Positions 1 through 56,863 of a DNA stretch of 56,863 nucleotides are shown here, piece after piece (the stretch's first letter is position 1; each line of letters begins with the position of its first letter). Source of the stretch: a virus; the IMG/VR virus record IMGVR_UViG_3300046810_000555, positions 1 to 56,863 of that record; one strand, 5' to 3'. The notes beneath the pieces are model-generated. The model saw only the letters and a program-made list of their open reading frames with translations. It searched no databases and was not told where the DNA came from. The position numbers and the translations under genes were made by a program.

Positions 1-69
1 CTGGTGCCATTCAGGTGAGCCTTGTGCCAGGTCGTGGGTTTGGCGGGTGAGGTTATTTTCGCGTTGCAT
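1..69 (-). CDS. YqaJ-type viral recombinase exonuclease, N-terminal fragment (cut by window edge)
   Basis: Only the first 23 codons are inside the window and the frame is open to base 1. The fragment ends in DLAQGSPEWHQ, which matches the opening of YqaJ/lambda-exonuclease-like phage nucleases (typically QGSPEW followed by an R-rich helix). The ATG at 67-69 has a GGAA ribosome-binding site about 7 nt upstream. It lies 33 nt downstream of the ERF gene on the same strand, and an exonuclease plus annealing protein is the usual phage recombination pair. The catalytic core is outside the window, so the family call rests on a short motif and on this neighbour. Confidence 0.62.
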   Translation of the reverse strand, partial: MQRENNLTRQTHDLAQGSPEWHQ

Positions 70-102
70 AGTTCGATTCCTTCGGTGTGCGCCGGGCGCG
101 GA

Positions 103-963
103 TTAGTTGGTTGCTGCCGCCCACGATTGGATGGTCTTTTGCTGCGCTTCGCTCAGCGTTGCCTTGGTGTTCAAGAAGCGGATCATTGCGGCCGGCGTCT
201 TCTTGCCTTCCTGGACCAACTTCTTCCACTCTGGTGCTTTCTCGTTGAAGCGCTCTTCGGTGTATGCAGCAAGGCCGCCGATCTGGGCGCCTGTGCTTGC
301 GCCTGTTTGCGTGGTTGCGTGCTGTGCACTCTCGCCGCCTTGCTGGCCGCCGTTGCCGTCGTCATCAACTTGCTCATGGCTGGCAAGGCCACAGGCGGCA
401 AGAAGCGTGTATCGCTGCAGGTAGGTGATCGTCGACGCCACCTGTTGGATAGCGTTCTTCTTCCCCGAGTTGTCCGGCGGCGCTTCCATACGAGTCACTT
501 CCGAATGGCCCATCGAATGGGTGATGACGCACGTCACCGCGATCAGACCGCTCGGCGGTTGCTCGGTGTCCCAACGATGCGAGAAGCCATGCGTGCCCAG
601 GCCTTCTGCCACCGCTGCGCAGACGCTGCCCAGGGTCGCGTGCTTGTAGCCGGTAAAGGAGCCGTCGCGGTTCTCGTAGCCGACCAGCTTGTCCTTGACG
701 ATCTTGGGAGGGTTGCGCTTGAACTCGGCCATGTTGGCGACGTAGGCCTTGCGGGCATCGTTCGCCTCAATCCGCTCCTGCAACTCAATGAAGGCGCGCA
801 GTTCATCCATGCTTGCGCCGCGCGCGGCGGCGTGGGCCACCAGCTCGAATGCCGTGGTGGCCACCTGGCGCGGCGCTGCCGCCAGGTGTTGCGGGGCCGG
901 CGCCGCGACTTCGCCGCCGGTGGTCGGCCGTTCCATATCGATGACCTCGTTCATGCTTCCCAT
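103..963 (-). CDS. erf: ERF-family single-strand annealing protein
   Basis: This 286-aa protein anneals complementary single strands in phage homologous recombination. The core at about residues 60-210 has the ERF pattern: a FIELQERIEANDARKAYVAN helix, the KDKLVGYENRDG segment, YKHATLGSV, a cysteine-containing strand (VTCVITHSMGHSE), and the signature QQVASTITYLQRYTLLAACGL. The tail after residue 215 is glycine/glutamine-rich and variable. The start at 961-963 is preceded by GGAGAG at good spacing; an internal Met three codons later is possible. It belongs to the PL transcript and is followed by the exonuclease fragment at the left edge. Confidence 0.9.
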   Translation of the reverse strand: MGSMNEVIDMERPTTGGEVAAPAPQHLAAAPRQVATTAFELVAHAAARGASMDELRAFIELQERIEANDARKAYVANMAEFKRNPPKIVKDKLVGYENRDGSFTGYKHATLGSVCAAVAEGLGTHGFSHRWDTEQPPSGLIAVTCVITHSMGHSEVTRMEAPPDNSGKKNAIQQVASTITYLQRYTLLAACGLASHEQVDDDGNGGQQGGESAQHATTQTGASTGAQIGGLAAYTEERFNEKAPEWKKLVQEGKKTPAAMIRFLNTKATLSEAQQKTIQSWAAATN

Positions 964-1030
964 ATCACTCTCCGTTTTGACTTCGCTTTTGCCGCCGGTG
1001 GCGCGTAAATTCGTGGTGCTGCGGCGCCGG

Positions 1031-1165
1031 CTACTTATCGACCTTGCCGGTCCAGATTTCTTGCTCGTGCTGCGCGGCGCGGGCGTCGGCTTGCTGCATG
1101 TAGCCGTAGGTGGCCGCGACCAGGGTGAGCAGGGCGCCGATGGTCAGGATTTCACGCAGCTTCAT
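1031..1165 (-). CDS. Small single-pass membrane protein (44 aa)
   Basis: An unrecognised 44-aa protein that begins MKLREILTIGALLTLVAA. Residues 5-22 form one hydrophobic helix, followed by a polar, Ala/Gln/Glu-rich tail ending in GKVDK. Its ATG overlaps the stop of the upstream gene as ATGA, so translation is probably coupled. It is the last of a chain of short genes before erf. The layout of a short cytoplasmic N-terminus, one membrane helix and a charged tail is common in phage early inner-membrane peptides, but no specific function can be assigned. Confidence 0.6.
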   Translation of the reverse strand: MKLREILTIGALLTLVAATYGYMQQADARAAQHEQEIWTGKVDK

Positions 1166-1296
1166 TTGCGCACCATGGCTGTCACACCCAGCGCCCCAGC
1201 GTCGTACAGCGCATCAACGATGGCGGCCAGCTTGCCGATGGCGGTGCGGCGTTCGGTGCTGCCGTCCGCGTGCTTGATGGTGAGCTGGTAGATCAT
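1162..1296 (-). CDS. Small hypothetical early protein (44 aa)
   Basis: An unrecognised soluble 44-aa protein. It begins MIYQLTIKHADGSTERR, which reads as a beta-hairpin with an acidic turn, followed by an alanine-rich helix (GKLAAIVDALYDAGALG) and a short strand ending MVRK. Both ends overlap neighbours by 4 nt: its ATG lies in the stop of the 38-aa gene and its stop lies in the start of the next 44-aa gene. The tight coupling and sensible amino-acid composition argue that it is a real gene. Function is unknown; it is expressed in the PL early transcript. Confidence 0.58.
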   Translation of the reverse strand: MIYQLTIKHADGSTERRTAIGKLAAIVDALYDAGALGVTAMVRK

Positions 1297-1409
1297 GGTG
1301 ACACCGCCGATTGCAGAGCGCCGAACCAGAGCGCGCCGGCGACGGCACTACCCAAGACAAAGCCGGCGGTGGCGCCGACCAGCGCGGCGCGGATGTAGCG
1401 AGTCTTCAC
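1293..1409 (-). CDS. Very small membrane protein (38 aa, GTG start)
   Basis: An unrecognised 38-aa protein: a basic N-terminus (VKTRYIR) then a single hydrophobic segment of about 22 residues rich in Gly and Ala with GxxxG-like spacing (LVGATAGFVLGSAVAGALWFG). Such glycine patterns favour helix packing in membranes. The start is GTG at 1407-1409 with GGAGCC 6-8 nt upstream. The upstream gene's TGA overlaps this GTG, and this gene's TGA overlaps the next ATG. Its shortness lowers certainty, but the overlaps and ribosome-binding site support it. Confidence 0.52.
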   Translation of the reverse strand: MKTRYIRAALVGATAGFVLGSAVAGALWFGALQSAVSP

Positions 1410-1627
1410 GATGCGGCTCCTTCACGGTCGGTCATTTGCAGGCGGATCGCGTTGCGGCCGGCCGTGGCGGGTGCGCTGTAGCAGCCGCCGGCGGGCACGC
1501 ACTCGGCCGCGTCCAGGTTGCCGCTGGTGAGCGCATCCTCGAAACCGCTGTCCTGATAGTCGAATGCCAGGGCGCTGGACACGGCGAGGCGCGAGGCGCG
1601 GCCGGCGGTGATGTGGCGGGCGATCAC
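1406..1627 (-). CDS. Hypothetical early protein (73 aa)
   Basis: An unrecognised 73-aa protein beginning with GTG at 1625-1627 (MIARHITAGRASRLAV). It contains an acidic central part (DYQDSGFEDALTSGNLDAAE) and a cysteine pair around VPAGGCYS. No transmembrane segment or known motif is visible. It overlaps both neighbours by GTGA (the upstream stop lies in its start, and its stop lies in the next start), so it is part of the translationally coupled PL chain. Function unknown. Confidence 0.55.
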   Translation of the reverse strand: MIARHITAGRASRLAVSSALAFDYQDSGFEDALTSGNLDAAECVPAGGCYSAPATAGRNAIRLQMTDREGAAS

Positions 1628-1881
1628 TTGGCGCGCTCCACCAGCATGGCATCGGCAAACGCATATGCGCGGGCGGCGATATCCTGCTCGTTTCCGTATT
1701 GGCAGCTACCTTTGGTCTTGTTTTCGATCATCGGCGCCAACGACTGCGCCGCGAAGTAGTCGCGCAGCGACATGCCGCCGCTTGCCTCGGTGTCGATACG
1801 CTCATGGCCGTCGCTGTCGATCCCGGTTACCGTCGCTTCAATGCACGGGAATGCCGGGCCGCCGTTGTTGGTGATGCTCAT
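1624..1881 (-). CDS. Hypothetical early phage protein (85 aa)
   Basis: An 85-aa protein with the layout of a common phage hypothetical family: it starts MSITNNGGPAFPCIE, has GMSLRDYFAAQSLAPMI in the middle, and ends with an alanine-rich helix AARAYAFADAMLVER. Many phage early regions carry proteins with GGPAFP and GMSLRDYFAA motifs, all of unknown function. The ATG at 1879-1881 has GGGAGAG 4-5 nt upstream and is preferred over the longer in-frame start at 1956, which would run towards the tRNA-like element. Confidence 0.75.
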   Translation of the reverse strand: MSITNNGGPAFPCIEATVTGIDSDGHERIDTEASGGMSLRDYFAAQSLAPMIENKTKGSCQYGNEQDIAARAYAFADAMLVERAK

Positions 1882-1970
1882 GCCACTCTCCCTGTTAGTT
1901 TCGTTGTTGGTGACCGCGTTCGCCGGTCTCTGCGTGTGGCGGCCAGTTCGGCGCATTTCGAAACCACATC

Positions 1971-2051
1971 AAAGCCGGCAGGATTCGAACCTGCGTCTCC
2001 CGGAACCGTCGCGCTCGGGATAGGTGACCTGAGCCGCTAGTCGACGGCTTT
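1971..2051 (-). ncRNA. tRNA-like RNA element with intact D and T arms but no normal anticodon arm
   Basis: Read on the minus strand, 7 nt AAAGCCG pair with CGGCTTT at the 3' end. A D-arm follows with the standard layout (GACT stem, loop AGCGGCTCA with A14-, GG- and A21-like bases, closing GGTC). The T-arm is canonical: GCAGG, loop TTCGAAT, CCTGC. Between them are about 30 nt with no 5-bp stem closing a 7-nt loop; the best pairing is TCCCG/CGGGA around a 13-nt loop. No CCA is encoded. The acceptor pairing continues outward to about 16 bp (1962-2060). I therefore call it a tRNA-like or degenerate tRNA of no assignable type, lying inside the PL transcript. Confidence 0.6.
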
Positions 2052-2117
2052 GATGTAGTTCCCGCGCTTGCCCGGCGCGGGACGGGTAGTGCTAGCGGCC
2101 TGCACGCCGCCGTTGTG

Positions 2118-2297
2118 TCAAGCCGCCTTCACCTGCGAAGGACGGTAGCTGCCGACTTTGTTGTCACCCAGGTCGATGTCGAGGTACACGCCCTTCGCGC
2201 CCGGGCGCTCCGCGAGGAACTTGCCGGTCATTACTTTGCTGCGGGCGCGCACGGTGACCTTCTGGCCGGGTTTGAAGTTGCTGGTAGCTGCTGCCAT
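2118..2297 (-). CDS. Small basic early protein (59 aa)
   Basis: A 59-aa lysine/arginine-rich protein starting MAAATSNFKPGQKVTVRARSK. The pattern FKPGQKVTVRARSKVMTGKF followed by VYLDIDLGDNKVGSYRPSQV suggests a small SH3/KOW-like beta barrel, a fold often used for nucleic-acid binding, but no family is recognised. The start at 2295-2297 has AAAGG about 8 nt upstream; the longer frame upstream is ignored because it overlaps noncoding sequence and lacks a site. It is third in the PL operon. Confidence 0.7.
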   Translation of the reverse strand: MAAATSNFKPGQKVTVRARSKVMTGKFLAERPGAKGVYLDIDLGDNKVGSYRPSQVKAA

Positions 2298-2449
2298 GTG
2301 ATGCCTTTCTATGGTTGGTGGTGGCCGGATACGTCCGGCCGGCGGCACGGAGCGAGTGCGACGCGGGCATTTCAGGTCCCACTGGGCGCGGTTTCTTCGC
2401 CTGGCCAGGACTAGCCGGGTGGTAGCAGCGCCCGGCGACCGCATTTGGA

Positions 2450-2800
2450 TCAGGGAGGCTCGAAGTTGCGCTCCCACTCGTGGCGCTCGACGCGCGCCTC
2501 ATCGATCGACACCAGGCGCAGTTCGTGGGCGCTCGGCAGGTGGTCGTCGCACCAGTCGTTGAACTGCAGCAGCTGGTCGCGGGAGAAGAGGGCGGTCAGC
2601 GCCACGGACTCGCCGGTGAGCGTCACGTCCGTTACGTCGTACCCGGCGCCGTCGAGCAGGCCGTGCAGGTCCAGCAACACGCCGTCGTGCTCGTGGCCGA
2701 CGACCAGCACGCGGGTGCCGGGCGTTACGGCGGGCTGCTGGCTCGGCGCCGCCGGCGCACTGGCAGCCTGAAGTAGGGCGATGTTGATCGGGGCATTCAT
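2450..2800 (-). CDS. Hypothetical early protein (116 aa)
   Basis: An unrecognised 116-aa acidic protein. Residues 1-25 form an Ala/Pro/Gln-rich lead, followed by a compact region (TRVLVVGHEHDGVLLDLHGLL, VTDVTLTGES, DWCDDHLPSAHELRLVSIDEARVERHEWERNF) that reads as an alpha/beta domain. There are no membrane segments or catalytic motifs. It lies 5 nt downstream of the 35-aa first gene of the PL operon. Function unknown; codon use matches its neighbours. Confidence 0.68.
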   Translation of the reverse strand: MNAPINIALLQAASAPAAPSQQPAVTPGTRVLVVGHEHDGVLLDLHGLLDGAGYDVTDVTLTGESVALTALFSRDQLLQFNDWCDDHLPSAHELRLVSIDEARVERHEWERNFEPP

Positions 2801-2805
2801 CGGGA

Positions 2806-2913
2806 TCAGCCCAGCACTGCCGGAGCGGCAACGATGGAGAAGTCGTATTGCGGAACGGAGTCGCCAGCGGCAGTGGCTGCGTCGTTCAAAGCTTTAATTT
2901 CGGCTGCGGACAT
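2806..2913 (-). CDS. First gene of the PL operon, 35-aa peptide
   Basis: A 35-aa open frame, MSAAEIKALNDAATAAGDS followed by VPQYDFSIVAAPAVLG. GGAG lies 6 nt before the ATG at 2911-2913, which favours this start over an ATG four codons upstream. It is the first frame after PL, about 30 nt from the predicted transcript start, a position taken in lambda by the antiterminator N. The peptide is acidic, not arginine-rich, so there is no sign that it is an N-type protein. Function unknown. Confidence 0.5.
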   Translation of the reverse strand: MSAAEIKALNDAATAAGDSVPQYDFSIVAAPAVLG

Positions 2914-2949
2914 TTCGTTCTCCATCGCTGTTGGTGTGTCGATGAACGA

Positions 2950-2978
2950 ATCATATACTAGAAAAACTAGTATAACAA
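2950..2978 (-). promoter_or_regulatory. PL, leftward early promoter
   Basis: On the minus strand a -35 TTGTTA (2973-2978) and a -10 TATGAT (2950-2955) are separated by exactly 17 nt. Operator OL1 fills the spacer and OL2 overlaps the -35, so repressor binding would block polymerase. The predicted start is near 2943, upstream of the minus-strand operon running to the left edge. Confidence 0.75.
2957..2971. promoter_or_regulatory. Operator OL1
   Basis: ACTAGAAAAACTAGT: perfect 5-bp inverted arms ACTAG/CTAGT around an A5 spacer. The same element occurs in the repressor-cro intergenic region. Its centre is 18 bp from OL2, so two repressor dimers would lie on nearly the same DNA face. Confidence 0.75.
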
Positions 2979-2989
2979 GAAAAACTAGT
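2975..2989. promoter_or_regulatory. Operator OL2
   Basis: ACAAGAAAAACTAGT: differs from OL1 by one base in one arm. It covers the -35 hexamer of PL. The variant half-site ACAAG recurs at the equivalent position in PR. Confidence 0.72.
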
Positions 2990-3185
2990 AAGTCGGCTTG
3001 AAATTCTTGTGTGCCAGTTGAGCCACCAGAATTAATGGGCGAGGCTTGTGAACTTTCGAGTGCGCAGCGAACGTGGTAGCCTCACATCGCCTTGGTTGGC
3101 GCGAGAGCGAGACTGAGCGGGTGGCAATTCAACGGGATGAAGCTGACAGAGTTGTTTTTCTTAAACGTAACCGAGGAGAGTATCT

Positions 3186-3902
3186 ATGAGTGCACCACCG
3201 CGCGGCCCGGAATTAAAGGCCATTTATGCGGCAAGCGTCGCCGGCATTGCGCCAGTCGAATGGGGAGGGGAGAAGGTCATCACCAGCGAGGTGCTGGCCA
3301 AGGCCTACGGCACCGAGGCGGTCAACATCCGTAAGAATCACTCCAACAATTCTGATCGATTCGAAGAGGGGAAGCACTTCCACAAAATTACCGGCGTCGA
3401 CCTGGTAAATTTGCGAGTGAACTTAGGTAACTCGCAAATCTCGCCGCAGGCCCGCTCTATGATCTTGTGGACGGAGCGCGGCGCGGCGCGCCATGCGAAA
3501 ATGTTGGAAACGGATGCTGCATGGGATGTCTTCGAAGCGCTGGAAGATAGCTACTTCCGTCACCATGTCCAACGAGATGTCGTAGCAGCCGGCGCCGAGT
3601 TGAGCACCGTCGATGATCGGGAGCACCTGTACCACGGGGCTGTTCGAATGATGCTCAAACATCGACTGCCATTCAACAAGGTCTACCAGACTATGAACTA
3701 CTACGCGCACTCAAAGCATCTCGCCGAGATGTCGAAAGATCAGGTGGGCGAGGCTGAGCGATTTGTGGAGCGATACCTCGTCGGCCAGGACACGCGCGCT
3801 GACTGGTTACGCATAGGCGCCAATCGAAGAGATTTGACGGGCGACGACGCACAGCCTGATTTGCTTGGCTTCGAAGCCCCTGGCACGCTGGGCAAGCGCT
3901 AG
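3186..3902 (+). CDS. ORF6N-domain DNA-binding protein (antirepressor type)
   Basis: A 238-aa protein. Residues 30-100 carry the ORF6N pattern: ITSEVLAKAYGTEAVNIRKN, a stretch ending RFEEGKHFHKI, then MILWTERGAARHAKML. Proteins with ORF6N or KilA-N heads are common phage DNA-binding regulators, and many act as antirepressors. The C-terminal 100 residues are helical (YHGAVRMMLKHRLPFNKVYQTMNYY) and unassigned. The start follows GAGGAGAG at good spacing. It is transcribed rightward, away from PL and toward the lipoprotein, and ends at a hairpin terminator, so it is a single-gene unit within the immunity region. Confidence 0.8.
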   Translation: MSAPPRGPELKAIYAASVAGIAPVEWGGEKVITSEVLAKAYGTEAVNIRKNHSNNSDRFEEGKHFHKITGVDLVNLRVNLGNSQISPQARSMILWTERGAARHAKMLETDAAWDVFEALEDSYFRHHVQRDVVAAGAELSTVDDREHLYHGAVRMMLKHRLPFNKVYQTMNYYAHSKHLAEMSKDQVGEAERFVERYLVGQDTRADWLRIGANRRDLTGDDAQPDLLGFEAPGTLGKR

Positions 3903-3914
3903 GCGCAAAAAAAA

Positions 3915-3936
3915 GCCCGCTGGTGCGGGCATTTTT
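3915..3936 (+). terminator. Rho-independent terminator after the ORF6N gene
   Basis: GCCCGC, loop TGGT, GCGGGC, then ATTTTT. An A-tract on the 5' side means it could also act leftward on the 3' end of the opposing lipoprotein gene, which ends at 3945. Confidence 0.8.
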
Positions 3937-3944
3937 AATGCTTA

Positions 3945-4739
3945 CTACCGAGAAAGAGATGCTTGGATAAATGGCCGGAACGCGGAATACGCCAGCGTCC
4001 GACGCATACTACACAATAGTGCCGAATATTTTTCTTCTTTGCAACTTGGAGTGATCGAAATGATTTCACTCGTCCCCCGGCTTGGCATTTTCACTATTTT
4101 CATGCCAAGCTTTCCTGTTTCGGTGGGGTTGTAGGTTTCCACGATCGTATCTGTCGCTACCTGAATCTTTTGATCGGAGTTGGTGCTCACGAAGATCTGG
4201 GCAAGTGCGAATGCTTTTGCGCACGAGATCTTATCCTCGCAAGTGTAAGACGACTGGCGCTGCGCCTCCAACTCTTTAGCAAATTGTTCAGTCAACTTCC
4301 TCTCATCAGCTTCAACCTGAGCTGCGATATCGGCTGCTCTTTTCGCCTTCTTAGCATCCTCGTCTTTTTCACGTGCGTTCACAGCGGCCAGCCATTCGGC
4401 TTGTTCTTTCGCTTGACGTTCATCGCGGATCGCTCGCGCGGTTTTCGCAGCTGAGTCACTAAAAATGCCGCCATTTGGAATGTCAGCTATCTTTTCCTGG
4501 CGAAGAGTGTAGCGAATAGATCCGTTCTTAGTCCCGTCATACGCTTGGGCGTTACCGCGCCGCCATTCAATGTGATCATCGTCTTTGTCCGTGGGAGGAA
4601 TGCCAATAATCGCAATTGCTTCGGCGACCGTCATGCCATTTTTTACATCATTGGCATTGCCACGAGCGAGCTTGTAGTTCGTCGCCGCACAACCGGCCAG
4701 CAACGCAGCAGCGAACAAGACAGCTATTAGTTTTTTCAT
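3945..4739 (-). CDS. Predicted lipoprotein with SmpA/BamE-like N-terminal segment
   Basis: A 264-aa protein whose N-terminus is a lipoprotein signal: basic MKK, hydrophobic LIAVLFAAALLAG, and a lipobox ending in Cys17. After it, NDVKNGMTVAEAIAIIGIPP resembles the repeat seen in SmpA/OmlA (BamE)-like domains. Residues about 90-170 are a long charged Ala/Lys/Glu helix, probably a coiled coil; the C-terminus has a pair of Cys (TCEDKISC) that may form a disulfide. It is convergent with the ORF6N gene. A surface lipoprotein in the immunity region could be expressed from the prophage; phage lipoproteins sometimes exclude superinfecting phage, but nothing here proves that. Confidence 0.7.
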   Translation of the reverse strand: MKKLIAVLFAAALLAGCAATNYKLARGNANDVKNGMTVAEAIAIIGIPPTDKDDDHIEWRRGNAQAYDGTKNGSIRYTLRQEKIADIPNGGIFSDSAAKTARAIRDERQAKEQAEWLAAVNAREKDEDAKKAKRAADIAAQVEADERKLTEQFAKELEAQRQSSYTCEDKISCAKAFALAQIFVSTNSDQKIQVATDTIVETYNPTETGKLGMKIVKMPSRGTSEIISITPSCKEEKYSALLCSMRRTLAYSAFRPFIQASLSR

Positions 4740-4824
4740 TTGCCAACCATTCAATAAAAGAGGACTGGATGCAATTTTCTCAAGTATATGAAATATTGGC
4801 AACTGGAAATCTATCAAATTCAGG

Positions 4825-5049
4825 CTATATTTGATCCAGGGCCCTTCGCACCATTGCCTTCAAGTCGGCGAGCTCGGCCATGATTTGCTGCGATGGTTCA
4901 GCCTGAAGGCGGGCGATCACCTCCGCGTTGAAGCTGCGGCCGTTTTCCTCTGCGGCGGCGCGAATTTGATCGCGGAGTTGGGGAGGGAAGCGTACTGCAG
5001 ATTGAACGTAGTCCTTCTGCAACACTTTTTTGATGGGAGATTTCGTCAT
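4825..5049 (-). CDS. Arc-family ribbon-helix-helix DNA-binding protein
   Basis: A 74-aa protein with the Arc/MetJ-type fold: SAVRFPPQLRDQIRAAAEENGRSFNAEVIARL, i.e. a beta strand for major-groove contact, helix A, the NGRSFNAEV turn and helix B. Arc of phage P22 has the same strand plus RSxNxEI signature. The C-terminal 20 residues are acidic and helical. The ATG at 5047-5049 is used; an adjacent GTG is also possible. A 20-bp palindrome 41 bp upstream (5090-5109) is a plausible operator. It sits beside the CI gene, as Arc sits in the P22 immI region, and may control antirepressor expression. Confidence 0.82.
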   Translation of the reverse strand: MTKSPIKKVLQKDYVQSAVRFPPQLRDQIRAAAEENGRSFNAEVIARLQAEPSQQIMAELADLKAMVRRALDQI

Positions 5050-5089
5050 CACCCAATTTTTTCATGCCAAAAACTCAATTGCGTACATG

Positions 5090-5109
5090 TGTTTCCATGG
5101 TTGGAAACA
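5090..5109. promoter_or_regulatory. Palindrome upstream of the Arc-like gene, candidate operator
   Basis: Perfect 8-bp arms TGTTTCCA and TGGAAACA separated by TGGT. It lies between the Arc-like gene and the divergent 50-aa gene. An autoregulatory role is inferred from position only. Confidence 0.5.
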
Positions 5110-5203
5110 AAAATGTGAGAATCTGTTACATTTCAAACCATAACTGGTTGCTATTTACCCCTCTACTTACGCTATGAAAGTCCCGCCGAAATGTAATATA
5201 GTT

Positions 5204-5238
5204 GGCACACTGTAAATATATGATGGCAGAGTGTAAAT
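5204..5238. repeat. 14-bp direct repeat pair before the 50-aa gene
   Basis: GGCACACTGTAAAT (5204-5217) and GGCAGAGTGTAAAT (5225-5238) differ at two positions and are spaced 21 bp, two helical turns. The second copy runs into the ATG at 5237. The spacing suggests tandem protein-binding sites rather than chance, but no binder is known. Confidence 0.45.
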
Positions 5239-5389
5239 GAAGAACTTGCAGCGAGTGATAGATGCTTATAAAGCAATGGATCAACGGGCGCGCAACGAGT
5301 ATGTGATATTGATGGAACAGACCGCGCGTAAGTATCCGATGAAGGTCGCCGTTAAACTGCGATTAGTCCCCGCCGACAAGGGTCGGTAG
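5237..5389 (+). CDS. Small hypothetical protein (50 aa)
   Basis: A 50-aa basic protein beginning MKNLQRVIDAYKAMDQRARNEY, with an amphipathic helix followed by RKYPMKVAVKLRLVPADKGR. It is not recognised. The start codon overlaps the second copy of a direct repeat and has no clear Shine-Dalgarno, so translation may be weak or regulated. Its last 27 nt overlap the 3' end of the convergent repressor gene. AT-rich upstream sequence and the repeats suggest its own promoter. It could be a small regulator, but this is not shown. Confidence 0.5.
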   Translation: MKNLQRVIDAYKAMDQRARNEYVILMEQTARKYPMKVAVKLRLVPADKGR

Positions 5390-5881
5390 CTTCACCACTT
5401 TTTTAAGCAATGCAAGGCGATCCATTAATTCACTGCGCTCACGCTCATCCGAGGTCCGGAATAGCGTCAGAAGCCGGATCTCTTCAGGAGTAGCGAAGAT
5501 GTATTCGACACGCGGAACGTTCTTGCTGTGCTCTGCCTGTGCTGCGAGCGGAGAGTCCGCACTGGTGTGAACAAGCAAATTCGTCTCGAGCCCGGCGCGT
5601 GTTTTCCCGCGCGGCGTCGTGTCTTCGCCAAATTGAATGACGCGCGAATCGTCAGTGCGCTCAGCGAGAGCCAGTTCCTCATCGCCGTTAATTAGCCAAG
5701 AGACGGTGACGCCTAGAGTACTTGCGACCTTCTCAACTCGACTTCGGTTCGGGGCTGTACCACCTTCCTTTTCCCAAAGCTGCACGGTCTGCCAAGACAC
5801 GCCGACGCGATCCGCCAACGCTTTGTGACTTGTCATTCCGAGCGCAAGTCTGCGCTCCTTGATTCTGCTGTGAATACTCAT
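5363..5881 (-). CDS. CI-like phage repressor (XRE-type HTH)
   Basis: A 172-aa protein. Residues 3-62 form an XRE helix-turn-helix: RIKERRLALGMTSHKALADR, then VSWQTVQLWEKEGGTAPNRS and VEKVASTLGVTVSWLINGDE. Unlike lambda CI there is no S24 peptidase domain with a Ser/Lys pair; the C-terminal half is a short charged region ending in a helix (EERLLTLFRTSDERERSELMDRL-like). Induction therefore may not use RecA-stimulated self-cleavage; an antirepressor such as the Rha/KilAC or ORF6N protein could relieve repression instead. The start at 5879-5881 faces cro across the operator region; an upstream TAAAAT could be the -10 of PRM. Confidence 0.82.
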   Translation of the reverse strand: MSIHSRIKERRLALGMTSHKALADRVGVSWQTVQLWEKEGGTAPNRSRVEKVASTLGVTVSWLINGDEELALAERTDDSRVIQFGEDTTPRGKTRAGLETNLLVHTSADSPLAAQAEHSKNVPRVEYIFATPEEIRLLTLFRTSDERERSELMDRLALLKKVVKLPTLVGGD

Positions 5882-5896
5882 ATTGAAACTATGCCC

Positions 5897-5911
5897 ACAA
5901 GATTTTATGGT
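5897..5911. promoter_or_regulatory. Possible weak operator OR3
   Basis: ACAAGATTTTATGGT shares the ACAAG half-site with OL2 but has a divergent second arm and spacer. It overlaps the presumed -10 of the repressor promoter, where OR3 sits in lambda. Centre-to-centre distance to OR2 is 21 bp. Confidence 0.35.
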
Positions 5912-5917
5912 GGCTAC

Positions 5918-5932
5918 ACAGATTTTTCTTGT
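5918..5932. promoter_or_regulatory. Operator OR2
   Basis: ACAGATTTTTCTTGT. The right half is the complement of the ACAAG half-site in OL2 and the T5 centre is kept. It overlaps the -35 of PR, exactly as OL2 overlaps the -35 of PL. Confidence 0.65.
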
Positions 5933-5956
5933 GTATGCTAGTTTTTCTAGTACAAT
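5929..5956 (+). promoter_or_regulatory. PR, rightward early promoter
   Basis: -35 TTGTGT (5929-5934) and -10 TACAAT (5951-5956) with a 16-nt spacer filled by OR1. The predicted transcript start falls at about 5963, next to the cro ATG at 5964, so the cro mRNA may have almost no leader. The layout mirrors PL. Confidence 0.7.
5937..5951. promoter_or_regulatory. Operator OR1
   Basis: GCTAGTTTTTCTAGT: the reverse complement of OL1 apart from one end base. It lies between the -35 and -10 of PR; the centre is 19 bp from OR2. Confidence 0.75.
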
Positions 5957-5963
5957 CAGCCGC

Positions 5964-6236
5964 ATGGATACCAACCGTACAAATGAAGCACTCTCGCGCG
6001 CTATTGCAAAGTGGCCATCGCTCAAGGCTTTCGCTACTGAACTTGAAGTGCCGTACCAGACCGTGCAGCAGTGGTTAAAGAACGGCGTTCCCGCTGTCTA
6101 CTGCCCTCGCATCGAAAAAATGACCGAAGGGGACTCTCTCTGCGAAGACTTGAACCCTGCGATCGACTGGACATATTTGCGGGGAACGTCTGCCGCAGTT
6201 CTGATTCAAAACAAAGGTGAGGACCGAGCCCAATGA
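5964..6236 (+). CDS. Cro/YdaS-like HTH regulator
   Basis: A 90-aa protein, first gene of the rightward operon and divergent from the repressor. MDTNRTNEALSRAIAKWPSL is followed by KAFATELEVPYQTVQQWLKNGVPAVYCPRIEKMTEG, the layout of YdaS/Cro-type HTH proteins that read an operator through a Q-x-W-containing recognition helix. The C-terminal tail is short and acidic. No ribosome-binding site precedes the ATG at 5964 and the predicted PR start is one or two bases upstream, so it may be translated from a leaderless mRNA. It overlaps the next gene by 4 nt (ATGA). By position it should compete with the repressor at OR/OL. Confidence 0.8.
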   Translation: MDTNRTNEALSRAIAKWPSLKAFATELEVPYQTVQQWLKNGVPAVYCPRIEKMTEGDSLCEDLNPAIDWTYLRGTSAAVLIQNKGEDRAQ

Positions 6237-6634
6237 AAGCCGCACTCAACCGCATCGCTGCGCTGCTCGGATACGTCCCCGCGCCGGCTAAATACGCGCC
6301 GTGCGTCATCAAGATGGAACTCGACTTCGAAATCGACAGCTCACCGGTGGACGCCGCGATAACCAAGCTTGACCGGCTCAGCGATGCCGCGCGCCGGGCT
6401 GAATCCGCCATCGCTGACGTGCTGATGGCACAGGCCGGCGAGTTTATCGACTCGCTACCGATATCCGACGAAACCCAAGCTCTGATCCTTGCCGAACTGC
6501 GCAAGCAGAACACGCTGCTCGAAGTGCTGGCGAAGCAGGGTGACTGCGCCGCCTGGCACAAGCACTGCGCTGCGCCGCATGACAGTGCCACCGAGCCCGC
6601 AACCGGCGCAGCCGCATCCGGCTTGCCTGGCTGA
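6233..6634 (+). CDS. Hypothetical early protein (133 aa)
   Basis: An unrecognised 133-aa protein translationally coupled to the cro-like gene (ATGA overlap). Residues 25-60 (VIKMELDFEIDSSPVDAAITKL) resemble the beginning of a small alpha/beta fold, followed by two long helices rich in Ala, Arg and Glu and an Ala/Gly/Pro-rich disordered tail from about residue 110. No catalytic motif or membrane segment is visible. The second-gene position in the PR operon is that of cII in lambda, but it has no HTH pattern, so it is not called cII. Confidence 0.65.
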   Translation: MKAALNRIAALLGYVPAPAKYAPCVIKMELDFEIDSSPVDAAITKLDRLSDAARRAESAIADVLMAQAGEFIDSLPISDETQALILAELRKQNTLLEVLAKQGDCAAWHKHCAAPHDSATEPATGAAASGLPG

Positions 6635-6709
6635 CGACCCGAATCGAATTTGTATCACCAGCATCATCCGCATCACCTGAAAGCCTGAATCACTTTTAAA
6701 GGAAAAATC

Positions 6710-6982
6710 ATGAACCGAACCAAGATGCCGAAACCCCGCGTCCTCGTCGCGAAAGTCTTGCTGAACGAGGACGAATATCGCGAATTCAGCGCCGCATGCG
6801 CAGAAGTTGGCGAATCCCAGAGCCGGACTCTCCGCGAGCTGGCGAACGACTGGTCAGCGCGTTTTCGCAATGATAAGCAGCGTCGTGCGCAAACGGAATG
6901 GCCCAAGGCGGGCCAGAACATGGCCATGTTGCTGCCGGGCCGCGCCAACTACAGCGCGCCGCGTCATCACATGCGCATGTGA
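6710..6982 (+). CDS. Small DNA-binding-like protein (90 aa)
   Basis: A 90-aa basic protein: MNRTKMPKPRVLVAKVLLNEDEYREF, then helices AACAEVGESQSRTLRELANDW. A strand followed by two helices with the GESQSRTLREL turn suggests a ribbon-helix-helix fold, though weaker than in the Arc-like gene. The C-terminal 35 residues are rich in Arg, Gln and His and look disordered. AAAGGAAAA precedes the ATG. It may be a regulator in the PR operon, inferred only from fold and position. Confidence 0.65.
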   Translation: MNRTKMPKPRVLVAKVLLNEDEYREFSAACAEVGESQSRTLRELANDWSARFRNDKQRRAQTEWPKAGQNMAMLLPGRANYSAPRHHMRM

Positions 6983-7029
6983 ATCGCTTCGACACCGGCC
7001 GGGTATAGCACCAACGCAAAGGAGCCACC

Positions 7030-7734
7030 GTGAAATTGATCGACCCAGCAGCACCGCAAACGATGACCAGCCGCGAGATCGCGGACTTGACCGATAAGCG
7101 TCATGACAACGTCCTGCGCACCATCAACAGTTTGCACGAGAGCGGCGCCATCGAACTTCCTCAGGTTGAGGAAGTGTCGAACCCCGGCGCTGGCCCTCGC
7201 ACGATCCGACATTATCGTGTCGGCAAGCGGGACAGCTTCGTGATCGTTGCACAGTTGTCGCCGCTATTTACGGCGCGCCTGGTTGATCGCTGGCAGGAAC
7301 TTGAGGCCGCCGCCGTGCTTCCCGCGCCTGTAGTGCCGCAAACTCTTTCCGGCGCGCTGCGCCTGGCCGCCGAGCAGGCGGAACTGATCGAGCAGCAGCA
7401 GGCCGCGCTGGCCGCCGCCGCGCCGGCCGTCGAATTCGTGGATCGATATGTTGACGCGTCGGGCCTCCTGGGCTTCCGCCAGGTGTGCAAGGTGCTCAAG
7501 GCGAAGGAGAACGCTTTCCGGCAGTTCCTGCTGGAAAAGAAGATCGCCTACCGCCTCGGGCGCGAACTGGCGCCGCATGCCGAGCACATGAACGCCGGCC
7601 GGTTCGAGGTAAAGGCCGGGGTCTCCACCAAGAACGAACACGCCTTCAACAGCATGCGCTTCACGCCAAAAGGCGTCAGCTGGGTAGCGGGCGAATTCGC
7701 CAAGTACCAGCTGGTCATGCAGGCGCACCACTGA
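7030..7734 (+). CDS. Rha/KilAC-type phage regulatory protein (antirepressor)
   Basis: A 234-aa two-domain protein. Residues 10-95 match the Rha domain: MTSREIADLTDKRHDNVLRTI, then RHYRVGKRDSFVIVAQLSP and FTARLVDRWQELE. Residues 140-230 match the KilAC/ANT domain: ASGLLGFRQVCKVLKAKENAFRQFL, then YRLGRELAPHAEHMNAGRFEVKAG and FTPKGVSWVAGEFAKY. ANT-domain proteins antagonise phage repressors. A glutamine/alanine coiled-coil linker joins the halves. The start is GTG at 7030 with GGAG 7 nt upstream. Since the CI protein lacks a protease domain, this is a good candidate for inducing the phage. Confidence 0.85.
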   Translation: MKLIDPAAPQTMTSREIADLTDKRHDNVLRTINSLHESGAIELPQVEEVSNPGAGPRTIRHYRVGKRDSFVIVAQLSPLFTARLVDRWQELEAAAVLPAPVVPQTLSGALRLAAEQAELIEQQQAALAAAAPAVEFVDRYVDASGLLGFRQVCKVLKAKENAFRQFLLEKKIAYRLGRELAPHAEHMNAGRFEVKAGVSTKNEHAFNSMRFTPKGVSWVAGEFAKYQLVMQAHH

Positions 7735-7787
7735 ACACGGGAAACCGCGCCCCGTCTCGCGCGGCGACACAAACGATGGAGAACCGT

Positions 7788-8030
7788 ATGTCAATAACAG
7801 CCCGGGCGCAGCCAGGTGCAAGCCAGCTTCTCGACTACCTGATCGAGGAACTGAAATTGAAGAATGACGCCGCGCTGGCGCGCGCGTTCAGTGTCGCGCC
7901 ACCGGTCATCAGCAAGATCCGCCACGGCCGCCTTGCGTTCGGCGACAGCCTGATCCTGAAGGCGCACGAGCAGTTCAACTTCCCGGTCGCGGTGATCCGC
8001 GCAGCGCTGGGCAAGGTGGAATCGAAGTGA
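7788..8030 (+). CDS. Small HTH protein (80 aa), Cro/CII-like position
   Basis: An 80-aa protein with one HTH: QLLDYLIEELKLKNDAALAR, AFSVAPPVISKIRHGRLAFGDS, then LILKAHEQFNFPVAVIRAAL. PPVISKIRHGR is a typical XRE recognition helix. The ATG at 7788 follows GGAG at 6-7 nt. Its stop overlaps the GTG of the 43-aa gene. It probably binds DNA and may act in the lysis-lysogeny decision or early shut-off; I cannot say which site it recognises. Confidence 0.75.
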   Translation: MSITARAQPGASQLLDYLIEELKLKNDAALARAFSVAPPVISKIRHGRLAFGDSLILKAHEQFNFPVAVIRAALGKVESK

Positions 8031-8158
8031 CGACCCTGTCTCAGCAAGACACCGCAGGGAAGGGCGCCGACGCATTGCCGCCGGAACCCGGCCAGGTCAT
8101 GCCGCGCGAACAGTTCGAGCAGATCATGCGCGACGCCGCGAAGGCGGAGCAGAAATAG
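8027..8158 (+). CDS. Small hypothetical protein (43 aa)
   Basis: A 43-aa acidic peptide with GTG start at 8027 inside the stop of the HTH gene. It begins MTTLSQQDTAGKGADALPPE and ends in the helix REQFEQIMRDAAKAEQK. Nothing similar is recognised. It is followed directly by a strong hairpin (8161-8184). The coupling by GTGA and the regular helix make it a plausible gene, but its length limits confidence. Confidence 0.5.
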   Translation: MTTLSQQDTAGKGADALPPEPGQVMPREQFEQIMRDAAKAEQK

Positions 8159-8160
8159 AA

Positions 8161-8184
8161 AAAGCCGCGTTGGCGCGCGGCTTT
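8161..8184 (+). terminator. Hairpin at end of first PR gene group
   Basis: AAAGCCGCG and CGCGGCTTT form a 9-bp stem around TTGGCG. Only three T follow, so it may be an attenuator or an antitermination-controlled stop before the 8212 gene rather than a full terminator. Confidence 0.5.
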
Positions 8185-8211
8185 CAGAACCCTCATCACA
8201 AGAGAAATTCA

Positions 8212-8421
8212 ATGCGAAATATAACACAACCTGAACCGGCGCCGGCTAAATCCGGCACGCCGGAGGCGATAGCTTTGCGCAAAATACAGAATTGGCGCCA
8301 GAAAGACCGCGCCCATCTGGCAGACAAACGCGACCGCGACGCCCAGCGCGCCGAGTACACCGCGCGCAACGAACTGCGCGGCGCCGCCGATAACCTCGAC
8401 GGAAAGGCTGGCCGGCCATGA
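8212..8421 (+). CDS. Small charged early protein (69 aa)
   Basis: A 69-aa protein, MRNITQPEPAPAKSGTPEAI followed by a long helix of alternating Arg, Asp, Ala and Gln (IQNWRQKDRAHLADKRDRDA). It is probably a single extended helix; no domain is recognised. Its stop overlaps the next ATG (ATGA). The upstream in-frame extension to 8170 lies in the hairpin and is not used. Confidence 0.6.
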   Translation: MRNITQPEPAPAKSGTPEAIALRKIQNWRQKDRAHLADKRDRDAQRAEYTARNELRGAADNLDGKAGRP

Positions 8422-8750
8422 AGACGCTACCCAATCCGCGCTCCGGCGCGCACCGCTTGCTCACCGCGCTGCTGACCGGCCCAGGCACCTTCTACCAAAT
8501 TTGCGAGCGCGCCGACGTCGATATCGAGGACGACCGCGCCGAAGCAATCCAGCGCGCGTTGTTCGATGAACTGGTCGACGGCCGCCACGCCTACCTGATC
8601 GGCCTGGTCTACAACATCACCACGCCCGCGCGCAACGCGCTGGCGCCGGCGGCGCCGTACGCTGGCGAAGTTGCCGGCCCGGCCCATCGCGGCCCGGCGC
8701 GCTCGATGCCGGTGCTTATCGCGCGCCGTGCTGCGGGAGCGCGCGCATGA
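8418..8750 (+). CDS. Hypothetical winged-helix-like early protein (110 aa)
   Basis: A 110-aa protein. Residues 12-75 (HRLLTALLTGPGTFYQICER, then EAIQRALFDELVDGRHAYLIGL) are consistent with a winged helix: helix, GTF turn, recognition helix, and a wing with GRHAYLIG. Similar small proteins occur in beta-proteobacterial phages, without known function. The C-terminal third is Ala/Pro/Arg-rich. It is coupled to the 69-aa gene by ATGA. It is the last plus-strand gene before the first reversed small gene. Confidence 0.62.
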   Translation: MKTLPNPRSGAHRLLTALLTGPGTFYQICERADVDIEDDRAEAIQRALFDELVDGRHAYLIGLVYNITTPARNALAPAAPYAGEVAGPAHRGPARSMPVLIARRAAGARA

Positions 8751-8758
8751 GCCGCCTG

Positions 8759-9007
8759 CTATTTCAAATTCTCGGTGGCCCAAAAGTAGGCTGCCGCAAG
8801 AGCAGCGGCCTCAGTGGGAAATTGGCTGCTGGCATCACTGTGATCGGCAACCACCTGCAGAGTGCGGAACGTGTCATCGCACACTTTTCGGATATTGGTG
8901 ACTGCAAACGCGTACTGCCCCGTCGCGGTATCGACGGTAGTGCGGATGGTCATTTGCCACATCCCAATCTGTATTCGCTCTTCAGCTGCGCTCATATGCG
9001 AATCCAT
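8759..9007 (-). CDS. Reversed small hypothetical gene (82 aa)
   Basis: An 82-aa protein on the strand opposite its operon. MDSHMSAAEERIQIGMWQMTIRTT leads into VDTATGQYAFAVTNIRKV and an alanine-rich helix (PTEAAALAAAYFWATENLK). Codon use in this frame is sensible while the opposite frame reads poorly. A second Met at 8993-8995 could also start it. The C-terminus resembles small phage proteins with an EAAALAAAxxW helix, but no function is known. It fills the gap between 8750 and the methyltransferase at 9028. Confidence 0.6.
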   Translation of the reverse strand: MDSHMSAAEERIQIGMWQMTIRTTVDTATGQYAFAVTNIRKVCDDTFRTLQVVADHSDASSQFPTEAAALAAAYFWATENLK

Positions 9008-9027
9008 TTCAATGGGGAAATAATATC

Positions 9028-11232
9028 ATGAAGCGCGATTCCTTCACCCTGTCACTTGACTTGGGCCACGAGCTGATCATCGACAACTTTGCTGGGGGCG
9101 GAGGCACCAGTACAGGCCTCGAAGAGGCATTCGGTCGCCCGGTGGATATTGCCATAAACCATGATCCCGAGGCGCTCGCTATGCACGCTATGAACCACCC
9201 GCATACGAAGCACCTGTGCGAGAGCGTGTGGGACGTTGACCCGATCAAGGTAACGAACAACCAGCCGGTTGGTTTGGTCTGGCTGTCGCCCGACTGCAAG
9301 CATTTCAGCAAGGCCAAGGGCGGCACGCCGGTGGCGAAGAACATTCGCGGCCTGGCGTGGGTAACGTTGCGCTGGGCGGCGAAGTGCAAGCCGCGCGTGA
9401 TCATGTTGGAAAACGTTGAGGAATTCAAAACTTGGGGCCCGCTGCTGGTGGACGCCGAGGGTAACTTCCGTCCGGATCCGGCGAAGAAAGGCAAAACGTT
9501 CGAAAGCTTCCTGCGCCAGCTGCGAGCCCATGGCTATACGGTCGACCACCGTGAGCTGCGCGCCAGCGACTACGACACCCCGACCATTCGCAAGCGCTTC
9601 TTCCTGGTCGCCCGCCGCGATGGCCTACCTATCCGCTGGCCGGCGCCGACGCACGGTGCGCCGAGCTCGCCCGGCGTGCTGGCAGGCAAGCTGCTGCCGC
9701 ATCGCACGGCGGCTGAATGCATCGACTGGGATCTCGCTTGCCCATCGATCTTCGAGCGCAAGCGGCCGCTGGCGCCGGCCACGCTGCGGCGCATCGCCAA
9801 GGGCATCATGCGCTACGTGGTGGATGCGCCCGCGCCGTTCATCGTGGGTCAGGGCGGGCCGATTTATTCAGGCAAGCCGGTGTCGGCGGCCCAACCGTTC
9901 GGCACGCTAACCACTGAGAACCACCGCGCCGTGGTCGTGCCTACCGTCGTGCCGGTCACGCACCAGGGCAGCGACCGTAATGAATCCGTTCACGAGCCAT
10001 TCCGCACCATCACCGGCGCGCAGCGCGGCGAGAAGGCGCTGGCCGTGGCCTCGATGGTGCAGGTGGGCTACGGTGAACGCGAGGGCCAAGCGCCGCGCGC
10101 GCTCGACATCGAGAAACCGCTAGGCACGATCACCGCCGGCGGCGGCAAGGCCGCTCTGGTCAGCGCGTTCCTGAACGAGCATGCCAACTCCAGCAACCAG
10201 CGCGTGATGCCTGTGAACGAACCGCTGCGCACGATCTGCGCCCAGGTGAAGGGCGGCCACATCAGCGCCGTGTCTGCGACTTTGGTCGGCGTGGGCGGCC
10301 GGGCCGGTGACAGCCGGCCGCGTGGCGCCGACGAACCTGCCGCCACGGTTACAGCCAAGGGCGACACCGCGCTGGTCACTGCTGAGCTGGCGCCGTTCGT
10401 AATGACCAACACCACCGGACACCCTGGTGCTGAGGTCGGCGCGCCGGTACCGACCGTGACCGCTGCGGGCAATCAGGCGCTGGTCACCGCGCACATCACC
10501 AAGTTCCGCACCGGCGCCACCGGCAGCGACATGATGGAGCCGGTACCGACAATTACCGCCGGGCCGAAGGAAAACCCGGCCGGCGCGCCGCACGCGCTGG
10601 GCATAGTCACTGCCAACCTGATCCACATGGGCCACGGTGAGGGAAGGGAGGGCGGCAAGCGCTTCAGCCACGGGATTCGCGATGTCGAGCAGCCGATCAA
10701 TACGATCACCGCGAGCGGCGCTACGGCCGGCATCGTGACCAGCAGTCTGGTGAAACTGCGCGGCACCAGCAGCGCGGCCAGCGTCGAGGAGCCGCTGCAC
10801 ACGATCAGCGCCGGCGGCCAGCACCACGCGGAGGTGCGCGCCTTCCTGCTCAAGTATTACGGCACCGACCAGAATCCGCGTCTCGAGGAACCGCTGCATA
10901 CCGTCACGACGAAGGATCGCTACGGGCTGGTCACCATCCAGGGCGTGGACTACCAGATCGTGGACATCGGACTGCGCATGCTGGACCCGGCCGAGCTGTA
11001 CCGCGCCCAGGGCTTCCCGGCCGACTACGTGATCCGCGAAATCCCGAACCCGGCACTGCTGTTCAAGGAAGGCCGCCAAGTCGACGGCAGCCCGCTGGAC
11101 CTGCCGCGTGTGGCGCTCACGAAGTCAGCCCAGGTACGCATGGTTGGAAATTCTGTCTGCCCACCGATGGCGCGAGCATTGATTCAGGCGAACTTCATGC
11201 ACGAGCGTGAAGTTGGTTGGGTGGCGGCGTGA
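9028..11232 (+). CDS. DNA C5-cytosine methyltransferase with expanded repetitive target-recognition region
   Basis: A 734-aa enzyme that would methylate cytosine C5. Motif I is IIDNFAGGGGTSTGLEEAF (SAM binding, about residues 16-35). Motif IV with the catalytic Cys is WLSPDCKHFS (about 88-97, PDC instead of PPC/PCQ). Motif VI is MLENVEEF, and motif VIII lies around DYDTPTIRKRFFLVARR. Motifs IX-X are at the C-terminus (ELYRAQGFP and VRMVGNSVCPP). Between VIII and IX, residues about 285-640 contain roughly ten copies of a 30-45-aa unit with the core EPxxTITAxGxxALV. Typical C5 enzymes are 300-450 aa; the insert explains the length. It probably protects phage DNA from host restriction. Confidence 0.9.
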   Translation: MKRDSFTLSLDLGHELIIDNFAGGGGTSTGLEEAFGRPVDIAINHDPEALAMHAMNHPHTKHLCESVWDVDPIKVTNNQPVGLVWLSPDCKHFSKAKGGTPVAKNIRGLAWVTLRWAAKCKPRVIMLENVEEFKTWGPLLVDAEGNFRPDPAKKGKTFESFLRQLRAHGYTVDHRELRASDYDTPTIRKRFFLVARRDGLPIRWPAPTHGAPSSPGVLAGKLLPHRTAAECIDWDLACPSIFERKRPLAPATLRRIAKGIMRYVVDAPAPFIVGQGGPIYSGKPVSAAQPFGTLTTENHRAVVVPTVVPVTHQGSDRNESVHEPFRTITGAQRGEKALAVASMVQVGYGEREGQAPRALDIEKPLGTITAGGGKAALVSAFLNEHANSSNQRVMPVNEPLRTICAQVKGGHISAVSATLVGVGGRAGDSRPRGADEPAATVTAKGDTALVTAELAPFVMTNTTGHPGAEVGAPVPTVTAAGNQALVTAHITKFRTGATGSDMMEPVPTITAGPKENPAGAPHALGIVTANLIHMGHGEGREGGKRFSHGIRDVEQPINTITASGATAGIVTSSLVKLRGTSSAASVEEPLHTISAGGQHHAEVRAFLLKYYGTDQNPRLEEPLHTVTTKDRYGLVTIQGVDYQIVDIGLRMLDPAELYRAQGFPADYVIREIPNPALLFKEGRQVDGSPLDLPRVALTKSAQVRMVGNSVCPPMARALIQANFMHEREVGWVAA
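9889..10937 (+). repeat. About ten degenerate coding repeats inside the C5 methyltransferase
   Basis: Each unit carries a core such as EKPLGTITAGGGKAALV, DEPAATVTAKGDTALV, GAPVPTVTAAGNQALV or EEPLHTVTTKDRYGLV, separated by 15-30 variable residues. They diverge at DNA level, so they are old duplications, not recent slippage. The block lies where the target-recognition domain should be. Confidence 0.75.
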
Positions 11233-11243
11233 ACTTCGAGCGG

Positions 11244-11882
11244 CTAGTCAATCAACAATGTCTGCGCTTTGCGACATGCCTCAACGCAGCGCCACAAGCT
11301 CGCAACGAGGTCTTTGCAAGCTTGCTCCTTAGACATAAATTCAACGATGCGACCTGCATCTTCTGGGAGAAAGGGATTGGACGGTCTGAGAACTGCCATT
11401 TGAATTCTTGCCAGCACACTTCCTGCGCGCGCCAGCTCGACGGCGAGTGCGGGTGCGATAGCGATCAACTGGGCAACGTCGTGCGAACGCAGCGGGGTGG
11501 CTTTTACGATCATATCGCAACCTTTGAGAGCCGCGCCGACACCTGCACCCTCGTTATAGGAGCGCAAAAATGCGAGGGCGCTTTCGATACTCGTAATGCA
11601 ATCAGCGAGCTCGATCTCGAAAGTGGCTGCACTTACGACCGCCTGGGCGCGTTCGGTCCGCTCTCTGGTCCTTCGATCAGCGGTTGCCAGTCGAATTGTC
11701 ATCCATAGCGCTGCAAATGTGGTGAACCCTCCGAACCATGTCGCCCAATCGCCAGTTTCAGGACGCTTCATTGCCATGGCATCGAGTAAGGCGTTAGTGA
11801 ACATTACGCACACCGTGACCATTACCAACACCAGAGTTGCGATCAGAGCGTACGTCAAACGCTCCCAATTTCTGTTGCTCAC
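11244..11882 (-). CDS. Reversed two-pass membrane protein (212 aa)
   Basis: An unrecognised 212-aa protein on the minus strand. Two N-terminal membrane helices lie at about residues 10-32 (LTYALIATLVLVMVTVCVMF) and 46-65 (WATWFGGFTTFAALWMTIRL). A basic stretch (ATADRRTRERTERAQ) and a soluble, mainly helical C-terminal domain with several Cys (ADCITS, GCDM, RCVEACRK) follow. Two short membrane helices plus a cytoplasmic helical domain is a layout seen in phage exclusion and host-defence proteins, but I recognise no family. It is inserted between two plus-strand early genes. Confidence 0.7.
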   Translation of the reverse strand: MSNRNWERLTYALIATLVLVMVTVCVMFTNALLDAMAMKRPETGDWATWFGGFTTFAALWMTIRLATADRRTRERTERAQAVVSAATFEIELADCITSIESALAFLRSYNEGAGVGAALKGCDMIVKATPLRSHDVAQLIAIAPALAVELARAGSVLARIQMAVLRPSNPFLPEDAGRIVEFMSKEQACKDLVASLWRCVEACRKAQTLLID

Positions 11883-11929
11883 TAGTACACCACTTAAATA
11901 GACAAATTTGCAAGAAAAGGAATCATAGC

Positions 11930-12361
11930 ATGATCTACGACCTATCCCGCGAAGAGCGCCGCCACCGCGCCATCGCCAACGAAAAGCCTGCGCCGGTGCT
12001 CAAGGCCCAGCGCTGCGCCTGCGGCAAGGCCGCGCCGGCAAAGCAGCTAGTGCAGCATCAGCACTGCGTCGCCTGCCTGTTCGCCGCCCGCGTCGCGACC
12101 CTGCAGGATGACGACCTCGACATCCTGCACCATATGCTGGGCGCAACGTCCCACCACCCGCAGTCACGCTGGGGCTTCCGCAACCAGTATCTGGCCAACC
12201 GCCGCGACTCCACCGCGCTCGAGCGCTTGGTCGCAGCGGGCTTCGCGCGCGCCGGCGCCGCGCTGCTGGACCTGCGCTACTTCCACGCCACCCAGGACGG
12301 TTGCAAGCTGGCCGGCCTGAACTCGGCGGCAATGAACCGTGCGTTGGGGGCGAAGCCATGA
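11930..12361 (+). CDS. Hypothetical early protein (143 aa) with zinc-binding-like Cys/His cluster
   Basis: A 143-aa protein beginning MIYDLSREERRHRAIANEKP. It contains QRCACGKAA and QHQHCVACLFAARV, i.e. a CxCx(n)HxHCxxC cluster that could bind one zinc. The second half (LDILHHMLGATSHHPQSRWGFRNQY and DSTALERLVAAGFARAG) matches a frequent phage hypothetical whose C-terminus reads YFHATQDGCKLAGL. The ATG at 11930 follows AAGAAAAGGA. It overlaps the next gene by ATGA. Function unknown. Confidence 0.7.
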   Translation: MIYDLSREERRHRAIANEKPAPVLKAQRCACGKAAPAKQLVQHQHCVACLFAARVATLQDDDLDILHHMLGATSHHPQSRWGFRNQYLANRRDSTALERLVAAGFARAGAALLDLRYFHATQDGCKLAGLNSAAMNRALGAKP

Positions 12362-12945
12362 CGGCGGTCAAGGCCTACACGGTTCACGACGGCGACGACG
12401 GCGCCACCGTCATTTTTGCCACGAACAACGCGACCGCGCGCCGCGAGGGCGCCAACGAGCTTGACCGTGATTGGACCGAGGTCGATTCGTGCCGGCGGGC
12501 GCCGCAGTTCGACGCCTACGCGCCCGGCCCGGTGCCTGCCGCCGTGCTGATCGAGCACGACTGGCGCTACGAATGCACGCGCAGCGCCTGCTCGACCTGG
12601 GTCTACAACGACGTCGAGGAGCGCTGTTTCAGCGCCGCTGGCGATCCTTACTGCTGCGTGGCCTGCATGGCGAAGGACTTCGCACGCCAGCGTGGCAATG
12701 CCGCCGCCAAGGTGGCCCTGCAAGAGTTGGTGGAGCTGCGCCTGCCGGGTGCCGTGGTTACCGACGCCTATGTCTACGGCTCACGCCTGGAAGCCGGCGA
12801 GCTGGGTGGCGGGTACCGGGCCTTCGCGGACTTCACCTTCGCCGGCGGCCGCTGGCCCGCGCGCTTCGTGTTCGGTGATGGCTACCGCGTGCACGGTGAT
12901 GATCACCCGGCATTCTTTGCCGCCTTCCCGGAGATGCGCCCATGA
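12358..12945 (+). CDS. Hypothetical early protein (195 aa)
   Basis: An unrecognised 195-aa protein. MTAVKAYTVHDGDDGATVIFATNN reads as the strand-turn-strand start of a phage hypothetical family. The centre has Cys-rich parts (RYECTRSACSTWV, CFSAAGDPYCCVACMAKDF) that may form a zinc site with about six Cys. The C-terminus ends in a Tyr/Phe-rich beta region (YRAFADFTFAGGRWPARFVFGDGY kept short here). It is coupled to the preceding gene (ATGA). Confidence 0.65.
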   Translation: MTAVKAYTVHDGDDGATVIFATNNATARREGANELDRDWTEVDSCRRAPQFDAYAPGPVPAAVLIEHDWRYECTRSACSTWVYNDVEERCFSAAGDPYCCVACMAKDFARQRGNAAAKVALQELVELRLPGAVVTDAYVYGSRLEAGELGGGYRAFADFTFAGGRWPARFVFGDGYRVHGDDHPAFFAAFPEMRP

Positions 12946-12959
12946 CTACCGCCGAGACT

Positions 12960-13127
12960 TCAGTCGCCGATCTGGACCAGTTCAGTTGGGCCGTCGGGCT
13001 TGCCAACGTTCTTCAGCTTATTCCGGTACCCACATCGCGGGCACAGGAAATAAACCCCGAAGTGGTCAATGGCGGGTTCGCAGTCTGCGAACTTCAAGTC
13101 AGCGGTGCATCGCTTGCACTTCCACAT
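12960..13127 (-). CDS. Reversed small zinc-ribbon protein (55 aa)
   Basis: A 55-aa protein on the minus strand, not present among longer ORFs but clear by eye. It begins MWKCKRCTADLKFADCEPAI and continues FGVYFLCPRCGYRNKLKNVG. The CxxC pairs at residues 4/7 and 29/32 make a rubredoxin-like zinc ribbon. GAGGAGG lies 5-6 nt before its ATG at 13125-13127, the best ribosome-binding site in this part of the window. The overlapping plus-strand 72-aa frame is less likely. It may bind nucleic acid or protein; no specific role is known. Confidence 0.7.
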   Translation of the reverse strand: MWKCKRCTADLKFADCEPAIDHFGVYFLCPRCGYRNKLKNVGKPDGPTELVQIGD

Positions 13128-13156
13128 GGCAGCCTCCTCAGAGTGAAAATATTAGC

Positions 13157-14380
13157 ATGAACCAATCCGACATCTTCGCAGCCGGCGCCGTGCGGCTGCA
13201 AATGACCGATTCCATCGAGTTGACCATCCAGTCTCTTCTGGCTTACGGCGCCACGCACGAGCATTGGGGTATTGCCTGGTCCGGTGGCAAAGACAGCAGC
13301 GCCACGCTGACCCTGATCACCTGGCTGCTCGACACCGGCCGTGTGCCGCGCCCGAAGACCCTGACAGTCTTCTACGCGGACACGCGCCAGGAACTGCCGC
13401 CGCTGGCCATCGCGGCGCAGCAGATCATGGACGAGCTGCGTGAGCGCGGCATCCAGGTCGAGGTGGTGACCGCGCCGATGGATAAGCGCTTCATGGTCTA
13501 CATCCTCGGGCGTGGCGTGCCGCCACCGAACAACAACACGCTACGCTGGTGCACGCGCCAGATCAAGATCGACCCGATGCAGCACGCGCTCGAGCAGCGC
13601 CTGGAGCAGCTGGACGGCCAGGTCCTGATGATCACCGGTGTGCGCCAGGGCGAGAGCGCGATTCGAGACCAGCGTATCGAAATGAGTTGCAGCAAGGATG
13701 GCGCCGAGTGCGGGCAGGGCTGGTATCAGCAGGTGCTGCCGAACGCCAAGGGGCTGCGCGGCCGACTGGCCACGCTGGCGCCACTGCTGCACTGGCGCGT
13801 CTGCCACGTGTGGGAGTGGCTGCGCCACTGGGCGCCGCAGGAAGAGTTCGGCGACTGGAGCACGGCCGCCATTGCCGAGGCCTACGGCGGCGATGAGGCT
13901 GAGGAGATCAACGCGCGTACCGGTTGCACGGGCTGCCCGCTGGTTGATACCGACATGGCGCTCGACAACATCCTGCTGAGCCCTCAATGGGCCTACCTCG
14001 CCCCGCTCAAGCGCATCAAGCCGCTGTGGCGCGAGCTGCGCAAGCCCGAGCATCGGCTGCGCAAGGCAGGGCTGGAAATCCTCAAGTCAGGCAAGACCGC
14101 AGCCAACCCGCAGCGCATGGGGCCGCTCACGTTCGAGGCGCGCCATATGGGCCTGGAGCTGATCCTGGGCGTTCAGGCCGAGATCAATGCCGCCGCACGC
14201 GCGCTTCGCCGGCCCGAGGTGGACCTGATCAACGCGGGGGAAGAGGCGCGCATCCGCGAGCTGATCGCCTTGGAGACCTGGCCCGATGGATGGGATGGCG
14301 ACGAGCCGATCGCCACCACCATCATGGATACCGTCTACGCGAACGGCGCAGTGCAGCCACGCCTTTTCTTTGGGGAGTAG
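13157..14380 (+). CDS. PAPS-reductase-like PP-loop protein
   Basis: A 407-aa protein with the PP-loop SGGKDSSA at residues 42-49, which binds ATP or PAPS. The fold follows TLTVFYADTRQELPP and the VVTAPMDKRFMVYIL segment. Cys132 (RWCTRQIK), the CSKDGAEC pair, and Cys257/Cys260 (TGCTGCPLV) could ligate a 4Fe-4S cluster as in DndC and in assimilatory APS reductases. Phage homologues have unknown substrates; DndC uses the same motifs in DNA phosphorothioation. It lies between two methyltransferase genes, so a DNA or tRNA modification role is plausible, but no dnd partners are seen. The ATG lies in an AT-rich gap after the reversed zinc-ribbon gene. Confidence 0.85.
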   Translation: MNQSDIFAAGAVRLQMTDSIELTIQSLLAYGATHEHWGIAWSGGKDSSATLTLITWLLDTGRVPRPKTLTVFYADTRQELPPLAIAAQQIMDELRERGIQVEVVTAPMDKRFMVYILGRGVPPPNNNTLRWCTRQIKIDPMQHALEQRLEQLDGQVLMITGVRQGESAIRDQRIEMSCSKDGAECGQGWYQQVLPNAKGLRGRLATLAPLLHWRVCHVWEWLRHWAPQEEFGDWSTAAIAEAYGGDEAEEINARTGCTGCPLVDTDMALDNILLSPQWAYLAPLKRIKPLWRELRKPEHRLRKAGLEILKSGKTAANPQRMGPLTFEARHMGLELILGVQAEINAAARALRRPEVDLINAGEEARIRELIALETWPDGWDGDEPIATTIMDTVYANGAVQPRLFFGE

Positions 14381-14428
14381 AAGTTGATGCCCTTAGAAAA
14401 ATTAAACCATCAGCAGAGCAACTTGCGG

Positions 14429-14692
14429 CTAGATTTTCAAAGCATCAATGAGCTGCGTCACTTCATCAAAAAGATCGTCAACACAGTGATCCGATGCACT
14501 CCACGATCGATTGCCGGTGTTGACCAGCTGCAATCTCGCATCAACCCATTGCGAGGGATCCTCTTCTGCGCGCAGTTCGGCTACTGCCATAGCTGTGTAG
14601 GTCGCTGCTTTGGATGGGGTGGAGGCGGGGCGAGTAGAGCATCGGATGGTGATGTCCCAGCCGAGGTACGTCCGTTGTACGGTATGGCACAT
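14429..14692 (-). CDS. Reversed small hypothetical protein (87 aa)
   Basis: An 87-aa protein on the minus strand beginning MCHTVQRTYLGWDITIRCST, then ATYTAMAVAELRAEEDPSQW and a C-terminal helix DLFDEVTQLIDALKI. The W-D-I-x-I-R-C start is frequent in short proteins of beta-proteobacterial phages, with no known function. The ATG at 14690-14692 is preceded by AAAGAGAG; a Met nine codons upstream is less likely. It is the fourth reversed gene in the rightward early block and fills the gap between the PP-loop gene and ninG. Confidence 0.65.
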   Translation of the reverse strand: MCHTVQRTYLGWDITIRCSTRPASTPSKAATYTAMAVAELRAEEDPSQWVDARLQLVNTGNRSWSASDHCVDDLFDEVTQLIDALKI

Positions 14693-14778
14693 GGTGCTCT
14701 CTTTTGGACGGGGCTTCATAGTAGCACTGAACCGTTGCCAAACTTGCTAATTAATATTTTCCTTTCGGAAGGGGAGGT

Positions 14779-15468
14779 ATGAGGCGCTCACCATTGAAGC
14801 CCGGTACCGCGCCGATGAAGCGCCAAGCCTTCGCGCGCGGCGAGCGCTTCGAAGCCCGCGATGTGACGAAGACCATCACCAAGGCCGCGCGCGAGAAGAA
14901 GCACAAGTGCGCGGTTCGCACCTGCCGCGCCGAGTTTGTTCGGCCGCAGCCATTCGTGATCTGGTGCTCGCCGGAGTGCGGCACGGTGGTGGCACTGGCA
15001 AAGGTCGCCAAGCAAATGACCGCCACGGCCAAGGCCGAGCGCAAGGACCGCCAGGAGAAGCTGGCCAAGTTCAAGCGCAAGGCCGACCACGTGGCCGACT
15101 GCCAGAAGGCATTCAACGCCTGGGTGCGTTTCCGCGACCGCTTCGAGCCGTGCATCGATTGCGGCAAGCACGCCAGCGGCGACGCCCTGACCGGCGGCGC
15201 TTATGACGCTGGCCACTACCTGTCGCGCGGCAGCCATCCACACCTTCGCTTCGACGAGCGGAACGTATTCAAGCAGCTCAAGGGCTGCAACCGGCCCGGA
15301 GGCGCCACGGCGACATCGTTCCGCGCCGGTGTCGTCGCGCGCATCGGCCTGGCCGCCGTCGAAGCGCTGGAAGCCGACAACGAACCGCGCCACTACACGG
15401 TCGATCAGCTGATCGCCATGACTGCGCACTACCGCAAACTTTTAAAAGAACTAAAGGCGGCGGCCTGA
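14779..15468 (+). CDS. ninG: NinG/Rap-type recombination protein
   Basis: A 229-aa protein of the NinG (Rap) family, which binds and cleaves branched DNA in phage recombination. The N-terminus is RSPLKPGTAPMKRQ, followed by a zinc-knuckle-like CAVRTC...WCSPEC, a long Lys-rich helix and the conserved FNAWVRFRDRFEPCIDCGKH, then YDAGHYLSRGSHPHLRFDERN and VFKQLKGCNR. The latter match lambda NinG's CxxC and GHY/H residues (HNH-like). GGGAGG precedes the ATG. Lambda ninG also lies between replication genes and Q; here it precedes the helicase fusion. Confidence 0.9.
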   Translation: MRRSPLKPGTAPMKRQAFARGERFEARDVTKTITKAAREKKHKCAVRTCRAEFVRPQPFVIWCSPECGTVVALAKVAKQMTATAKAERKDRQEKLAKFKRKADHVADCQKAFNAWVRFRDRFEPCIDCGKHASGDALTGGAYDAGHYLSRGSHPHLRFDERNVFKQLKGCNRPGGATATSFRAGVVARIGLAAVEALEADNEPRHYTVDQLIAMTAHYRKLLKELKAAA

Positions 15469-15502
15469 CGGCTGTTGCTCGACCAACCAAAACGGAAATG
15501 AC

Positions 15503-18130
15503 ATGAGCGCATTTACACCTGAAGAACAAAAGATGCTGATACAGACTGAATACCGACAGTTCCTGCGCGAGAAAATCCGCATGGCACCGTCGAAGGGCTT
15601 CGACGTACCTATGGAGCAGATTCACCCGGGCCTCAAGCCCCATACCCGCCAGATCGTCCGCTGGGCGCTCGCCGGCGGCCAGCGCGCCATTTTCGCATCG
15701 TTCGGCCTGCACAAGACTAGCACCAACTTGGAAGTGATGCGCCAAATCGGCATTCACCGGCCGGGCCTGCGCCTGATCGTGCTGCCGCTTGGCGTGCGCC
15801 AGGAGTTCATCCGCGAGGCCGCGAAGCGGTTCACCGGCGACCAGGCCATTACCGTGCGCTTCGTGCGCACCGATGCCGAGATTGACGACGAGAGCGTCAT
15901 CTACCTGACGAACTACGAATCGGTCCGCGAGGGCAAAATCACGGTGAACCGCTTCCACGCGGTTTCGCTCGACGAGGCCAGCGTGCTGCGCAGCTACGGC
16001 AGCAAGACGTATCAAGAATTCCTGCCGATGTTCGAGGGCATTGAGTTCAAGTTCGTCTACACGGCTACGCCGAGCCCGAATCGCTTCAAGGAACTGATCC
16101 ACTACGCTGGATTCCTGGGCGTGATGGACACGGGCCAGGCCCTGACGCGCTTCTTCCAGCGCGACAGCGAGAAGGCCGGCAACCTGACGCTGTATCCGCA
16201 CAAGGAGCATGAATTCTGGTTGTGGGTTGCGAGCTGGGCGGTGTTCATCCAGAAGCCGAGCGACCTGGGCCATTCGGACGAGGGCTACGACCTGCCGGAA
16301 ATCGAGGTCCGTTACCACGAAGTGCCGAGCAACTACGACACGGCCGGCGCCGAGAAGAACGGCCAGGGCCTGCTTATCCCCAACGTCGCCATGGGTCTGT
16401 CGGCTGCTGCCGGCGAGAAGCGCGACAGCATGGCCGCGCGCGTGGCGAAGGTGGCCGAGATCATTGCGGCGGATCCCGCTGACCACTTCCTCGTATGGCA
16501 CGATCTGGAGGACGAGCGCCACGCCATCCAGGCGGCGGTACCGGCTGCCGTGAGCGTGTGGGGCACGCAGCAGATCGACGAGCGCGAGCAGCGCATTGCC
16601 GACTTTAGCGACGGCAAGGTCCAGATCCTGTCCACGAAGCCGATCATCGCCGGCAGCGGCTGCAACTTCCAGCGATTCTGCAACCGCGAGATCTTTGCAG
16701 GCATCGGCTTCAAGTTCAACGACTTCATCCAGGCCATTCACCGCGTCCAGCGCTTCCAGCAGCCGCACCGCGTGCGCATCGACATTGTGCACACCGAGGT
16801 CGAACGCAAGGTGCTGGCCGACCTGCAGACGAAGTGGCGCCAGCACGAGGAAATGCAGGCCAAGATGGGCGAGATCATCCGCACCTACGGCCTCGACCAG
16901 CTCTCGATGCAGGACTCGCTGGCACGGACCATCGGTGTGCAGCGCCAGGTCGTCGCCGGCGACCGCTTCGAGGTGGCGCACAACGACTGCGTGCTCGAAG
17001 CGCTCGAACAGCCCGACAACTCGGTAGGCCTGGTGCTGACGTCGATCCCGTTCGGAAATCAGTACGAATACAGCCCGAGCTATAACGACTTCGGCCACAC
17101 GCAGGACAATGACCAGTTCTGGCGCCAGATGGATTTCCTGACGCCGCAACTGCTGCGCATCCTGCAGCCGGGTCGCATGTACGCTTGCCACGTGAAGGAC
17201 CGGATACTATTCGGCAACGTGACCGGCGCCGGCGTGCCGACCGTGAGCCCGTTCCATGCCGAGGCAATCTTCCACGCCACCAAGCATGGCTTCGACTACA
17301 TGGGTATGATCACGGTCGTTACCGACGTGGTGCGCGAGAACAATCAGACTTACCGCCTGGGCTATTCGGAAGTATGCAAGGACGGCAGCAAGATGGGCGT
17401 GGGCATGCCGGAATACGTCCTGCTGTTTCACAAGCCGCAGACCGACCGCGCGCGCGGCTACGCCGATGTGCCGGTGACCAAGGCCAAGCCGCCGTGTCTG
17501 GACGAGCAGGGCGTCACCGTGCCATTCGACCGCAAGCTGCCGCCGGTGCCCGGTACCGGCTACAGCGTGGCGCGCTGGCAGGTGGACGCGCACGCATTCT
17601 GGCGCTCGAGTGGCGACCGGCTGCTCAGCGCGGCGGAGCTGGCCAGCTTCGGCCCGGGCAAGCTGGCCAAGGTCTTCACCGAGATGTCGCTCGATAACGT
17701 CTACAACTACGAGTACCACGTGGCCGTGGGCGAGGCCATGCTCGCGAACAAGACGCTGCCGGCTACCTTCATGAGCCTAGCGCCGGGTAGCGCCGATCCG
17801 ACGGTCTGGCACGACATCGTGCGCATGCGCACTTTGAACGGCGAGCAGTCAGCGCGCGCAGTCGAGAAGCACGTCTGCCCGTTCCAGATCGATATCGTCG
17901 ACCGGCTGGTCAACCGCTACACCAACGCCGGCGAAGTGGTCTACGACCCGTTCTGTGGCCTGGGCACGGTGCCGGTACGCGCCATGAAGCTAGGCCGCCG
18001 CGGCGCCGGCTCCGAGTTGAATGCCGCGTACTTCGCCGACCAGGTGCACTACTGTCAGGCGATGGAGAAGCAGATCAGTGTGCCAACGCTGTTCGATATG
18101 GAAGCCATGGACCTGGAGAATGCAAAGTGA
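15503..18130 (+). CDS. SNF2-like helicase fused to a beta-class DNA methyltransferase
   Basis: An 875-aa two-part protein. Residues 45-430 are helicase superfamily 2: a Walker-A-like FASFGLHKTST (67-72, altered from GxGKT), DEAS box at 157-160, TATPSPNR at 188-194, and motif VI AIHRVQRFQQPHRVR near 412-426. Residues 495-860 are a methyltransferase: TSIPFGNQY at 513 in place of the usual S/DPPY, and the SAM motif DPFCGLGTVPVRAMKLGRRG at 815. Motif IV precedes motif I, as in beta-class N4C/N6A enzymes. The ATP-binding and catalytic motifs are non-standard, so activity of either part is uncertain. It overlaps the next gene by GTGA. A role in DNA protection or replication is inferred. Confidence 0.85.
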   Translation: MSAFTPEEQKMLIQTEYRQFLREKIRMAPSKGFDVPMEQIHPGLKPHTRQIVRWALAGGQRAIFASFGLHKTSTNLEVMRQIGIHRPGLRLIVLPLGVRQEFIREAAKRFTGDQAITVRFVRTDAEIDDESVIYLTNYESVREGKITVNRFHAVSLDEASVLRSYGSKTYQEFLPMFEGIEFKFVYTATPSPNRFKELIHYAGFLGVMDTGQALTRFFQRDSEKAGNLTLYPHKEHEFWLWVASWAVFIQKPSDLGHSDEGYDLPEIEVRYHEVPSNYDTAGAEKNGQGLLIPNVAMGLSAAAGEKRDSMAARVAKVAEIIAADPADHFLVWHDLEDERHAIQAAVPAAVSVWGTQQIDEREQRIADFSDGKVQILSTKPIIAGSGCNFQRFCNREIFAGIGFKFNDFIQAIHRVQRFQQPHRVRIDIVHTEVERKVLADLQTKWRQHEEMQAKMGEIIRTYGLDQLSMQDSLARTIGVQRQVVAGDRFEVAHNDCVLEALEQPDNSVGLVLTSIPFGNQYEYSPSYNDFGHTQDNDQFWRQMDFLTPQLLRILQPGRMYACHVKDRILFGNVTGAGVPTVSPFHAEAIFHATKHGFDYMGMITVVTDVVRENNQTYRLGYSEVCKDGSKMGVGMPEYVLLFHKPQTDRARGYADVPVTKAKPPCLDEQGVTVPFDRKLPPVPGTGYSVARWQVDAHAFWRSSGDRLLSAAELASFGPGKLAKVFTEMSLDNVYNYEYHVAVGEAMLANKTLPATFMSLAPGSADPTVWHDIVRMRTLNGEQSARAVEKHVCPFQIDIVDRLVNRYTNAGEVVYDPFCGLGTVPVRAMKLGRRGAGSELNAAYFADQVHYCQAMEKQISVPTLFDMEAMDLENAK

Positions 18131-18546
18131 AGGCCGATCATCCACTCACCGCCTATCGCATCGCGGCTATCACGGCCGTGCTGCAAGATGGGCCACTGTG
18201 CGCGCACGACGTGGCGCCGAAAATCTTTCTCTGCTACGGACACACCTGGCGCGTGCTCAAGTTCATGCACACCCTGGGCCTGGTGCACATCGCCAAGTGG
18301 CCCCTGCGCTGCACGCCGCGCGCCACCCGCGTCGCCGCGTATGCGGTAGGCGCCGGCGTTGATGCTAAGAAGCCAAAGCGCCGCACTGGCCAACAGCGCC
18401 AGGCTCGCGCCAAGGCGAAACTGCGGGCCGACGCCGAGCGCTTCGAGTTCCACCTGGCCAAGTGCCGGGCGCGCAAGCGCAAGCCGGCGCGGGATCCTTT
18501 GGTGGCCGCAATGTTTGGCGGAGCCGTGGAGGTGCGTCATGCGTGA
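18127..18546 (+). CDS. Winged-helix-like DNA-binding protein (139 aa)
   Basis: A 139-aa basic protein. Residues 8-65 (AYRIAAITAVLQDGPLCAHDV, then WRVLKFMHTLGLVHIAKW) have the layout of a winged helix: two helices, a recognition helix and a wing. Residues 80-130 are a highly basic helix (QQRQARAKAKLRADAERFEF). It is coupled to the helicase fusion by GTGA and overlaps the replication gene by 8 nt. It may aid replication initiation or be a transcription regulator; not identified. Confidence 0.65.
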   Translation: MKADHPLTAYRIAAITAVLQDGPLCAHDVAPKIFLCYGHTWRVLKFMHTLGLVHIAKWPLRCTPRATRVAAYAVGAGVDAKKPKRRTGQQRQARAKAKLRADAERFEFHLAKCRARKRKPARDPLVAAMFGGAVEVRHA

Positions 18547-19441
18547 TTATGGAAAAGTACAGACCACCTTCTGGACTAGCCAGGATACAAGCGGCATGTC
18601 CGACACCGGACGTATGCTCGCGCTGTACCTACTCACCAGCCCACATTCCAATATTTTGGGCTGCTTCCACCTGCCGATAGGCTACGTTTGCGAAGACCTG
18701 AAATGGGCGCCGGAAAGGGTTGAGAAAGGGTTTGCTGAACTCTTCGAGAAGGGTTTCGCAACCCGGGATAATGGGTCGAAATGGGTGGTGCTGCATGCCT
18801 ACTTGAAATGGAACCCAATCGAGAACCCGAACCAAGGCATCTCTGCCGGGCGCCTGTTCGAGCAAATTCCGATGCGTTCGACTGTAAAACCCTTGCTGGC
18901 TGCGGCTCTCCGGTCATTTTCGAAGCATTTTCCGGCCGTAATTTTGGACGATTTTGAAACCGTTTCGAAACCCTTAACCGAACCGTTTCGAAACCAAGAA
19001 CAGGAGCAGGAGCAGGAACAGAAGCAAGAACAGGAAAAAACCCTTGTCGAGCAACCCCAGCTCGACCCCGTTCGAACGATCTTCGAATTCTGGCAAAAAG
19101 TCATGGACTCGCCGAAGTCGGTCTTGGACGACAAGCGTCGTCGCGTAATCGCTAAGGCGCTTAAAGGCTACTCGCCCGCTGACGTGTGCCGTGCAATCCG
19201 TGGGTGCGCCAAGACGCCGCACAACATGGGCCTCAACGATTCGAAGACGAAGTACAACGGCCTGGGGTTGATCCTGCGCGATGCTGACCACATCGACCGC
19301 TTCATTCGCAATGATGCCGGCACTGCGCGCGCTGCCGCCGGCTCAGAAACGATCGAGCAGACCAACGCCCGAGTGATGGCTGAGCTCCTGGGTACTGCTG
19401 CCCCGCTGGCCGGCGACATCATCGACATGGTGCAAACGTGA
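18539..19441 (+). CDS. Phage replication initiator, O/DnaD-like
   Basis: A 300-aa protein. The N-terminal 120 residues (YGKVQTTFWTSQDTSGMSDTG, LALYLLTSPHSNILGCFHLP, VEKGFAELFEKGFATRDNG) match the winged-helix head of phage replication proteins that bind origin DNA. A Gln/Glu linker (about 15 residues of alternating Q and E at 155-170) separates it from a C-terminal helical domain with IFEFWQKVMDSPKSVLDDKR and NGLGLILRDADHIDRFI, as in helicase-loading phage O proteins. The ATG at 18539 is inside the preceding gene; the longer frame upstream is a shadow. An origin may lie inside this gene, as in lambda, but no iteron array is obvious. Confidence 0.82.
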   Translation: MRDYGKVQTTFWTSQDTSGMSDTGRMLALYLLTSPHSNILGCFHLPIGYVCEDLKWAPERVEKGFAELFEKGFATRDNGSKWVVLHAYLKWNPIENPNQGISAGRLFEQIPMRSTVKPLLAAALRSFSKHFPAVILDDFETVSKPLTEPFRNQEQEQEQEQKQEQEKTLVEQPQLDPVRTIFEFWQKVMDSPKSVLDDKRRRVIAKALKGYSPADVCRAIRGCAKTPHNMGLNDSKTKYNGLGLILRDADHIDRFIRNDAGTARAAAGSETIEQTNARVMAELLGTAAPLAGDIIDMVQT

Positions 19442-20193
19442 ACGCCGCTGAACATCCGCAGTTCATGCAACTGCTGGCCGAGACGATGGCGGCTTACGGC
19501 AAGCCGCTGCCGGAAGCGACGATGCTGAAGGTCTGGCTGAGCAACATGGCGCCATACCCGTTCCGGATCGTGGCCGCAGCCATCGACGGCTACCGGGCGG
19601 ACAACGGCGAGTTCGCCCCGGTACCGGCCGGGATCGCCAAACGCTGCTTGCTGCTCGATGGCCGGCCGGGTGTGGAGGAAGCGTGGGCCATTGCGCTCAA
19701 CAGTCAGGACGAGGCGGATACCGTGGTATGGACCGCCGAGTGTGCTGAGGCGTTCGCGCTGGCGCGGCCAGTGCTGGCTATGGGCGACGAGGTGGGCGCG
19801 CGCATGGCCTTCAAGGAAGCCTATTCGAGGTTGGTCGCCGTGGCGCGCGCGGACCGCCGCGCGGTTGCCTGGGCAGCCTCGGTAGGCTGGGATGGGCAAC
19901 GACGCGACGCCGCCGTGGCTCGCGCGGTCGTTGCTGGGCTCTTGCCTGCACCGGCAGCGGTAGGGCTGCTGAGCGGTGCAGCGGCAGCCGAACCCCAGGC
20001 AGAGCGCGCGCGGGAGCAACTGGCGAAGGTTAAGCAGATGCTGGCCGAAGGTGCTGCTGAGCGCGAGGCTCGCAGGGAGCAGGCGCACGAGGACCGCATC
20101 GCAGCAGAGGTGGCCGAGCACGCAAATCGTGACGCAGCCGTCGCCGCATACGCACAGCAGCGCGGTGTGCCGTTTGCGCGGAGGGTCGGCTGA
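19438..20193 (+). CDS. Phage replication protein P-like (helicase-loader position)
   Basis: A 251-aa protein with GTG start overlapping the O-like gene's stop. Residues 1-75 (FMQLLAETMAAYGKPLPEAT, MLKVWLSNMAPYPFRIVAAAI, FAPVPAGIAKRC) match the DNA- or helicase-binding head of phage P-like proteins that recruit host DnaB. The rest is a long alanine/arginine/glutamate-rich helical region without clear motifs. The pairing with an O-like gene and 4-nt coupling support a helicase-loader role; a fold-level search would be needed to tell P-type from DnaC-type. Confidence 0.7.
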   Translation: MNAAEHPQFMQLLAETMAAYGKPLPEATMLKVWLSNMAPYPFRIVAAAIDGYRADNGEFAPVPAGIAKRCLLLDGRPGVEEAWAIALNSQDEADTVVWTAECAEAFALARPVLAMGDEVGARMAFKEAYSRLVAVARADRRAVAWAASVGWDGQRRDAAVARAVVAGLLPAPAAVGLLSGAAAAEPQAERAREQLAKVKQMLAEGAAEREARREQAHEDRIAAEVAEHANRDAAVAAYAQQRGVPFARRVG

Positions 20194-20603
20194 TGGGCGC
20201 CCGCCAGACGTTCCTCGCGAACCCGCTCGACCTCCTGGCCGCCAAGCAGGTGGTGGGCCAGGAGGACGCCGACGCCACTGCGCTGGTCGTGCTGATCGCG
20301 CTCGACGCGGCCAAGCGCGGCTTGGCGCCGGCGCCGCTGGCCAATACGCTCACGGAGCACCTGCTGACCAGCGCGGCCGTCTGGTCGCAGATGGGCAACA
20401 AGCAGCTGTACGACAAGTCGGTGTTGGCGTGGTCGGCGCTGCGCAAGGCGTGCGCGCGGCCGACGACACTGCTAGACCTGACCACCGGCGAGTACGCTGC
20501 GATTCGGTTGTCGATCGCGCACTACGTCCGGGCACTGCCGAAGCTGGAAGTCGGCTTGTTGGCGGTGGCGTACGACAAGGCCATTCGGCAGTTGCGGGAT
20601 TGA
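20193..20603 (+). CDS. Hypothetical early protein (136 aa)
   Basis: An unrecognised, helix-rich 136-aa protein starting MGARQTFLANPLDLLAAKQV and continuing VVLIALDAAKRGLAPAPLAN. It has no HTH, metal site or membrane helix. The ATG overlaps the previous stop (TGATG). Similar all-helical proteins occur between replication genes and Q in phages of this type; function unknown. Confidence 0.62.
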   Translation: MGARQTFLANPLDLLAAKQVVGQEDADATALVVLIALDAAKRGLAPAPLANTLTEHLLTSAAVWSQMGNKQLYDKSVLAWSALRKACARPTTLLDLTTGEYAAIRLSIAHYVRALPKLEVGLLAVAYDKAIRQLRD

Positions 20604-20716
20604 ATCTGCGGCCGGCAAGAAAGGCTTGGTAGGATTCTGCAATAAAGTGGTCGTTGGTACATTGCATTCGCGTTTTCCGTGTGTTAACTTCCTCGCGTCA
20701 ACCGGGAGAGTGTCAC

Positions 20717-21247
20717 ATGGGCTATGCAGATCGTTTCGTCATGAGTTTGGGCGCGAGCACGTTGCAGGACGACGCGCAGCACCACGCAGCCGAACCGCTG
20801 GCCGCAGCGGCGCTGGCCGACCTGACCGGCGCGGGCTTCGGCGCGCTGCTCACCCGCGTGAAGTACGCCGACGGCTCGATCAGCAAGACCTTTGAGTCCG
20901 GCACGCAGAACCTGGCGCACCTGCTGCGCATCTGGACCAACCGGGTGACGGAGAAAGGCCGTGAGCGCAAGTGGGTGAAGGAGGGCACCGAGTGGGACGT
21001 GCGTGCCGCCCTGACGCTGTACCGTCGCGTCGCCGAGCGCTCGCTGGCCTACTGGCTCGACGGTAAGTGCTGCACCTGTCATGGCACCGGCACTGCCAAC
21101 CGCATGATCTGCCAGCCGTGCAAAGGCAGCGGCCGTGGAGAGATCGGTGGCGGTGGATTCGAGCGCGAGAAGGCGCTCGATATGGTCAGCGAGCTGGAAG
21201 GTCTACTCCAGGCGCATAATGCCCGCTCAGCCGCGTTGCTCCGCTAG
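20717..21247 (+). CDS. Zinc-finger protein in the Q (late antiterminator) position
   Basis: A 176-aa protein. Residues 118-140 hold CCTCHGTGTANRMICQPCKG, a DnaJ-like knuckle with C118/C121 and C132/C135 as likely zinc ligands. The N-terminal half includes FGALLTRVKYADGSISKTFE and a helical part with RNxxLxxLxRxW-like spacing. Lambda Q also has two CxxC pairs in its central region and lies between replication and packaging genes. An antiterminator role is inferred from position and the zinc site; no qut-like site is demonstrated. The stop TAG overlaps the reversed moron's stop at CTAG (21244-21247). Confidence 0.65.
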   Translation: MGYADRFVMSLGASTLQDDAQHHAAEPLAAAALADLTGAGFGALLTRVKYADGSISKTFESGTQNLAHLLRIWTNRVTEKGRERKWVKEGTEWDVRAALTLYRRVAERSLAYWLDGKCCTCHGTGTANRMICQPCKGSGRGEIGGGGFEREKALDMVSELEGLLQAHNARSAALLR

Positions 21248-22125
21248 GCCGGGTCGGATAGCATTTGATTAAGTGTGCGAAGCCAGCCAACGTAAGGGTG
21301 GGCAGTGTAACTTGGCGCGCTGGTGGAGTTAAAAATTTCTGCAATATAATTTAAAAATGCTTCTTTTTGGTTCTTGGCCGCGATCACCAAGTCGTCCGGA
21401 GTCGAGTTTTTATTGGTGAGATAGTCGATGAGCAAGCTATCTTGACGATGGCGGGGATATCGGCGTAACAAAGTAATTGCACCAAAAAGTGCGAGGTCTT
21501 CTACCAGAAAAGAATCATAGTGCACTCCAATTTTCTTCTGAAGGAGAGCGACTATCCTTGGAAATAAATACGTCGCATTGTTACAGGGTTGTATTGCATC
21601 TGGGTACTCCGGCTGACCACTTTGCTCATCGATAAACGGGAGCGAATCGTCGTAAATCTCATTCATGATTCTTAGGGAAACTATAATCTCCGGATCAAGG
21701 AAGAGTTGATGGCGCTGAATCAAAGCCTCAACTGCCTCGCGGTTGGTTCCTGGCACAGGTTCCATAGTGTGTGAGTTTCCGTTGTACGTAGAGTCCCATG
21801 CAGTTAAAAGACGGGAGGTCGCAGTAGCGATGTCCATAAACGCCGTTCGTTGATGGTCGAAAAACATGGTGCTTTTTGTTAGCGTTGCCTCGTGTTCTAG
21901 TCGAATCTTTTGCAAATTGATCTCGAATTCCGCTTTCTGCCGTTGCAATGCGGCATCCATGTCATGCTGATGCACTATGAGTTTTTCATTATATTCATGT
22001 CCGATGGCGGCCTTCAATCGTGTCGAGATCCATTCCCGGAAAATGTATGTGAAAGTGCCAGATGCAGCCACGGAAACGAGTGCTGGAATTATCGCGTCGG
22101 CCACTGGGGCGAAATCAATTATCAT
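21244..22125 (-). CDS. Reversed membrane-anchored coiled-coil protein (moron)
   Basis: An unrecognised 293-aa protein, more AT-rich than its neighbours. A hydrophobic segment (residues 7-30, VADAIIPALVSVAASGTFTY) may anchor it. Residues 45-90 form a predicted coiled coil (EKLIVHQHDMDAALQRQKAE, FEINLQKIRLEHEATLTKST). The C-terminal 200 residues are helical. It lies on the strand opposite the phage operons, between the Q-position gene and the packaging genes, a classic moron slot. A candidate promoter is at 22170-22197. Similar layouts occur in defence and superinfection-exclusion genes, but there is no motif to confirm this. Confidence 0.72.
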   Translation of the reverse strand: MIIDFAPVADAIIPALVSVAASGTFTYIFREWISTRLKAAIGHEYNEKLIVHQHDMDAALQRQKAEFEINLQKIRLEHEATLTKSTMFFDHQRTAFMDIATATSRLLTAWDSTYNGNSHTMEPVPGTNREAVEALIQRHQLFLDPEIIVSLRIMNEIYDDSLPFIDEQSGQPEYPDAIQPCNNATYLFPRIVALLQKKIGVHYDSFLVEDLALFGAITLLRRYPRHRQDSLLIDYLTNKNSTPDDLVIAAKNQKEAFLNYIAEIFNSTSAPSYTAHPYVGWLRTLNQMLSDPA

Positions 22126-22169
22126 TTTTAATGAACCGGTTGTACTTTTTTTTCGGTAGGAGTATGATG

Positions 22170-22197
22170 ATTATCACACACTCTCTGCACTCGTAAA
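22170..22197 (-). promoter_or_regulatory. Candidate promoter of the reversed moron
   Basis: Minus-strand -35 TTTACG (22192-22197) and -10 GATAAT (22170-22175) with a 16-nt spacer. The start would lie about 40 nt upstream of the 22125 ATG. Base matches are moderate, so it is tentative. Confidence 0.35.
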
Positions 22198-22306
22198 GAT
22201 CGCTACGGCGGCACCGATAGCAGGGATTCGCGAGTAGACCGGCCGATATGCTTCCGCTCGCGTGTATGTTCCGCTCACCGCGCAGATAGCACGGGAGCAA
22301 ATCCTC

Positions 22307-22331
22307 AAGCCACCCATCGCGGTGGCTTTTC
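22307..22331 (+). terminator. Rho-independent terminator
   Basis: AAGCCACC, loop CATCGC, GGTGGCTT, then TT. It lies on the plus strand between the Q-position gene and the late genes, so in the absence of antitermination it would stop rightward transcription. Confidence 0.6.
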
Positions 22332-22388
22332 TGTATCCGCTTTGATTTTTATCAAGGCCCAGGTCGTCCGCTGCGATACGCTCGCACC

Positions 22389-22838
22389 ATGGACATGCAC
22401 TCTCGATTTAACTTCGTCGCGCTCGAGCTATCTCGGCTGCACGGCGTATTCTTTGCCGCCGCGTTTTTGGCTGACCGAGGCGTGCCGCTTGCAGTCGCCC
22501 TGGCGCTGCTTGCTGGCCGCATTCCTGAATCCCACCGAAGGGCCGCGCATGACCGACACGACGCGCCCATCGAAAGAAACCGTCCGCGAGTACCTGGAGC
22601 GCCGGACGCACGCGCCACTGGAGGCGCCGCCCACGCTGGAAGAGATCCGGCGCCAACTGGGCTGGCACCTGCTGCCGTCCTTGCGCCAGCCGGACCGCGA
22701 GGAATAGAACTGAGCGTGCCGTCGACCGCGCGATGCCCGACATCGCCGGAGATGCCGCGAACCTACCTGGGAGGTCTGCGGCTGGTTGAAATCTTAAGCC
22801 TGCGGGCAACAAGATGGCGGTCAACCATACAGCTGTAG
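22389..22838 (+). CDS. Possible small gene with altered 3' end (149-aa frame)
   Basis: The first 50 codons (MDMHSRFNFVALELSRLHGV, then FFAAAFLADRGVPLAVALAL and LAGRIPES) look like a real phage protein, with codon use like its neighbours. After about 22545 the frame turns into an Arg/Pro/Ala-rich out-of-frame reading of the next gene (22549-22707). A TGA exists in the +1 frame exactly at that point, so a one-base change may have removed the original stop. No ribosome-binding site is evident. The N-terminal part is likely genuine; the C-terminal half probably is not. Confidence 0.35.
   Translation: MDMHSRFNFVALELSRLHGVFFAAAFLADRGVPLAVALALLAGRIPESHRRAAHDRHDAPIERNRPRVPGAPDARATGGAAHAGRDPAPTGLAPAAVLAPAGPRGIELSVPSTARCPTSPEMPRTYLGGLRLVEILSLRATRWRSTIQL
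22549..22707 (+). CDS. Small hypothetical protein (52 aa)
   Basis: A 52-aa charged protein, MTDTTRPSKETVREYLERRT then APPTLEEIRRQLGWHLLPSL. It reads as two helices; no family is recognised. GAAGGG lies 7-8 nt before the ATG. Codon use is better in this frame than in the overlapping 149-aa frame. It is the first plus-strand gene after the 22307-22331 terminator. Confidence 0.55.
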   Translation: MTDTTRPSKETVREYLERRTHAPLEAPPTLEEIRRQLGWHLLPSLRQPDREE

Positions 22839-23065
22839 GCAGGCGCGTTCGCTTTTGCCATAGCCTTGTGTGCCTGATATTGCAAGAAAGAATTGGATTC
22901 GCCGTGAGATAGGCCAAGCAATATCTCGTGACCTAAGGCGTCGATTCCCAAAGCCTCGACGTAGTTTAAGAAATTTCGATCCTGGGTGGTGAGATTAAGC
23001 AACGGGTCCACCTTTTTGTGTTGAGACCGCAATCTTGCGTCAAGGCGCGCAGATCTGTAAGCCAC
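22763..23065 (-). CDS. Uncertain reversed ORF, possibly 5'-truncated
   Basis: A 100-aa frame from a GTG without a ribosome-binding site. The part RSARLDARLRSQHKKVDPLL through NFLNYVEALGIDALGHEILL reads like a real helical protein. The same frame stays open upstream to 23206 with no ATG, GTG or TTG before an in-frame TAG at 23207-23209, and that upstream stretch (TDERIAAVTSPSGANASPFA) also looks coding. It may be the remnant of a longer gene that lost its start. Function unknown. Confidence 0.3.
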   Translation of the reverse strand: MAYRSARLDARLRSQHKKVDPLLNLTTQDRNFLNYVEALGIDALGHEILLGLSHGESNSFLQYQAHKAMAKANAPAYSCMVDRHLVARRLKISTSRRPPR

Positions 23066-23451
23066 ATTCGCGCCGCGCTGGCGTAGGACGCGCGCTTGCC
23101 TGAGCAGACCTTTCCAAGCGAATGGTGATGCATTCGCCCCAGATGGCGACGTAACAGCGGCAATTCTTTCATCAGTAGCGGCGTATGAAACCGTTGCTGT
23201 ACGCGCCTAGGGTCTAATCAACGTACGGCGCCACGTGCCTGTACCAGCCACCCAACGAACTGAATCCGTGCGGCCAAACCGGCCGTACACATAAGATAGG
23301 GCGCGTACCTGCCATCGCACTCCAGCGGCAGGGCTTGCAAAAGCGGGTGCAGATCGCCGACGAAACATGACTAGGTGGGTCCGGCTGCCGGGTGCAGAAC
23401 ATCGCGCCTTGCGGCCCCAGCCTGGAGCGGGCGGCGACGAGGAGAATTGCA
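23066..23451. other. Stretch without a convincing gene
   Basis: About 385 bp between the uncertain reversed frame and the 81-aa gene. Apart from the upstream extension of that frame to 23206 I see no gene, clear promoter, terminator or repeat. It is the largest such gap upstream of the terminase genes, so a packaging site could be here, but nothing in the sequence shows it. Confidence 0.4.
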
Positions 23452-23697
23452 ATGAACAAGCATCAGCACCACACCAACAACGCCGTGCTGGGCGCGCCCA
23501 AGGGCTGGGACCAGGCGCAGTTGCCATGCGGCGCACTCGCCATTACCCGCACTGAGTGCGACGGCATCCCCGCTGTGGTGAGCTACTGGAAGCCGTCCGA
23601 GAACGAGCTGGCCATCTTGGCCGGTGGCGGTTCGATTGCGCTGTGGGTGATCGGCTCGACCATGCCGCCGGTGATGTTGGCGGTGGACGCGCAGTAA
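23452..23697 (+). CDS. Hypothetical protein (81 aa)
   Basis: An 81-aa protein beginning MNKHQHHTNNAVLGAPKGWD, then LPCGALAITRTECDGIPAVV and ILAGGGSIALWVIGSTMPPV. The repeated pattern of a hydrophobic GGGSIALWV strand is typical of short phage proteins of unknown function found upstream of terminase genes. GAGGAG lies 7-8 nt before the ATG. It has two Cys and no membrane helix of sufficient length. Confidence 0.68.
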   Translation: MNKHQHHTNNAVLGAPKGWDQAQLPCGALAITRTECDGIPAVVSYWKPSENELAILAGGGSIALWVIGSTMPPVMLAVDAQ

Positions 23698-23780
23698 AAG
23701 GCGCCAGGCAGCTCTAGCCCGGAGCAGGCGGCCACAAAAAAATGACATAATGGCTACTCCACAACTGGGCGGGGATAACC

Positions 23781-24266
23781 ATGGTGTACAGAGACGTAAC
23801 CGATGACGAGCGAGCGCGACTTCACGAATGGCTCGAAGAGTCAGCGAGGCTTAAGAGGCAGATCCAGGTTTTGTTCAAAGAACTCACTGCCGCATTCGAT
23901 TCAACAAAGGATGTCGCCTACTTGGGGATCAGTTTCACGGAAAGCGAATCCGACAACATCCTGTTGGTAAAGACGCCTGTGACGGAAGGGCGGTTGCGTT
24001 CGCGAATCGCCTTGCTCGGAGAAATACTGGCGAATGAAATCATTGTCGAGCGACCGGAGATTGATGCATCCGGCTCAATCTGTTGGGTCGCCGTCTGGGC
24101 TTTCCGTAATTCGGCGGGTAGGTCAATTGTCTACCTGCAGGAGCCGGGCGACGCATTGGCGTATCAGCCCATCGCACCATACAAGGAAGCCAGAACAGAA
24201 GTCTTCGAGCGCTTGGGTAAGTCAATAGCTTACGCATTGGCAGCGGGACCATTAGAAGAGGCTTGA
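23781..24266 (+). CDS. Hypothetical protein (161 aa)
   Basis: An unrecognised 161-aa protein. The N-terminal helix (DDERARLHEWLEESARLKRQ) is followed by a mixed alpha/beta region (VAYLGISFTESESDNILLVK, ILANEIIVERPEIDASGSIC, VYLQEPGDALAYQPIAPYKE). No catalytic motif. Its sequence is less GC-biased than the neighbouring terminase genes, so it may be an accessory insertion. No promoter is firmly seen, although the upstream A-tract at 23735-23745 is suggestive. Confidence 0.65.
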   Translation: MVYRDVTDDERARLHEWLEESARLKRQIQVLFKELTAAFDSTKDVAYLGISFTESESDNILLVKTPVTEGRLRSRIALLGEILANEIIVERPEIDASGSICWVAVWAFRNSAGRSIVYLQEPGDALAYQPIAPYKEARTEVFERLGKSIAYALAAGPLEEA

Positions 24267-24299
24267 TCATTCTGAGCCTCTGGAAAGCAGCGAGGCCAA

Positions 24300-24938
24300 A
24301 TGCGCAGTTCCAATCTAGTTAGACCTGAAAGAACGCGCCCTGTGCCGCCCGCCTCGTTCGCCGACTCCACGGAAGCACGTTACCTGCCCGCGCCGGAAGT
24401 GCTCAAGTGGGCCAGGGCCGAGATACTCACCGAGGGCGGCCATCTACACAATCCCGACTTTGCTCACCTGGAGTACGCCGACGTTCAGTTCCTCTGGGCG
24501 CCCGGTAGCTTCCAGAAGCAGGGCCGTACCGTGCTGGGCCAGTGCGAGGAAGTCACCTTCCGCTGTGGGCCATGGCAGAAGGGTCGCCAGCAACAGCAGA
24601 TGTGCGACTGGTTCGGCGCCGTGCCCGATTACCTGATTACCCTCGACGCCGAATACTGCCTCACCTGCAGCGACCTTGAGTTCTGCGCCCTGGTAGAGCA
24701 TGAGCTTTATCACATCGGCCAAGAGCTCGACGAGTTCGATTCGCCTGCCTTCACCAAGGACGGGCTGCCGAAGCTTTACATGCGCGGCCATGATGTCGAG
24801 GAGTTCGTTGGTGTGGTCCGCCGCTACGGCGCCAGCGCCGACGTGCAGCGCATGATCGACGCCGCCAAGAGCGCGCCGGAGGTCTCCAAAATCAACATCG
24901 CGAGGGCGTGCGGCACCTGTCTGCTCAAGGTCGCATAG
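24300..24938 (+). CDS. Putative phage metallopeptidase (HExxH)
   Basis: A 212-aa protein with the zinc-protease signature VEHELYHIGQE at about residues 140-150 (H, E, H as ligands and base). Around it are YLITLDAEYCLTCSDLEFCA and YMRGHDVEEFVGVVRRYGAS, which match the putative phage metallopeptidase family usually found next to terminase small subunits. The N-terminus includes RYLPAPEVLKWARAEIL. A third zinc ligand could be the His or Glu in RGHDVEEF. The role is unknown. It lies 30 nt upstream of TerS. Confidence 0.82.
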   Translation: MRSSNLVRPERTRPVPPASFADSTEARYLPAPEVLKWARAEILTEGGHLHNPDFAHLEYADVQFLWAPGSFQKQGRTVLGQCEEVTFRCGPWQKGRQQQQMCDWFGAVPDYLITLDAEYCLTCSDLEFCALVEHELYHIGQELDEFDSPAFTKDGLPKLYMRGHDVEEFVGVVRRYGASADVQRMIDAAKSAPEVSKINIARACGTCLLKVA

Positions 24939-24968
24939 TTTTACGCGGCTTTTACCGGATGGGAACTT

Positions 24969-25484
24969 ATGGCAGCACTACGAGACGAGGTGAAGCTGTT
25001 CATCGTCCAAGCGCTGGCCTGTTTTGACACGCCGACGCAGGTGTCGAAGGCAGTAAAAGAGGAGTTCGGTCTCGACGTGATGCGGCAGCAGGTGGCCGCT
25101 TACGACCCGAATTGCTACGTCGGGCGCAACCTCAGCCTGAAATGGCGCACGATATTCAACGACACGCGTGCCAAGTTTCGCGAGGACACCGCAGCGATCC
25201 CGATTGCCAGTCGAGCTTTCCGCCTTCGTGCGTTGGCCAGGATGGCGCAGCAGGCCGAGGGAATGCGCAACATCGCGCTGGCTGTGTCGGTAATAGAGCA
25301 GGCCGCCAAGGAAGTCGGTGACGTCTATGTGAATCGTAAGGTGGACGCGGACAAGGCGCTAGACGAGGAAATCAAGCGCCTGGAGATTGATCGACGCAAG
25401 GCCGAGCTCAAGAACATGGAGAAGGGTGGCGGCAACGCCAATGCGCAACTGCTGGCGGACTTGATTGCGAAGCTTCCATCATGA
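24969..25484 (+). CDS. terS: Terminase small subunit (DUF2280 type)
   Basis: A 171-aa protein that should recognise phage DNA for packaging. The head MAALRDEVKLFIVQALACFD followed by TPTQVSKAVKEEFGLDVMRQ is a helix-turn-helix typical of DUF2280 proteins. Then come YVGRNLSLKWRTIFNDTRAKF and helices with ASRAFRLRALARMAQQAE. The C-terminal segment is a charged coiled coil (DEEIKRLEIDRRKAELKNME). It overlaps the large subunit gene by ATGA, which supports the pairing. Confidence 0.85.
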   Translation: MAALRDEVKLFIVQALACFDTPTQVSKAVKEEFGLDVMRQQVAAYDPNCYVGRNLSLKWRTIFNDTRAKFREDTAAIPIASRAFRLRALARMAQQAEGMRNIALAVSVIEQAAKEVGDVYVNRKVDADKALDEEIKRLEIDRRKAELKNMEKGGGNANAQLLADLIAKLPS

Positions 25485-26845
25485 GCACTGGCAACCTTCT
25501 ATTCGACCGCCAACTGGCGCGCTGGTATCCGCTCAAGGATCATCCGGTGCAACTCGCGTTGCTGGCTGCCGTACCGAGTGGGATTCGCTTTCCTCTGGTT
25601 CCTGCCGGGCGGCGCAGCGGCAAGACCGAACGCTTCAAGCGATTCCTCGTGAAGCAGGCGAGCGCGTACGCGGGTATGTACTTCGCGGCGGCGCCGACGC
25701 ACGCCCAAGCTAAGAAAATCTTCTGGGACGATCTGAAGGCATTCACCCTGTCTTGCATGCACGGGCGCCGGCCATCAGAGTCCGACTTAATCATCTACCT
25801 GGACAACGGTAGCGAGATCCACGTGATCGGCCTGGACAAGCCGCAGCGCATCGAGGGCATTCCTTGGACCGGCGGTGGTATCGATGAGTTCGCCGACATC
25901 AAACCGGATGCTTGGGAAGCAAACATCCTGCCGGCGTTGAACACGGTGAACCCGACAATGCCCGACTACCGCGCCTGGTGCTGGCTGCTCGGCGTGCCGG
26001 ATGGTCTGAACCATTATTACGACCTGTGCATGCAGGCGGAAAGCGGCGACGACCCCAATTTTCGGATGTTCCACTGGAAGTCCGCCGAGATTTTGCCCGA
26101 GGACGTCATCGCCGCGATGAAGCGCGCGATGTCCGACAAGCAGTTCAAGCAGGAATTCGAGGCATCGTTCGAAACGGCCGCCGGCAAGATCTACGAGGAT
26201 TACAGCAAGGCGAATTACACCAGCGCCAAGATCGAGCCACATGAGCAGCTGATGTGGATGCACGATCAGAACTTCACGCCGCTGTCGTCCGCTATCGGCG
26301 TGAAGCGCGCCCGTGAGCAGACCCAACTGGAACGCGCCACTGGCGCCAGGCTGATATACGACTTTTACCTGCTCGACGAGATCGTACTGACCAGTGCCAT
26401 CTCGAAGCAGTCGGCGACTGAGTTCGTCGATAAGTACAAGGGCCACAAAAACAAGCACGTGTTGATCTACGGAGATCCAGCCGGTCGCGCCGGTGAGAAG
26501 CACGGTCACGCATCGGATTACAGCGACATTGAGGGCGTGCTAAAGGCAAACGGCTGGAGCTTCACCCGCAAGGTAAAGCCGGCCGCGCCGGCCATCAAGG
26601 ACAGGCAGAACGCGGTGCGCACGAAGATTTGTACTGCTGACGGCCTGCGCACGCTATTCGTGAACCCGGCCACCGCGAAGTGGTGCGACAAGGGACTGGC
26701 CACCGTTCAGCTGCAAAAGGGCTCGACGTTCCAAGAAGACCAGACCAACAAGTATCAGCATATCACCACGGCGATCGGCTACTGCGTCGACGTGGAGTGG
26801 CCATCTATTCGCAATTCTGGATCGTCCAGCGAGCTGGAAATCTGA
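25481..26845 (+). CDS. terL: Terminase large subunit
   Basis: A 454-aa ATPase/nuclease that powers DNA packaging. Walker A is PAGRRSGKT (residues 41-49), Walker B GGIDEFADI with Asp-Glu at 135-136, and the C-motif region WLLGVPDG follows. The nuclease domain begins near HDQNFTPLSSAIGV (about residue 267), with the acidic strand YGDPAGRAGEKHGHASDY around residue 330 and a final Asp near CVDVEW. Length is normal for phage TerL. The family with DUF2280 TerS and DUF4055 portal often packages from a pac or cos site; the ends cannot be told from this gene by eye. Confidence 0.93.
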   Translation: MSTGNLLFDRQLARWYPLKDHPVQLALLAAVPSGIRFPLVPAGRRSGKTERFKRFLVKQASAYAGMYFAAAPTHAQAKKIFWDDLKAFTLSCMHGRRPSESDLIIYLDNGSEIHVIGLDKPQRIEGIPWTGGGIDEFADIKPDAWEANILPALNTVNPTMPDYRAWCWLLGVPDGLNHYYDLCMQAESGDDPNFRMFHWKSAEILPEDVIAAMKRAMSDKQFKQEFEASFETAAGKIYEDYSKANYTSAKIEPHEQLMWMHDQNFTPLSSAIGVKRAREQTQLERATGARLIYDFYLLDEIVLTSAISKQSATEFVDKYKGHKNKHVLIYGDPAGRAGEKHGHASDYSDIEGVLKANGWSFTRKVKPAAPAIKDRQNAVRTKICTADGLRTLFVNPATAKWCDKGLATVQLQKGSTFQEDQTNKYQHITTAIGYCVDVEWPSIRNSGSSSELEI

Positions 26846-26859
26846 GGTAAGATACTGGC

Positions 26860-27591
26860 ATGGAAGTCATCACACGATCCGAGGCGAAGGCAGCTTCGCT
26901 ACCCCGCTATTGGACGGGCAAGGAGTGCGTACGAGGCCACGTGGCCGAGCGATACACGAACAACGCCATGTGCGTCGTGTGCACGGGTGACCATAATCGC
27001 AGCCAGGCCAATAAGGACGCACGGCAGCGTTTAGCGAAGACGCCTGAATACCGCGAAAAGAGCCGATTAAAGGCGGCTGAGTACCACGCCGCGAATCGCG
27101 AAGAGGTTATCAAAAAGATGGCCGTTCGAAACAAGGCGTATTACGCGAAAAACCGAGAGCGTGTCAAAGCCCAGACGCTTGAGTATCAGCGGGCCAATGG
27201 CGAATTGCGAAACGCTTACAAATCCCGGTGGATGGCCGAGCGAGCGAAGGTTGATCCGGAATTTGCAATGCTGCTGACGATGCGGAAGTTCGTTTCCCGC
27301 ATGATGGATCGCATCAAGGCAAAGCGTGTGCAGAGCGCGCGAACGACGGAAATTGTAGGCTACACGCCAGCCGAGTTTGTGGCGCACATTGAGCCGATGT
27401 TCAAGCCAGGCATGACATGGTCCAACCACGGTCTATGGCACGTCGATCATATCCGGCCGCTTTCGACGTTTGACCTCACAGACCCTCAGCAACAGAAAAT
27501 GGCGAACAGCCTGCACAATTTGCAGCCCATGTGGGCAAAGCCGAACCTGAAAAAATCAGATAAGTGGTCAGGCCAAGCCAGTTTAATTTGA
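26860..27591 (+). CDS. Free-standing HNH endonuclease
   Basis: A 243-aa protein. The N-terminus has a Cys pair (CVVCTGDHNRSQ) next to VRGHVAERY, a zinc-finger-like DNA-binding part. Residues 75-125 are repeated Arg/Lys/Tyr helices (YYAKNRERVKAQTLEYQRAN), typical of NUMOD-like linkers. The HNH core is HVDHIRPLSTFDL followed by NSLHNLQPMWAKPNLKKSDK, with the final N and K residues. It is inserted between terL and the portal gene and ends at its own terminator, as expected of a homing endonuclease. Confidence 0.85.
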   Translation: MEVITRSEAKAASLPRYWTGKECVRGHVAERYTNNAMCVVCTGDHNRSQANKDARQRLAKTPEYREKSRLKAAEYHAANREEVIKKMAVRNKAYYAKNRERVKAQTLEYQRANGELRNAYKSRWMAERAKVDPEFAMLLTMRKFVSRMMDRIKAKRVQSARTTEIVGYTPAEFVAHIEPMFKPGMTWSNHGLWHVDHIRPLSTFDLTDPQQQKMANSLHNLQPMWAKPNLKKSDKWSGQASLI

Positions 27592-27613
27592 CCTAAGTGA
27601 AGCCCTAGACCGA

Positions 27614-27634
27614 ACCCGCCCTGTGCGGGTTTTT
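27614..27634 (+). terminator. Terminator after the HNH gene
   Basis: ACCCGC, loop CCTGT, GCGGGT, TTTT. It isolates the endonuclease from the portal gene 33 nt downstream; late transcription must read through it. Confidence 0.75.
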
Positions 27635-27666
27635 CTTTCGGCGCTATGAATTTGAGCAAGGAAGCC

Positions 27667-29106
27667 ATGTCCAACAAGGTCAACGACAAATCCGCAGCAG
27701 TCGAGGCCATGGAGGCCGATTGGGACAAGGTCGACGCGCTGATCGGCGGCACCAAGACCATGCGCGCGGCTGGCGAGCGCTGGCTGCCCAAGTTTCCAGG
27801 CGAAAGCCAGAAATCTTGGGACTACCGCGTGAAGACCTCGACGCTGTACAACGCGCTGGGTCGCACGGTTGAGAACATGGCCGCCAAGCCATTCGCTGAG
27901 CAAATCACTTACGCCGACATCGATAAGGTGGTCGAAGAGTGGCTCCCGAACATCGACCTGTGCGGCAACAACCTCACGGTGTTTGCCCACAACGTGTTCA
28001 CGGAGGCGCTGGCCAAAGGCTTGACCCACATCCTGGTGGACCTGCCACCGACCATCGACAAGGACGGTAATCGCAAGTACATCACCCAGGCCGACGAGAA
28101 AGCCGCCGGCCTGCGCCCATACTTGGTTCACGTGAAGCCTCGGCAGGTGCTGGGCTGGCGCAGCGCCAAGGGGGCGAACGGCGTCGAGATACTGGAAATG
28201 CTGCGGCTCATGGAGTGCGTTGAAGAGCCTGACGGTGATTTCGGCACGGCCAGTGTGCAGCAGATTCGTGTACTTACCCCGGGAAAGTGGGCGACCTACC
28301 GTAAGGGCGAGGGCACCCAGAAAGATGAGTGGATCGAGCACGACAGCGGCGTAACGTCATTCGATTGCGTGCCCCTCGTCACCTTCTACACGAAGCGCAC
28401 CGGCTTCATGACGGCCGTGCCGCCGCTGCTGGACATGGCCGACAAGAACGTTGAGCACTGGCAGTCGTCAAGCGATCAGCGCAGCATCCTGCATACTGCG
28501 CGCGTGCCGATCTTCGCGATCAGCGGCGTCGGCGACGACGATACGATCGAGATCGGCGCAAAAACGTTTCTTCGCCTGCCGACCGGCGCTGAGGCCAAAT
28601 ACGTTGAGCACACCGGCGCTGCGATCGAGGCTGGCCGCAACGACCTGAAGGATCTTGAAGAGCAGATGCGCGCCATGGGCGCCGAACTGCTGGTGGCCAG
28701 TGAAGTTGCAAGCACCGCTACCCAAAATAACATCGAGAATGGCGATGCGAAGTGCCAGCTCCAGCGCATGACACAGGGCCTTGAAGACACGCTCGACAAT
28801 GCCCTGGACCTGATGCACAAGCCGATGCGCATGAAGTACAAAGGCACGTTGGACGTGTTCGATGATTTCGCGTCCGATATGCTCATCGCCACGGCCGGGC
28901 CATTCGTGCTTGCGCTGATCCAAATGGTCAACAGCGGCCTGATCTCGAAGGAAGATGCCTTCAACGAAATGCAGCGCTACGGGATCCTGAATCCGGACCT
29001 GGTCTGGAAAGACGTGCAGAGCCGCATCAGCCTGGAGCCGCCTATGTTCGATGTCCCAATGCCCGGCGTGAAGGTGCCGAAGCCTGACCCAGTGGACGCC
29101 GAGTAA
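27667..29106 (+). CDS. Portal protein (DUF4055 type)
   Basis: A 479-aa portal subunit, forming the dodecameric DNA entry ring. It starts MSNKVNDKSAAVEAMEADWD and contains ERWLPKFPGESQKSWDYRVK, then LGRTVENMAAKPFAEQITYA, the DUF4055 signature, and TPGKWATYRKGEGTQKDEW. The stretch LSRMAL-like seen in this family is present around MTAVPPLLDMADKNVEHWQ. An AAGGA site 6 nt before 27667 favours that start over the ATG seven codons upstream. It overlaps the MuF-like gene by TAATG. Confidence 0.88.
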   Translation: MSNKVNDKSAAVEAMEADWDKVDALIGGTKTMRAAGERWLPKFPGESQKSWDYRVKTSTLYNALGRTVENMAAKPFAEQITYADIDKVVEEWLPNIDLCGNNLTVFAHNVFTEALAKGLTHILVDLPPTIDKDGNRKYITQADEKAAGLRPYLVHVKPRQVLGWRSAKGANGVEILEMLRLMECVEEPDGDFGTASVQQIRVLTPGKWATYRKGEGTQKDEWIEHDSGVTSFDCVPLVTFYTKRTGFMTAVPPLLDMADKNVEHWQSSSDQRSILHTARVPIFAISGVGDDDTIEIGAKTFLRLPTGAEAKYVEHTGAAIEAGRNDLKDLEEQMRAMGAELLVASEVASTATQNNIENGDAKCQLQRMTQGLEDTLDNALDLMHKPMRMKYKGTLDVFDDFASDMLIATAGPFVLALIQMVNSGLISKEDAFNEMQRYGILNPDLVWKDVQSRISLEPPMFDVPMPGVKVPKPDPVDAE

Positions 29107-30278
29107 TGAACGCTCTCGAAGAATGGCTGCTTGAGGCGCTGCTGGCAAGCGGCGTCAAGATGCTCCGCGTCGAGGCCGAGATCAAGGCGCGGGTGCTGGC
29201 CCTGCTGGTGCTGATGCAAAAGGATTTGGTCTCGACGCTGGCCAACGCCGGCGAGTTGTCGGCAATGAGCCGCGCCGCGCGCAACGCCGTGCTGCGCGAA
29301 TCGAACGACCTGATCGCGACGTATTACGGTCGTGCCCAGCTCGCCGTCGATCTCTTCGGCGTGGCCGAGGTCGAATCGATGGCGGTCCGCAATGCGCTGG
29401 TCAGCGTGATCGAGCGCGCAGCGCCTGGCGAGATCAGCGCCGCCGTGCGCATGGGCGTCGGCATTCCGACGGAAGGCTATCTACGCAAGCTGGCCGGCGA
29501 CGTGCTGATCCAGGGCTCACCCGCCAAGAACTGGTGGTTGCGCCAGCAGCAGGACACGCAGTTCAAGTTGGCGAACCAGATCCGCATCGGCGCCGCGCAA
29601 GGCGAGACGAATGCCCAGATCATCAAGCGCATCGTCGGCCAGGAGGCTGCGGTGATAGCGGCGCCAGCTACCAATCCAGCGGTGCCTGCGCTATTTCGGC
29701 CACCTGGCCCTGTCGCACCGGTTATTCAGCCTGGCATCCCGGGCATCATGCCGCTGGCGAAGAAGAACGCCGCAGCCATCGTGCAGACCAGCCTGGCTAC
29801 CGTCGCCGCTGCCGCGCGCCGCGCCACGTTCGAGCTGAACAAGGACATCAGCGACGGATTCATGCAGGTCAGTACGCTGGACAGCCACACCAGCTACGTG
29901 TGCATCTCGTACAGCGGCGCCTCCTGGGATTGGGAGTACAACCCCATCGACGGCAACGCGCTGCCGTGGGATGGCGGCGTGCCGCGCCACTGGAACTGCC
30001 GCAGCGCCGAGATTGCGATCATGAAGAGCCTGCGCGACATGGGCATCGACATGGACGACCCGGAACCAACCCAGCGCGCCTCGGCGGCCGGACCGATCAG
30101 CGCCAAAACGACGTTTGACGAGTTGCTCAAGATGATGGGAGCGGAGTTTCAAAACGAGACTCTGGGCAAGGGCAGGGCGGAGCTGTTCCGCGCTGGCAAA
30201 TTGAACTCGCGCGACCTTGTCGATATGTCCGGCCGGCCCCTCAAGCTGGAAACGCTCAAGGCCGCCTATGCGCAGTGA
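29106..30278 (+). CDS. MuF/SPP1 gp7-like minor head protein
   Basis: A 390-aa protein of the minor head family that accompanies portals and may be packaged in the capsid. The N-terminal half is helical (EEWLLEALLASGVKMLRVEA). Residues 225-310 match the MuF core: AKKNAAAIVQTSLATVAAAA, VSTLDSHTSYVCISYSGASW and LPWDGGVPRHWNCRSAEIAI, with Cys and the RHxxCRS motif. The C-terminal 80 residues are a separate helical part (FDELLKMMGAEFQNETLGKG), which in MuF proteins is where effector domains attach, but no toxin motif is evident here. Confidence 0.85.
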   Translation: MNALEEWLLEALLASGVKMLRVEAEIKARVLALLVLMQKDLVSTLANAGELSAMSRAARNAVLRESNDLIATYYGRAQLAVDLFGVAEVESMAVRNALVSVIERAAPGEISAAVRMGVGIPTEGYLRKLAGDVLIQGSPAKNWWLRQQQDTQFKLANQIRIGAAQGETNAQIIKRIVGQEAAVIAAPATNPAVPALFRPPGPVAPVIQPGIPGIMPLAKKNAAAIVQTSLATVAAAARRATFELNKDISDGFMQVSTLDSHTSYVCISYSGASWDWEYNPIDGNALPWDGGVPRHWNCRSAEIAIMKSLRDMGIDMDDPEPTQRASAAGPISAKTTFDELLKMMGAEFQNETLGKGRAELFRAGKLNSRDLVDMSGRPLKLETLKAAYAQ

Positions 30279-30292
30279 GGTAGAATCGGGGG

Positions 30293-30511
30293 ATGACCTT
30301 CGATCCCCAATCCCTTCTTACCGCGCCGCTGGTTGACCTCGACGTCGACGGACTGGTGGCAGCGCTTGTACAGCTCCAGGCCGCAGGCCTCGGCGGTGCC
30401 GGTGTCAGACTGCCTGGTGGCACGCCAGTGCGCAAGATCAACCTGGTAGCGCATGGCGAGCAGGCCGCCCATTTCCTGCTGAGTGATGGCCGGCCGCCGA
30501 CTGCGACGTGA
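30293..30511 (+). CDS. Small hypothetical protein (72 aa)
   Basis: A 72-aa protein, MTFDPQSLLTAPLVDLDVDG then LVAALVQLQAAGLGGAGVRL and HGEQAAHFLLSDGRPPTAT. No motif is recognised. GGGGG lies 4-5 nt before the ATG and it begins 14 nt after the MuF-like gene, so translation with that operon is likely. The reverse strand also has open frames, so certainty is moderate. Confidence 0.5.
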   Translation: MTFDPQSLLTAPLVDLDVDGLVAALVQLQAAGLGGAGVRLPGGTPVRKINLVAHGEQAAHFLLSDGRPPTAT

Positions 30512-30630
30512 TCGGCGCCATGCTCCAGGCGCGCAGGCTTTAGGGCGGCACTCGGCAGGTCATCTTCGTGGGCTGCTTGCTTAGGGGCGAGCGCGTGGTT
30601 GTAGGATGATTTTCTTCCTCACCTTCTTGA

Positions 30631-30659
30631 TTGACAGTTTTGCAATTTCCTCGTAGAGT
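30631..30659 (+). promoter_or_regulatory. Promoter of the 30690 moron
   Basis: A consensus -35 TTGACA (30631-30636) and -10 TAGAGT (30654-30659) are spaced 17 nt. The start is about 25 nt before the ATG at 30690. An independent promoter inside a late operon marks a gene expressed in the lysogen. Confidence 0.7.
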
Positions 30660-30689
30660 TGCAGAATTGAAACTCACATCAATCGTCAA

Positions 30690-31427
30690 ATGTCTGAACA
30701 CAAGATCGTTCCTGAAAAAGTTACAAAACCCATTCAATTGCTTGCGGCTTGGCTTGTCGGATTGATTTTAATTGACACGGCTTTCTTAGTCGCAGCTGGT
30801 CAAATCAGTCAGCCGACTTGGGCGGCAGGGCTTTTGGTAATAGCAGCAGTCGTGAACGTGCCTCTTTTCATAACTGCACTCTTTTTATTACAAACCAAAT
30901 TCCGGCCGCAAATGCAGGAGGACTCTTACTACGCTGCTTTTTTGGCGAAAGATTACGAGTCATTGAGGCCAGTGCAAAGCGCAGATACCAAGGCTGAAGT
31001 TGTCGCGACTGCAAAGAAGCTTGTGCAGCGTCTAGGTCCAGGTGCCGCCGGTCAGGAGGGCTCGATCGAGGATGTATTGACCGAGTCTGCTGAAGAGTCG
31101 TTGATGCATAAGCATGCTAACGTCCGAAGCTTGTCTGAGCTTTACCTTCAGCCTGAAACTTGGGAATTGGTAGTTAAAGAATATGCTGAGGACAAAATCT
31201 TTCAGCTTGAAATGCAGAGTCTTATCAAAGATGGACTCGTGGAGCTCCCAACGCCGGACCTGAAGTCAGTCTGTCTCACCGATCTCGGCAGAAGAGTTGC
31301 GGTACGTAGTGAGAGCAATAAGTTGCTCTTTGCTCAGCAAAATAAAGACACGTGGGGAAAGATGCGAAAGAACCTCATTGGCAAACGAAGTAGTAAGCCA
31401 GACTTTGAGGACCCACCAAGTGAATAA
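30690..31427 (+). CDS. Membrane moron of unknown function (245 aa)
   Basis: An unrecognised 245-aa protein, AT-rich relative to flanking genes. Two membrane helices lie near residues 15-37 (PIQLLAAWLVGLILIDTAFL) and 42-68 (WAAGLLVIAAVVNVPLFITA). The cytoplasmic part includes a helical region (DTKAEVVATAKKLVQRLGPG) and a C-terminal winged-helix-like segment (QSLIKDGLVELPTPDLKSVC, LTDLGRRVAV). It has its own promoter (30631-30659) and terminator (31433-31457). This layout suits an accessory gene expressed from the prophage. An immunity or sensing role is possible but unproven. Confidence 0.72.
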   Translation: MSEHKIVPEKVTKPIQLLAAWLVGLILIDTAFLVAAGQISQPTWAAGLLVIAAVVNVPLFITALFLLQTKFRPQMQEDSYYAAFLAKDYESLRPVQSADTKAEVVATAKKLVQRLGPGAAGQEGSIEDVLTESAEESLMHKHANVRSLSELYLQPETWELVVKEYAEDKIFQLEMQSLIKDGLVELPTPDLKSVCLTDLGRRVAVRSESNKLLFAQQNKDTWGKMRKNLIGKRSSKPDFEDPPSE

Positions 31428-31432
31428 CCATA

Positions 31433-31457
31433 AACCGCCCATGAGGCGGTTTTTTTA
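31433..31457 (+). terminator. Terminator of the 30690 moron
   Basis: AACCGCC, loop CATGA, GGCGGTT and a run of T. It lies 6 nt after the stop codon and completes the promoter-gene-terminator cassette. Confidence 0.85.
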
Positions 31458-31469
31458 CGCCCGAGCCAT

Positions 31470-31871
31470 ATGCACACAGTCTTCTTCATCATCTGCTGGC
31501 TGTGGGCCGGCTGGGCCGCGTTCAACCTGCTGATCGTGCTGGTCGCCACGGTGCTGCCAGTGCACCAAGCGCACTTCGACGGCTTCCGCGCGCGGCTGCC
31601 CACTTGGTTGTCGTCGCTGCTCACCGCCGACGAAATCGCCGCGGTGATTTCGCACGAGCACGGTCACCGGCGTCACCTGCACGTCTGGATCAACCTGGCG
31701 CTGCGGTGCCTGTTCCTGAACCCGGGCGCGCGCCGCCGGCGCCAGCACGAGATCGAGGCCGACGACTACGCGGTCGCACACGGGCACGGCCGTCACTTGG
31801 CCAGCGCGTTGCGCAAGCTATCCAGGCACCCTGATGACGTATCCCGGGCCGAGCGCCTGGAGCGAATGTAG
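31470..31871 (+). CDS. Membrane M48-like metalloprotease (short)
   Basis: A 133-aa protein. Residues 3-28 are a membrane helix (FFIICWLWAGWAAFNLLIVL). The zinc motif is SHEHGHRRHLH with H62, E63 and H66; the third ligand is E94 in HEIEADDYA (ExxAD), the hallmark of M48 proteases. M48 enzymes such as HtpX are usually 250-300 aa, so this is a minimal version. It lies between two terminators, just before the scaffold gene. It could act in host membranes as an accessory gene, or process a head protein; the position alone does not decide. Confidence 0.75.
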   Translation: MHTVFFIICWLWAGWAAFNLLIVLVATVLPVHQAHFDGFRARLPTWLSSLLTADEIAAVISHEHGHRRHLHVWINLALRCLFLNPGARRRRQHEIEADDYAVAHGHGRHLASALRKLSRHPDDVSRAERLERM

Positions 31872-31891
31872 GCACAACCGAGTTTCACCAA

Positions 31892-31914
31892 GCCGCCCTC
31901 GAGGCGGTTTTTTT
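31892..31914 (+). terminator. Terminator after the protease gene
   Basis: GCCGCC, loop CTCGA, GGCGGT then seven T in total. The hairpin resembles the one at 31433-31457, so the protease gene is bounded on both sides by similar stops. Confidence 0.8.
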
Positions 31915-31987
31915 ATGCCGCAAGCGGACGCGACGCGGTGCACGGCCGGAAGGCCATTGATAGGGCGGATGCCCGGAAAGTCAGACC

Positions 31988-32803
31988 ATGCCATTCAAAT
32001 TTAATGCCGACGGCACCATCGCCATGGACGCCGAAAAGAAGATGCCGATCTTCATTCACCCGAACGGTACCGAAGCGCCATTCGACGCTGACACGACCAT
32101 CGCCAACATCGGCAAGTTGAACGGTGAAGCCAAGGGCCACCGTGAGCGCGCCGAGGCAGCAGAAGCAAAACTGAAATCCTTCGACGGCATCGAAGACGGC
32201 GTGGCAGCGCTGGCCGCCCTGAACACCGTGAAGAGCCTGAGCTCCGGTGAACTGAAGACGGCCGCCCAGGTCAAGGAAATCCAGGATGCCGCTGCCAAGA
32301 CCGCCCAGGAGCAGGTTGCAGCGCAGGCCAAAGCCAGCGCCCAGCAGCTGCAGGAGCTTACTGCGACGCTGGAGAAGCGCACCAACGAATTGAATAACCA
32401 CATGATCGGCGGCGGCTTCACCGGCTCGAAGCTGTTCAATAAAGATGCCAAGCATCCAAGCCAGTTGGCGATCCCGCCTGAAATGGCCCGCGCCTACTTC
32501 GGCAACAACTTCAAGGTAGAAGACGGCAAGATGGTCCCCTACGACGCTGCCGGCAACAAGATCTTCTCGCCGACCCGCCCGGGTGAAATCGCTGACTTCG
32601 ATGAAGGCCTCGCGCAGCTCGTCGCCGCCTGCCCGTTCAAGGATAAAATTCTTGCGGGTTCCGGCGCATCCGGTGGCGGCGCCCAAGGCAGCGGCGGCAA
32701 GACGCCGGACGGCAAGAAGCAGATCACCCGTGCAGCGTACGACGCCATGGACCCCATGGCCCGCGCCGGCGCCATGAAAGAAGGCGCCGCGATCGTCGAT
32801 TGA
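31988..32803 (+). CDS. Capsid scaffolding protein (DUF6651 type)
   Basis: A 271-aa protein directly upstream of the coat gene. The N-terminus MPFKFNADGTIAMDAEKKMP with IFIHPNGTEAPFDADTTIAN is followed by a long coiled coil, residues 35-140 (KGHRERAEAAEAKLKSF, AQEQVAAQAKASAQQLQELT). The C-terminal part (PSQLAIPPEMARAYFGNNFK and YDAMDPMARAGAMKEGAAIV) is the DUF6651 pattern found next to P22-like coat proteins. Acidic, coiled-coil and located before the coat gene: all fit a scaffold. Confidence 0.82.
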   Translation: MPFKFNADGTIAMDAEKKMPIFIHPNGTEAPFDADTTIANIGKLNGEAKGHRERAEAAEAKLKSFDGIEDGVAALAALNTVKSLSSGELKTAAQVKEIQDAAAKTAQEQVAAQAKASAQQLQELTATLEKRTNELNNHMIGGGFTGSKLFNKDAKHPSQLAIPPEMARAYFGNNFKVEDGKMVPYDAAGNKIFSPTRPGEIADFDEGLAQLVAACPFKDKILAGSGASGGGAQGSGGKTPDGKKQITRAAYDAMDPMARAGAMKEGAAIVD

Positions 32804-32825
32804 TCGCCGCTTGCCCACATATGAG

Positions 32826-32847
32826 GCCCGCTACATGCGGGCTTCTT
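32826..32847 (+). terminator. Hairpin terminator between scaffold and coat genes
   Basis: GCCCGC, loop TACAT, GCGGGC and TTCTT. It would partly reduce read-through; coat protein is nonetheless made in excess, so another promoter or incomplete termination is implied. Confidence 0.55.
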
Positions 32848-32961
32848 CGTTTTCGCAGTACAGCAGTGCTTTGCCGGCGCCTGGATGGGCAAGTCGGTGC
32901 TTTTGGGCTGGATGGCCTTTCTGTTCAAAACCTCAAACCACCAATTAAAGGCAATTCCACC

Positions 32962-34296
32962 ATGAAGAAAATGCTGATTTCCCTCGTAGCCCTGGCTGCG
33001 ATGGCCATGTCCTCGACCGCCCAGGCGGTCACCACCTGCGCTGACAAAGCGACCTTTTGCGTCAAGATCGTCGGCGAGCTGGTCCAGGCCCACGTCTGGA
33101 ACTACGCCGCAAAGACTGGCCTGGTGCTGGGCCCGAATAACCTTACCGGCCTGATCACCACCCTGTACAACGCGATGGACGTCGTGTCGCGCGAGCAGGT
33201 CGGCATGATCCCGGCCGTGTCGGCCGACATGACGTTTGCCCGTGCTGCCGTTGGTCAGGTGGTGACGTCGCCCGTTGCGCCCGCCGCGACCGCGACCGAC
33301 ATCACGCCCGCCGTGACGCCACCGAATGACGGCGATCAGAACATCGGCAACAAGTCGGTGACCCTGACCAAGGCACGCCGCGTGCCGATTCGCTGGAATG
33401 GCGAAGAAAAGCTGGCACTGGATAACAGCGGCAACAGCTATAACATCATCCTGCGCGACCAGTTCGCCCAGGCCATGCGTACGCTGTGCAACGAAGTCGA
33501 ATCGGATCTGACCGCGCTGCACGTCAAGGCCTCGCGCGCCTACGGCACCCCGGGCACCGCGCCCTTCGGCATTGCCAACGACCTCGGCGACACTGCCGGT
33601 GCGCTGCGCATCCTGGAAGACAACGGCGCCCAAGGCCTCGACTTCCAGATGGTTCTGGGTTCGGCTGCGATGCAGAACATGCGCGGCAAACAATCGGGCC
33701 TGTTCAACGTCGAGAAAGCCGGCCGTGAAGATATGCTGCGCGACGGCATCACCGACCGCCTGCAGGGCCTGGCATTGCGCCAGTCCGCGCAGATCAAGCG
33801 CCCGGCCAAGGGTACTGCCGCTGGCGCCACCACCAACGCAAACGGCTATGCCTTCGGCGCCACGGTCATCACCCTGGCCGCCGCCGGTACCGGTTCGTTC
33901 GTTGCGGGCGACGTGATCACCTTTGTCGGCGATCCCGAAAACAAATATGTTGTCTCGTCCGGCGACGCCAGCTCGGCCGATGGCGGCACGATCACCATCG
34001 CTGCGCCTGGTCTGCTGCAAGCGATCCCGGCCGCCGCAACTGCGATCACTGTCGCCAACGTCGGGTTCCGCAACATGTTCTTCGCGCGCTCGGCCATCGT
34101 GCTGGCGACCCGCGTGCCAGCTTTGCCAGCGCAGGGCGACTCGGCCGCCGACCGCACCATCATCACCGACCCGGTCTCGGGCCTGTCCTTCGAGGTCAGC
34201 ATGTACATGCAGTACCGCCAGGTGCAATACGAGATCGCGCTGGTCTGGGGTGTAGGTGCCGCAAAAGACGAGCACATCGGCATCCTGCTGGGCTAA
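32962..34296 (+). CDS. Major capsid protein, P22-like coat, with signal-peptide-like N-terminus
   Basis: A 444-aa coat protein. From about residue 55, LTGLITTLYNAMDVVSREQV then GMIPAVSADMTFARAAVGQV and ARRVPIRWNGEEKLAL match P22-type coats. An insertion-domain-like beta region (GTGSFVAGDVITFVGDPENK) and the C-terminal FARSAIVLATRVPALPAQGD and IALVWGVG segments complete it. Homologues usually begin near LTGL. Here residues 1-22, MKKMLISLVALAAMAMSSTAQA, form what looks like a Sec signal peptide with an AQA site, then about 32 more residues with two Cys. AAAGG precedes the ATG and no good internal start exists. Confidence 0.88.
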   Translation: MKKMLISLVALAAMAMSSTAQAVTTCADKATFCVKIVGELVQAHVWNYAAKTGLVLGPNNLTGLITTLYNAMDVVSREQVGMIPAVSADMTFARAAVGQVVTSPVAPAATATDITPAVTPPNDGDQNIGNKSVTLTKARRVPIRWNGEEKLALDNSGNSYNIILRDQFAQAMRTLCNEVESDLTALHVKASRAYGTPGTAPFGIANDLGDTAGALRILEDNGAQGLDFQMVLGSAAMQNMRGKQSGLFNVEKAGREDMLRDGITDRLQGLALRQSAQIKRPAKGTAAGATTNANGYAFGATVITLAAAGTGSFVAGDVITFVGDPENKYVVSSGDASSADGGTITIAAPGLLQAIPAAATAITVANVGFRNMFFARSAIVLATRVPALPAQGDSAADRTIITDPVSGLSFEVSMYMQYRQVQYEIALVWGVGAAKDEHIGILLG

Positions 34297-34350
34297 TCCA
34301 CCAACATCACCCGGCGGCCACCACGGCGCCGGGCAACCTGCGAGAACGTA

Positions 34351-34734
34351 ATGCCAACCATCAAAGTCAAGTCCACCCATCCTGCCACCCAGGGCCCATT
34401 CGTCCTGATCGACAAGGCAGACTTCAATCCCGACGTGCACGAGCTGTACGACGACGGCACCGACCAGGGCATGGGCGTCGTTGAGCGTGCACCCACCAAG
34501 GAAGAACTGCTAGCCGCCCACGAGCGCCTGCTCGATCTGGAACGCCAACTGGCCGACCGCGAGCAGCGTTTGGTCGACCAGGCCCGCGCCAATGAAGCCG
34601 AGGCCCAGCGCCTGGCCGACGAGCGCGCCGCTGCCGAAAAAGTTGCTGCCGACAAGGCCGCAGCTGACGCTGCTGCCGAAAAAGCCGCGAAGAAAGCCGC
34701 CGACAAGGCCGCAGCTGACGCCGCCAAGGCGTAA
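34351..34734 (+). CDS. Hypothetical protein with Ala/Lys coiled coil (127 aa)
   Basis: A 127-aa protein between coat and decoration genes. The first 50 residues (MPTIKVKSTHPATQGPFVLI, ADFNPDVHELYDDGTDQGMG) form a small beta-rich part. Residues 50-127 are a continuous coiled coil that turns into an Ala/Lys/Asp repeat (AAADAAAEKAAKKAADKAAA). It may be a minor head protein or decoration factor; no family is recognised. A terminator follows. Confidence 0.68.
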   Translation: MPTIKVKSTHPATQGPFVLIDKADFNPDVHELYDDGTDQGMGVVERAPTKEELLAAHERLLDLERQLADREQRLVDQARANEAEAQRLADERAAAEKVAADKAAADAAAEKAAKKAADKAAADAAKA

Positions 34735-34755
34735 CGCACCACCAGCATGACCACC

Positions 34756-34779
34756 AGCCCGCCGCGCGCGGGCTTTTTT
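34756..34779 (+). terminator. Terminator after the coiled-coil protein
   Basis: AGCCCGC, loop CGCGC, GCGGGCT and six T in all. It separates the coat block from the decoration/SGNH gene. Confidence 0.8.
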
Positions 34780-34802
34780 CCGCCCCAACGCCGAGAGCAT
34801 CC

Positions 34803-36869
34803 ATGACCCAGACGACCAGAATCAAAGCCGGTGAATCGGCAAAGACCATCACGCTGCCGGAAGGTTTCGCGCTGCTCATCACCGGCTCGACCGGCGCGCT
34901 GGGGGCGGCCTATCACCTGGATCCGGTTCTCGGCGGGACGAACTCGCTTAAATCGTGGGCCATCGGTACCGGCGCGCTGGCCGCGCCAATCGGGCCGTTC
35001 GCGAATTCGCAGAAAATCCACATCACGTGCCAGGTCGGCCACATCGAGGCCACCGTGCAGGACGCAGTGCTTTCCGTCACCGGTGGCGCCATCGCCGCCG
35101 TGATCACTGGCTCCGGCGTCGTCGGCCAACCGCTCACCGCGACGCTGCCGGCCGGCGTCATCGGTACGCTGCAGTTCACTAAAACGCTGTTGGCGTCACC
35201 GTTCACGAAATCGAGCATCGCCGGCGCCGTGGCCAACGCTGTCAACAGCCTGCAATACACGCCCAGCCAGGCGGACCTGCCGTATCGCATCGGCTGCGAT
35301 GCATCGAATACCGTGGCGCCGTCTGTTGGCGTGACGCTGACGGCGGCGCCGAGCAATGACGTGGCGCCGGCGGTGATCTCTGCTCCCGTCATCAACGGCA
35401 CCCCAACCGCAGGTGCGGTTGTCTCGTCCACCGCAGGTTCCTTCAGTGGCTCCCCGACGCCGACTGTGGTCACGACGTGGCGCATCGAAGGCGCTGAGGC
35501 CGGTACCGGAGTGCCGTACAGTGCCCCATCGGATAGCGCCACGAAGAGCCTGATCCGCCGCGACACTGCTACCAACACGGCGGGCAGTGTCTATTCGGAC
35601 AGCGCCCCAGTGATAATTGGGGCGGCAAGTGTAATTGTGGCCGGGCCGCAGCTATTCGCACGCCCCGCTGTAGGCCTGTTCTACCAAGGCGTGATGCAAA
35701 GCACTGTGCCGGGAACCAGTACGCCGATTACCTCCTACGATTGCGAGGTTGCTTATCGCACGAACGAGGACGGCACTAACGTTTATGTTGACTTGCACAA
35801 CATCTGCAAAGTTAACGGCGACGTAGCTGAAACGTTCTTGGTAGCAGGTATGAATCTGCGATTTATCGCGTTGTTTAATACTACCGACGCGGCTAACGGA
35901 ACCAAACAGATTCCGTTGGTGAAAGACGGAACGAGCGATACGTCAGTCGTTCTGCAAGGCGGCCAGCCGTCGTTCGGCACCCTTATGGCAAATACTGGCC
36001 TCCTGTTGAAAGGCCGTAACGCTGTTTGCCTGATCCGAATCACGCACGAAGACGGTGTAAGCCCGATCACGGTCCCGTTGGGCACCCCTGCCGACTTTGG
36101 TGCTACCGTTCTCGGTGGCAACGGCTTCGGATTTGATGGATTCAGCCGTGCACAAGAAGGTAGCGTATATAACTCTGCAACGTCGATGACAACCCAAAGC
36201 CCTGGCGGTCAACCATGGGCGCTGCGTGTTGGCGGCCAGATGTACCGCCCATTGGCTATCTACCGCAAGGGCATGGTCAAGCTTCGTTCGGCTATCTGCT
36301 TCACCGATTCCATCGGATCGGACATTGATTCCTACCTCCCTCGCATTCTTAATCAGGCCGGCATTGCCAATGTCAATATTGGCTCTGGTGGTGAATCGCA
36401 AAGCAACTACCCGGACAACACCACGGGTCGTATGCGGGTAGCACCTTACGCCAAAACTGCAATTGTCCAGATTAGCCGAAATGGGTTTGGCGCGGGGCTG
36501 GCAAACGCGCAAGCAAAATCACTGGCCCTTTGGGCATATCTTCGGACGCTGGGGTTTGAGCGGGTCATTCAAACCGAAGCAACGCCACATACTTCGGCAG
36601 CAGCAACCAACCCATCGGCAGCAACCGTTGAAGGCCAGAACACGGAAAGTAACGGTATCCGTATCGCGTATAACGATTGGCTGAACACCATAAAAGGTAC
36701 TGCAAACGGTCCTGATAAGGTCTGGCCGGTTGAAGCAGTTGTTGCTACCCCCGACCGTCTGAAATGGAAAGCGGAGATGTCGTCCGATTACCTCCATATG
36801 TTGGCGTCGGGTAAGGCTGCGGTGCTGGATGCTGCGGTGGCTCAAAACTGGCAGGCGGACGTTATCTAA
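34803..36869 (+). CDS. Capsid-associated protein with C-terminal SGNH/GDSL hydrolase domain
   Basis: A 688-aa modular protein. Residues 1-275 are beta-rich (TRIKAGESAKTITLPEGFAL, SVTGGAIAAVITGSGVVGQP) with Ig-like repeats of the form NGTPTAGAVVSSTAGSFSGS. From residue about 280 codon use becomes more AT-rich. The C-terminal half is an SGNH hydrolase: nucleophile Ser503 in CFTDSIGSD, the Gly block NIGSGGESQ, Asn560 in ISRNGFG, and D662/H665 in SSDYLHM. Such domains cleave esters on glycans or lipids. As a head-gene neighbour it may be a surface fibre that binds or trims host polysaccharide. Confidence 0.8.
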   Translation: MTQTTRIKAGESAKTITLPEGFALLITGSTGALGAAYHLDPVLGGTNSLKSWAIGTGALAAPIGPFANSQKIHITCQVGHIEATVQDAVLSVTGGAIAAVITGSGVVGQPLTATLPAGVIGTLQFTKTLLASPFTKSSIAGAVANAVNSLQYTPSQADLPYRIGCDASNTVAPSVGVTLTAAPSNDVAPAVISAPVINGTPTAGAVVSSTAGSFSGSPTPTVVTTWRIEGAEAGTGVPYSAPSDSATKSLIRRDTATNTAGSVYSDSAPVIIGAASVIVAGPQLFARPAVGLFYQGVMQSTVPGTSTPITSYDCEVAYRTNEDGTNVYVDLHNICKVNGDVAETFLVAGMNLRFIALFNTTDAANGTKQIPLVKDGTSDTSVVLQGGQPSFGTLMANTGLLLKGRNAVCLIRITHEDGVSPITVPLGTPADFGATVLGGNGFGFDGFSRAQEGSVYNSATSMTTQSPGGQPWALRVGGQMYRPLAIYRKGMVKLRSAICFTDSIGSDIDSYLPRILNQAGIANVNIGSGGESQSNYPDNTTGRMRVAPYAKTAIVQISRNGFGAGLANAQAKSLALWAYLRTLGFERVIQTEATPHTSAAATNPSAATVEGQNTESNGIRIAYNDWLNTIKGTANGPDKVWPVEAVVATPDRLKWKAEMSSDYLHMLASGKAAVLDAAVAQNWQADVI

Positions 36870-37057
36870 TGATCTACCACCTCTACCTCACGGTCGTGTT
36901 GCTGACTGGCCAGGTGCAGTACGACGCGGTCGGCCCCTCGGGGCCTAATCTCGTCGGCTGCGTGAAGTTTGCCCAGTACGCTATCACCGAGCGCGTTGCG
37001 CGCGGCGGCGTCAAGAGCTACACGTTTCAGTGCCAACTGCGAGCCGTACCCAAGTGA
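36869..37057 (+). CDS. Small hypothetical protein (62 aa)
   Basis: A 62-aa protein, MIYHLYLTVVLLTGQVQYDA then VGCVKFAQYAITERVARGGV and KSYTFQCQLRAVPK. The N-terminus is hydrophobic and short; it could be a signal or a buried strand. Two Cys are present. Its ATG overlaps the stop of the SGNH gene (TAATG), so it is co-translated. Function unknown. Confidence 0.6.
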   Translation: MIYHLYLTVVLLTGQVQYDAVGPSGPNLVGCVKFAQYAITERVARGGVKSYTFQCQLRAVPK

Positions 37058-37061
37058 AAGG

Positions 37062-37082
37062 AGCCCCGATGGAGGGGCTTCT
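37062..37082 (+). terminator. Weak hairpin terminator
   Basis: AGCCCC, loop GATGGA, GGGGCT then TTCTT. It lies between the end of the plus-strand head operon segment and the reversed PEP-CTERM gene. Confidence 0.5.
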
Positions 37083-37094
37083 TGTGCATGTAAA

Positions 37095-37706
37095 TTAAGT
37101 GCGCTTGCGGCGGCGTGACATCGCTCCTACCAGCCCCAGACCTGCCATCATCATGGCATAGGTTTCCGGCTCTGGGACCGCAGTCGTAGGCGTGAGCGTT
37201 AAATCATCAACAACAAATATCGGGCCATCCCCGTCCGGGCTCCCAGCGTGAGTTCCTCCCGATGGAGTGAATATGACGCTAGAAATGCCTGTCCAGTTAA
37301 ACACTATATGGGTCGGCCCTGTTGCATTGAGTAAAAAATCTGCCTCGTAATTGTTTGTACCCGTGGCAGTTACATGGAGGTTAAGGCCATTACGAAGGGC
37401 GCCAGTGAAGTAACCGCCAATCAGGTCAAAGGTATGGTCCGCAGATATCGAAGTGGGATTTCCGGTTCCGCTAAACCCGGCGTGCGTCCCGCTCGTTACG
37501 CCATATTCGTACCCGGTGCCGATGTATCTCACATCCGCCGTGGGATCAACGATGTACATGTTGTCCCACTGATAGCCCCCGTAGCTCTCGAGGAGTTGGC
37601 CGTCCACGAACGGCTCGAAATCGAGCGTCTCAGCCAGTACACCGTGCGAGGCAATTTCACTTAGAGCGAAGAAAAGCGCAAGCGTGATCTTTTTTGCGTG
37701 CTTCAT
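37095..37706 (-). CDS. Reversed PEP-CTERM secreted protein
   Basis: A 203-aa protein. An N-terminal signal peptide (MKHAKKITLALFFALSEIAS, cleavage near LAE) leads a beta-sandwich-like part (LDFEPFVDGQLLESYGGYQW, FDLIGGYFTGALRNGLNLHV). The C-terminus is a full PEP-CTERM sorting tag: VPEPETYAMMMAGLGLVGAM followed by SRRRKRT, i.e. PEP box, hydrophobic helix and basic tail. Host exosortase would cut at PEP and anchor or export it. It lies reversed among virion genes, with AT-rich flanks and GGGGG before the ATG. It is a moron that should be active only in hosts with exosortase. Confidence 0.85.
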   Translation of the reverse strand: MKHAKKITLALFFALSEIASHGVLAETLDFEPFVDGQLLESYGGYQWDNMYIVDPTADVRYIGTGYEYGVTSGTHAGFSGTGNPTSISADHTFDLIGGYFTGALRNGLNLHVTATGTNNYEADFLLNATGPTHIVFNWTGISSVIFTPSGGTHAGSPDGDGPIFVVDDLTLTPTTAVPEPETYAMMMAGLGLVGAMSRRRKRT

Positions 37707-37816
37707 GGAACCCCCTTGAGTAAGTAAATATTTGATAACTATGCGAGATTGCCAGTTTAAAGCAATTGTCAATTAAATATCATAGTATTTAACTTTCGAT
37801 TTTACAAAGACAACAT

Positions 37817-38317
37817 ATGCTCACTATCGAAACCGGTGCCGGCCTCCCGGATGCTGAGAGCTACGCCAGCGTGGCGCAGGCCGATGCCTACCACGCGAAG
37901 CGCGGCACAGCCGCGTGGGCTGCCTTGGACGAGAGCGAGAAGGAGTCGCTGCTCATTAAGTCTACCGAATACATGGTGGGCCAGTACCGTGCGCGCTGGA
38001 AGGGACGGCGGCGCACGGCCACCCAAGCTCTGGACTGGCCGCGCTACGATGTCGAGTTGGACGACGTCGACTCGTGCCTGGCATGGGACATCGTGCCGGT
38101 CGAGGTGATCAACGCGTGCGCCATCCTGGCCTTGCAGGCGAAGGGCGGCGAACTGGCGCCAGCGCTCAAGCGCACGGTCAAAGAGAAGGTGATCGGCCCG
38201 ATCAAGACGGTGTATGCCGACGGTGCGCCGGAAGCGGTGCGGTACCGCGCGGTCGACCAGTTGCTCAAGCCGTATCTGTGCGGATCGAGTTTGTCGGGAA
38301 GATTGGAGCGGGCATGA
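37817..38317 (+). CDS. Head-tail connector (DnaT-like ssDNA-binding family)
   Basis: A 166-aa helical protein. MLTIETGAGLPDAESYASVA, then QADAYHAKRGTAAWAALDES and EKESLLIKSTEYMVGQYRAR match the family often annotated as DnaT-like ssDNA-binding, which in phages is the head-tail adaptor below the portal. The basic KGRRRTATQALDWPR is conserved in this group, as is a later helix (EVINACAILALQAKGGELAP). It starts the head-completion block after the moron and overlaps the next gene by ATGA. Confidence 0.8.
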   Translation: MLTIETGAGLPDAESYASVAQADAYHAKRGTAAWAALDESEKESLLIKSTEYMVGQYRARWKGRRRTATQALDWPRYDVELDDVDSCLAWDIVPVEVINACAILALQAKGGELAPALKRTVKEKVIGPIKTVYADGAPEAVRYRAVDQLLKPYLCGSSLSGRLERA

Positions 38318-38685
38318 GCAAATATCCTGTTGTTCAAATCGAAGGCTGCGCCGTGCACGAGAATACATACACCTCCGGCGGCAAGGTCTGGACCGTCACT
38401 AACCTGGTGGCGCGCGCCAAGGAAATCGAGCCTTTCGACTTGCCGCTGGCGGCGATCTATGCCGGCGTCGATGTCTGGACGCCGACGGGCTCCGCTTATG
38501 GCATGGCCTTCCACATGCGCCGCGCGCTGGACGTCGACACCAGCTACCCCATCATCCTCTGCGAAGAGGGCTTCATCATGGACGGCTGGCACCGCGTGCT
38601 GCGCGCGCTGATCGACGGCAAGGCGACGATCAAAGCGGTGCGCTTCGCCAAGACACCGCCGCACGATTTCCTGGAAGCGAAATGA
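38314..38685 (+). CDS. ParB/sulfiredoxin-like protein in the connector block
   Basis: A 123-aa protein. Residues 80-115 (EEGFIMDGWHRVLRALIDGK followed by ATIKAVRF) match the ParB/Srx nucleotide-binding core, in which D-G-x-H-R-x-x-A is the hallmark. The N-terminal half (VVQIEGCAVHENTYTSGGKV) is unassigned. ParB-like domains bind nucleotides or DNA or act as nucleases; one between a head-tail adaptor and a head-closure protein is unusual. It overlaps both neighbours by 4 nt, so it is in the operon and likely expressed late. Confidence 0.68.
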   Translation: MSKYPVVQIEGCAVHENTYTSGGKVWTVTNLVARAKEIEPFDLPLAAIYAGVDVWTPTGSAYGMAFHMRRALDVDTSYPIILCEEGFIMDGWHRVLRALIDGKATIKAVRFAKTPPHDFLEAK

Positions 38686-39065
38686 GCGATTACACACAAG
38701 ACGTTCTCGACGCTGATGAATCGTTCCGCGAGGATGGCCAGCTGCTGACGCTGACGTTTAAGCAGCCCGGCACGTACACCGGTGGTGCCATGGTGCCTGC
38801 CGCGCCAATCACCCGCCGTGCCTGGGGCATCGAAACCGGCGTCACCACCAGCGACCTAGGTATGGGCGTCATCAACGGTACGCTGATCAAATCCGGGGAC
38901 CGCAAAATCCTGATGTCCGCGCTGGACGACAACGGCGCCGCGCTGCCCCAGATGAAGAACGAGGATCAGGTGCTGGCAGGCGGCGTGCTGTACACCGTGA
39001 AGAACGTGGACAAGGTGGCGCCGGGCGGTGTGGTCGTGCTGTGGCAACTGGTCGGGCGGGTCTGA
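38682..39065 (+). CDS. Head-closure-like protein (127 aa)
   Basis: A 127-aa beta-rich protein: MSDYTQDVLDADESFREDGQ, LLTLTFKQPGTYTGGAMVPA, and later NEDQVLAGGVLYTVKNVDKV ending PGGVVVLWQLVGRV. The repeated strands and the closing VLYTVKNVDKVAPGGVVVLW are typical of head-tail joining (stopper) proteins that close the portal channel. The gene order of adaptor, ParB-like, this gene, then HK97 gp10-like supports the role. It overlaps both neighbours. Confidence 0.7.
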   Translation: MSDYTQDVLDADESFREDGQLLTLTFKQPGTYTGGAMVPAAPITRRAWGIETGVTTSDLGMGVINGTLIKSGDRKILMSALDDNGAALPQMKNEDQVLAGGVLYTVKNVDKVAPGGVVVLWQLVGRV

Positions 39066-39556
39066 TGGGTACCTTCGCACTGCAGATCGCAGCATGGGTC
39101 CAAAAGACGAAGGACGACACCGACAAGGTGGTGCGCTACTGCCTGGCCAGCATTGACGCCCGGCTGGTGAATCGCTCCCCCGTAGGGGATGCTAAATACT
39201 GGAAGCATCCACCGCCGAAGGGATACGCGGGCGGCCGCTTCCGGGGGAACTGGCAGATGTCGATCGGCTCGCCGGCCACCGGCGCGCTGGACATCACCGA
39301 CAAGGACGGCAAGGCCACTATCGCAGCGCACGCGGGCATCGTTGGCGCAGCGCGGGCCGGCGATGTCTTCTACCTGATGAACAACCTGCCGTACGCGAGT
39401 CGCATCGAGAAGGGCTGGTCGCGCCAAGCGCCTATCGGCCTGGTGGCGATTACCGTGGTCGAGTGGAACAACATCGTTGACGCAGCAGTGAACGGCGTGC
39501 GTGCCGGTACCAGTGCTGCCGAGTTCGCGCAGGGCTATACGACTTACACCATATGA
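39065..39556 (+). CDS. HK97 gp10-like tail-completion protein
   Basis: A 163-aa protein beginning MGTFALQIAAWVQKTKDDTD (start inside TGATG of the prior gene). It contains IDARLVNRSPVGDAKYWKHP, GGRFRGNWQMSIGSPATGAL and NNLPYASRIEKGWSRQAPIG, the G-R-x-R-x-W and YAxxxExG pattern of HK97 gp10-type proteins that join the tail to the head. Length is normal for the family. Confidence 0.82.
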   Translation: MGTFALQIAAWVQKTKDDTDKVVRYCLASIDARLVNRSPVGDAKYWKHPPPKGYAGGRFRGNWQMSIGSPATGALDITDKDGKATIAAHAGIVGAARAGDVFYLMNNLPYASRIEKGWSRQAPIGLVAITVVEWNNIVDAAVNGVRAGTSAAEFAQGYTTYTI

Positions 39557-39963
39557 CAATTCCCAATATCCGCAGTGCGCTCGAGCACGCGCTGGCCAGC
39601 ATCGAGCCGGCGATCGATATCGTGCACGAGAACACTGCCTACGAGCCGGTGCCGGACCGGCCGTACTGCGAGGCGTACTTGCTGGTCGCCGAACCGGGCA
39701 ATCCGACGTTGGGCGAAGCCTACCACTTGGAGCAGGGCATTTTGCAGATCAACCTGCAATTTCCGCCGCTGGTCGGTACGCTGGATTGCGCACTGCGGGC
39801 CGAGTCGATCCGAGCTCTGTTCAAGCGCGGCGCCACGTTTGCGGACGGCGGGGTATCTGTTCAGGTCGACCGCACGCCCGAAATTGACCGAGGCGAGCAA
39901 GTCGAAGGGCGCTGGATGCAGATCGTCCGAGTCCGCTGGCACGCCGACATCTTCACCCCGTAG
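39553..39963 (+). CDS. Tail terminator protein (DUF4128 type)
   Basis: A 136-aa protein. IRSALEHALASIEPAIDIVH, ENTAYEPVPDRPYCEAYLLV and EQGILQINLQFPPLVGTLDC match the DUF4128 tail-terminator family, which caps the tail tube. The C-terminus (WMQIVRVRWHADIFTP) is the usual final strand. It overlaps the previous gene by ATGA and is followed by a terminator. Confidence 0.8.
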   Translation: MTIPNIRSALEHALASIEPAIDIVHENTAYEPVPDRPYCEAYLLVAEPGNPTLGEAYHLEQGILQINLQFPPLVGTLDCALRAESIRALFKRGATFADGGVSVQVDRTPEIDRGEQVEGRWMQIVRVRWHADIFTP

Positions 39964-39975
39964 CAAATCACACAG

Positions 39976-39996
39976 CCGCCGAAGGGCGGTTTTTTC
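39976..39996 (+). terminator. Terminator before the tail tube gene
   Basis: CCGCC, loop GAAG, GGCGG and about seven T. It splits connector and tail genes. Confidence 0.8.
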
Positions 39997-40044
39997 ATTC
40001 TGGCTCGCCATGTGCGGGCCTTTTTCTTTTCCGAAAGGCTTCAC

Positions 40045-41250
40045 ATGGCTGCTACCGCAAACGGCATCAACACCCTCCTGGTGCTGGGCAAACAAACCGC
40101 CGAGGGCGCGAAGGCGCCGGTCGGTGCTGGCCAGCTCTATCCGCGCGTCACCGGCTCTTTCGATACCGAAGCCGACAAGTACTCGTCGAACGAAATCGAC
40201 CCGAGCCAACAGCAGAGCGACACCCGCCTGGGTAACTTCCGGGTGAGCGGCGACATCAAGGGCGAAGCATCGTGCGGCACCTATGCGGTGCTGATGGCCG
40301 CCCTGATGCGCCGCGACTGGACGGCCGCCGGCGCCACGGCCGCTGCGATCACGATCGCAGCCGTTGCCGACGGCTTCACGCGCACTGCTGGATCGTTCCT
40401 CGCTGACGGTCACCGCGCCGGCACGGTAGTGCGCGTGACGGGCTTCACCGCTCCGGCAGCGGCCAACAACGGTCGCAACTTCTTCGTCACCGCTGCCACG
40501 GCGCTGAAGCTGACCGGCCAGTTTATTGATGGGAGCACCATCGTTACGAAAGCTGCTGGCGACAACGTGGCGATCGCCGCGCCTGGCAAGCGTACCTACA
40601 CGCCGCTGACGGGCCACACCACCGACTGGTTCACTGCGGAGATTCAGCAACCGGATGTGGCGGCCCATCGCACTTTTGTCGATCAGCTGGTCAGCAAACT
40701 GGACATGGCAGTGCAGCCGAATGGCATCACCAGTTGCGACTTCACCTTCATGGGCAAGCGCGAAGATCCCACCACGCCTGCCGCCTACTTCACGACCCCT
40801 GCAGCCACCACGGGAGGCGGCAAGTTTTCCGGTGCCACCGCGATGCTGTCCGTGAACGGCATTCCATCGCAAATCTGTACGGGCATGTCGGTCTCGCTCG
40901 ACGGCCAGGCCAAGATCGATCCGGTAATCGGCACGAAGTACGCCACGGCAGCGTCGCGCGGCAAGGTCATCGGCTCCGGCCAGTTCACCGTTCTGATGCA
41001 GGACGCGGTCTACCTCGACTATTTCAAGGCTGAAACCGAGGTTTCGCTGGCCTATGCCATGGCCGCGAGTAACGCGCCGCTGGCCGACGTAATGGCGCTG
41101 CAAATGGGCCGCATCAAGCTCACGTCCGCCAAGGTGGATGACGGTGAGAAGAACAAGATCATTACCTGCCAGTTCGACGTCTTGCGCTACAAAGGCACCG
41201 ACGCTCAGCACGAAAACACCACCCTGGCTATCCAGGACACCACGCTGTAA
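40045..41250 (+). CDS. Major tail (tube) protein
   Basis: A 401-aa protein that forms the tail tube. MAATANGINTLLVLGKQTAE, VTGSFDTEADKYSSNEIDPS and TRLGNFRVSGDIKGEASCGT are the conserved phage tube-protein start. The middle is an extra beta domain (FTRTAGSFLADGHRAGTVVR), and the C-terminal part (DAVYLDYFKAETEVSLAYAM, KIITCQFDVLRYKGTDAQHE) completes the tube fold. The ATG at 40045 follows GAAAGG; the upstream 11 in-frame codons overlap the terminator and are excluded. Confidence 0.88.
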   Translation: MAATANGINTLLVLGKQTAEGAKAPVGAGQLYPRVTGSFDTEADKYSSNEIDPSQQQSDTRLGNFRVSGDIKGEASCGTYAVLMAALMRRDWTAAGATAAAITIAAVADGFTRTAGSFLADGHRAGTVVRVTGFTAPAAANNGRNFFVTAATALKLTGQFIDGSTIVTKAAGDNVAIAAPGKRTYTPLTGHTTDWFTAEIQQPDVAAHRTFVDQLVSKLDMAVQPNGITSCDFTFMGKREDPTTPAAYFTTPAATTGGGKFSGATAMLSVNGIPSQICTGMSVSLDGQAKIDPVIGTKYATAASRGKVIGSGQFTVLMQDAVYLDYFKAETEVSLAYAMAASNAPLADVMALQMGRIKLTSAKVDDGEKNKIITCQFDVLRYKGTDAQHENTTLAIQDTTL

Positions 41251-41374
41251 TCCACGCCGGCGCCGCCGGCATTCCACTTCGGCGCAAGCCACCCAAGCAC
41301 CGACTGGTCGCTGTCGCCTTCGCGGGCGCAGCGGCCGGCACGGGCATTTACTATCCCGCGAAAGGCAATACCCT

Positions 41375-41869
41375 ATGAACACCGCTCAAACCATCGCCGC
41401 TGTCGGCTTCGATGTCGCCAACCTGGCGCCCGCCGCAGTCGTTACCAAAACCTTCAATGTCGATGTCCTGTTCGACGAAGATGGTAACGCCACTGCCGGC
41501 TTCGTCATCCTCGGCAAGAACAGCCCCGAGTATCAGGCCGAGAGCCACGCAGTCCGCGCCAGCGGCTACCAGAAGGCCGCCGTGCGTAAAACTGCGATCG
41601 ACACCAAGACCGAAGCCGGCGCCAGCAAGCTGGTGGACGTCATCGACGGCAATGCCACCCGCTTGGCGCTGTCGGTGGTCACCGGCTGGTACGGCTTCAC
41701 CAGCGCCGGCGCGCCGGTACCGTTCGACAAGAACCTGGTTGCGGCCGCCTTCGCGAAATTCCCGACCTGGGAGGACAAGGTCAGCGCCGCCCTGGAGGTT
41801 GATGCCAATTTTTTGACGGTCTCGTCGCCAGTCTCCTCGACTTCGCCGGCCACCAGTTCGAACGTCTAA
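41375..41869 (+). CDS. Tail assembly chaperone, short form (G-like)
   Basis: A 164-aa protein between the tail tube and tape measure. MNTAQTIAAVGFDVANLAPA, DVLFDEDGNATAGFVILGKN and YGFTSAGAPVPFDKNLVAAA match the first of two tail-assembly chaperones in siphophages, which fold around the tape measure. A slippery TTTTTTG at 41809-41815, near the C-terminus, lets a fraction of ribosomes shift into the 41815-42171 frame. The tail after it (SSPVSSTSPATSSNV) is low-complexity, as expected for a dispensable end. Confidence 0.82.
   Translation: MNTAQTIAAVGFDVANLAPAAVVTKTFNVDVLFDEDGNATAGFVILGKNSPEYQAESHAVRASGYQKAAVRKTAIDTKTEAGASKLVDVIDGNATRLALSVVTGWYGFTSAGAPVPFDKNLVAAAFAKFPTWEDKVSAALEVDANFLTVSSPVSSTSPATSSNV
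41809..41815 (+). promoter_or_regulatory. -1 programmed frameshift site
   Basis: TTTTTTG read as T TTT TTG in the chaperone frame, an X-XXY-YYZ heptamer. A -1 shift gives GAC GGT CTC at 41815 and opens a frame to 42171. It lies at the usual position for G/GT fusion in phages. Confidence 0.78.
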
Positions 41870-42171
41870 AGACTGCCGCCGACGGCAGCGCCGTTGGCGA
41901 TCACGTCGACGCGGCGAAGCGCCACCCGCTTTACAAGGCGGACGTGGCGCCGCCGGCGCCGGAGCTTCCGCACGAAGTCGCTTACCTCTGGGATTGGTTC
42001 GTGAAGCTCAGCCGAAAACGGCAGAGCGGCATGGGGCCGCTGCCAATCTCCAGCGCCGAGGTGCGTGACTGGTGCGCGCTCCGTCGCATCTCGTTCGACC
42101 CATTCGAGCACGACGTTCTCGACCAGCTCGACGAACTGTACCTGCAGCACCAATACAGGAAGGAAACCTGA
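41815..42171 (+). CDS. Tail assembly chaperone frameshift extension (T-like)
   Basis: The -1 frame downstream of TTTTTTG, with no good start of its own before 41944. The fusion reads FL-DGLVASLLDFAGHQFERL, then DHVDAAKRHPLYKADVAPPA and the helix EVAYLWDWFVKLSRKRQ. The combined G-T product would be about 265 aa. The extension resembles T-domains of siphophage chaperones (acidic linker followed by a W-rich helix). It ends with TGATG overlapping the tape measure start. Confidence 0.75.
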   Translation, partial: DGLVASLLDFAGHQFERLKTAADGSAVGDHVDAAKRHPLYKADVAPPAPELPHEVAYLWDWFVKLSRKRQSGMGPLPISSAEVRDWCALRRISFDPFEHDVLDQLDELYLQHQYRKET

Positions 42172-45100
42172 TGCCTGATATCGCCTCCCTCGGACTTGAG
42201 ATCAACACGAAGCAGGTCGTGGAAGGCGCGAAGGCGCTTGATGCCCTGGCAACTGCGGCGACGACGGTTGAGCCGAAGGTCGATGCTGTGACCAAGGCGA
42301 CCGATGGGCTGAGCCAGTCGAGCATCAAAGTATGGCGCTTCGGTACCGACGCGGCCAAAAGCGTGGACGCATTGGGCGAAGCCGCCCAGCGCACCGGTCA
42401 GCGCTACCAGGTCAGCAATGGTCAGATGAACGACACCATCAAGATCATGCGCCAGCAGGCCGATGAATCGAAGGCCGCAGCCGCTGCGAATGTCGCCCTG
42501 GGCACGTCTTCGAACCAGGCCAGCATCGGCGCGCAAATCTTCATCGACAAATTGAAGGAGCAGGTCGCCGTGCTGGGCATGAGCCGTTCGCAGCTCGTCG
42601 CGTACCAGGCCGCCCAACTGGGTGTGGCGAAAGAAGCTGAGGCGTCTATTGCAAAGCTGAAAGCGTACGAGGACGCCATCAAGGCGGCTGCCGATGCCAA
42701 GGCCGCAGCCGCCAAGCAAAGTAACGTATTGACCGACTCCATCAAAATTTTGGTGTCGGCATATGCTGCGCTCAAGGTGGGCGAATACATTAAGGAGTCG
42801 GCGCTCCTGGCCGCACGTTACGAGACGTTGGGCGTGGTCGTCGAGGTGGTTGGCCGCAACGCCGGCTATACCAAGGCGCAGATGGACACTGCCACCGATG
42901 CGATCGCCCGACAGGGTATCACCATGGTGGAGTCGCGGGAATCCGCGACCAAACTGGTGCAGGCTCACGTCGATCTGAAAAACGCGACCGTGCTCGCCCG
43001 CATCGCCCAGGATGCCGCCGTCATCGGTCATCTGAATTCCTCGGACGCATTCGACCGCCTGGTGAACGGCATTTCTCGCGGCAACGTGCTGATCTTGCGA
43101 AACATCGGGATCAACGTGAACCTGCAGACCGCTTATCGCCAAATGGCGGATGAGTTGGGCAAGACCACCAAGGAACTGACCGAGAACGAACGCGTGCAGG
43201 CGCGCCTGAATGCGGTGGTGGAGCGCGGAGCCGACATCGCTGGTACGTACGAGGCCGCAATGGGCACGGCCGGCAAGCAGATCACCTCCATGCAACGGTA
43301 CATCCAGGATTTGAAAACTGTTGTGGGTGAAGCATTCCTCGAAGTGCTCACCGTCAGCGTCATGGCGCTGACCGACCACTTGAAGGACGCCAACAAGGAA
43401 GTGTCCGAACTGTCCAAGAACCAGCAACTTCACGAGTGGGGTCGCACCCTGGCCGATGTGTTTGTCTGGACCGCGAACAGAATCGCCAACGCGACCACAC
43501 TGGCGCAGCAGGCTTGGGCCATGGTAGATCACCGTGTCAATGTCGACAACATCAATGGCGCTTATGACGAGAAGGTGCGGGACCCTAAGACGCAGGGCGA
43601 TTTCTTCGACTTCGCTGGCCGTAGTGACCGCATTCGCCGCGTCAACTCAGAGCGGGAAAACATGCTGGCTCAGGAAGAAGTGAAGTACCAGGAGCACCTG
43701 GGTAAATTGTCGTCCCAGTACGATCAGTTCCAGAAGGCTGCGGATGAACGGGAGAAGACAGCCACTGCAAAACGCAAGACCGAACTCGAAGCACGAAAAA
43801 AAGTCGATGACGACTACGCTACTCAAGCCACCGCACTGCTGATCGCAAACGCCGGAAAGTCGGTCGAAGCGCAGCAGGCCGCGCAGCTTGCACTTGCCAA
43901 CTCGATCTACGTCGGCAATCCAACTTACCGTGACACCGAGGGTCGTGAGCCGAAGCCTAAAGTCGACAAGGTTGAAAGCACCGAACTGGCAGACCGCCTC
44001 GCTCGCATCCAGGACCTGGTCAACGCCGAGAAGGAAATGTACGAAACCATGTCGAAGATGGACGACATGTTCCATTCGGCCGGCAAGATGGGTGACGAGC
44101 AGTATTACCAGAATAAACGGAACTATGCCGAGGCGGCAGCCAAGGACCAGGTCGAGGGCTTTACCAAGCAAATCGCGGAGCTGCGCGCGTACCACAACGG
44201 CACCGAAGCCGAGGCGGCGAAGCACGCCAAGCAGATTAACGACATCGAGGCCAAGCGCGCTGCTGCAGGCGTGAAGGCCGAAGACGAAATGAACCTGCTG
44301 GGCGCCAAGGAGATCTTGCGCAAGGAAGCGATCGTTACTGCCTCCGACGAGGCGACAAACAAGTACTTGTCCGGGCTGGAGCAGGAGGCCAAGAAGCTCG
44401 AAGAATCGAACGCAGCGCACGAAACCTCGAAGGGCGCCGTCGAGCGCGAAACCATCGCACGCCTGGACCTGGCCATCGCCTACCAGAAGCAGTTCATGGC
44501 CGACCAGGCGGCATCCGGCGCCATGGCGGAAGAAATCGCCCAAGCCCCGGCCGTCCTCAAATATTTGGAAGACGTGCGTGCCGCGCGTGCGCGCATCGCA
44601 GCCGGCCTCGACCAGCAGCAGGCAAATCAGTTTAACGACAAGTCGGCCGAACAGGCGATCAAGGAATGGCAGCGTGCTGGGCAGAGTATTTCCGACAGTC
44701 TGACCGACGCATTCGGGAATGGCGGCAAGGCACTCGGCGCCATGTTCCAAGCTTACGCGAAAGGCATGGCGGGACAGTTGCGCGCCCAGAAGGATCTCGC
44801 CGCTGCCAAGAAATTGGCGGATGACAACCCGGAGAAGATTCAGGCGATACAGCGCGCTCAACTTGATGGTACGCGCGCGCAGATCGGGTCCTACGCCGAT
44901 ATGACCACGGCCGCGCAGGGCTTCTTCAGTGAAGGCTCGCGCGGCTATCAGGCCATGCATGCCGCATCGATGGTGCTGCATGCGGCGGAAGTCTCGCTGA
45001 GCCTGATCAAGGGCGTCAATGCGGTACTGACTCAGGGCGAGGGTGATCCATACTCGGCGTTCGCGCGCATGGCCGCGATGGCGGCTATCGTGGCCGGGTT

Positions 45101-47300
45101 GGGTGTGGCGATCGGTGGAGTAGGTGGTGGCGACAGCACTCAATCGGCGGCCCAAGTGCAGAAGGTACAGGGTACCGGTTCGATCTTTGGCGACAGCACC
45201 GCAAAATCGGACAGCATCCGCCGCTCGATCGAGCAACTGACGTCGAACTCGGACAGCATGCTGCCGATCAACCAGGGCATGCTCTCGGCGCTCAAGAGCA
45301 TCGAGTCCGCCATGGCTGGGCTGACGAATTTGGTCGTGCGCACCACCGGCCTGACCGACGGCACAAACATGGGCATCACGACCGGTCAGTTGAATCCGGA
45401 AGGGTCCGCTACCGACTTTGTATCCAAGTTCATGACGCAAGTGCAGTACGCATTTGCTGGGCCGATCTTGGGCGGCAAGCTTGCATCCATTGGAAATAAG
45501 CTATGGGGCAGCGTTAAAGCTGAAATCGTCGATTCCGGCTTGCTGTACGGCGGTAGTCTGCGCAACTTGCAGTCCGGTGATGGCTTCGATCAATACGCGA
45601 CCGTGAACACCACGAAGAAAAGCTGGTTTGGGCTATCCAAGAGCACCAGCACTTCGATGCAAACCCAAGGCCTGAGCGACGAGCTCTCGAACCAGTTTGC
45701 CCTCATCTTCAACGGCCTCGATAAGTCGCTACAGGCCGCTTCGGTGGCGCTCGGAGGTACAGCGGCCGACGTGACCAAGGTGCTCGACGGCCTGGTGTTG
45801 GAAAGCACCAAGGTCTCACTCAAGGGCTTGACCGGGACCGAGCTCACTGATGCTCTCAACTCCGTGATTTCAAAATCCATGGATGAGATTGCAACTGCGG
45901 TCTTCCCGCAGTTCGAAGCCTTCCGCTTGGTGGGGGAGGGTTACGCGGAGACGGTTCTGCGTCTGGCAGGTGACTACGCGAAGCTCGATTCCATTTTGGC
46001 GGCCAGCAGCACCACGTTCGGCGCAACGGGCATTGCCAGTGTGGCGGCGCGCGAGCGCTTGATCGAACTGGCGGGTGGCATCGACGAGTTGGCCAGCAAA
46101 AGCAATTCATTTGTCGAGAACTTCCTGTCAAAGGCTGAGCAGTTGGCGCCGGTGCAAAAGTACGTCACCGATCAACTGGCGGCCATGGGCCTGCAATCGC
46201 TGGACACGCGCGACAAGTTCAAGGATTACGTGCTGGGCCTGGCGAATGGGGGCGCGCTGGCAACCGAGGCCGGCGCAGCGCAATACACCGCGCTGCTGGC
46301 CCTGGCCGACGCGTTCGCCAAAACGCACGCGGCCACCGAAGATCTGACCAAGACCGAGCAGGAAATTGCAGACGAGCGCAAGGACCTGGCGCAGCAGTTG
46401 GCCGAGATCACGAAAAGCGAAGCGGAGTTGCTGGCCATCCAGCGCGCCGGCATCGCCGACGTGAACAAAGCACTGTTCGACCAGGTGCAGGCGGCCAAGG
46501 CCGTGGTATCGGCAAAGGACGCGCTGGCCACGGCATACGACAAAGAGGCGACGGCCACCAAGGCGGCAATCGAGAAATCGAAGGCCTGGGTGGCAACGCT
46601 CAGCGGTCTGAATGCCGGTCTCGTGCTGGGTAACCAGTCCACCCTCACGCCGGAGCAGAAATATGCCGAGGCGTTTGCCCAGTATGAAAAAACCAAGCTA
46701 GCAGCCAAAGCCGGTGATGCAACAGCGCAATCTGGCTGGGCTGCAGCGCAGCAGGCATTTCTCGCTGCCTCGCAGGTGGTCAACGCTTCGGATGCCAAGT
46801 ACGCCGCAGATTTCGCACGCACACTCGCCGACAACGAAGAGGCAGCCAAGTGGGCATCGGCGCAGGTCGACCTGCAGCAGGCCAGCTACGACGCGCTTGA
46901 AGCGCAAGTCAAAGGCCTGATCAACATCAACGACAGCGTGCTGACGGTGGCGCAGGCCATCGCCAACCTGCAAGCGGCGATGAGCGTGTCCGACGGGCTG
47001 GGTGTGAAGTTCACCGAGGTGCCGGCCGCGACGGCGATGATGGCCAGCGCGGCGCCGGCGATCGACTACAGCCGGTACTCGGCCGCGTCGAATGCTGGCT
47101 CGGATGCGCTGGCGGCCGAGGTGAAGGCGCTGCGGGCTGAAGTGGCTGGGCTGCGCGCCGATCAGGCGAAGCAGACCGGTGCGTTGATCCAGTCCAATGA
47201 ACAGGCCAACGCCAAGGCAGCCGACAAGGTAGTCGATGGCGTCCAAAAATCGGCCACGGCTTCGGCCTGGTCGTCTACTGTGAAAGGAGAATATGCATGA
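42171..47300 (+). CDS. Tape measure protein
   Basis: A 1709-aa protein that sets tail length; at about 0.15 nm per residue the tail would be roughly 250 nm (a rule-of-thumb estimate). It starts MPDIASLGLEINTKQVVEGA and is largely helical. Residues 150-420 carry the conserved tape-measure core (FDRLVNGISRGNVLILRNIG). A glycine/alanine-rich hydrophobic part lies near residue 950 (FARMAAMAAIVAGLGVAIGG). Later parts have Asn/Ser-rich linkers and coiled coils. The ATG at 42171 overlaps the chaperone stop; the ORF's upstream 33 codons are shadow. Its length supports a long non-contractile tail. Confidence 0.92.
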   Translation: MPDIASLGLEINTKQVVEGAKALDALATAATTVEPKVDAVTKATDGLSQSSIKVWRFGTDAAKSVDALGEAAQRTGQRYQVSNGQMNDTIKIMRQQADESKAAAAANVALGTSSNQASIGAQIFIDKLKEQVAVLGMSRSQLVAYQAAQLGVAKEAEASIAKLKAYEDAIKAAADAKAAAAKQSNVLTDSIKILVSAYAALKVGEYIKESALLAARYETLGVVVEVVGRNAGYTKAQMDTATDAIARQGITMVESRESATKLVQAHVDLKNATVLARIAQDAAVIGHLNSSDAFDRLVNGISRGNVLILRNIGINVNLQTAYRQMADELGKTTKELTENERVQARLNAVVERGADIAGTYEAAMGTAGKQITSMQRYIQDLKTVVGEAFLEVLTVSVMALTDHLKDANKEVSELSKNQQLHEWGRTLADVFVWTANRIANATTLAQQAWAMVDHRVNVDNINGAYDEKVRDPKTQGDFFDFAGRSDRIRRVNSERENMLAQEEVKYQEHLGKLSSQYDQFQKAADEREKTATAKRKTELEARKKVDDDYATQATALLIANAGKSVEAQQAAQLALANSIYVGNPTYRDTEGREPKPKVDKVESTELADRLARIQDLVNAEKEMYETMSKMDDMFHSAGKMGDEQYYQNKRNYAEAAAKDQVEGFTKQIAELRAYHNGTEAEAAKHAKQINDIEAKRAAAGVKAEDEMNLLGAKEILRKEAIVTASDEATNKYLSGLEQEAKKLEESNAAHETSKGAVERETIARLDLAIAYQKQFMADQAASGAMAEEIAQAPAVLKYLEDVRAARARIAAGLDQQQANQFNDKSAEQAIKEWQRAGQSISDSLTDAFGNGGKALGAMFQAYAKGMAGQLRAQKDLAAAKKLADDNPEKIQAIQRAQLDGTRAQIGSYADMTTAAQGFFSEGSRGYQAMHAASMVLHAAEVSLSLIKGVNAVLTQGEGDPYSAFARMAAMAAIVAGLGVAIGGVGGGDSTQSAAQVQKVQGTGSIFGDSTAKSDSIRRSIEQLTSNSDSMLPINQGMLSALKSIESAMAGLTNLVVRTTGLTDGTNMGITTGQLNPEGSATDFVSKFMTQVQYAFAGPILGGKLASIGNKLWGSVKAEIVDSGLLYGGSLRNLQSGDGFDQYATVNTTKKSWFGLSKSTSTSMQTQGLSDELSNQFALIFNGLDKSLQAASVALGGTAADVTKVLDGLVLESTKVSLKGLTGTELTDALNSVISKSMDEIATAVFPQFEAFRLVGEGYAETVLRLAGDYAKLDSILAASSTTFGATGIASVAARERLIELAGGIDELASKSNSFVENFLSKAEQLAPVQKYVTDQLAAMGLQSLDTRDKFKDYVLGLANGGALATEAGAAQYTALLALADAFAKTHAATEDLTKTEQEIADERKDLAQQLAEITKSEAELLAIQRAGIADVNKALFDQVQAAKAVVSAKDALATAYDKEATATKAAIEKSKAWVATLSGLNAGLVLGNQSTLTPEQKYAEAFAQYEKTKLAAKAGDATAQSGWAAAQQAFLAASQVVNASDAKYAADFARTLADNEEAAKWASAQVDLQQASYDALEAQVKGLININDSVLTVAQAIANLQAAMSVSDGLGVKFTEVPAATAMMASAAPAIDYSRYSAASNAGSDALAAEVKALRAEVAGLRADQAKQTGALIQSNEQANAKAADKVVDGVQKSATASAWSSTVKGEYA

Positions 47301-48766
47301 CCGATGAGCAATTCATGGCCTGGCTGAAAAATCCAGCCGCAGCGCGCATGGTGCTGATCGAGGTGCAGGTGAACGTGGGCGGTGCCGAGGTGACGCGGTG
47401 CATTGCCTCGCGCGAGTACGTTACCGGGCCGGCCGACACGCCGGCCAATACGGTGTACTTGCCGCTGGCAAAGGGTGGCTTGGCCTTTACCGAGCAGGTA
47501 AGCCTGACCGGTGAGGCCGCACTGTCCGGTGGCGACATCGAGCTGGAAAACGGCGACGGCTCGCTTGACAGCTGGTTGGGCGACGTGTGGCGGAACCGCC
47601 GCATCCGCGCCTGGTCCGGTGATCCTGCCTGGCCGCGCGCGGACTTCCGCCTCGTGTTCGACGGTATCGTCGATGACGTGGGCAGTTCGAGCCGCGACAC
47701 CGTCAACCTGGTGCTACGCGACAAGCTGCAGCGCCTGAACACGCCGATCAGCGAGGCGAAGCTGGGCGGCACCTCGACCAACAAGGACGCGGTGCTGCCG
47801 ATCCCGTTTGGCGAATGTCACAACGTGGCGCCGCTGCTGACGGATCCGGTGGCGCTGGAATACGGTTTCCTCGGTGCTGTCGAATCGACGTTCGAGGTGC
47901 GGACCAACGGCAAGCCGATTGCAGTGGCATTGAATAACCAGGCCGGCCGATTCAATCTGACGACCAACCCGTTCTCGACCACGATCACGGCCAGCGTGCA
48001 GGGCGACGCCGAGGGCGGCTACGCGCCACGCATCGCGCCGCTGGTGCGCCGCATTGCAACCGCCTATGGTAAGGAAGCGGACCGTTTCACGGACGCGGAC
48101 ATCGACGTCGGCAACCTGGCTGCGTTCGATGCTGCACACCCGCAGCCGGTCGGCCTGTACGTGGCCGACCGTACCAACCAGGCGGTGGCGATCCAGCAGC
48201 TGGCGGCCAGCGTCGGCGCCCAGGCGATCATGTCGGCCACCGGCCAGTTGCGCCTGATCCAAATCGCGCTGCCAGCCGCTGGAACGCCGGTGGAGATCGG
48301 GCCGGGCCAAATGCTTGCTAATTCGCTGCACCCGGCTGAGCGCCTGCCAGTGATGGCGGCCGTAAAAATTGCCTTCGACCGCAACTACACCGTGCAGGCC
48401 GCACTCACCACCAGCATTCCGCCGGCGCACGCCGACCTGTACGCGACCGAGTGGCTGACCGAGACGGTGGTGGATGAGGCGGTGCAGGCGCGGTACCGCC
48501 TGACCGATGACCCGGTGCAGATCGAGACGTGTCTGAAAACCCGCGCCGACGCTCGGGCCGAGGCCACGCGTCGCCTGGCGCTGCGCAGCGTGCCGCGCAC
48601 GGTGTACGAGTTCGATGGTGAGCCGGAATTGATGGTGCTCGAGCTGGGTAACCCGGTCGTACTGCGCGACGACCGGTTCGGCCTGACCGCTGGCGCGCCG
48701 GGTGTCGTGGTGATGATGCAGCGGAACTGGATCACCGGCCGTGTAACCGTAGGAGTACTGGTATGA
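47297..48766 (+). CDS. Tail-tip/baseplate protein (489 aa)
   Basis: A 489-aa protein directly after the tape measure. MTDEQFMAWLKNPAAARMVL, IASREYVTGPADTPANTVYL and VFDGIVDDVGSSSRDTVNLV form the beta-rich head, followed by KLGGTSTNKDAVLPIPFGEC and the gp27-like AAFDAAHPQPVGLYVADRTN. In similar siphophages this position is the distal tail or hub protein. Its ATG and the next overlap as ATGA. The exact class (Dit or Tal) cannot be fixed without a fold comparison. Confidence 0.75.
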   Translation: MTDEQFMAWLKNPAAARMVLIEVQVNVGGAEVTRCIASREYVTGPADTPANTVYLPLAKGGLAFTEQVSLTGEAALSGGDIELENGDGSLDSWLGDVWRNRRIRAWSGDPAWPRADFRLVFDGIVDDVGSSSRDTVNLVLRDKLQRLNTPISEAKLGGTSTNKDAVLPIPFGECHNVAPLLTDPVALEYGFLGAVESTFEVRTNGKPIAVALNNQAGRFNLTTNPFSTTITASVQGDAEGGYAPRIAPLVRRIATAYGKEADRFTDADIDVGNLAAFDAAHPQPVGLYVADRTNQAVAIQQLAASVGAQAIMSATGQLRLIQIALPAAGTPVEIGPGQMLANSLHPAERLPVMAAVKIAFDRNYTVQAALTTSIPPAHADLYATEWLTETVVDEAVQARYRLTDDPVQIETCLKTRADARAEATRRLALRSVPRTVYEFDGEPELMVLELGNPVVLRDDRFGLTAGAPGVVVMMQRNWITGRVTVGVLV

Positions 48767-50262
48767 GTGCAATCGTAGGCGAGCGCGACGTGCTGCTGCA
48801 GGCCACGGCTGAGCGGTTCAGCACGGTAGCCGAGGGCAAGAACATCGTGATGTCGGCGGTGCCGCCGCTGTTCCACCTGGATGCCGGCGGTACGCCCACG
48901 ACGCCATCCATCGTCGTGACGGCGAAACCGATCAACCTGGTGGGCGCCATCGAGTTCAGCGCCACCGGCGCCACGTTATCCGTCAACGGCAACGTGGCCA
49001 CCATCGATTTCGCCAATGTCACAGCGGATACCGTGGTGGTGCAGGCGAAAATTCGCGAATTCGGCGTTGACCACGTCAACCAGTACGTAATCAGCACGGC
49101 CCGCGACGGCCAGAACGGCAACACTGGGCTGGCTGGCCTGAACACCGCCCAGGCGTTCGCGTACAAGCGCTCGGCCACAGCGCCGACGGACAGCCCCGGC
49201 GACGTCATTTACACGTTTGCCAGCGGCGCAATCACCACGCCTGCCGGCAACGATCTAGCCAATGGCTGGTCGAAGAACATCCTGGCCGGTACCGCGCCGC
49301 TTTACGTGCGTGTGGCCTCGGCCAGCTCGCGCAACACAACCGATGCGATCGCCGCAGCAGAGTGGTCGAGTGCCGTACAGCTGGTGAAAGATGGCGCGAA
49401 GGGTGAACAAGGGGACGAGGGCGCTGATGGCCTGAATGTGGCCTCAGTGCGTATTTATCGGCGCGGCACCACCAACGTGGCGCCGGCGTTGCCCACGGCG
49501 ACTACGACCTTCACGTTCGCCACCGGCGCGCTGGCCGGCCTGAACAACGGCTGGCAGACGCAGGTACCCACCAGCGGCGGCGCGTACCTGTTCACGTCCG
49601 GCGCCACGGCGGCCTCGACGTCCGCGACCGATGAAATTCCGAGCAGCGAGTGGTCGGCGGCTGCGCGCCTGGCTGCCGACGGTGCCGCTGGGCAGCGCGG
49701 CACGATCACGATCACCGCACCGGGCTATTCCGCCTGGTCGGATGCGTCGGCGGTGTACGAGATCGGCCAGGCCGGGTATGGCGAGCCGATCAACCGCGAC
49801 ATGGTGACGCTCTACGACGCCACGCTTGCAGTGACGAAATTCTACGTCAACGGCTCATGGCTCGACGCTGGCACGGTCATCAACGGCAACCTGCTGGTGG
49901 CCGGCACGGTGGCAGCCGAGGCGCTGAATGTCGATCAGATTTCGGCAATCGCGGCGGACCTGGGCAGCATCCTCGCTGGCGACATCCGGATTGGCGATGA
50001 AGCCTCCGGCCGTTATTTCCACATCACGCGAGATGGCGACGTCTACGCCTCGAAGTTCTCGATCGTGAATGGCGTCGCGATCTTCGGTGGCGCTCTGGCC
50101 GCTGCCAGCGGCACGTTCGCCGGCGAACTGCAGGCAGCAACCGGAACAATCGGACTGCTGCGCAGCCGAGCCACTGGTGGCCGGATGGAGTTGGCGGGCG
50201 ATACGTTGACCGCCTACAACGACAGCGGGAACCGCAAGGCGCTGTTCGGGAGGCTCACGTAA
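48763..50262 (+). CDS. Tail tip / host-specificity protein with J-like C-terminus
   Basis: A 499-aa protein. Residues 1-140 are a beta domain (PPLFHLDAGGTPTTPSIVVT). At 125-320 come repeats of the form AQAFAYKRSATAPTDSPGDV and VRIYRRGTTNVAPALPTATT, like fibronectin-type blocks in lambda J homologues. A DGAKGEQGDEGADG stretch is collagen-like. The C-terminus (SIVNGVAIFGGALAAASGTF, MELAGDTLTAYNDSGNRKAL) matches the J-type tail end that holds the fibre. It is probably the receptor-facing tip. Confidence 0.78.
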   Translation: MSAIVGERDVLLQATAERFSTVAEGKNIVMSAVPPLFHLDAGGTPTTPSIVVTAKPINLVGAIEFSATGATLSVNGNVATIDFANVTADTVVVQAKIREFGVDHVNQYVISTARDGQNGNTGLAGLNTAQAFAYKRSATAPTDSPGDVIYTFASGAITTPAGNDLANGWSKNILAGTAPLYVRVASASSRNTTDAIAAAEWSSAVQLVKDGAKGEQGDEGADGLNVASVRIYRRGTTNVAPALPTATTTFTFATGALAGLNNGWQTQVPTSGGAYLFTSGATAASTSATDEIPSSEWSAAARLAADGAAGQRGTITITAPGYSAWSDASAVYEIGQAGYGEPINRDMVTLYDATLAVTKFYVNGSWLDAGTVINGNLLVAGTVAAEALNVDQISAIAADLGSILAGDIRIGDEASGRYFHITRDGDVYASKFSIVNGVAIFGGALAAASGTFAGELQAATGTIGLLRSRATGGRMELAGDTLTAYNDSGNRKALFGRLT

Positions 50263-50546
50263 TGGCGGACTGGGGATTGCAGGTTTTCAACGACGCCGGC
50301 AGTGTGGTCTGGGACAGCACCAAGGTGGCCGGCGGCGTGATCGCCACCATCGCCACGTTCGCGGCGGCGCAGACCGGCGTGCTGACGTTTCCCCAGTTCG
50401 CTGGTCGGTCGGTGCAGATCGTGCCGGACCGCATCTGGTTTTTCGGGGCGGATGCCACCGTGGTGGCGGACACCGCGCTGGGCTACCCGCGCGTGACGGT
50501 AACTGCGTCGACCGCATCGCGGCGCTTCATGGTGGTGGTGTACTGA
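50262..50546 (+). CDS. Small tail-tip protein (94 aa)
   Basis: A 94-aa beta-rich protein: MADWGLQVFNDAGSVVWDST, ATFAAAQTGVLTFPQFAGRS and RVTVTASTASRRFMVVVY. The start resembles small proteins behind J-like genes in phages. It overlaps both neighbours, so it is translated in the tail-tip operon. Its function is unknown, but it probably trimerises with the 50546 protein. Confidence 0.7.
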   Translation: MADWGLQVFNDAGSVVWDSTKVAGGVIATIATFAAAQTGVLTFPQFAGRSVQIVPDRIWFFGADATVVADTALGYPRVTVTASTASRRFMVVVY

Positions 50547-51259
50547 TGGCCTACGGAATGATGTTGGAAAACAATGGAAACGAGTTAACTTTTTCGGACT
50601 CGGGCTATGTCTACAGCTTCGTCGGCCGCGCAAGTCTGGTCAGCGTCACGCAGCCAGGGACAGACCCGGCCGGCGCCTCGGCGGGCTTCAGCACCTACAC
50701 GATCGAATGGGCCGGCGACATCACCGTCGCACTGGCCGTCAAGGCCAACGGCGCGACCAAGATCACCAACGTGAGCCGCGTCGGTAATACCTGGACTATC
50801 ACGGCATTCAAATCGACTGGCGCGACCAATGCGCTGGGGCTGCACGTGCAAGAGGCCACCGAGGTATTTGTGTTCGGCGCGCCGCTGCCAGCGACGACGG
50901 ACGTGTGGGGTGTTTTCATTTTTGATGACGCTGGCAACCTGACGGGTGACCTGTCCCGGCAGCCGCTGACGTTCCGTGGCCGTGTCAATGTGGATGCGTT
51001 CACCAACTGGCCAATGCCCGCCGGGTCGTATGTGCCGGCCATGGTAGGCGGGCCGCCTGGCTCGTCGCGCACGGCCACCAACGAGGGCGGGTTCTACCGC
51101 ATCCGCGAATCCGAGGTCGGGTGGCGCTTGACCAGCGACGGCACCGCGATGTACCAGGATCTGTACCTCACGCGCTATTACCGCGATGACGCGCCTGGCG
51201 AAACCTACACCCGCCGTGCGCAATCCTTGGCGCTGCTGATCGACGTAACAGGACTTTAA
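50546..51259 (+). CDS. Tail-tip protein (237 aa)
   Basis: A 237-aa beta-rich protein beginning MAYGMMLENNGNELTFSDSG. It has YTIEWAGDITVALAVKANGA, then AFKSTGATNALGLHVQEATE and DDAGNLTGDLSRQPLTFRGR. It shares the short-loop, Gly/Thr-rich look of the 94-aa protein and probably forms part of the same tip. The start and stop overlap neighbours (TGATG and TAATG). No catalytic motif is seen. Confidence 0.7.
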   Translation: MAYGMMLENNGNELTFSDSGYVYSFVGRASLVSVTQPGTDPAGASAGFSTYTIEWAGDITVALAVKANGATKITNVSRVGNTWTITAFKSTGATNALGLHVQEATEVFVFGAPLPATTDVWGVFIFDDAGNLTGDLSRQPLTFRGRVNVDAFTNWPMPAGSYVPAMVGGPPGSSRTATNEGGFYRIRESEVGWRLTSDGTAMYQDLYLTRYYRDDAPGETYTRRAQSLALLIDVTGL

Positions 51260-52113
51260 TGAACAATTTACGAATCCTCCACGACAACGCCATCGACCGC
51301 GCCGTGCTGACGGCATCGAGCCAGGCCGGCGCGCTGGGTCCGGCCAACCTGCAGCGCGACGATCGCTCGGCGGTGCTGCGCGCCGCCGGCATCAGCGTGA
51401 CGATCACGGCCACATGGCCGACGCAGGAACTGATTGCCTGTGTGGCGCCGATCCGCTCGAACATGAACAGCTCGGCGCGCATGCGCGTGCGCGGCTACGA
51501 GCGCGCCGGCGACGCCGTGCCAGTGCTCGACACTGGCGTGATGATGCCGTGCCCTGAGGCGCCGCTGGACCCCGCCGATTTCGGCGTGATGCCGCTCGGC
51601 TGGAACGCGTACCAGTTTGGCGGCGTGAACACGTGGGCGCGCGGCGGTGGCGCTGACGGCGTGGCCTGGTTTAACCCGGTGCTGGTGCGGCAGTTGGTAA
51701 TCGAAATCTTGTCGGTGGACAACTCAGACGGTTACCTGGAGGTTTCGCGCCTGGTGGCCGGCAATTACTGGTCGCCGCAGTACAACGCCGAATACGGCGC
51801 CTCGCTGCAATTGCAGGACACGAGCGAGACGTACCGCACGGCTGCCGGCGAACAGCGCACGGCCGTGGGAACGACCAGCAACCGGCTGAGCGTGAGCCTG
51901 GCTTTCCTCACAGGGAGCGACCGGGCGCGCCTGGTGCGCATCCTGCGCGAGTGCGGAACGGTGCGCCCGATGCTGTTCACCCTGTTTCCCGAGAACGCCG
52001 ACACCGTGCTCGAGCAGGACCACATGATCTATGGCCGCGCCACCAACATCGACGAGGTGACCGCGGCGAGTTACGACATTTATTCAGCACCACTACAAAT
52101 CGAGGGAATCTAA
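51259..52113 (+). CDS. Tail-tip/baseplate protein (284 aa)
   Basis: A 284-aa protein starting MNNLRILHDNAIDRAVLTAS. NLQRDDRSAVLRAAGISVTI, GYERAGDAVPVLDTGVMMPC and VSRLVAGNYWSPQYNAEYGA appear in order; the latter (Y-W-S-P-x-Y-N) is frequent in phage distal-tail hypothetical proteins. It is probably a structural tip part that links to the fibre gene, which starts one base after its stop. Confidence 0.7.
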   Translation: MNNLRILHDNAIDRAVLTASSQAGALGPANLQRDDRSAVLRAAGISVTITATWPTQELIACVAPIRSNMNSSARMRVRGYERAGDAVPVLDTGVMMPCPEAPLDPADFGVMPLGWNAYQFGGVNTWARGGGADGVAWFNPVLVRQLVIEILSVDNSDGYLEVSRLVAGNYWSPQYNAEYGASLQLQDTSETYRTAAGEQRTAVGTTSNRLSVSLAFLTGSDRARLVRILRECGTVRPMLFTLFPENADTVLEQDHMIYGRATNIDEVTAASYDIYSAPLQIEGI

Positions 52114-53292
52114 ATGGCAAATAAATTTACGGTAGGCATGCGCAACCTGGTCGAGGTGCTGAACCAGATGTGGGATGCGTTCGCAGCCGGCCCTTACAAT
52201 GCGGTGCCCTTGACCGGCGGGCGTATGTCCGGCACGCTGTTCCTGGGCACCGGAATTTCTGCGAGTTTCCTGACTGCCCCGCCAGCTACTTCAAACGCTG
52301 CTGCCGGAGCGACGTCTGAACCCTTTCGACTGGGCGTAACGCAGACTCCAACCAATTGGCCGGGGTGCTGGAGTTTTTTGACCAGTCAAGGAAATGGCTC
52401 TGCTCGAAAGGAGGGCTACCGCCTTGAGATCAAAGCTTATGACACGGATTCTGCGCAATTCACGCCCACCCTGTTCGCAGTTCAGGGAGATGGGACGGCT
52501 CGCGTGGGTACTGATTTTACGGCCCCTGGCGTCATCTATGCAGGGGTCGAAAACACTGAGCAGCAGGGCGTCGTGAAAATGCGGGTGGCCAATAGCGGTT
52601 ATTTTGCTGTTTGTTCCAGTGCGTATGGTAATTCAAGCGCTACTGCATTGAATTTGGCTGCGAATACTGTCACGAATCGTAGCTTGAATGTTCCTGGAAC
52701 AGTCAACGCTAATGGTGCGGATTATGCCGAGTACATGGCGAAATCCGCCAACTGCGGTACGGTGGCGCCTGGTCAGATCATCGGCATTGCCGCCGACGGC
52801 CATCTCACTGACGAATGGGGACTGGCTATCTCGTTCGCGGTGAAATCTACCAACCCTTGCATGGTAGGGGGCGACACCTGGGCGGCGAACCTTGGCGCGC
52901 GCCCGCAAACGCCCGTGGCGCCCACAGTACCGGTGCGGCAGGATGGCGATACCGACGCGCAGTGGGCAAAAGCGCAGGGCGCCTACCGAGAAGTGCAAGA
53001 GGAATTTGAAGCTGCGCTGTCCGCAGTCCTGGTGGAGCAGCAAGAATTTGATGAGGCGCTCGAGACGGCCCGCCAGACCGTCGACCGCATCGCGTTCGCC
53101 GGCCAGGTGCCAGTCAACCTGCAGGGCGCCACACCAGGCCAGTACATCGTGCCTGTGCAGGATGGCGACGCCATCGCCGGCCTGGCCGTTGACGAGGCCG
53201 ACATCACGCTTCGCCAGTACATGCGCTCTATTGGTCGCGTGATCGCCATCGAGGACGACGGCCGCGCCCGGATCATCGTCAAAGTCGCGTAA
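52114..53292 (+). CDS. Tail fibre with C-terminal G2-like self-cleaving chaperone
   Basis: A 392-aa fibre. The N-terminal 50 residues (MWDAFAAGPYNAVPLTGGRM) attach to the tip. Residues 45-205 are a variable, more AT-rich region, probably the receptor-binding part. Residues 205-260 (NANGADYAEYMAKSANCGTV, APGQIIGIAADGHLTDEWGL) match the peptidase G2/intramolecular-chaperone start, where D/Y-A-E-Y marks the cleavage region. The C-terminal 130 residues form a coiled coil and beta clasp (QTVDRIAFAGQVPVNLQGAT) typical of chaperones removed after trimer assembly. Confidence 0.82.
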   Translation: MANKFTVGMRNLVEVLNQMWDAFAAGPYNAVPLTGGRMSGTLFLGTGISASFLTAPPATSNAAAGATSEPFRLGVTQTPTNWPGCWSFLTSQGNGSARKEGYRLEIKAYDTDSAQFTPTLFAVQGDGTARVGTDFTAPGVIYAGVENTEQQGVVKMRVANSGYFAVCSSAYGNSSATALNLAANTVTNRSLNVPGTVNANGADYAEYMAKSANCGTVAPGQIIGIAADGHLTDEWGLAISFAVKSTNPCMVGGDTWAANLGARPQTPVAPTVPVRQDGDTDAQWAKAQGAYREVQEEFEAALSAVLVEQQEFDEALETARQTVDRIAFAGQVPVNLQGATPGQYIVPVQDGDAIAGLAVDEADITLRQYMRSIGRVIAIEDDGRARIIVKVA

Positions 53293-53312
53293 GCGCCACC
53301 CGCTCCACCACA

Positions 53313-53334
53313 ACCCGCTTCGGCGGGTTTTTTT
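53313..53334 (+). terminator. Terminator after the tail fibre
   Basis: ACCCGC, UUCG-type loop TTCG, GCGGGT and a run of T. It ends the tail operon; the lysis block begins 22 nt later. Confidence 0.88.
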
Positions 53335-53355
53335 ACGTCCCACGAAAGGGGAGAT

Positions 53356-53742
53356 ATGCCAGCAGATGAAGTAACGGACGCCGCCCGGCACGCGGACAAC
53401 CAGGCCCGGCTGGAGGAACTTGAGCGGCAGCAGACTGAAACGAAGGCCAGCATCGAGCAGTTGGTCAAAGACCTCGCAAAGCTGGGTATCGACGTGCACG
53501 CCATGAAGGGGAATGTGGCTGCTGGCGCGCGTATGGGCCAAGAGACGCTTGACGGCGTGGCCGCGATCAGGTCGCTGTTCGCTCAGCTCGACGTGCCAGC
53601 GCTGCGCGAGATGGCCGACGCGATGAATTCAATGAAGGGGGGCGTGCGAGTGCTGGGCTGGCTCGAGCGCCCGGCGAAGTGGATTGCAGCGATTGCTGGC
53701 GCCGTCCTGGCGCTGTATGGAATTTTCAAACTGAAAGGTTGA
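53356..53742 (+). CDS. Coiled-coil membrane protein of the lysis block (128 aa)
   Basis: A 128-aa protein. Residues 15-85 are a coiled coil (ARLEELERQQTETKASIEQL, VRSIxxLF-like AAIRSLFAQLDVPALREMAD). The C-terminus is one membrane helix, WIAAIAGAVLALYGIFKLKG. This layout resembles hemolysin XhlA-type proteins that assist holins. It is the first gene after the tail terminator and 3 nt before the holin-like gene, which supports a lysis role. Confidence 0.7.
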   Translation: MPADEVTDAARHADNQARLEELERQQTETKASIEQLVKDLAKLGIDVHAMKGNVAAGARMGQETLDGVAAIRSLFAQLDVPALREMADAMNSMKGGVRVLGWLERPAKWIAAIAGAVLALYGIFKLKG

Positions 53743-53745
53743 GCC

Positions 53746-53982
53746 ATGAAATTTGAACTGATCGAAGACTGGCAGGCCGTGCTCGGCAAAGCATGGTCCA
53801 TGAAATTCAGCATCCTCGCCGCCATCCTCGGCGGCCTGGAGGTGGGCGTGCAGTTCGTGCAACCGGCCGGCATCCCGAACGGCGTATTCGCCGCCATCGC
53901 CTCGGCGGTGTCGCTGGCCGCCGGTATTGCGCGTCTTATCGCGCAGAAGGAACTTTCGGGAGCCGCCAATGGCAACGCCTAA
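53746..53982 (+). CDS. Holin-like small membrane protein (78 aa)
   Basis: A 78-aa protein with two membrane helices: MKFSILAAILGGLEVGVQFV and GVFAAIASAVSLAAGIARLI, an amphipathic N-terminus (LIEDWQAVLGKAW) and a polar tail. It matches a phage family of DUF7940-type holin candidates found just before lysozyme. It overlaps the lysozyme start by 14 nt. The holin role is inferred from topology and position. Confidence 0.75.
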   Translation: MKFELIEDWQAVLGKAWSMKFSILAAILGGLEVGVQFVQPAGIPNGVFAAIASAVSLAAGIARLIAQKELSGAANGNA

Positions 53983-54448
53983 ACAGCGCGCGGCCGCCGC
54001 TGCAGCGCTGGCCACCATCATCGCCGTGCCGGCCGAAGGGATCCGTCAGATCGCCTACTACGACCCTCCCGGGATTTTGACCGTGTGCTACGGCCATACC
54101 GGCGCTGACGTCGTGGCTAAGCGCTGGTACACCATGGACGAATGCCGCTCGCTGCTGACGGCCGACATGCAGAAGGCGGTCGACCACGTGGAGCGCTGCG
54201 TGCCCGGCCTGCCGGTACCGGTGCTGGCCGCGTTCGCCGATGCTGTGTTCAACCTGGGCCCGACGATCGCGTGCGCGCGCGCCAGCTCGACGGCGGCGCG
54301 CATGCTGTACGCCGGCGACCTGGTCGGCGCCTGCAACCAGCTGCCGCGCTGGGACAAGGCGCGCGTGCTGGGCGCCAAGGTGGCGCTGCCGGGCCTGACC
54401 AAGCGCCGCGCCGCTGAGCGCGACCTCTGCCTGACGGGTGTGTCGTGA
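53969..54448 (+). CDS. GH24 lysozyme, SAR-type endolysin
   Basis: A 159-aa muramidase that cuts peptidoglycan. The catalytic triad follows T4/P21 spacing: E23 in VPAEGIRQ, D32 in YYDPPG and T38 in ILTVCYGHT. The N-terminus (KQRAAAAAALATIIAVPA) is a weakly hydrophobic Ala-rich helix, as in signal-anchor-release endolysins of P21, which reach the periplasm without a full holin. A Cys at residue 40 next to T38 is as in R21, where a Cys switch controls activation. The ATG at 53969 with GGAG is preferred; the longer frame is shadow. Confidence 0.88.
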   Translation: MATPKQRAAAAAALATIIAVPAEGIRQIAYYDPPGILTVCYGHTGADVVAKRWYTMDECRSLLTADMQKAVDHVERCVPGLPVPVLAAFADAVFNLGPTIACARASSTAARMLYAGDLVGACNQLPRWDKARVLGAKVALPGLTKRRAAERDLCLTGVS

Positions 54449-54810
54449 GCGCCGGCATCAAGGCAGCGCCGATGAGCGACAACCAGGTGGCTTTCGATTG
54501 CCCCGGTTGCGGCGAGGTGCACGTGCTGCCGGTCGGCCCTGCTGCCGACGGCCACCAGCGGCCTATATGGGGCTACAACGGCGACCCGGCGCGGCCGACG
54601 TTCACGCCTTCGGTGCTGGCCCGCAACGGGCACCACATAGATGGCGATAAGAAGGAGTGCTGGTGCAACTACGAGGCGCGCACCGGCCGCAAGTCGCCGT
54701 TCAAGTGCGGCGTGTGCCATTCGTTCGTGAGCGATGGCCAGATCCAGTTCCTCGACGATTGCACGCACGCGCTGGCTGGCCAGACCGTTCCTATACCCGA
54801 TTGGAGTTGA
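54445..54810 (+). CDS. DUF6527-like protein (121 aa)
   Basis: A 121-aa protein with GTG start inside the lysozyme stop. It contains FDCPGCGEVHVLPVG, WGYNGDPARPTFTPSVLARN and CGVCHSFVSDGQIQFLDDCT, then HALAGQTVPIPDW. This C-x-x-C and PTFxPS, CHSFxxxGxIxFxxDCTHxLAG pattern is the DUF6527 family of phage lysis-region proteins with unknown role. Its Cys and His residues probably bind zinc. An internal Met at codon 10 is an alternative start. Confidence 0.8.
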   Translation: MSAGIKAAPMSDNQVAFDCPGCGEVHVLPVGPAADGHQRPIWGYNGDPARPTFTPSVLARNGHHIDGDKKECWCNYEARTGRKSPFKCGVCHSFVSDGQIQFLDDCTHALAGQTVPIPDWS

Positions 54811-54812
54811 TC

Positions 54813-55208
54813 ATGGATGCACTGAAGTTTGCCGGCGGCGCCGTCGTAGCCGGCATCTGGAAGGTGGCGGCCGTCGTGCTGGCCGTCCTGCTGCTGGTGG
54901 TGGTGGCCGGCGCCGGAACGGGCTGGTGGCTGTCGGCGGCCGCGCGCGACCAGGCACTGGCCAGCCTGAAAGCGGAGCAGGGCGCCAGCGCCGACCTGCG
55001 CGCCTCGATCGGCGTCCAGAACGAGGCCGTGGAATCGATGCAGCGCGCCACCGCGCAGGCCCAGGCGCGCGGCGATGCCGCTCGGGCCGCCGCTGCCGCC
55101 GCCGGTCGGCGCCTGGATGCCGCTCAGGCCCGGCTGGCCGGCGCGCGCGCAGCCACCTGCGATGAGGCCATGCCGTACGTGAATCAGCTACTGGAGAATG
55201 TGCGATGA
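54813..55208 (+). CDS. Rz: Rz-like inner-membrane spanin
   Basis: A 131-aa protein: a membrane helix at residues 14-38 (IWKVAAVVLAVLLLVVVAGA), then an alanine-rich periplasmic coiled coil (RDQALASLKAEQGASADLRA to RRLDAAQARLAGARAATCDE) and NQLLENVR. This is the topology of lambda Rz, which with Rz1 fuses inner and outer membranes. Its stop overlaps the Rz1 start. Two neighbouring genes in this order, inner spanin then lipoprotein, are strong evidence. Confidence 0.82.
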   Translation: MDALKFAGGAVVAGIWKVAAVVLAVLLLVVVAGAGTGWWLSAAARDQALASLKAEQGASADLRASIGVQNEAVESMQRATAQAQARGDAARAAAAAAGRRLDAAQARLAGARAATCDEAMPYVNQLLENVR

Positions 55209-55489
55209 CGCGAATGAATCAGAAACTTGCGATGTTTCGCAATTTCGCAGGCTTTGCTCTGGCCGCGCTCCTGGCTGGCTGCGCAACCGCGCCAGGGGTG
55301 ACACAGACCGTCTACGTGCCGGTGCATACGCCCTGCGTGAAGGACGTGCCAGCGCGGCCCGAGTACGAGTTCGACAAGCTGCCGCTGGATGCGCCGGCGG
55401 GCGATAAGGTATTGGCGCTGGCGCGCGACTGGCCGCGCGGGAGGAAGTACGAAGGTGAGTTGGAGGCGGCTCTGGCCGGCTGCCAGTAG
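55205..55489 (+). CDS. Rz1: Rz1-like outer-membrane lipoprotein spanin
   Basis: A 94-aa protein with signal MTRMNQKLAMFRNFAGFALA and a lipobox LLAGC, followed by a Pro-rich part (VPVHTPCVKDVPARPEY). Here Rz1 follows Rz with only a 4-nt overlap (ATGA) rather than lying inside it as in lambda. The mature protein is longer than lambda Rz1 (about 60 aa) and ends in a helix with EGELEAALAGCQ. Confidence 0.8.
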   Translation: MTRMNQKLAMFRNFAGFALAALLAGCATAPGVTQTVYVPVHTPCVKDVPARPEYEFDKLPLDAPAGDKVLALARDWPRGRKYEGELEAALAGCQ

Positions 55490-55686
55490 TTAATCTTGGG
55501 TATCTTCCGCCCCAGGCGGTGTAGGGATGCGAGGAAAATCGCCAAACGAAAAATCGACCTCTCAGGATAGCCGCCACGCGATTATCCCGGAGTCGAGATG
55601 GGGCGCACTGAACCAATTGCGCATGCCGTGGTCAGTGCATCACGCGCTTAGCATGGCCTCCCTATGATCGATTGTGCCAATACCGA

Positions 55687-55950
55687 TCAATCCCAATGAA
55701 ACGGACCTTCTACGCATGAGCTGTTGCAGCAGGAGACATACTCGTAGACGACGAAATAATCTGTACGTTCGCCCCACGCCATCCATTTGTTATTCCTCGT
55801 GCAGGTAATCCCACCCTCGCCCACTGCTGTCGTAAGGGTGGCGTCTGAATAGTAGATTGCGTTGTAACCCCTATCAATAAGAGCATATGCCGAGCTGGTA
55901 ACGCTAAGGAGAGTGGCAGCCAGAACGAGTGCGAGAGTGTTACGTTTCAT
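55687..55950 (-). CDS. Reversed small secreted protein (DUF6289-like)
   Basis: An 87-aa protein with a clear signal peptide: MKRNTLALVLAATLLSVTSS, cleaved near AYA. The mature part (NAIYYSDATLTTAVGEGGIT, then C-containing MAWGERTDYFVVYEYVSCCN) matches the DUF6289-like pattern of an N-terminal YYSDA motif and a GE turn with Cys pairs. It lies reversed after the spanins, the classic moron slot. GGAAGATATCT lies before its ATG. Export to the periplasm or outside is likely; function unknown. Confidence 0.75.
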   Translation of the reverse strand: MKRNTLALVLAATLLSVTSSAYALIDRGYNAIYYSDATLTTAVGEGGITCTRNNKWMAWGERTDYFVVYEYVSCCNSSCVEGPFHWD

Positions 55951-56147
55951 AGATATCTTCCTTGAGTGGACCAATTTTACGAAACCAAATTTGCCAGTAA
56001 TTCTTGGGACGGAATTTGAGATGGCTGGAAAACTATATATGTTAATTGTATTTTTGTATACAAATACAAATCTTCAATATTGATAGTTACAACAACACTC
56101 ATCTATATTGCCCCGACGAGCCCAGACGCTGCGGATCTCATTTGATA

Positions 56148-56167
56148 TACTGTTTTTATGTACAGTA
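56148..56167. promoter_or_regulatory. LexA box (SOS operator)
   Basis: TACTGTTTTTATGTACAGTA: a perfect CTGT-N8-ACAG core with matching TA/TA flanks. It lies 16 nt before the start of the 56183 gene, so that gene is expected to be induced by DNA damage. Confidence 0.85.
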
Positions 56168-56182
56168 TTATGGAGGTCGGCG

Positions 56183-56863
56183 GTGAAAGTCTGGGTGTTA
56201 CGGCGACGAAATAGCGGCGAGTTTTTACCGGAGCCAATCCGAGTCGGCGCCGCGCCGGTTCCGTTCGAGTTGCTAGTGGTCGACGTCACGGATCAGGGCA
56301 AGCGCCGGCCGTCGAAGGTCGCGCGCCTCTACTCGCCCGGATCAAAAGCCATCGTCGCGGAACTGGCCAGCATCAAGGTGGTATGGCTGAAAGGCTTCGA
56401 GTTCGTGCTCCAAGGCGTCGATACAACCGCCAACGAGCGCGGCGCTATTCAGGCGGCGCAGTCATGGATGTGCAAGCTCGACGAGCCGCTGGACACAGTC
56501 GGCTTCCGTATGCGCGCCATTTACGATCGCGGTCTGGCGCTGCCGCGTCGCCAGGTGATGGACCGGCCCTCCTATGTCAGCGAGGGCAAGCTCGCCGTTG
56601 GCGAAGCGATAGACGAGCATTTGAATCGCCATGTTCCGTACGCCATTTTTGACAACCCCTACGGGTCCGGGGCGGTGCTGCATGATTGCGAGATCGACTG
56701 GGTCGGCGAGAGCACATTCCAGCTTTCCGGTTTCCAGCACTACGAAGCGTATGGAGACGAGCCGGCGCGGCTTCTACGTCAGGCTTGGATCATCGAGTTC
56801 GACATCAAGACTCCGGAGCAACTGGCATTCATTCGCTCGCTGGCGCCAAAGTCTCAGCGCTGA
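56183..56863 (+). CDS. LexA-box-controlled protein of unknown function (226 aa)
   Basis: An unrecognised 226-aa protein. It starts MKVWVLRRRNSGEFLPEPIR (GTG at 56183, GGAGG 6-7 nt upstream) and has an alpha/beta core: PFELLVVDVTDQGKRRPSKV, AELASIKVVWLKGFEFVLQG. The later part includes HLNRHVPYAIFDNPYGSGAV and LLRQAWIIEFDIKTPEQLAF. No catalytic motif or HTH is clear. Because the LexA box covers its promoter, it is an SOS gene carried at the phage's right end. It may be an accessory damage-response or lysogenic-conversion protein. The stop codon is the last base triplet of the window. Confidence 0.75.
   Translation: MKVWVLRRRNSGEFLPEPIRVGAAPVPFELLVVDVTDQGKRRPSKVARLYSPGSKAIVAELASIKVVWLKGFEFVLQGVDTTANERGAIQAAQSWMCKLDEPLDTVGFRMRAIYDRGLALPRRQVMDRPSYVSEGKLAVGEAIDEHLNRHVPYAIFDNPYGSGAVLHDCEIDWVGESTFQLSGFQHYEAYGDEPARLLRQAWIIEFDIKTPEQLAFIRSLAPKSQR

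Follow-up and report, generated by a model that had tools for sequence, protein, structure and literature searches.

Coat propeptides and head-maturation proteases are known in phages, yet to our knowledge no phage head system has a membrane M48 metallopeptidase or a coat with a signal-like leader, and neither was found for phage heads in the open-access literature. In HK97, the scaffold is a domain of the coat (PMC10275583). The locus described here, on a viral contig of 56,863 nucleotides (the window; IMG/VR record IMGVR_UViG_3300046810_000555), resembles the HK97 delta domain arrangement in carrying an extra N-terminal domain on a coat of the HK97 fold, with proposed removal by a protease of the head cluster. 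Unlike HK97, the window has a separate scaffold gene, the leader is short and signal-like, and a membrane M48 stands in place of the HK97 protease family. By analogy, the leader system may work like a coat propeptide with its head-maturation protease, with nothing placing the M48 in the HK97 protease class. The core of the window coat is ordinary by sequence and fold and like that of P22 gp5 (PF11651) and the phrog_283 coats, whereas P22 and most phrog_283 coats lack both a leader and a linked M48 gene. The M48 protein shares HExxH, ExxAD, and a membrane helix with HtpX and Ste24/ZMPSTE24, from which it differs in its length of just 133 residues, its single membrane helix, and its place in a phage head operon. 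Finally, the leader has the n-, h-, and c-regions with AxA of Sec signal peptides processed by signal peptidase I, but its AxA is followed by a long linker, and GxxLG forms a further conserved site at the start of a cargo that is a cytoplasmically assembled coat.

Table 1 Head genes of the window and features of the coat gene and its leader
Feature	Position	Strand	Evidence
Portal protein, phrog_145	27646..29106	+	
Head morphogenesis protein, Mu F-like, phrog_241	29106..30278	+	
Small membrane M48 metallopeptidase of 133 aa with a single membrane helix and the motifs HEHGH and EIEADD; candidate leader protease	31470..31871	+	PF01435, alignments, AlphaFold
Head scaffolding protein, phrog_784/206, DUF6651, without leader here	31988..32803	+	
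Ribosome-binding site AAAGG, 10 nt before ATG 32962	32947..32951	+	
Gene of the major coat protein, P22-like / phrog_283, 444 aa including the N-terminal leader	32962..34296	+	profile matches, AlphaFold model
Leader, residues 1-57, missing in plain relatives	32962..33132	+	comparison with plain coats
Signal-peptide-like part, residues 1-22 (MKK, hydrophobic core, AQA)	32962..33027	+	
Linker, variable, residues 23-52, low-confidence helix prediction (pLDDT about 51-73)	33028..33117	+	model
Junction motif GLVLG, residues 53-57, proposed cleavage after G57	33118..33132	+	
In-frame internal start candidate GTG near junction, rejected	33124..33126	+	no ribosome-binding site, codon not conserved
Coat core, start equivalent to plain-coat start after Met	33133..34293	+	

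The window contains one coat gene (Table 1), and a search across it for a second, plain coat gene returned none. By profile and fold, its product is a member of the P22-like family (phrog_283 / PF11651). The best structural match of its AlphaFold model is the P22 procapsid coat 8i1v (E 3e-17), the top Foldseek matches (8i1v, Sf6, and CUS-3) indicate an HK97-like fold nearest the P22 coat, and Pfam P22_CoatProtein (PF11651) covers residues 165-442 (E 6e-10, above cut-off). The frame from ATG 32962 begins with MKKMLISLVALAAMAMSSTAQA, a segment that meets rule-based Sec criteria (basic n-region, hydrophobic h-region, AxA-type c-region), and continues through a linker of about 30-35 residues into the coat. 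An earlier note on this DNA had described a signal-peptide-like N-terminal extension on a P22-like coat; this extension is real, in that its frame is conserved and the PHROG 283 'major head protein' profile (E 4e-96) covers only residues 58-444. Plain relatives start M-A/S-N-T-L-T-G-L and the window coat reads G-P-N-N-L-T-G-L at the same place, so that the extension comprises exactly residues 1-57, with Gly57 in the place of Met. The junction at 57/58 corrects the coat start that the note had put at about residue 55, and the interval between AQA and LTGL, which begins at residue 61, is 38 residues instead of about 32.

The window is a prophage of the Duganella/Janthinobacterium type, and close relatives of its coat come from prophages in these two genera. 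All of them keep the extension in frame (70-98% identity), so it is not a chance feature; the AAAGG 10 nt upstream of the coat ATG is likewise kept. Extension and core have pN/pS values of about 0.58 and 0.19, respectively, within the window clade, which argues that the extension is translated and constrained, though loosely, with the weakest constraint of the leader in the c-region around AQA (0.86). The two cysteines previously remarked on in the extension are present (C26 and C33), but they are not conserved in the relatives. AlphaFold predicts helices at residues 2-16 and 23-52, at low confidence and with no firm packing.

To see how far such extensions recur, coats were compared over 212 distinct members of the phrog_283 family, drawn from six scans, four over viral contigs and one each over genomes and phage records. 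Extensions of 22-69 residues are present in 34 of these coats. A rule-based signal-peptide test (basic n-region, hydrophobic h-region, AxA-type c-region) was passed by 32 of the 34 extended coats, by none of the 178 plain coats, and by 6 of the 692 remaining ORFs at these loci. Across lineages, the extensions have almost no common sequence but a common design, consisting of a basic start, a hydrophobic core, a mostly AxA-type end, and a linker. On a tree of the coat cores, the leader trait needs nine changes, at least eight of them forced by well supported branches; it is thus a module that lineages gain and lose. In P106B and RHph_X2_24, both isolated phages with complete genomes, the only coat gene encodes a short leader (MRKNLILPSLAAPFILSGAYA and MRKNILLGGSVLAAPFIGHLSAYA, respectively, each followed by SANTLT), so leader-bearing coats appear compatible with virion production; the argument that export of a coat would be fatal does not exclude a leader. 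Neither mass spectrometry nor an experimental N-terminus of a leader-bearing coat was found in the open-access literature.

The most uniform part of the leader in the window clade is its end. Positions -11 to -1 are strongly conserved, G-5, L-2, and G-1 are invariant in all 18 coats, and an aromatic residue occupies -10 in 18/18. The conserved end motif is G-[LMIV]-x-L-G, in its longer form N[YF]xx[KR]xG[LMIV]xLG, and the residue at -1 aligns with Met1 of plain coats. Over three coat sets, an end of the form G-hydrophobic-x-[LA]-small occurs in 31 of 38 leaders (shuffles: mean 0.3, maximum 3). The same end is found on phrog_212 coats (for example, LFNYLASSGLVLG before GLTL and LTNYMARQGMIAG before ALTL) and on PF11651 coats nearer P22 itself (LTAHMRRNGLILG before INQF), with G at -5 in 13/13 leaders of these two sets; the front halves of these leaders often fall short of a clean Sec signal. 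Leaders of P106B and RHph_X2_24 deviate, ending AYAS instead of GLVLG, and those of L032/L087 and L115/L151 are also off-motif. The linkers did not score consistently above shuffles in a test for amphipathic helices. Because a cut at the motif would give the N-terminus of plain coats after Met loss, we read it as a putative processing site over a random fusion point.

The M48 gene lies two genes upstream of the coat gene, directly before the scaffold. Judged from sequence, that is, from its HExxH, a downstream ExxAD, and its profile score (PF01435, 26.7 bits, cut-off 20.3), the window enzyme is a member of peptidase family M48. H62, E63, H66, E94, A97, and D98 are invariant in alignments, and the AlphaFold model (pLDDT 95.4) has its nearest fold in Ste24/ZMPSTE24 (Z 9.7), with no match in a viral-protein structure library at E 0.001. 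In scans of the genes for the portal, the Mu F-like protein, M48, and the scaffold, and of genes downstream, no dedicated head-maturation protease family came up; the Mu F-like protein gave a weak part-match to phrog_595 and nothing more. No window-type M48 was found in isolated phage genomes. The 'peptidase M48' of AH14a, a phage with virion mass spectrometry (PMC4936722), was set aside as irrelevant here because HExxH is missing from the gene and a leader from the coat. That gene (p56; L592, 629-952) is misannotated and has the look of a small, holin-like membrane protein.

The occurrence of M48 genes follows that of leaders. In the pooled sets obtained with coat queries, an M48 gene adjoins ten coats, all of them leader-bearing (10/10), and none of 180 plain coats. 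By set, it accompanies 5/20 leader-bearing versus 0/117 plain coats for phrog_283 (Fisher 4e-5), 4/9 versus 0/27 for phrog_212 (Fisher 0.002; L434 and L437 are classed here as leader-bearing and are both labeled plain in the phrog_212 pairing tree), and 1/3 versus 0/36 for PF11651 (Fisher 0.08). The latter two tests are partly tied to the M48 search, since L432 (contig of L404), L435 (L398), and L512 (L396) were already known through M48, L433 and L461 being new. None of 49 whole records with plain coats contains an M48. Scans that started from M48 gave the converse result, with leaders on 9 of 10 newly found neighboring coats (L343, L345, L358, L361, L408, L353, L355, L359, and L398). The phrog_247 coat of L352 probably bears one as well, since its profile match begins at residue 28. 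L348 is the one clear counterexample, in which a window-type M48 (3905-4312) adjoins a plain coat (5310-6476).

Most leader phages of the coat-query sets have no M48 anywhere in their records, among them L007, L011-L016, L018, L024, P106B, and RHph_X2_24, and M48 as an obligatory partner of the leader was rejected on these grounds. As for another protease in the M48 slot, the candidate ORFs of three such phages (L011, L007, and L018) had no Pfam match; the one in L011 (3109-3897) contains a trypsin-like-looking AAHV stretch. Tree-aware pairing left only two informative pairs in each family; they point the expected way but are too few for significance, and part of the linkage could thus be explained by shared ancestry or host bias.

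The reading that we tentatively favor, at close to an even chance, is that the 57 residues form a removable, membrane-affine leader that is cut at the motif by the phage M48 or, where this is absent, by a host protease. The basic, hydrophobic, signal-like front half would give the nascent coat an affinity for the inner membrane, and the N[YF]xx[KR]xG[LMIV]xLG end would be a processing site exactly at the normal coat start. In the window phage, the cut would most likely be made by the membrane M48 encoded two genes upstream; for leader phages without this gene a host protease is assumed. The cut coat would have the same start as plain relatives after Met loss, and since it would begin where plain coats begin, an ordinary P22-like shell could form. 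The leader would delay assembly or localize it at the membrane until cleavage releases the coat. We infer membrane binding, cleavage, the substrate of the enzyme, and the benefit (local concentration or delayed assembly); that the M48 acts on the leader is suggested by genomic linkage. Four origins or roles had been offered for the extension in the earlier note, namely a capsid-internal arm, a membrane anchor, a regulator removed by a protease, and a fusion with a host gene. The anchor and the protease-removed segment fit best and can be combined, because the M48 gene neighbors those for scaffold and coat, and the motif that closes the leader is shared and resembles a cleavage site. A one-off host-gene fusion is disfavored, because the leader recurs on the coat tree and in other capsid families with the same end motif.

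More broadly, capsids might be assembled tethered to the membrane through leaders on the coat and, in some phages, on the scaffold or other head proteins, with a dedicated phage M48 releasing the particles by a GxxLG-type cut as part of a modular maturation system shared by several capsid families; we regard this extension as possible but rather doubtful. The scaffolds of P106B and RHph_X2_24 begin about 15-20 residues early, with hydrophobic leaders. Compared with phrog_784/206/648, short basic-hydrophobic N-terminal leaders are also seen on scaffolds of L325 (1855-2661), L083 (1359-2156), L408 (5895-6707), and L405 (10532-11365). A group of phrog_1357 phages (L415, L416, L418, L420, L421, L423, L428, and L430) has a distant M48 after the portal; here a basic-hydrophobic leader ending in LFPG or a close variant is common to coat and scaffold and, in several of the phages, is also found on a third protein of the head cluster. 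The leaders on the P106B and RHph_X2_24 scaffolds and on the phrog_1357 head proteins support a role in head assembly. If the removable leader is true, the system would define a further class of head-maturation protease, explain many coats with a signal-peptide-looking N-terminus, and open membrane-associated capsid assembly to testing in small phages with a single coat; the proposal predicts exact N-termini of mature coats.

Alternatively, the extension could be retained as an arm within the capsid, in effect a mini-scaffold fused to the coat in the manner of an uncleaved HK97 delta domain, lying inside the procapsid next to the scaffold and using its hydrophobic part for assembly contacts instead of membranes. 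The predicted helices, the strongly conserved -11 to -1 region, and the leaders on scaffolds of some phages are consistent with such an arm. We nevertheless consider it unlikely, as the model has low confidence and no firm packing, pN/pS of the extension is about three times that of the core, the whole leader is repeatedly gained or lost and is linked to a protease gene, and its composition, including AxA, is that of a signal peptide.

The same composition raises the prospect of a genuine Sec signal peptide that host signal peptidase I cleaves after AQA or a similar site. The coat would then be pulled to the membrane and trimmed, either remaining in the cytoplasm or slipping back into it. Cleavage of this kind would leave 30-45 residues after AxA in most phrog_283 leaders, the c-region at AQA is the least constrained, and many phrog_212 and PF11651 leaders lack a clean site yet have the GxxLG-type end. 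These points make it quite unlikely, even though AxA-type ends are preceded by Pro in several lineages and the P106B and RHph_X2_24 leaders end AYA/S right at the coat start.

It is improbable that the leader is a neutral or regulatory passenger, acting through a nascent-chain or chaperone effect, and the M48 an unrelated accessory gene of the same lineages. Weak constraint, the many leader phages without M48, and the small number of independent pairs would agree with a passenger; the recurrence of the end motif on other capsid families and the 9 of 10 leader-bearing coats returned by the M48-first search would not. Finally, an annotation artefact, or a virion coat made from an unannotated start near LTGL, is highly improbable and was rejected, since the sole in-frame candidate near the junction, GTG 33124, lacks a ribosome-binding site, as the earlier note had stated for this region, and its codon varies among relatives (GTG, GTA, GCA, ATC, GCG, ATG) while the ATG and AAGG site are conserved.

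Two further features lie near the coat gene. A conserved two-hairpin element (CCUGGAUGGG ... GGUGCUUUUGGGCUGGAUGGCC; window 32872-32917) is located 45-90 nt before the coat ATG and shows apparent paired changes. It is present in 36 of 207 coat upstream regions, of leader-bearing and plain coats alike (shuffled controls, 0), and has no Rfam match; a coat-gene leader RNA or a translational operator is possible. Within the head-tail cluster, window positions 37095-37706 on the minus strand encode a host-type secreted protein with a signal peptide and a PEP-CTERM tail (PF07589), a moron gene.
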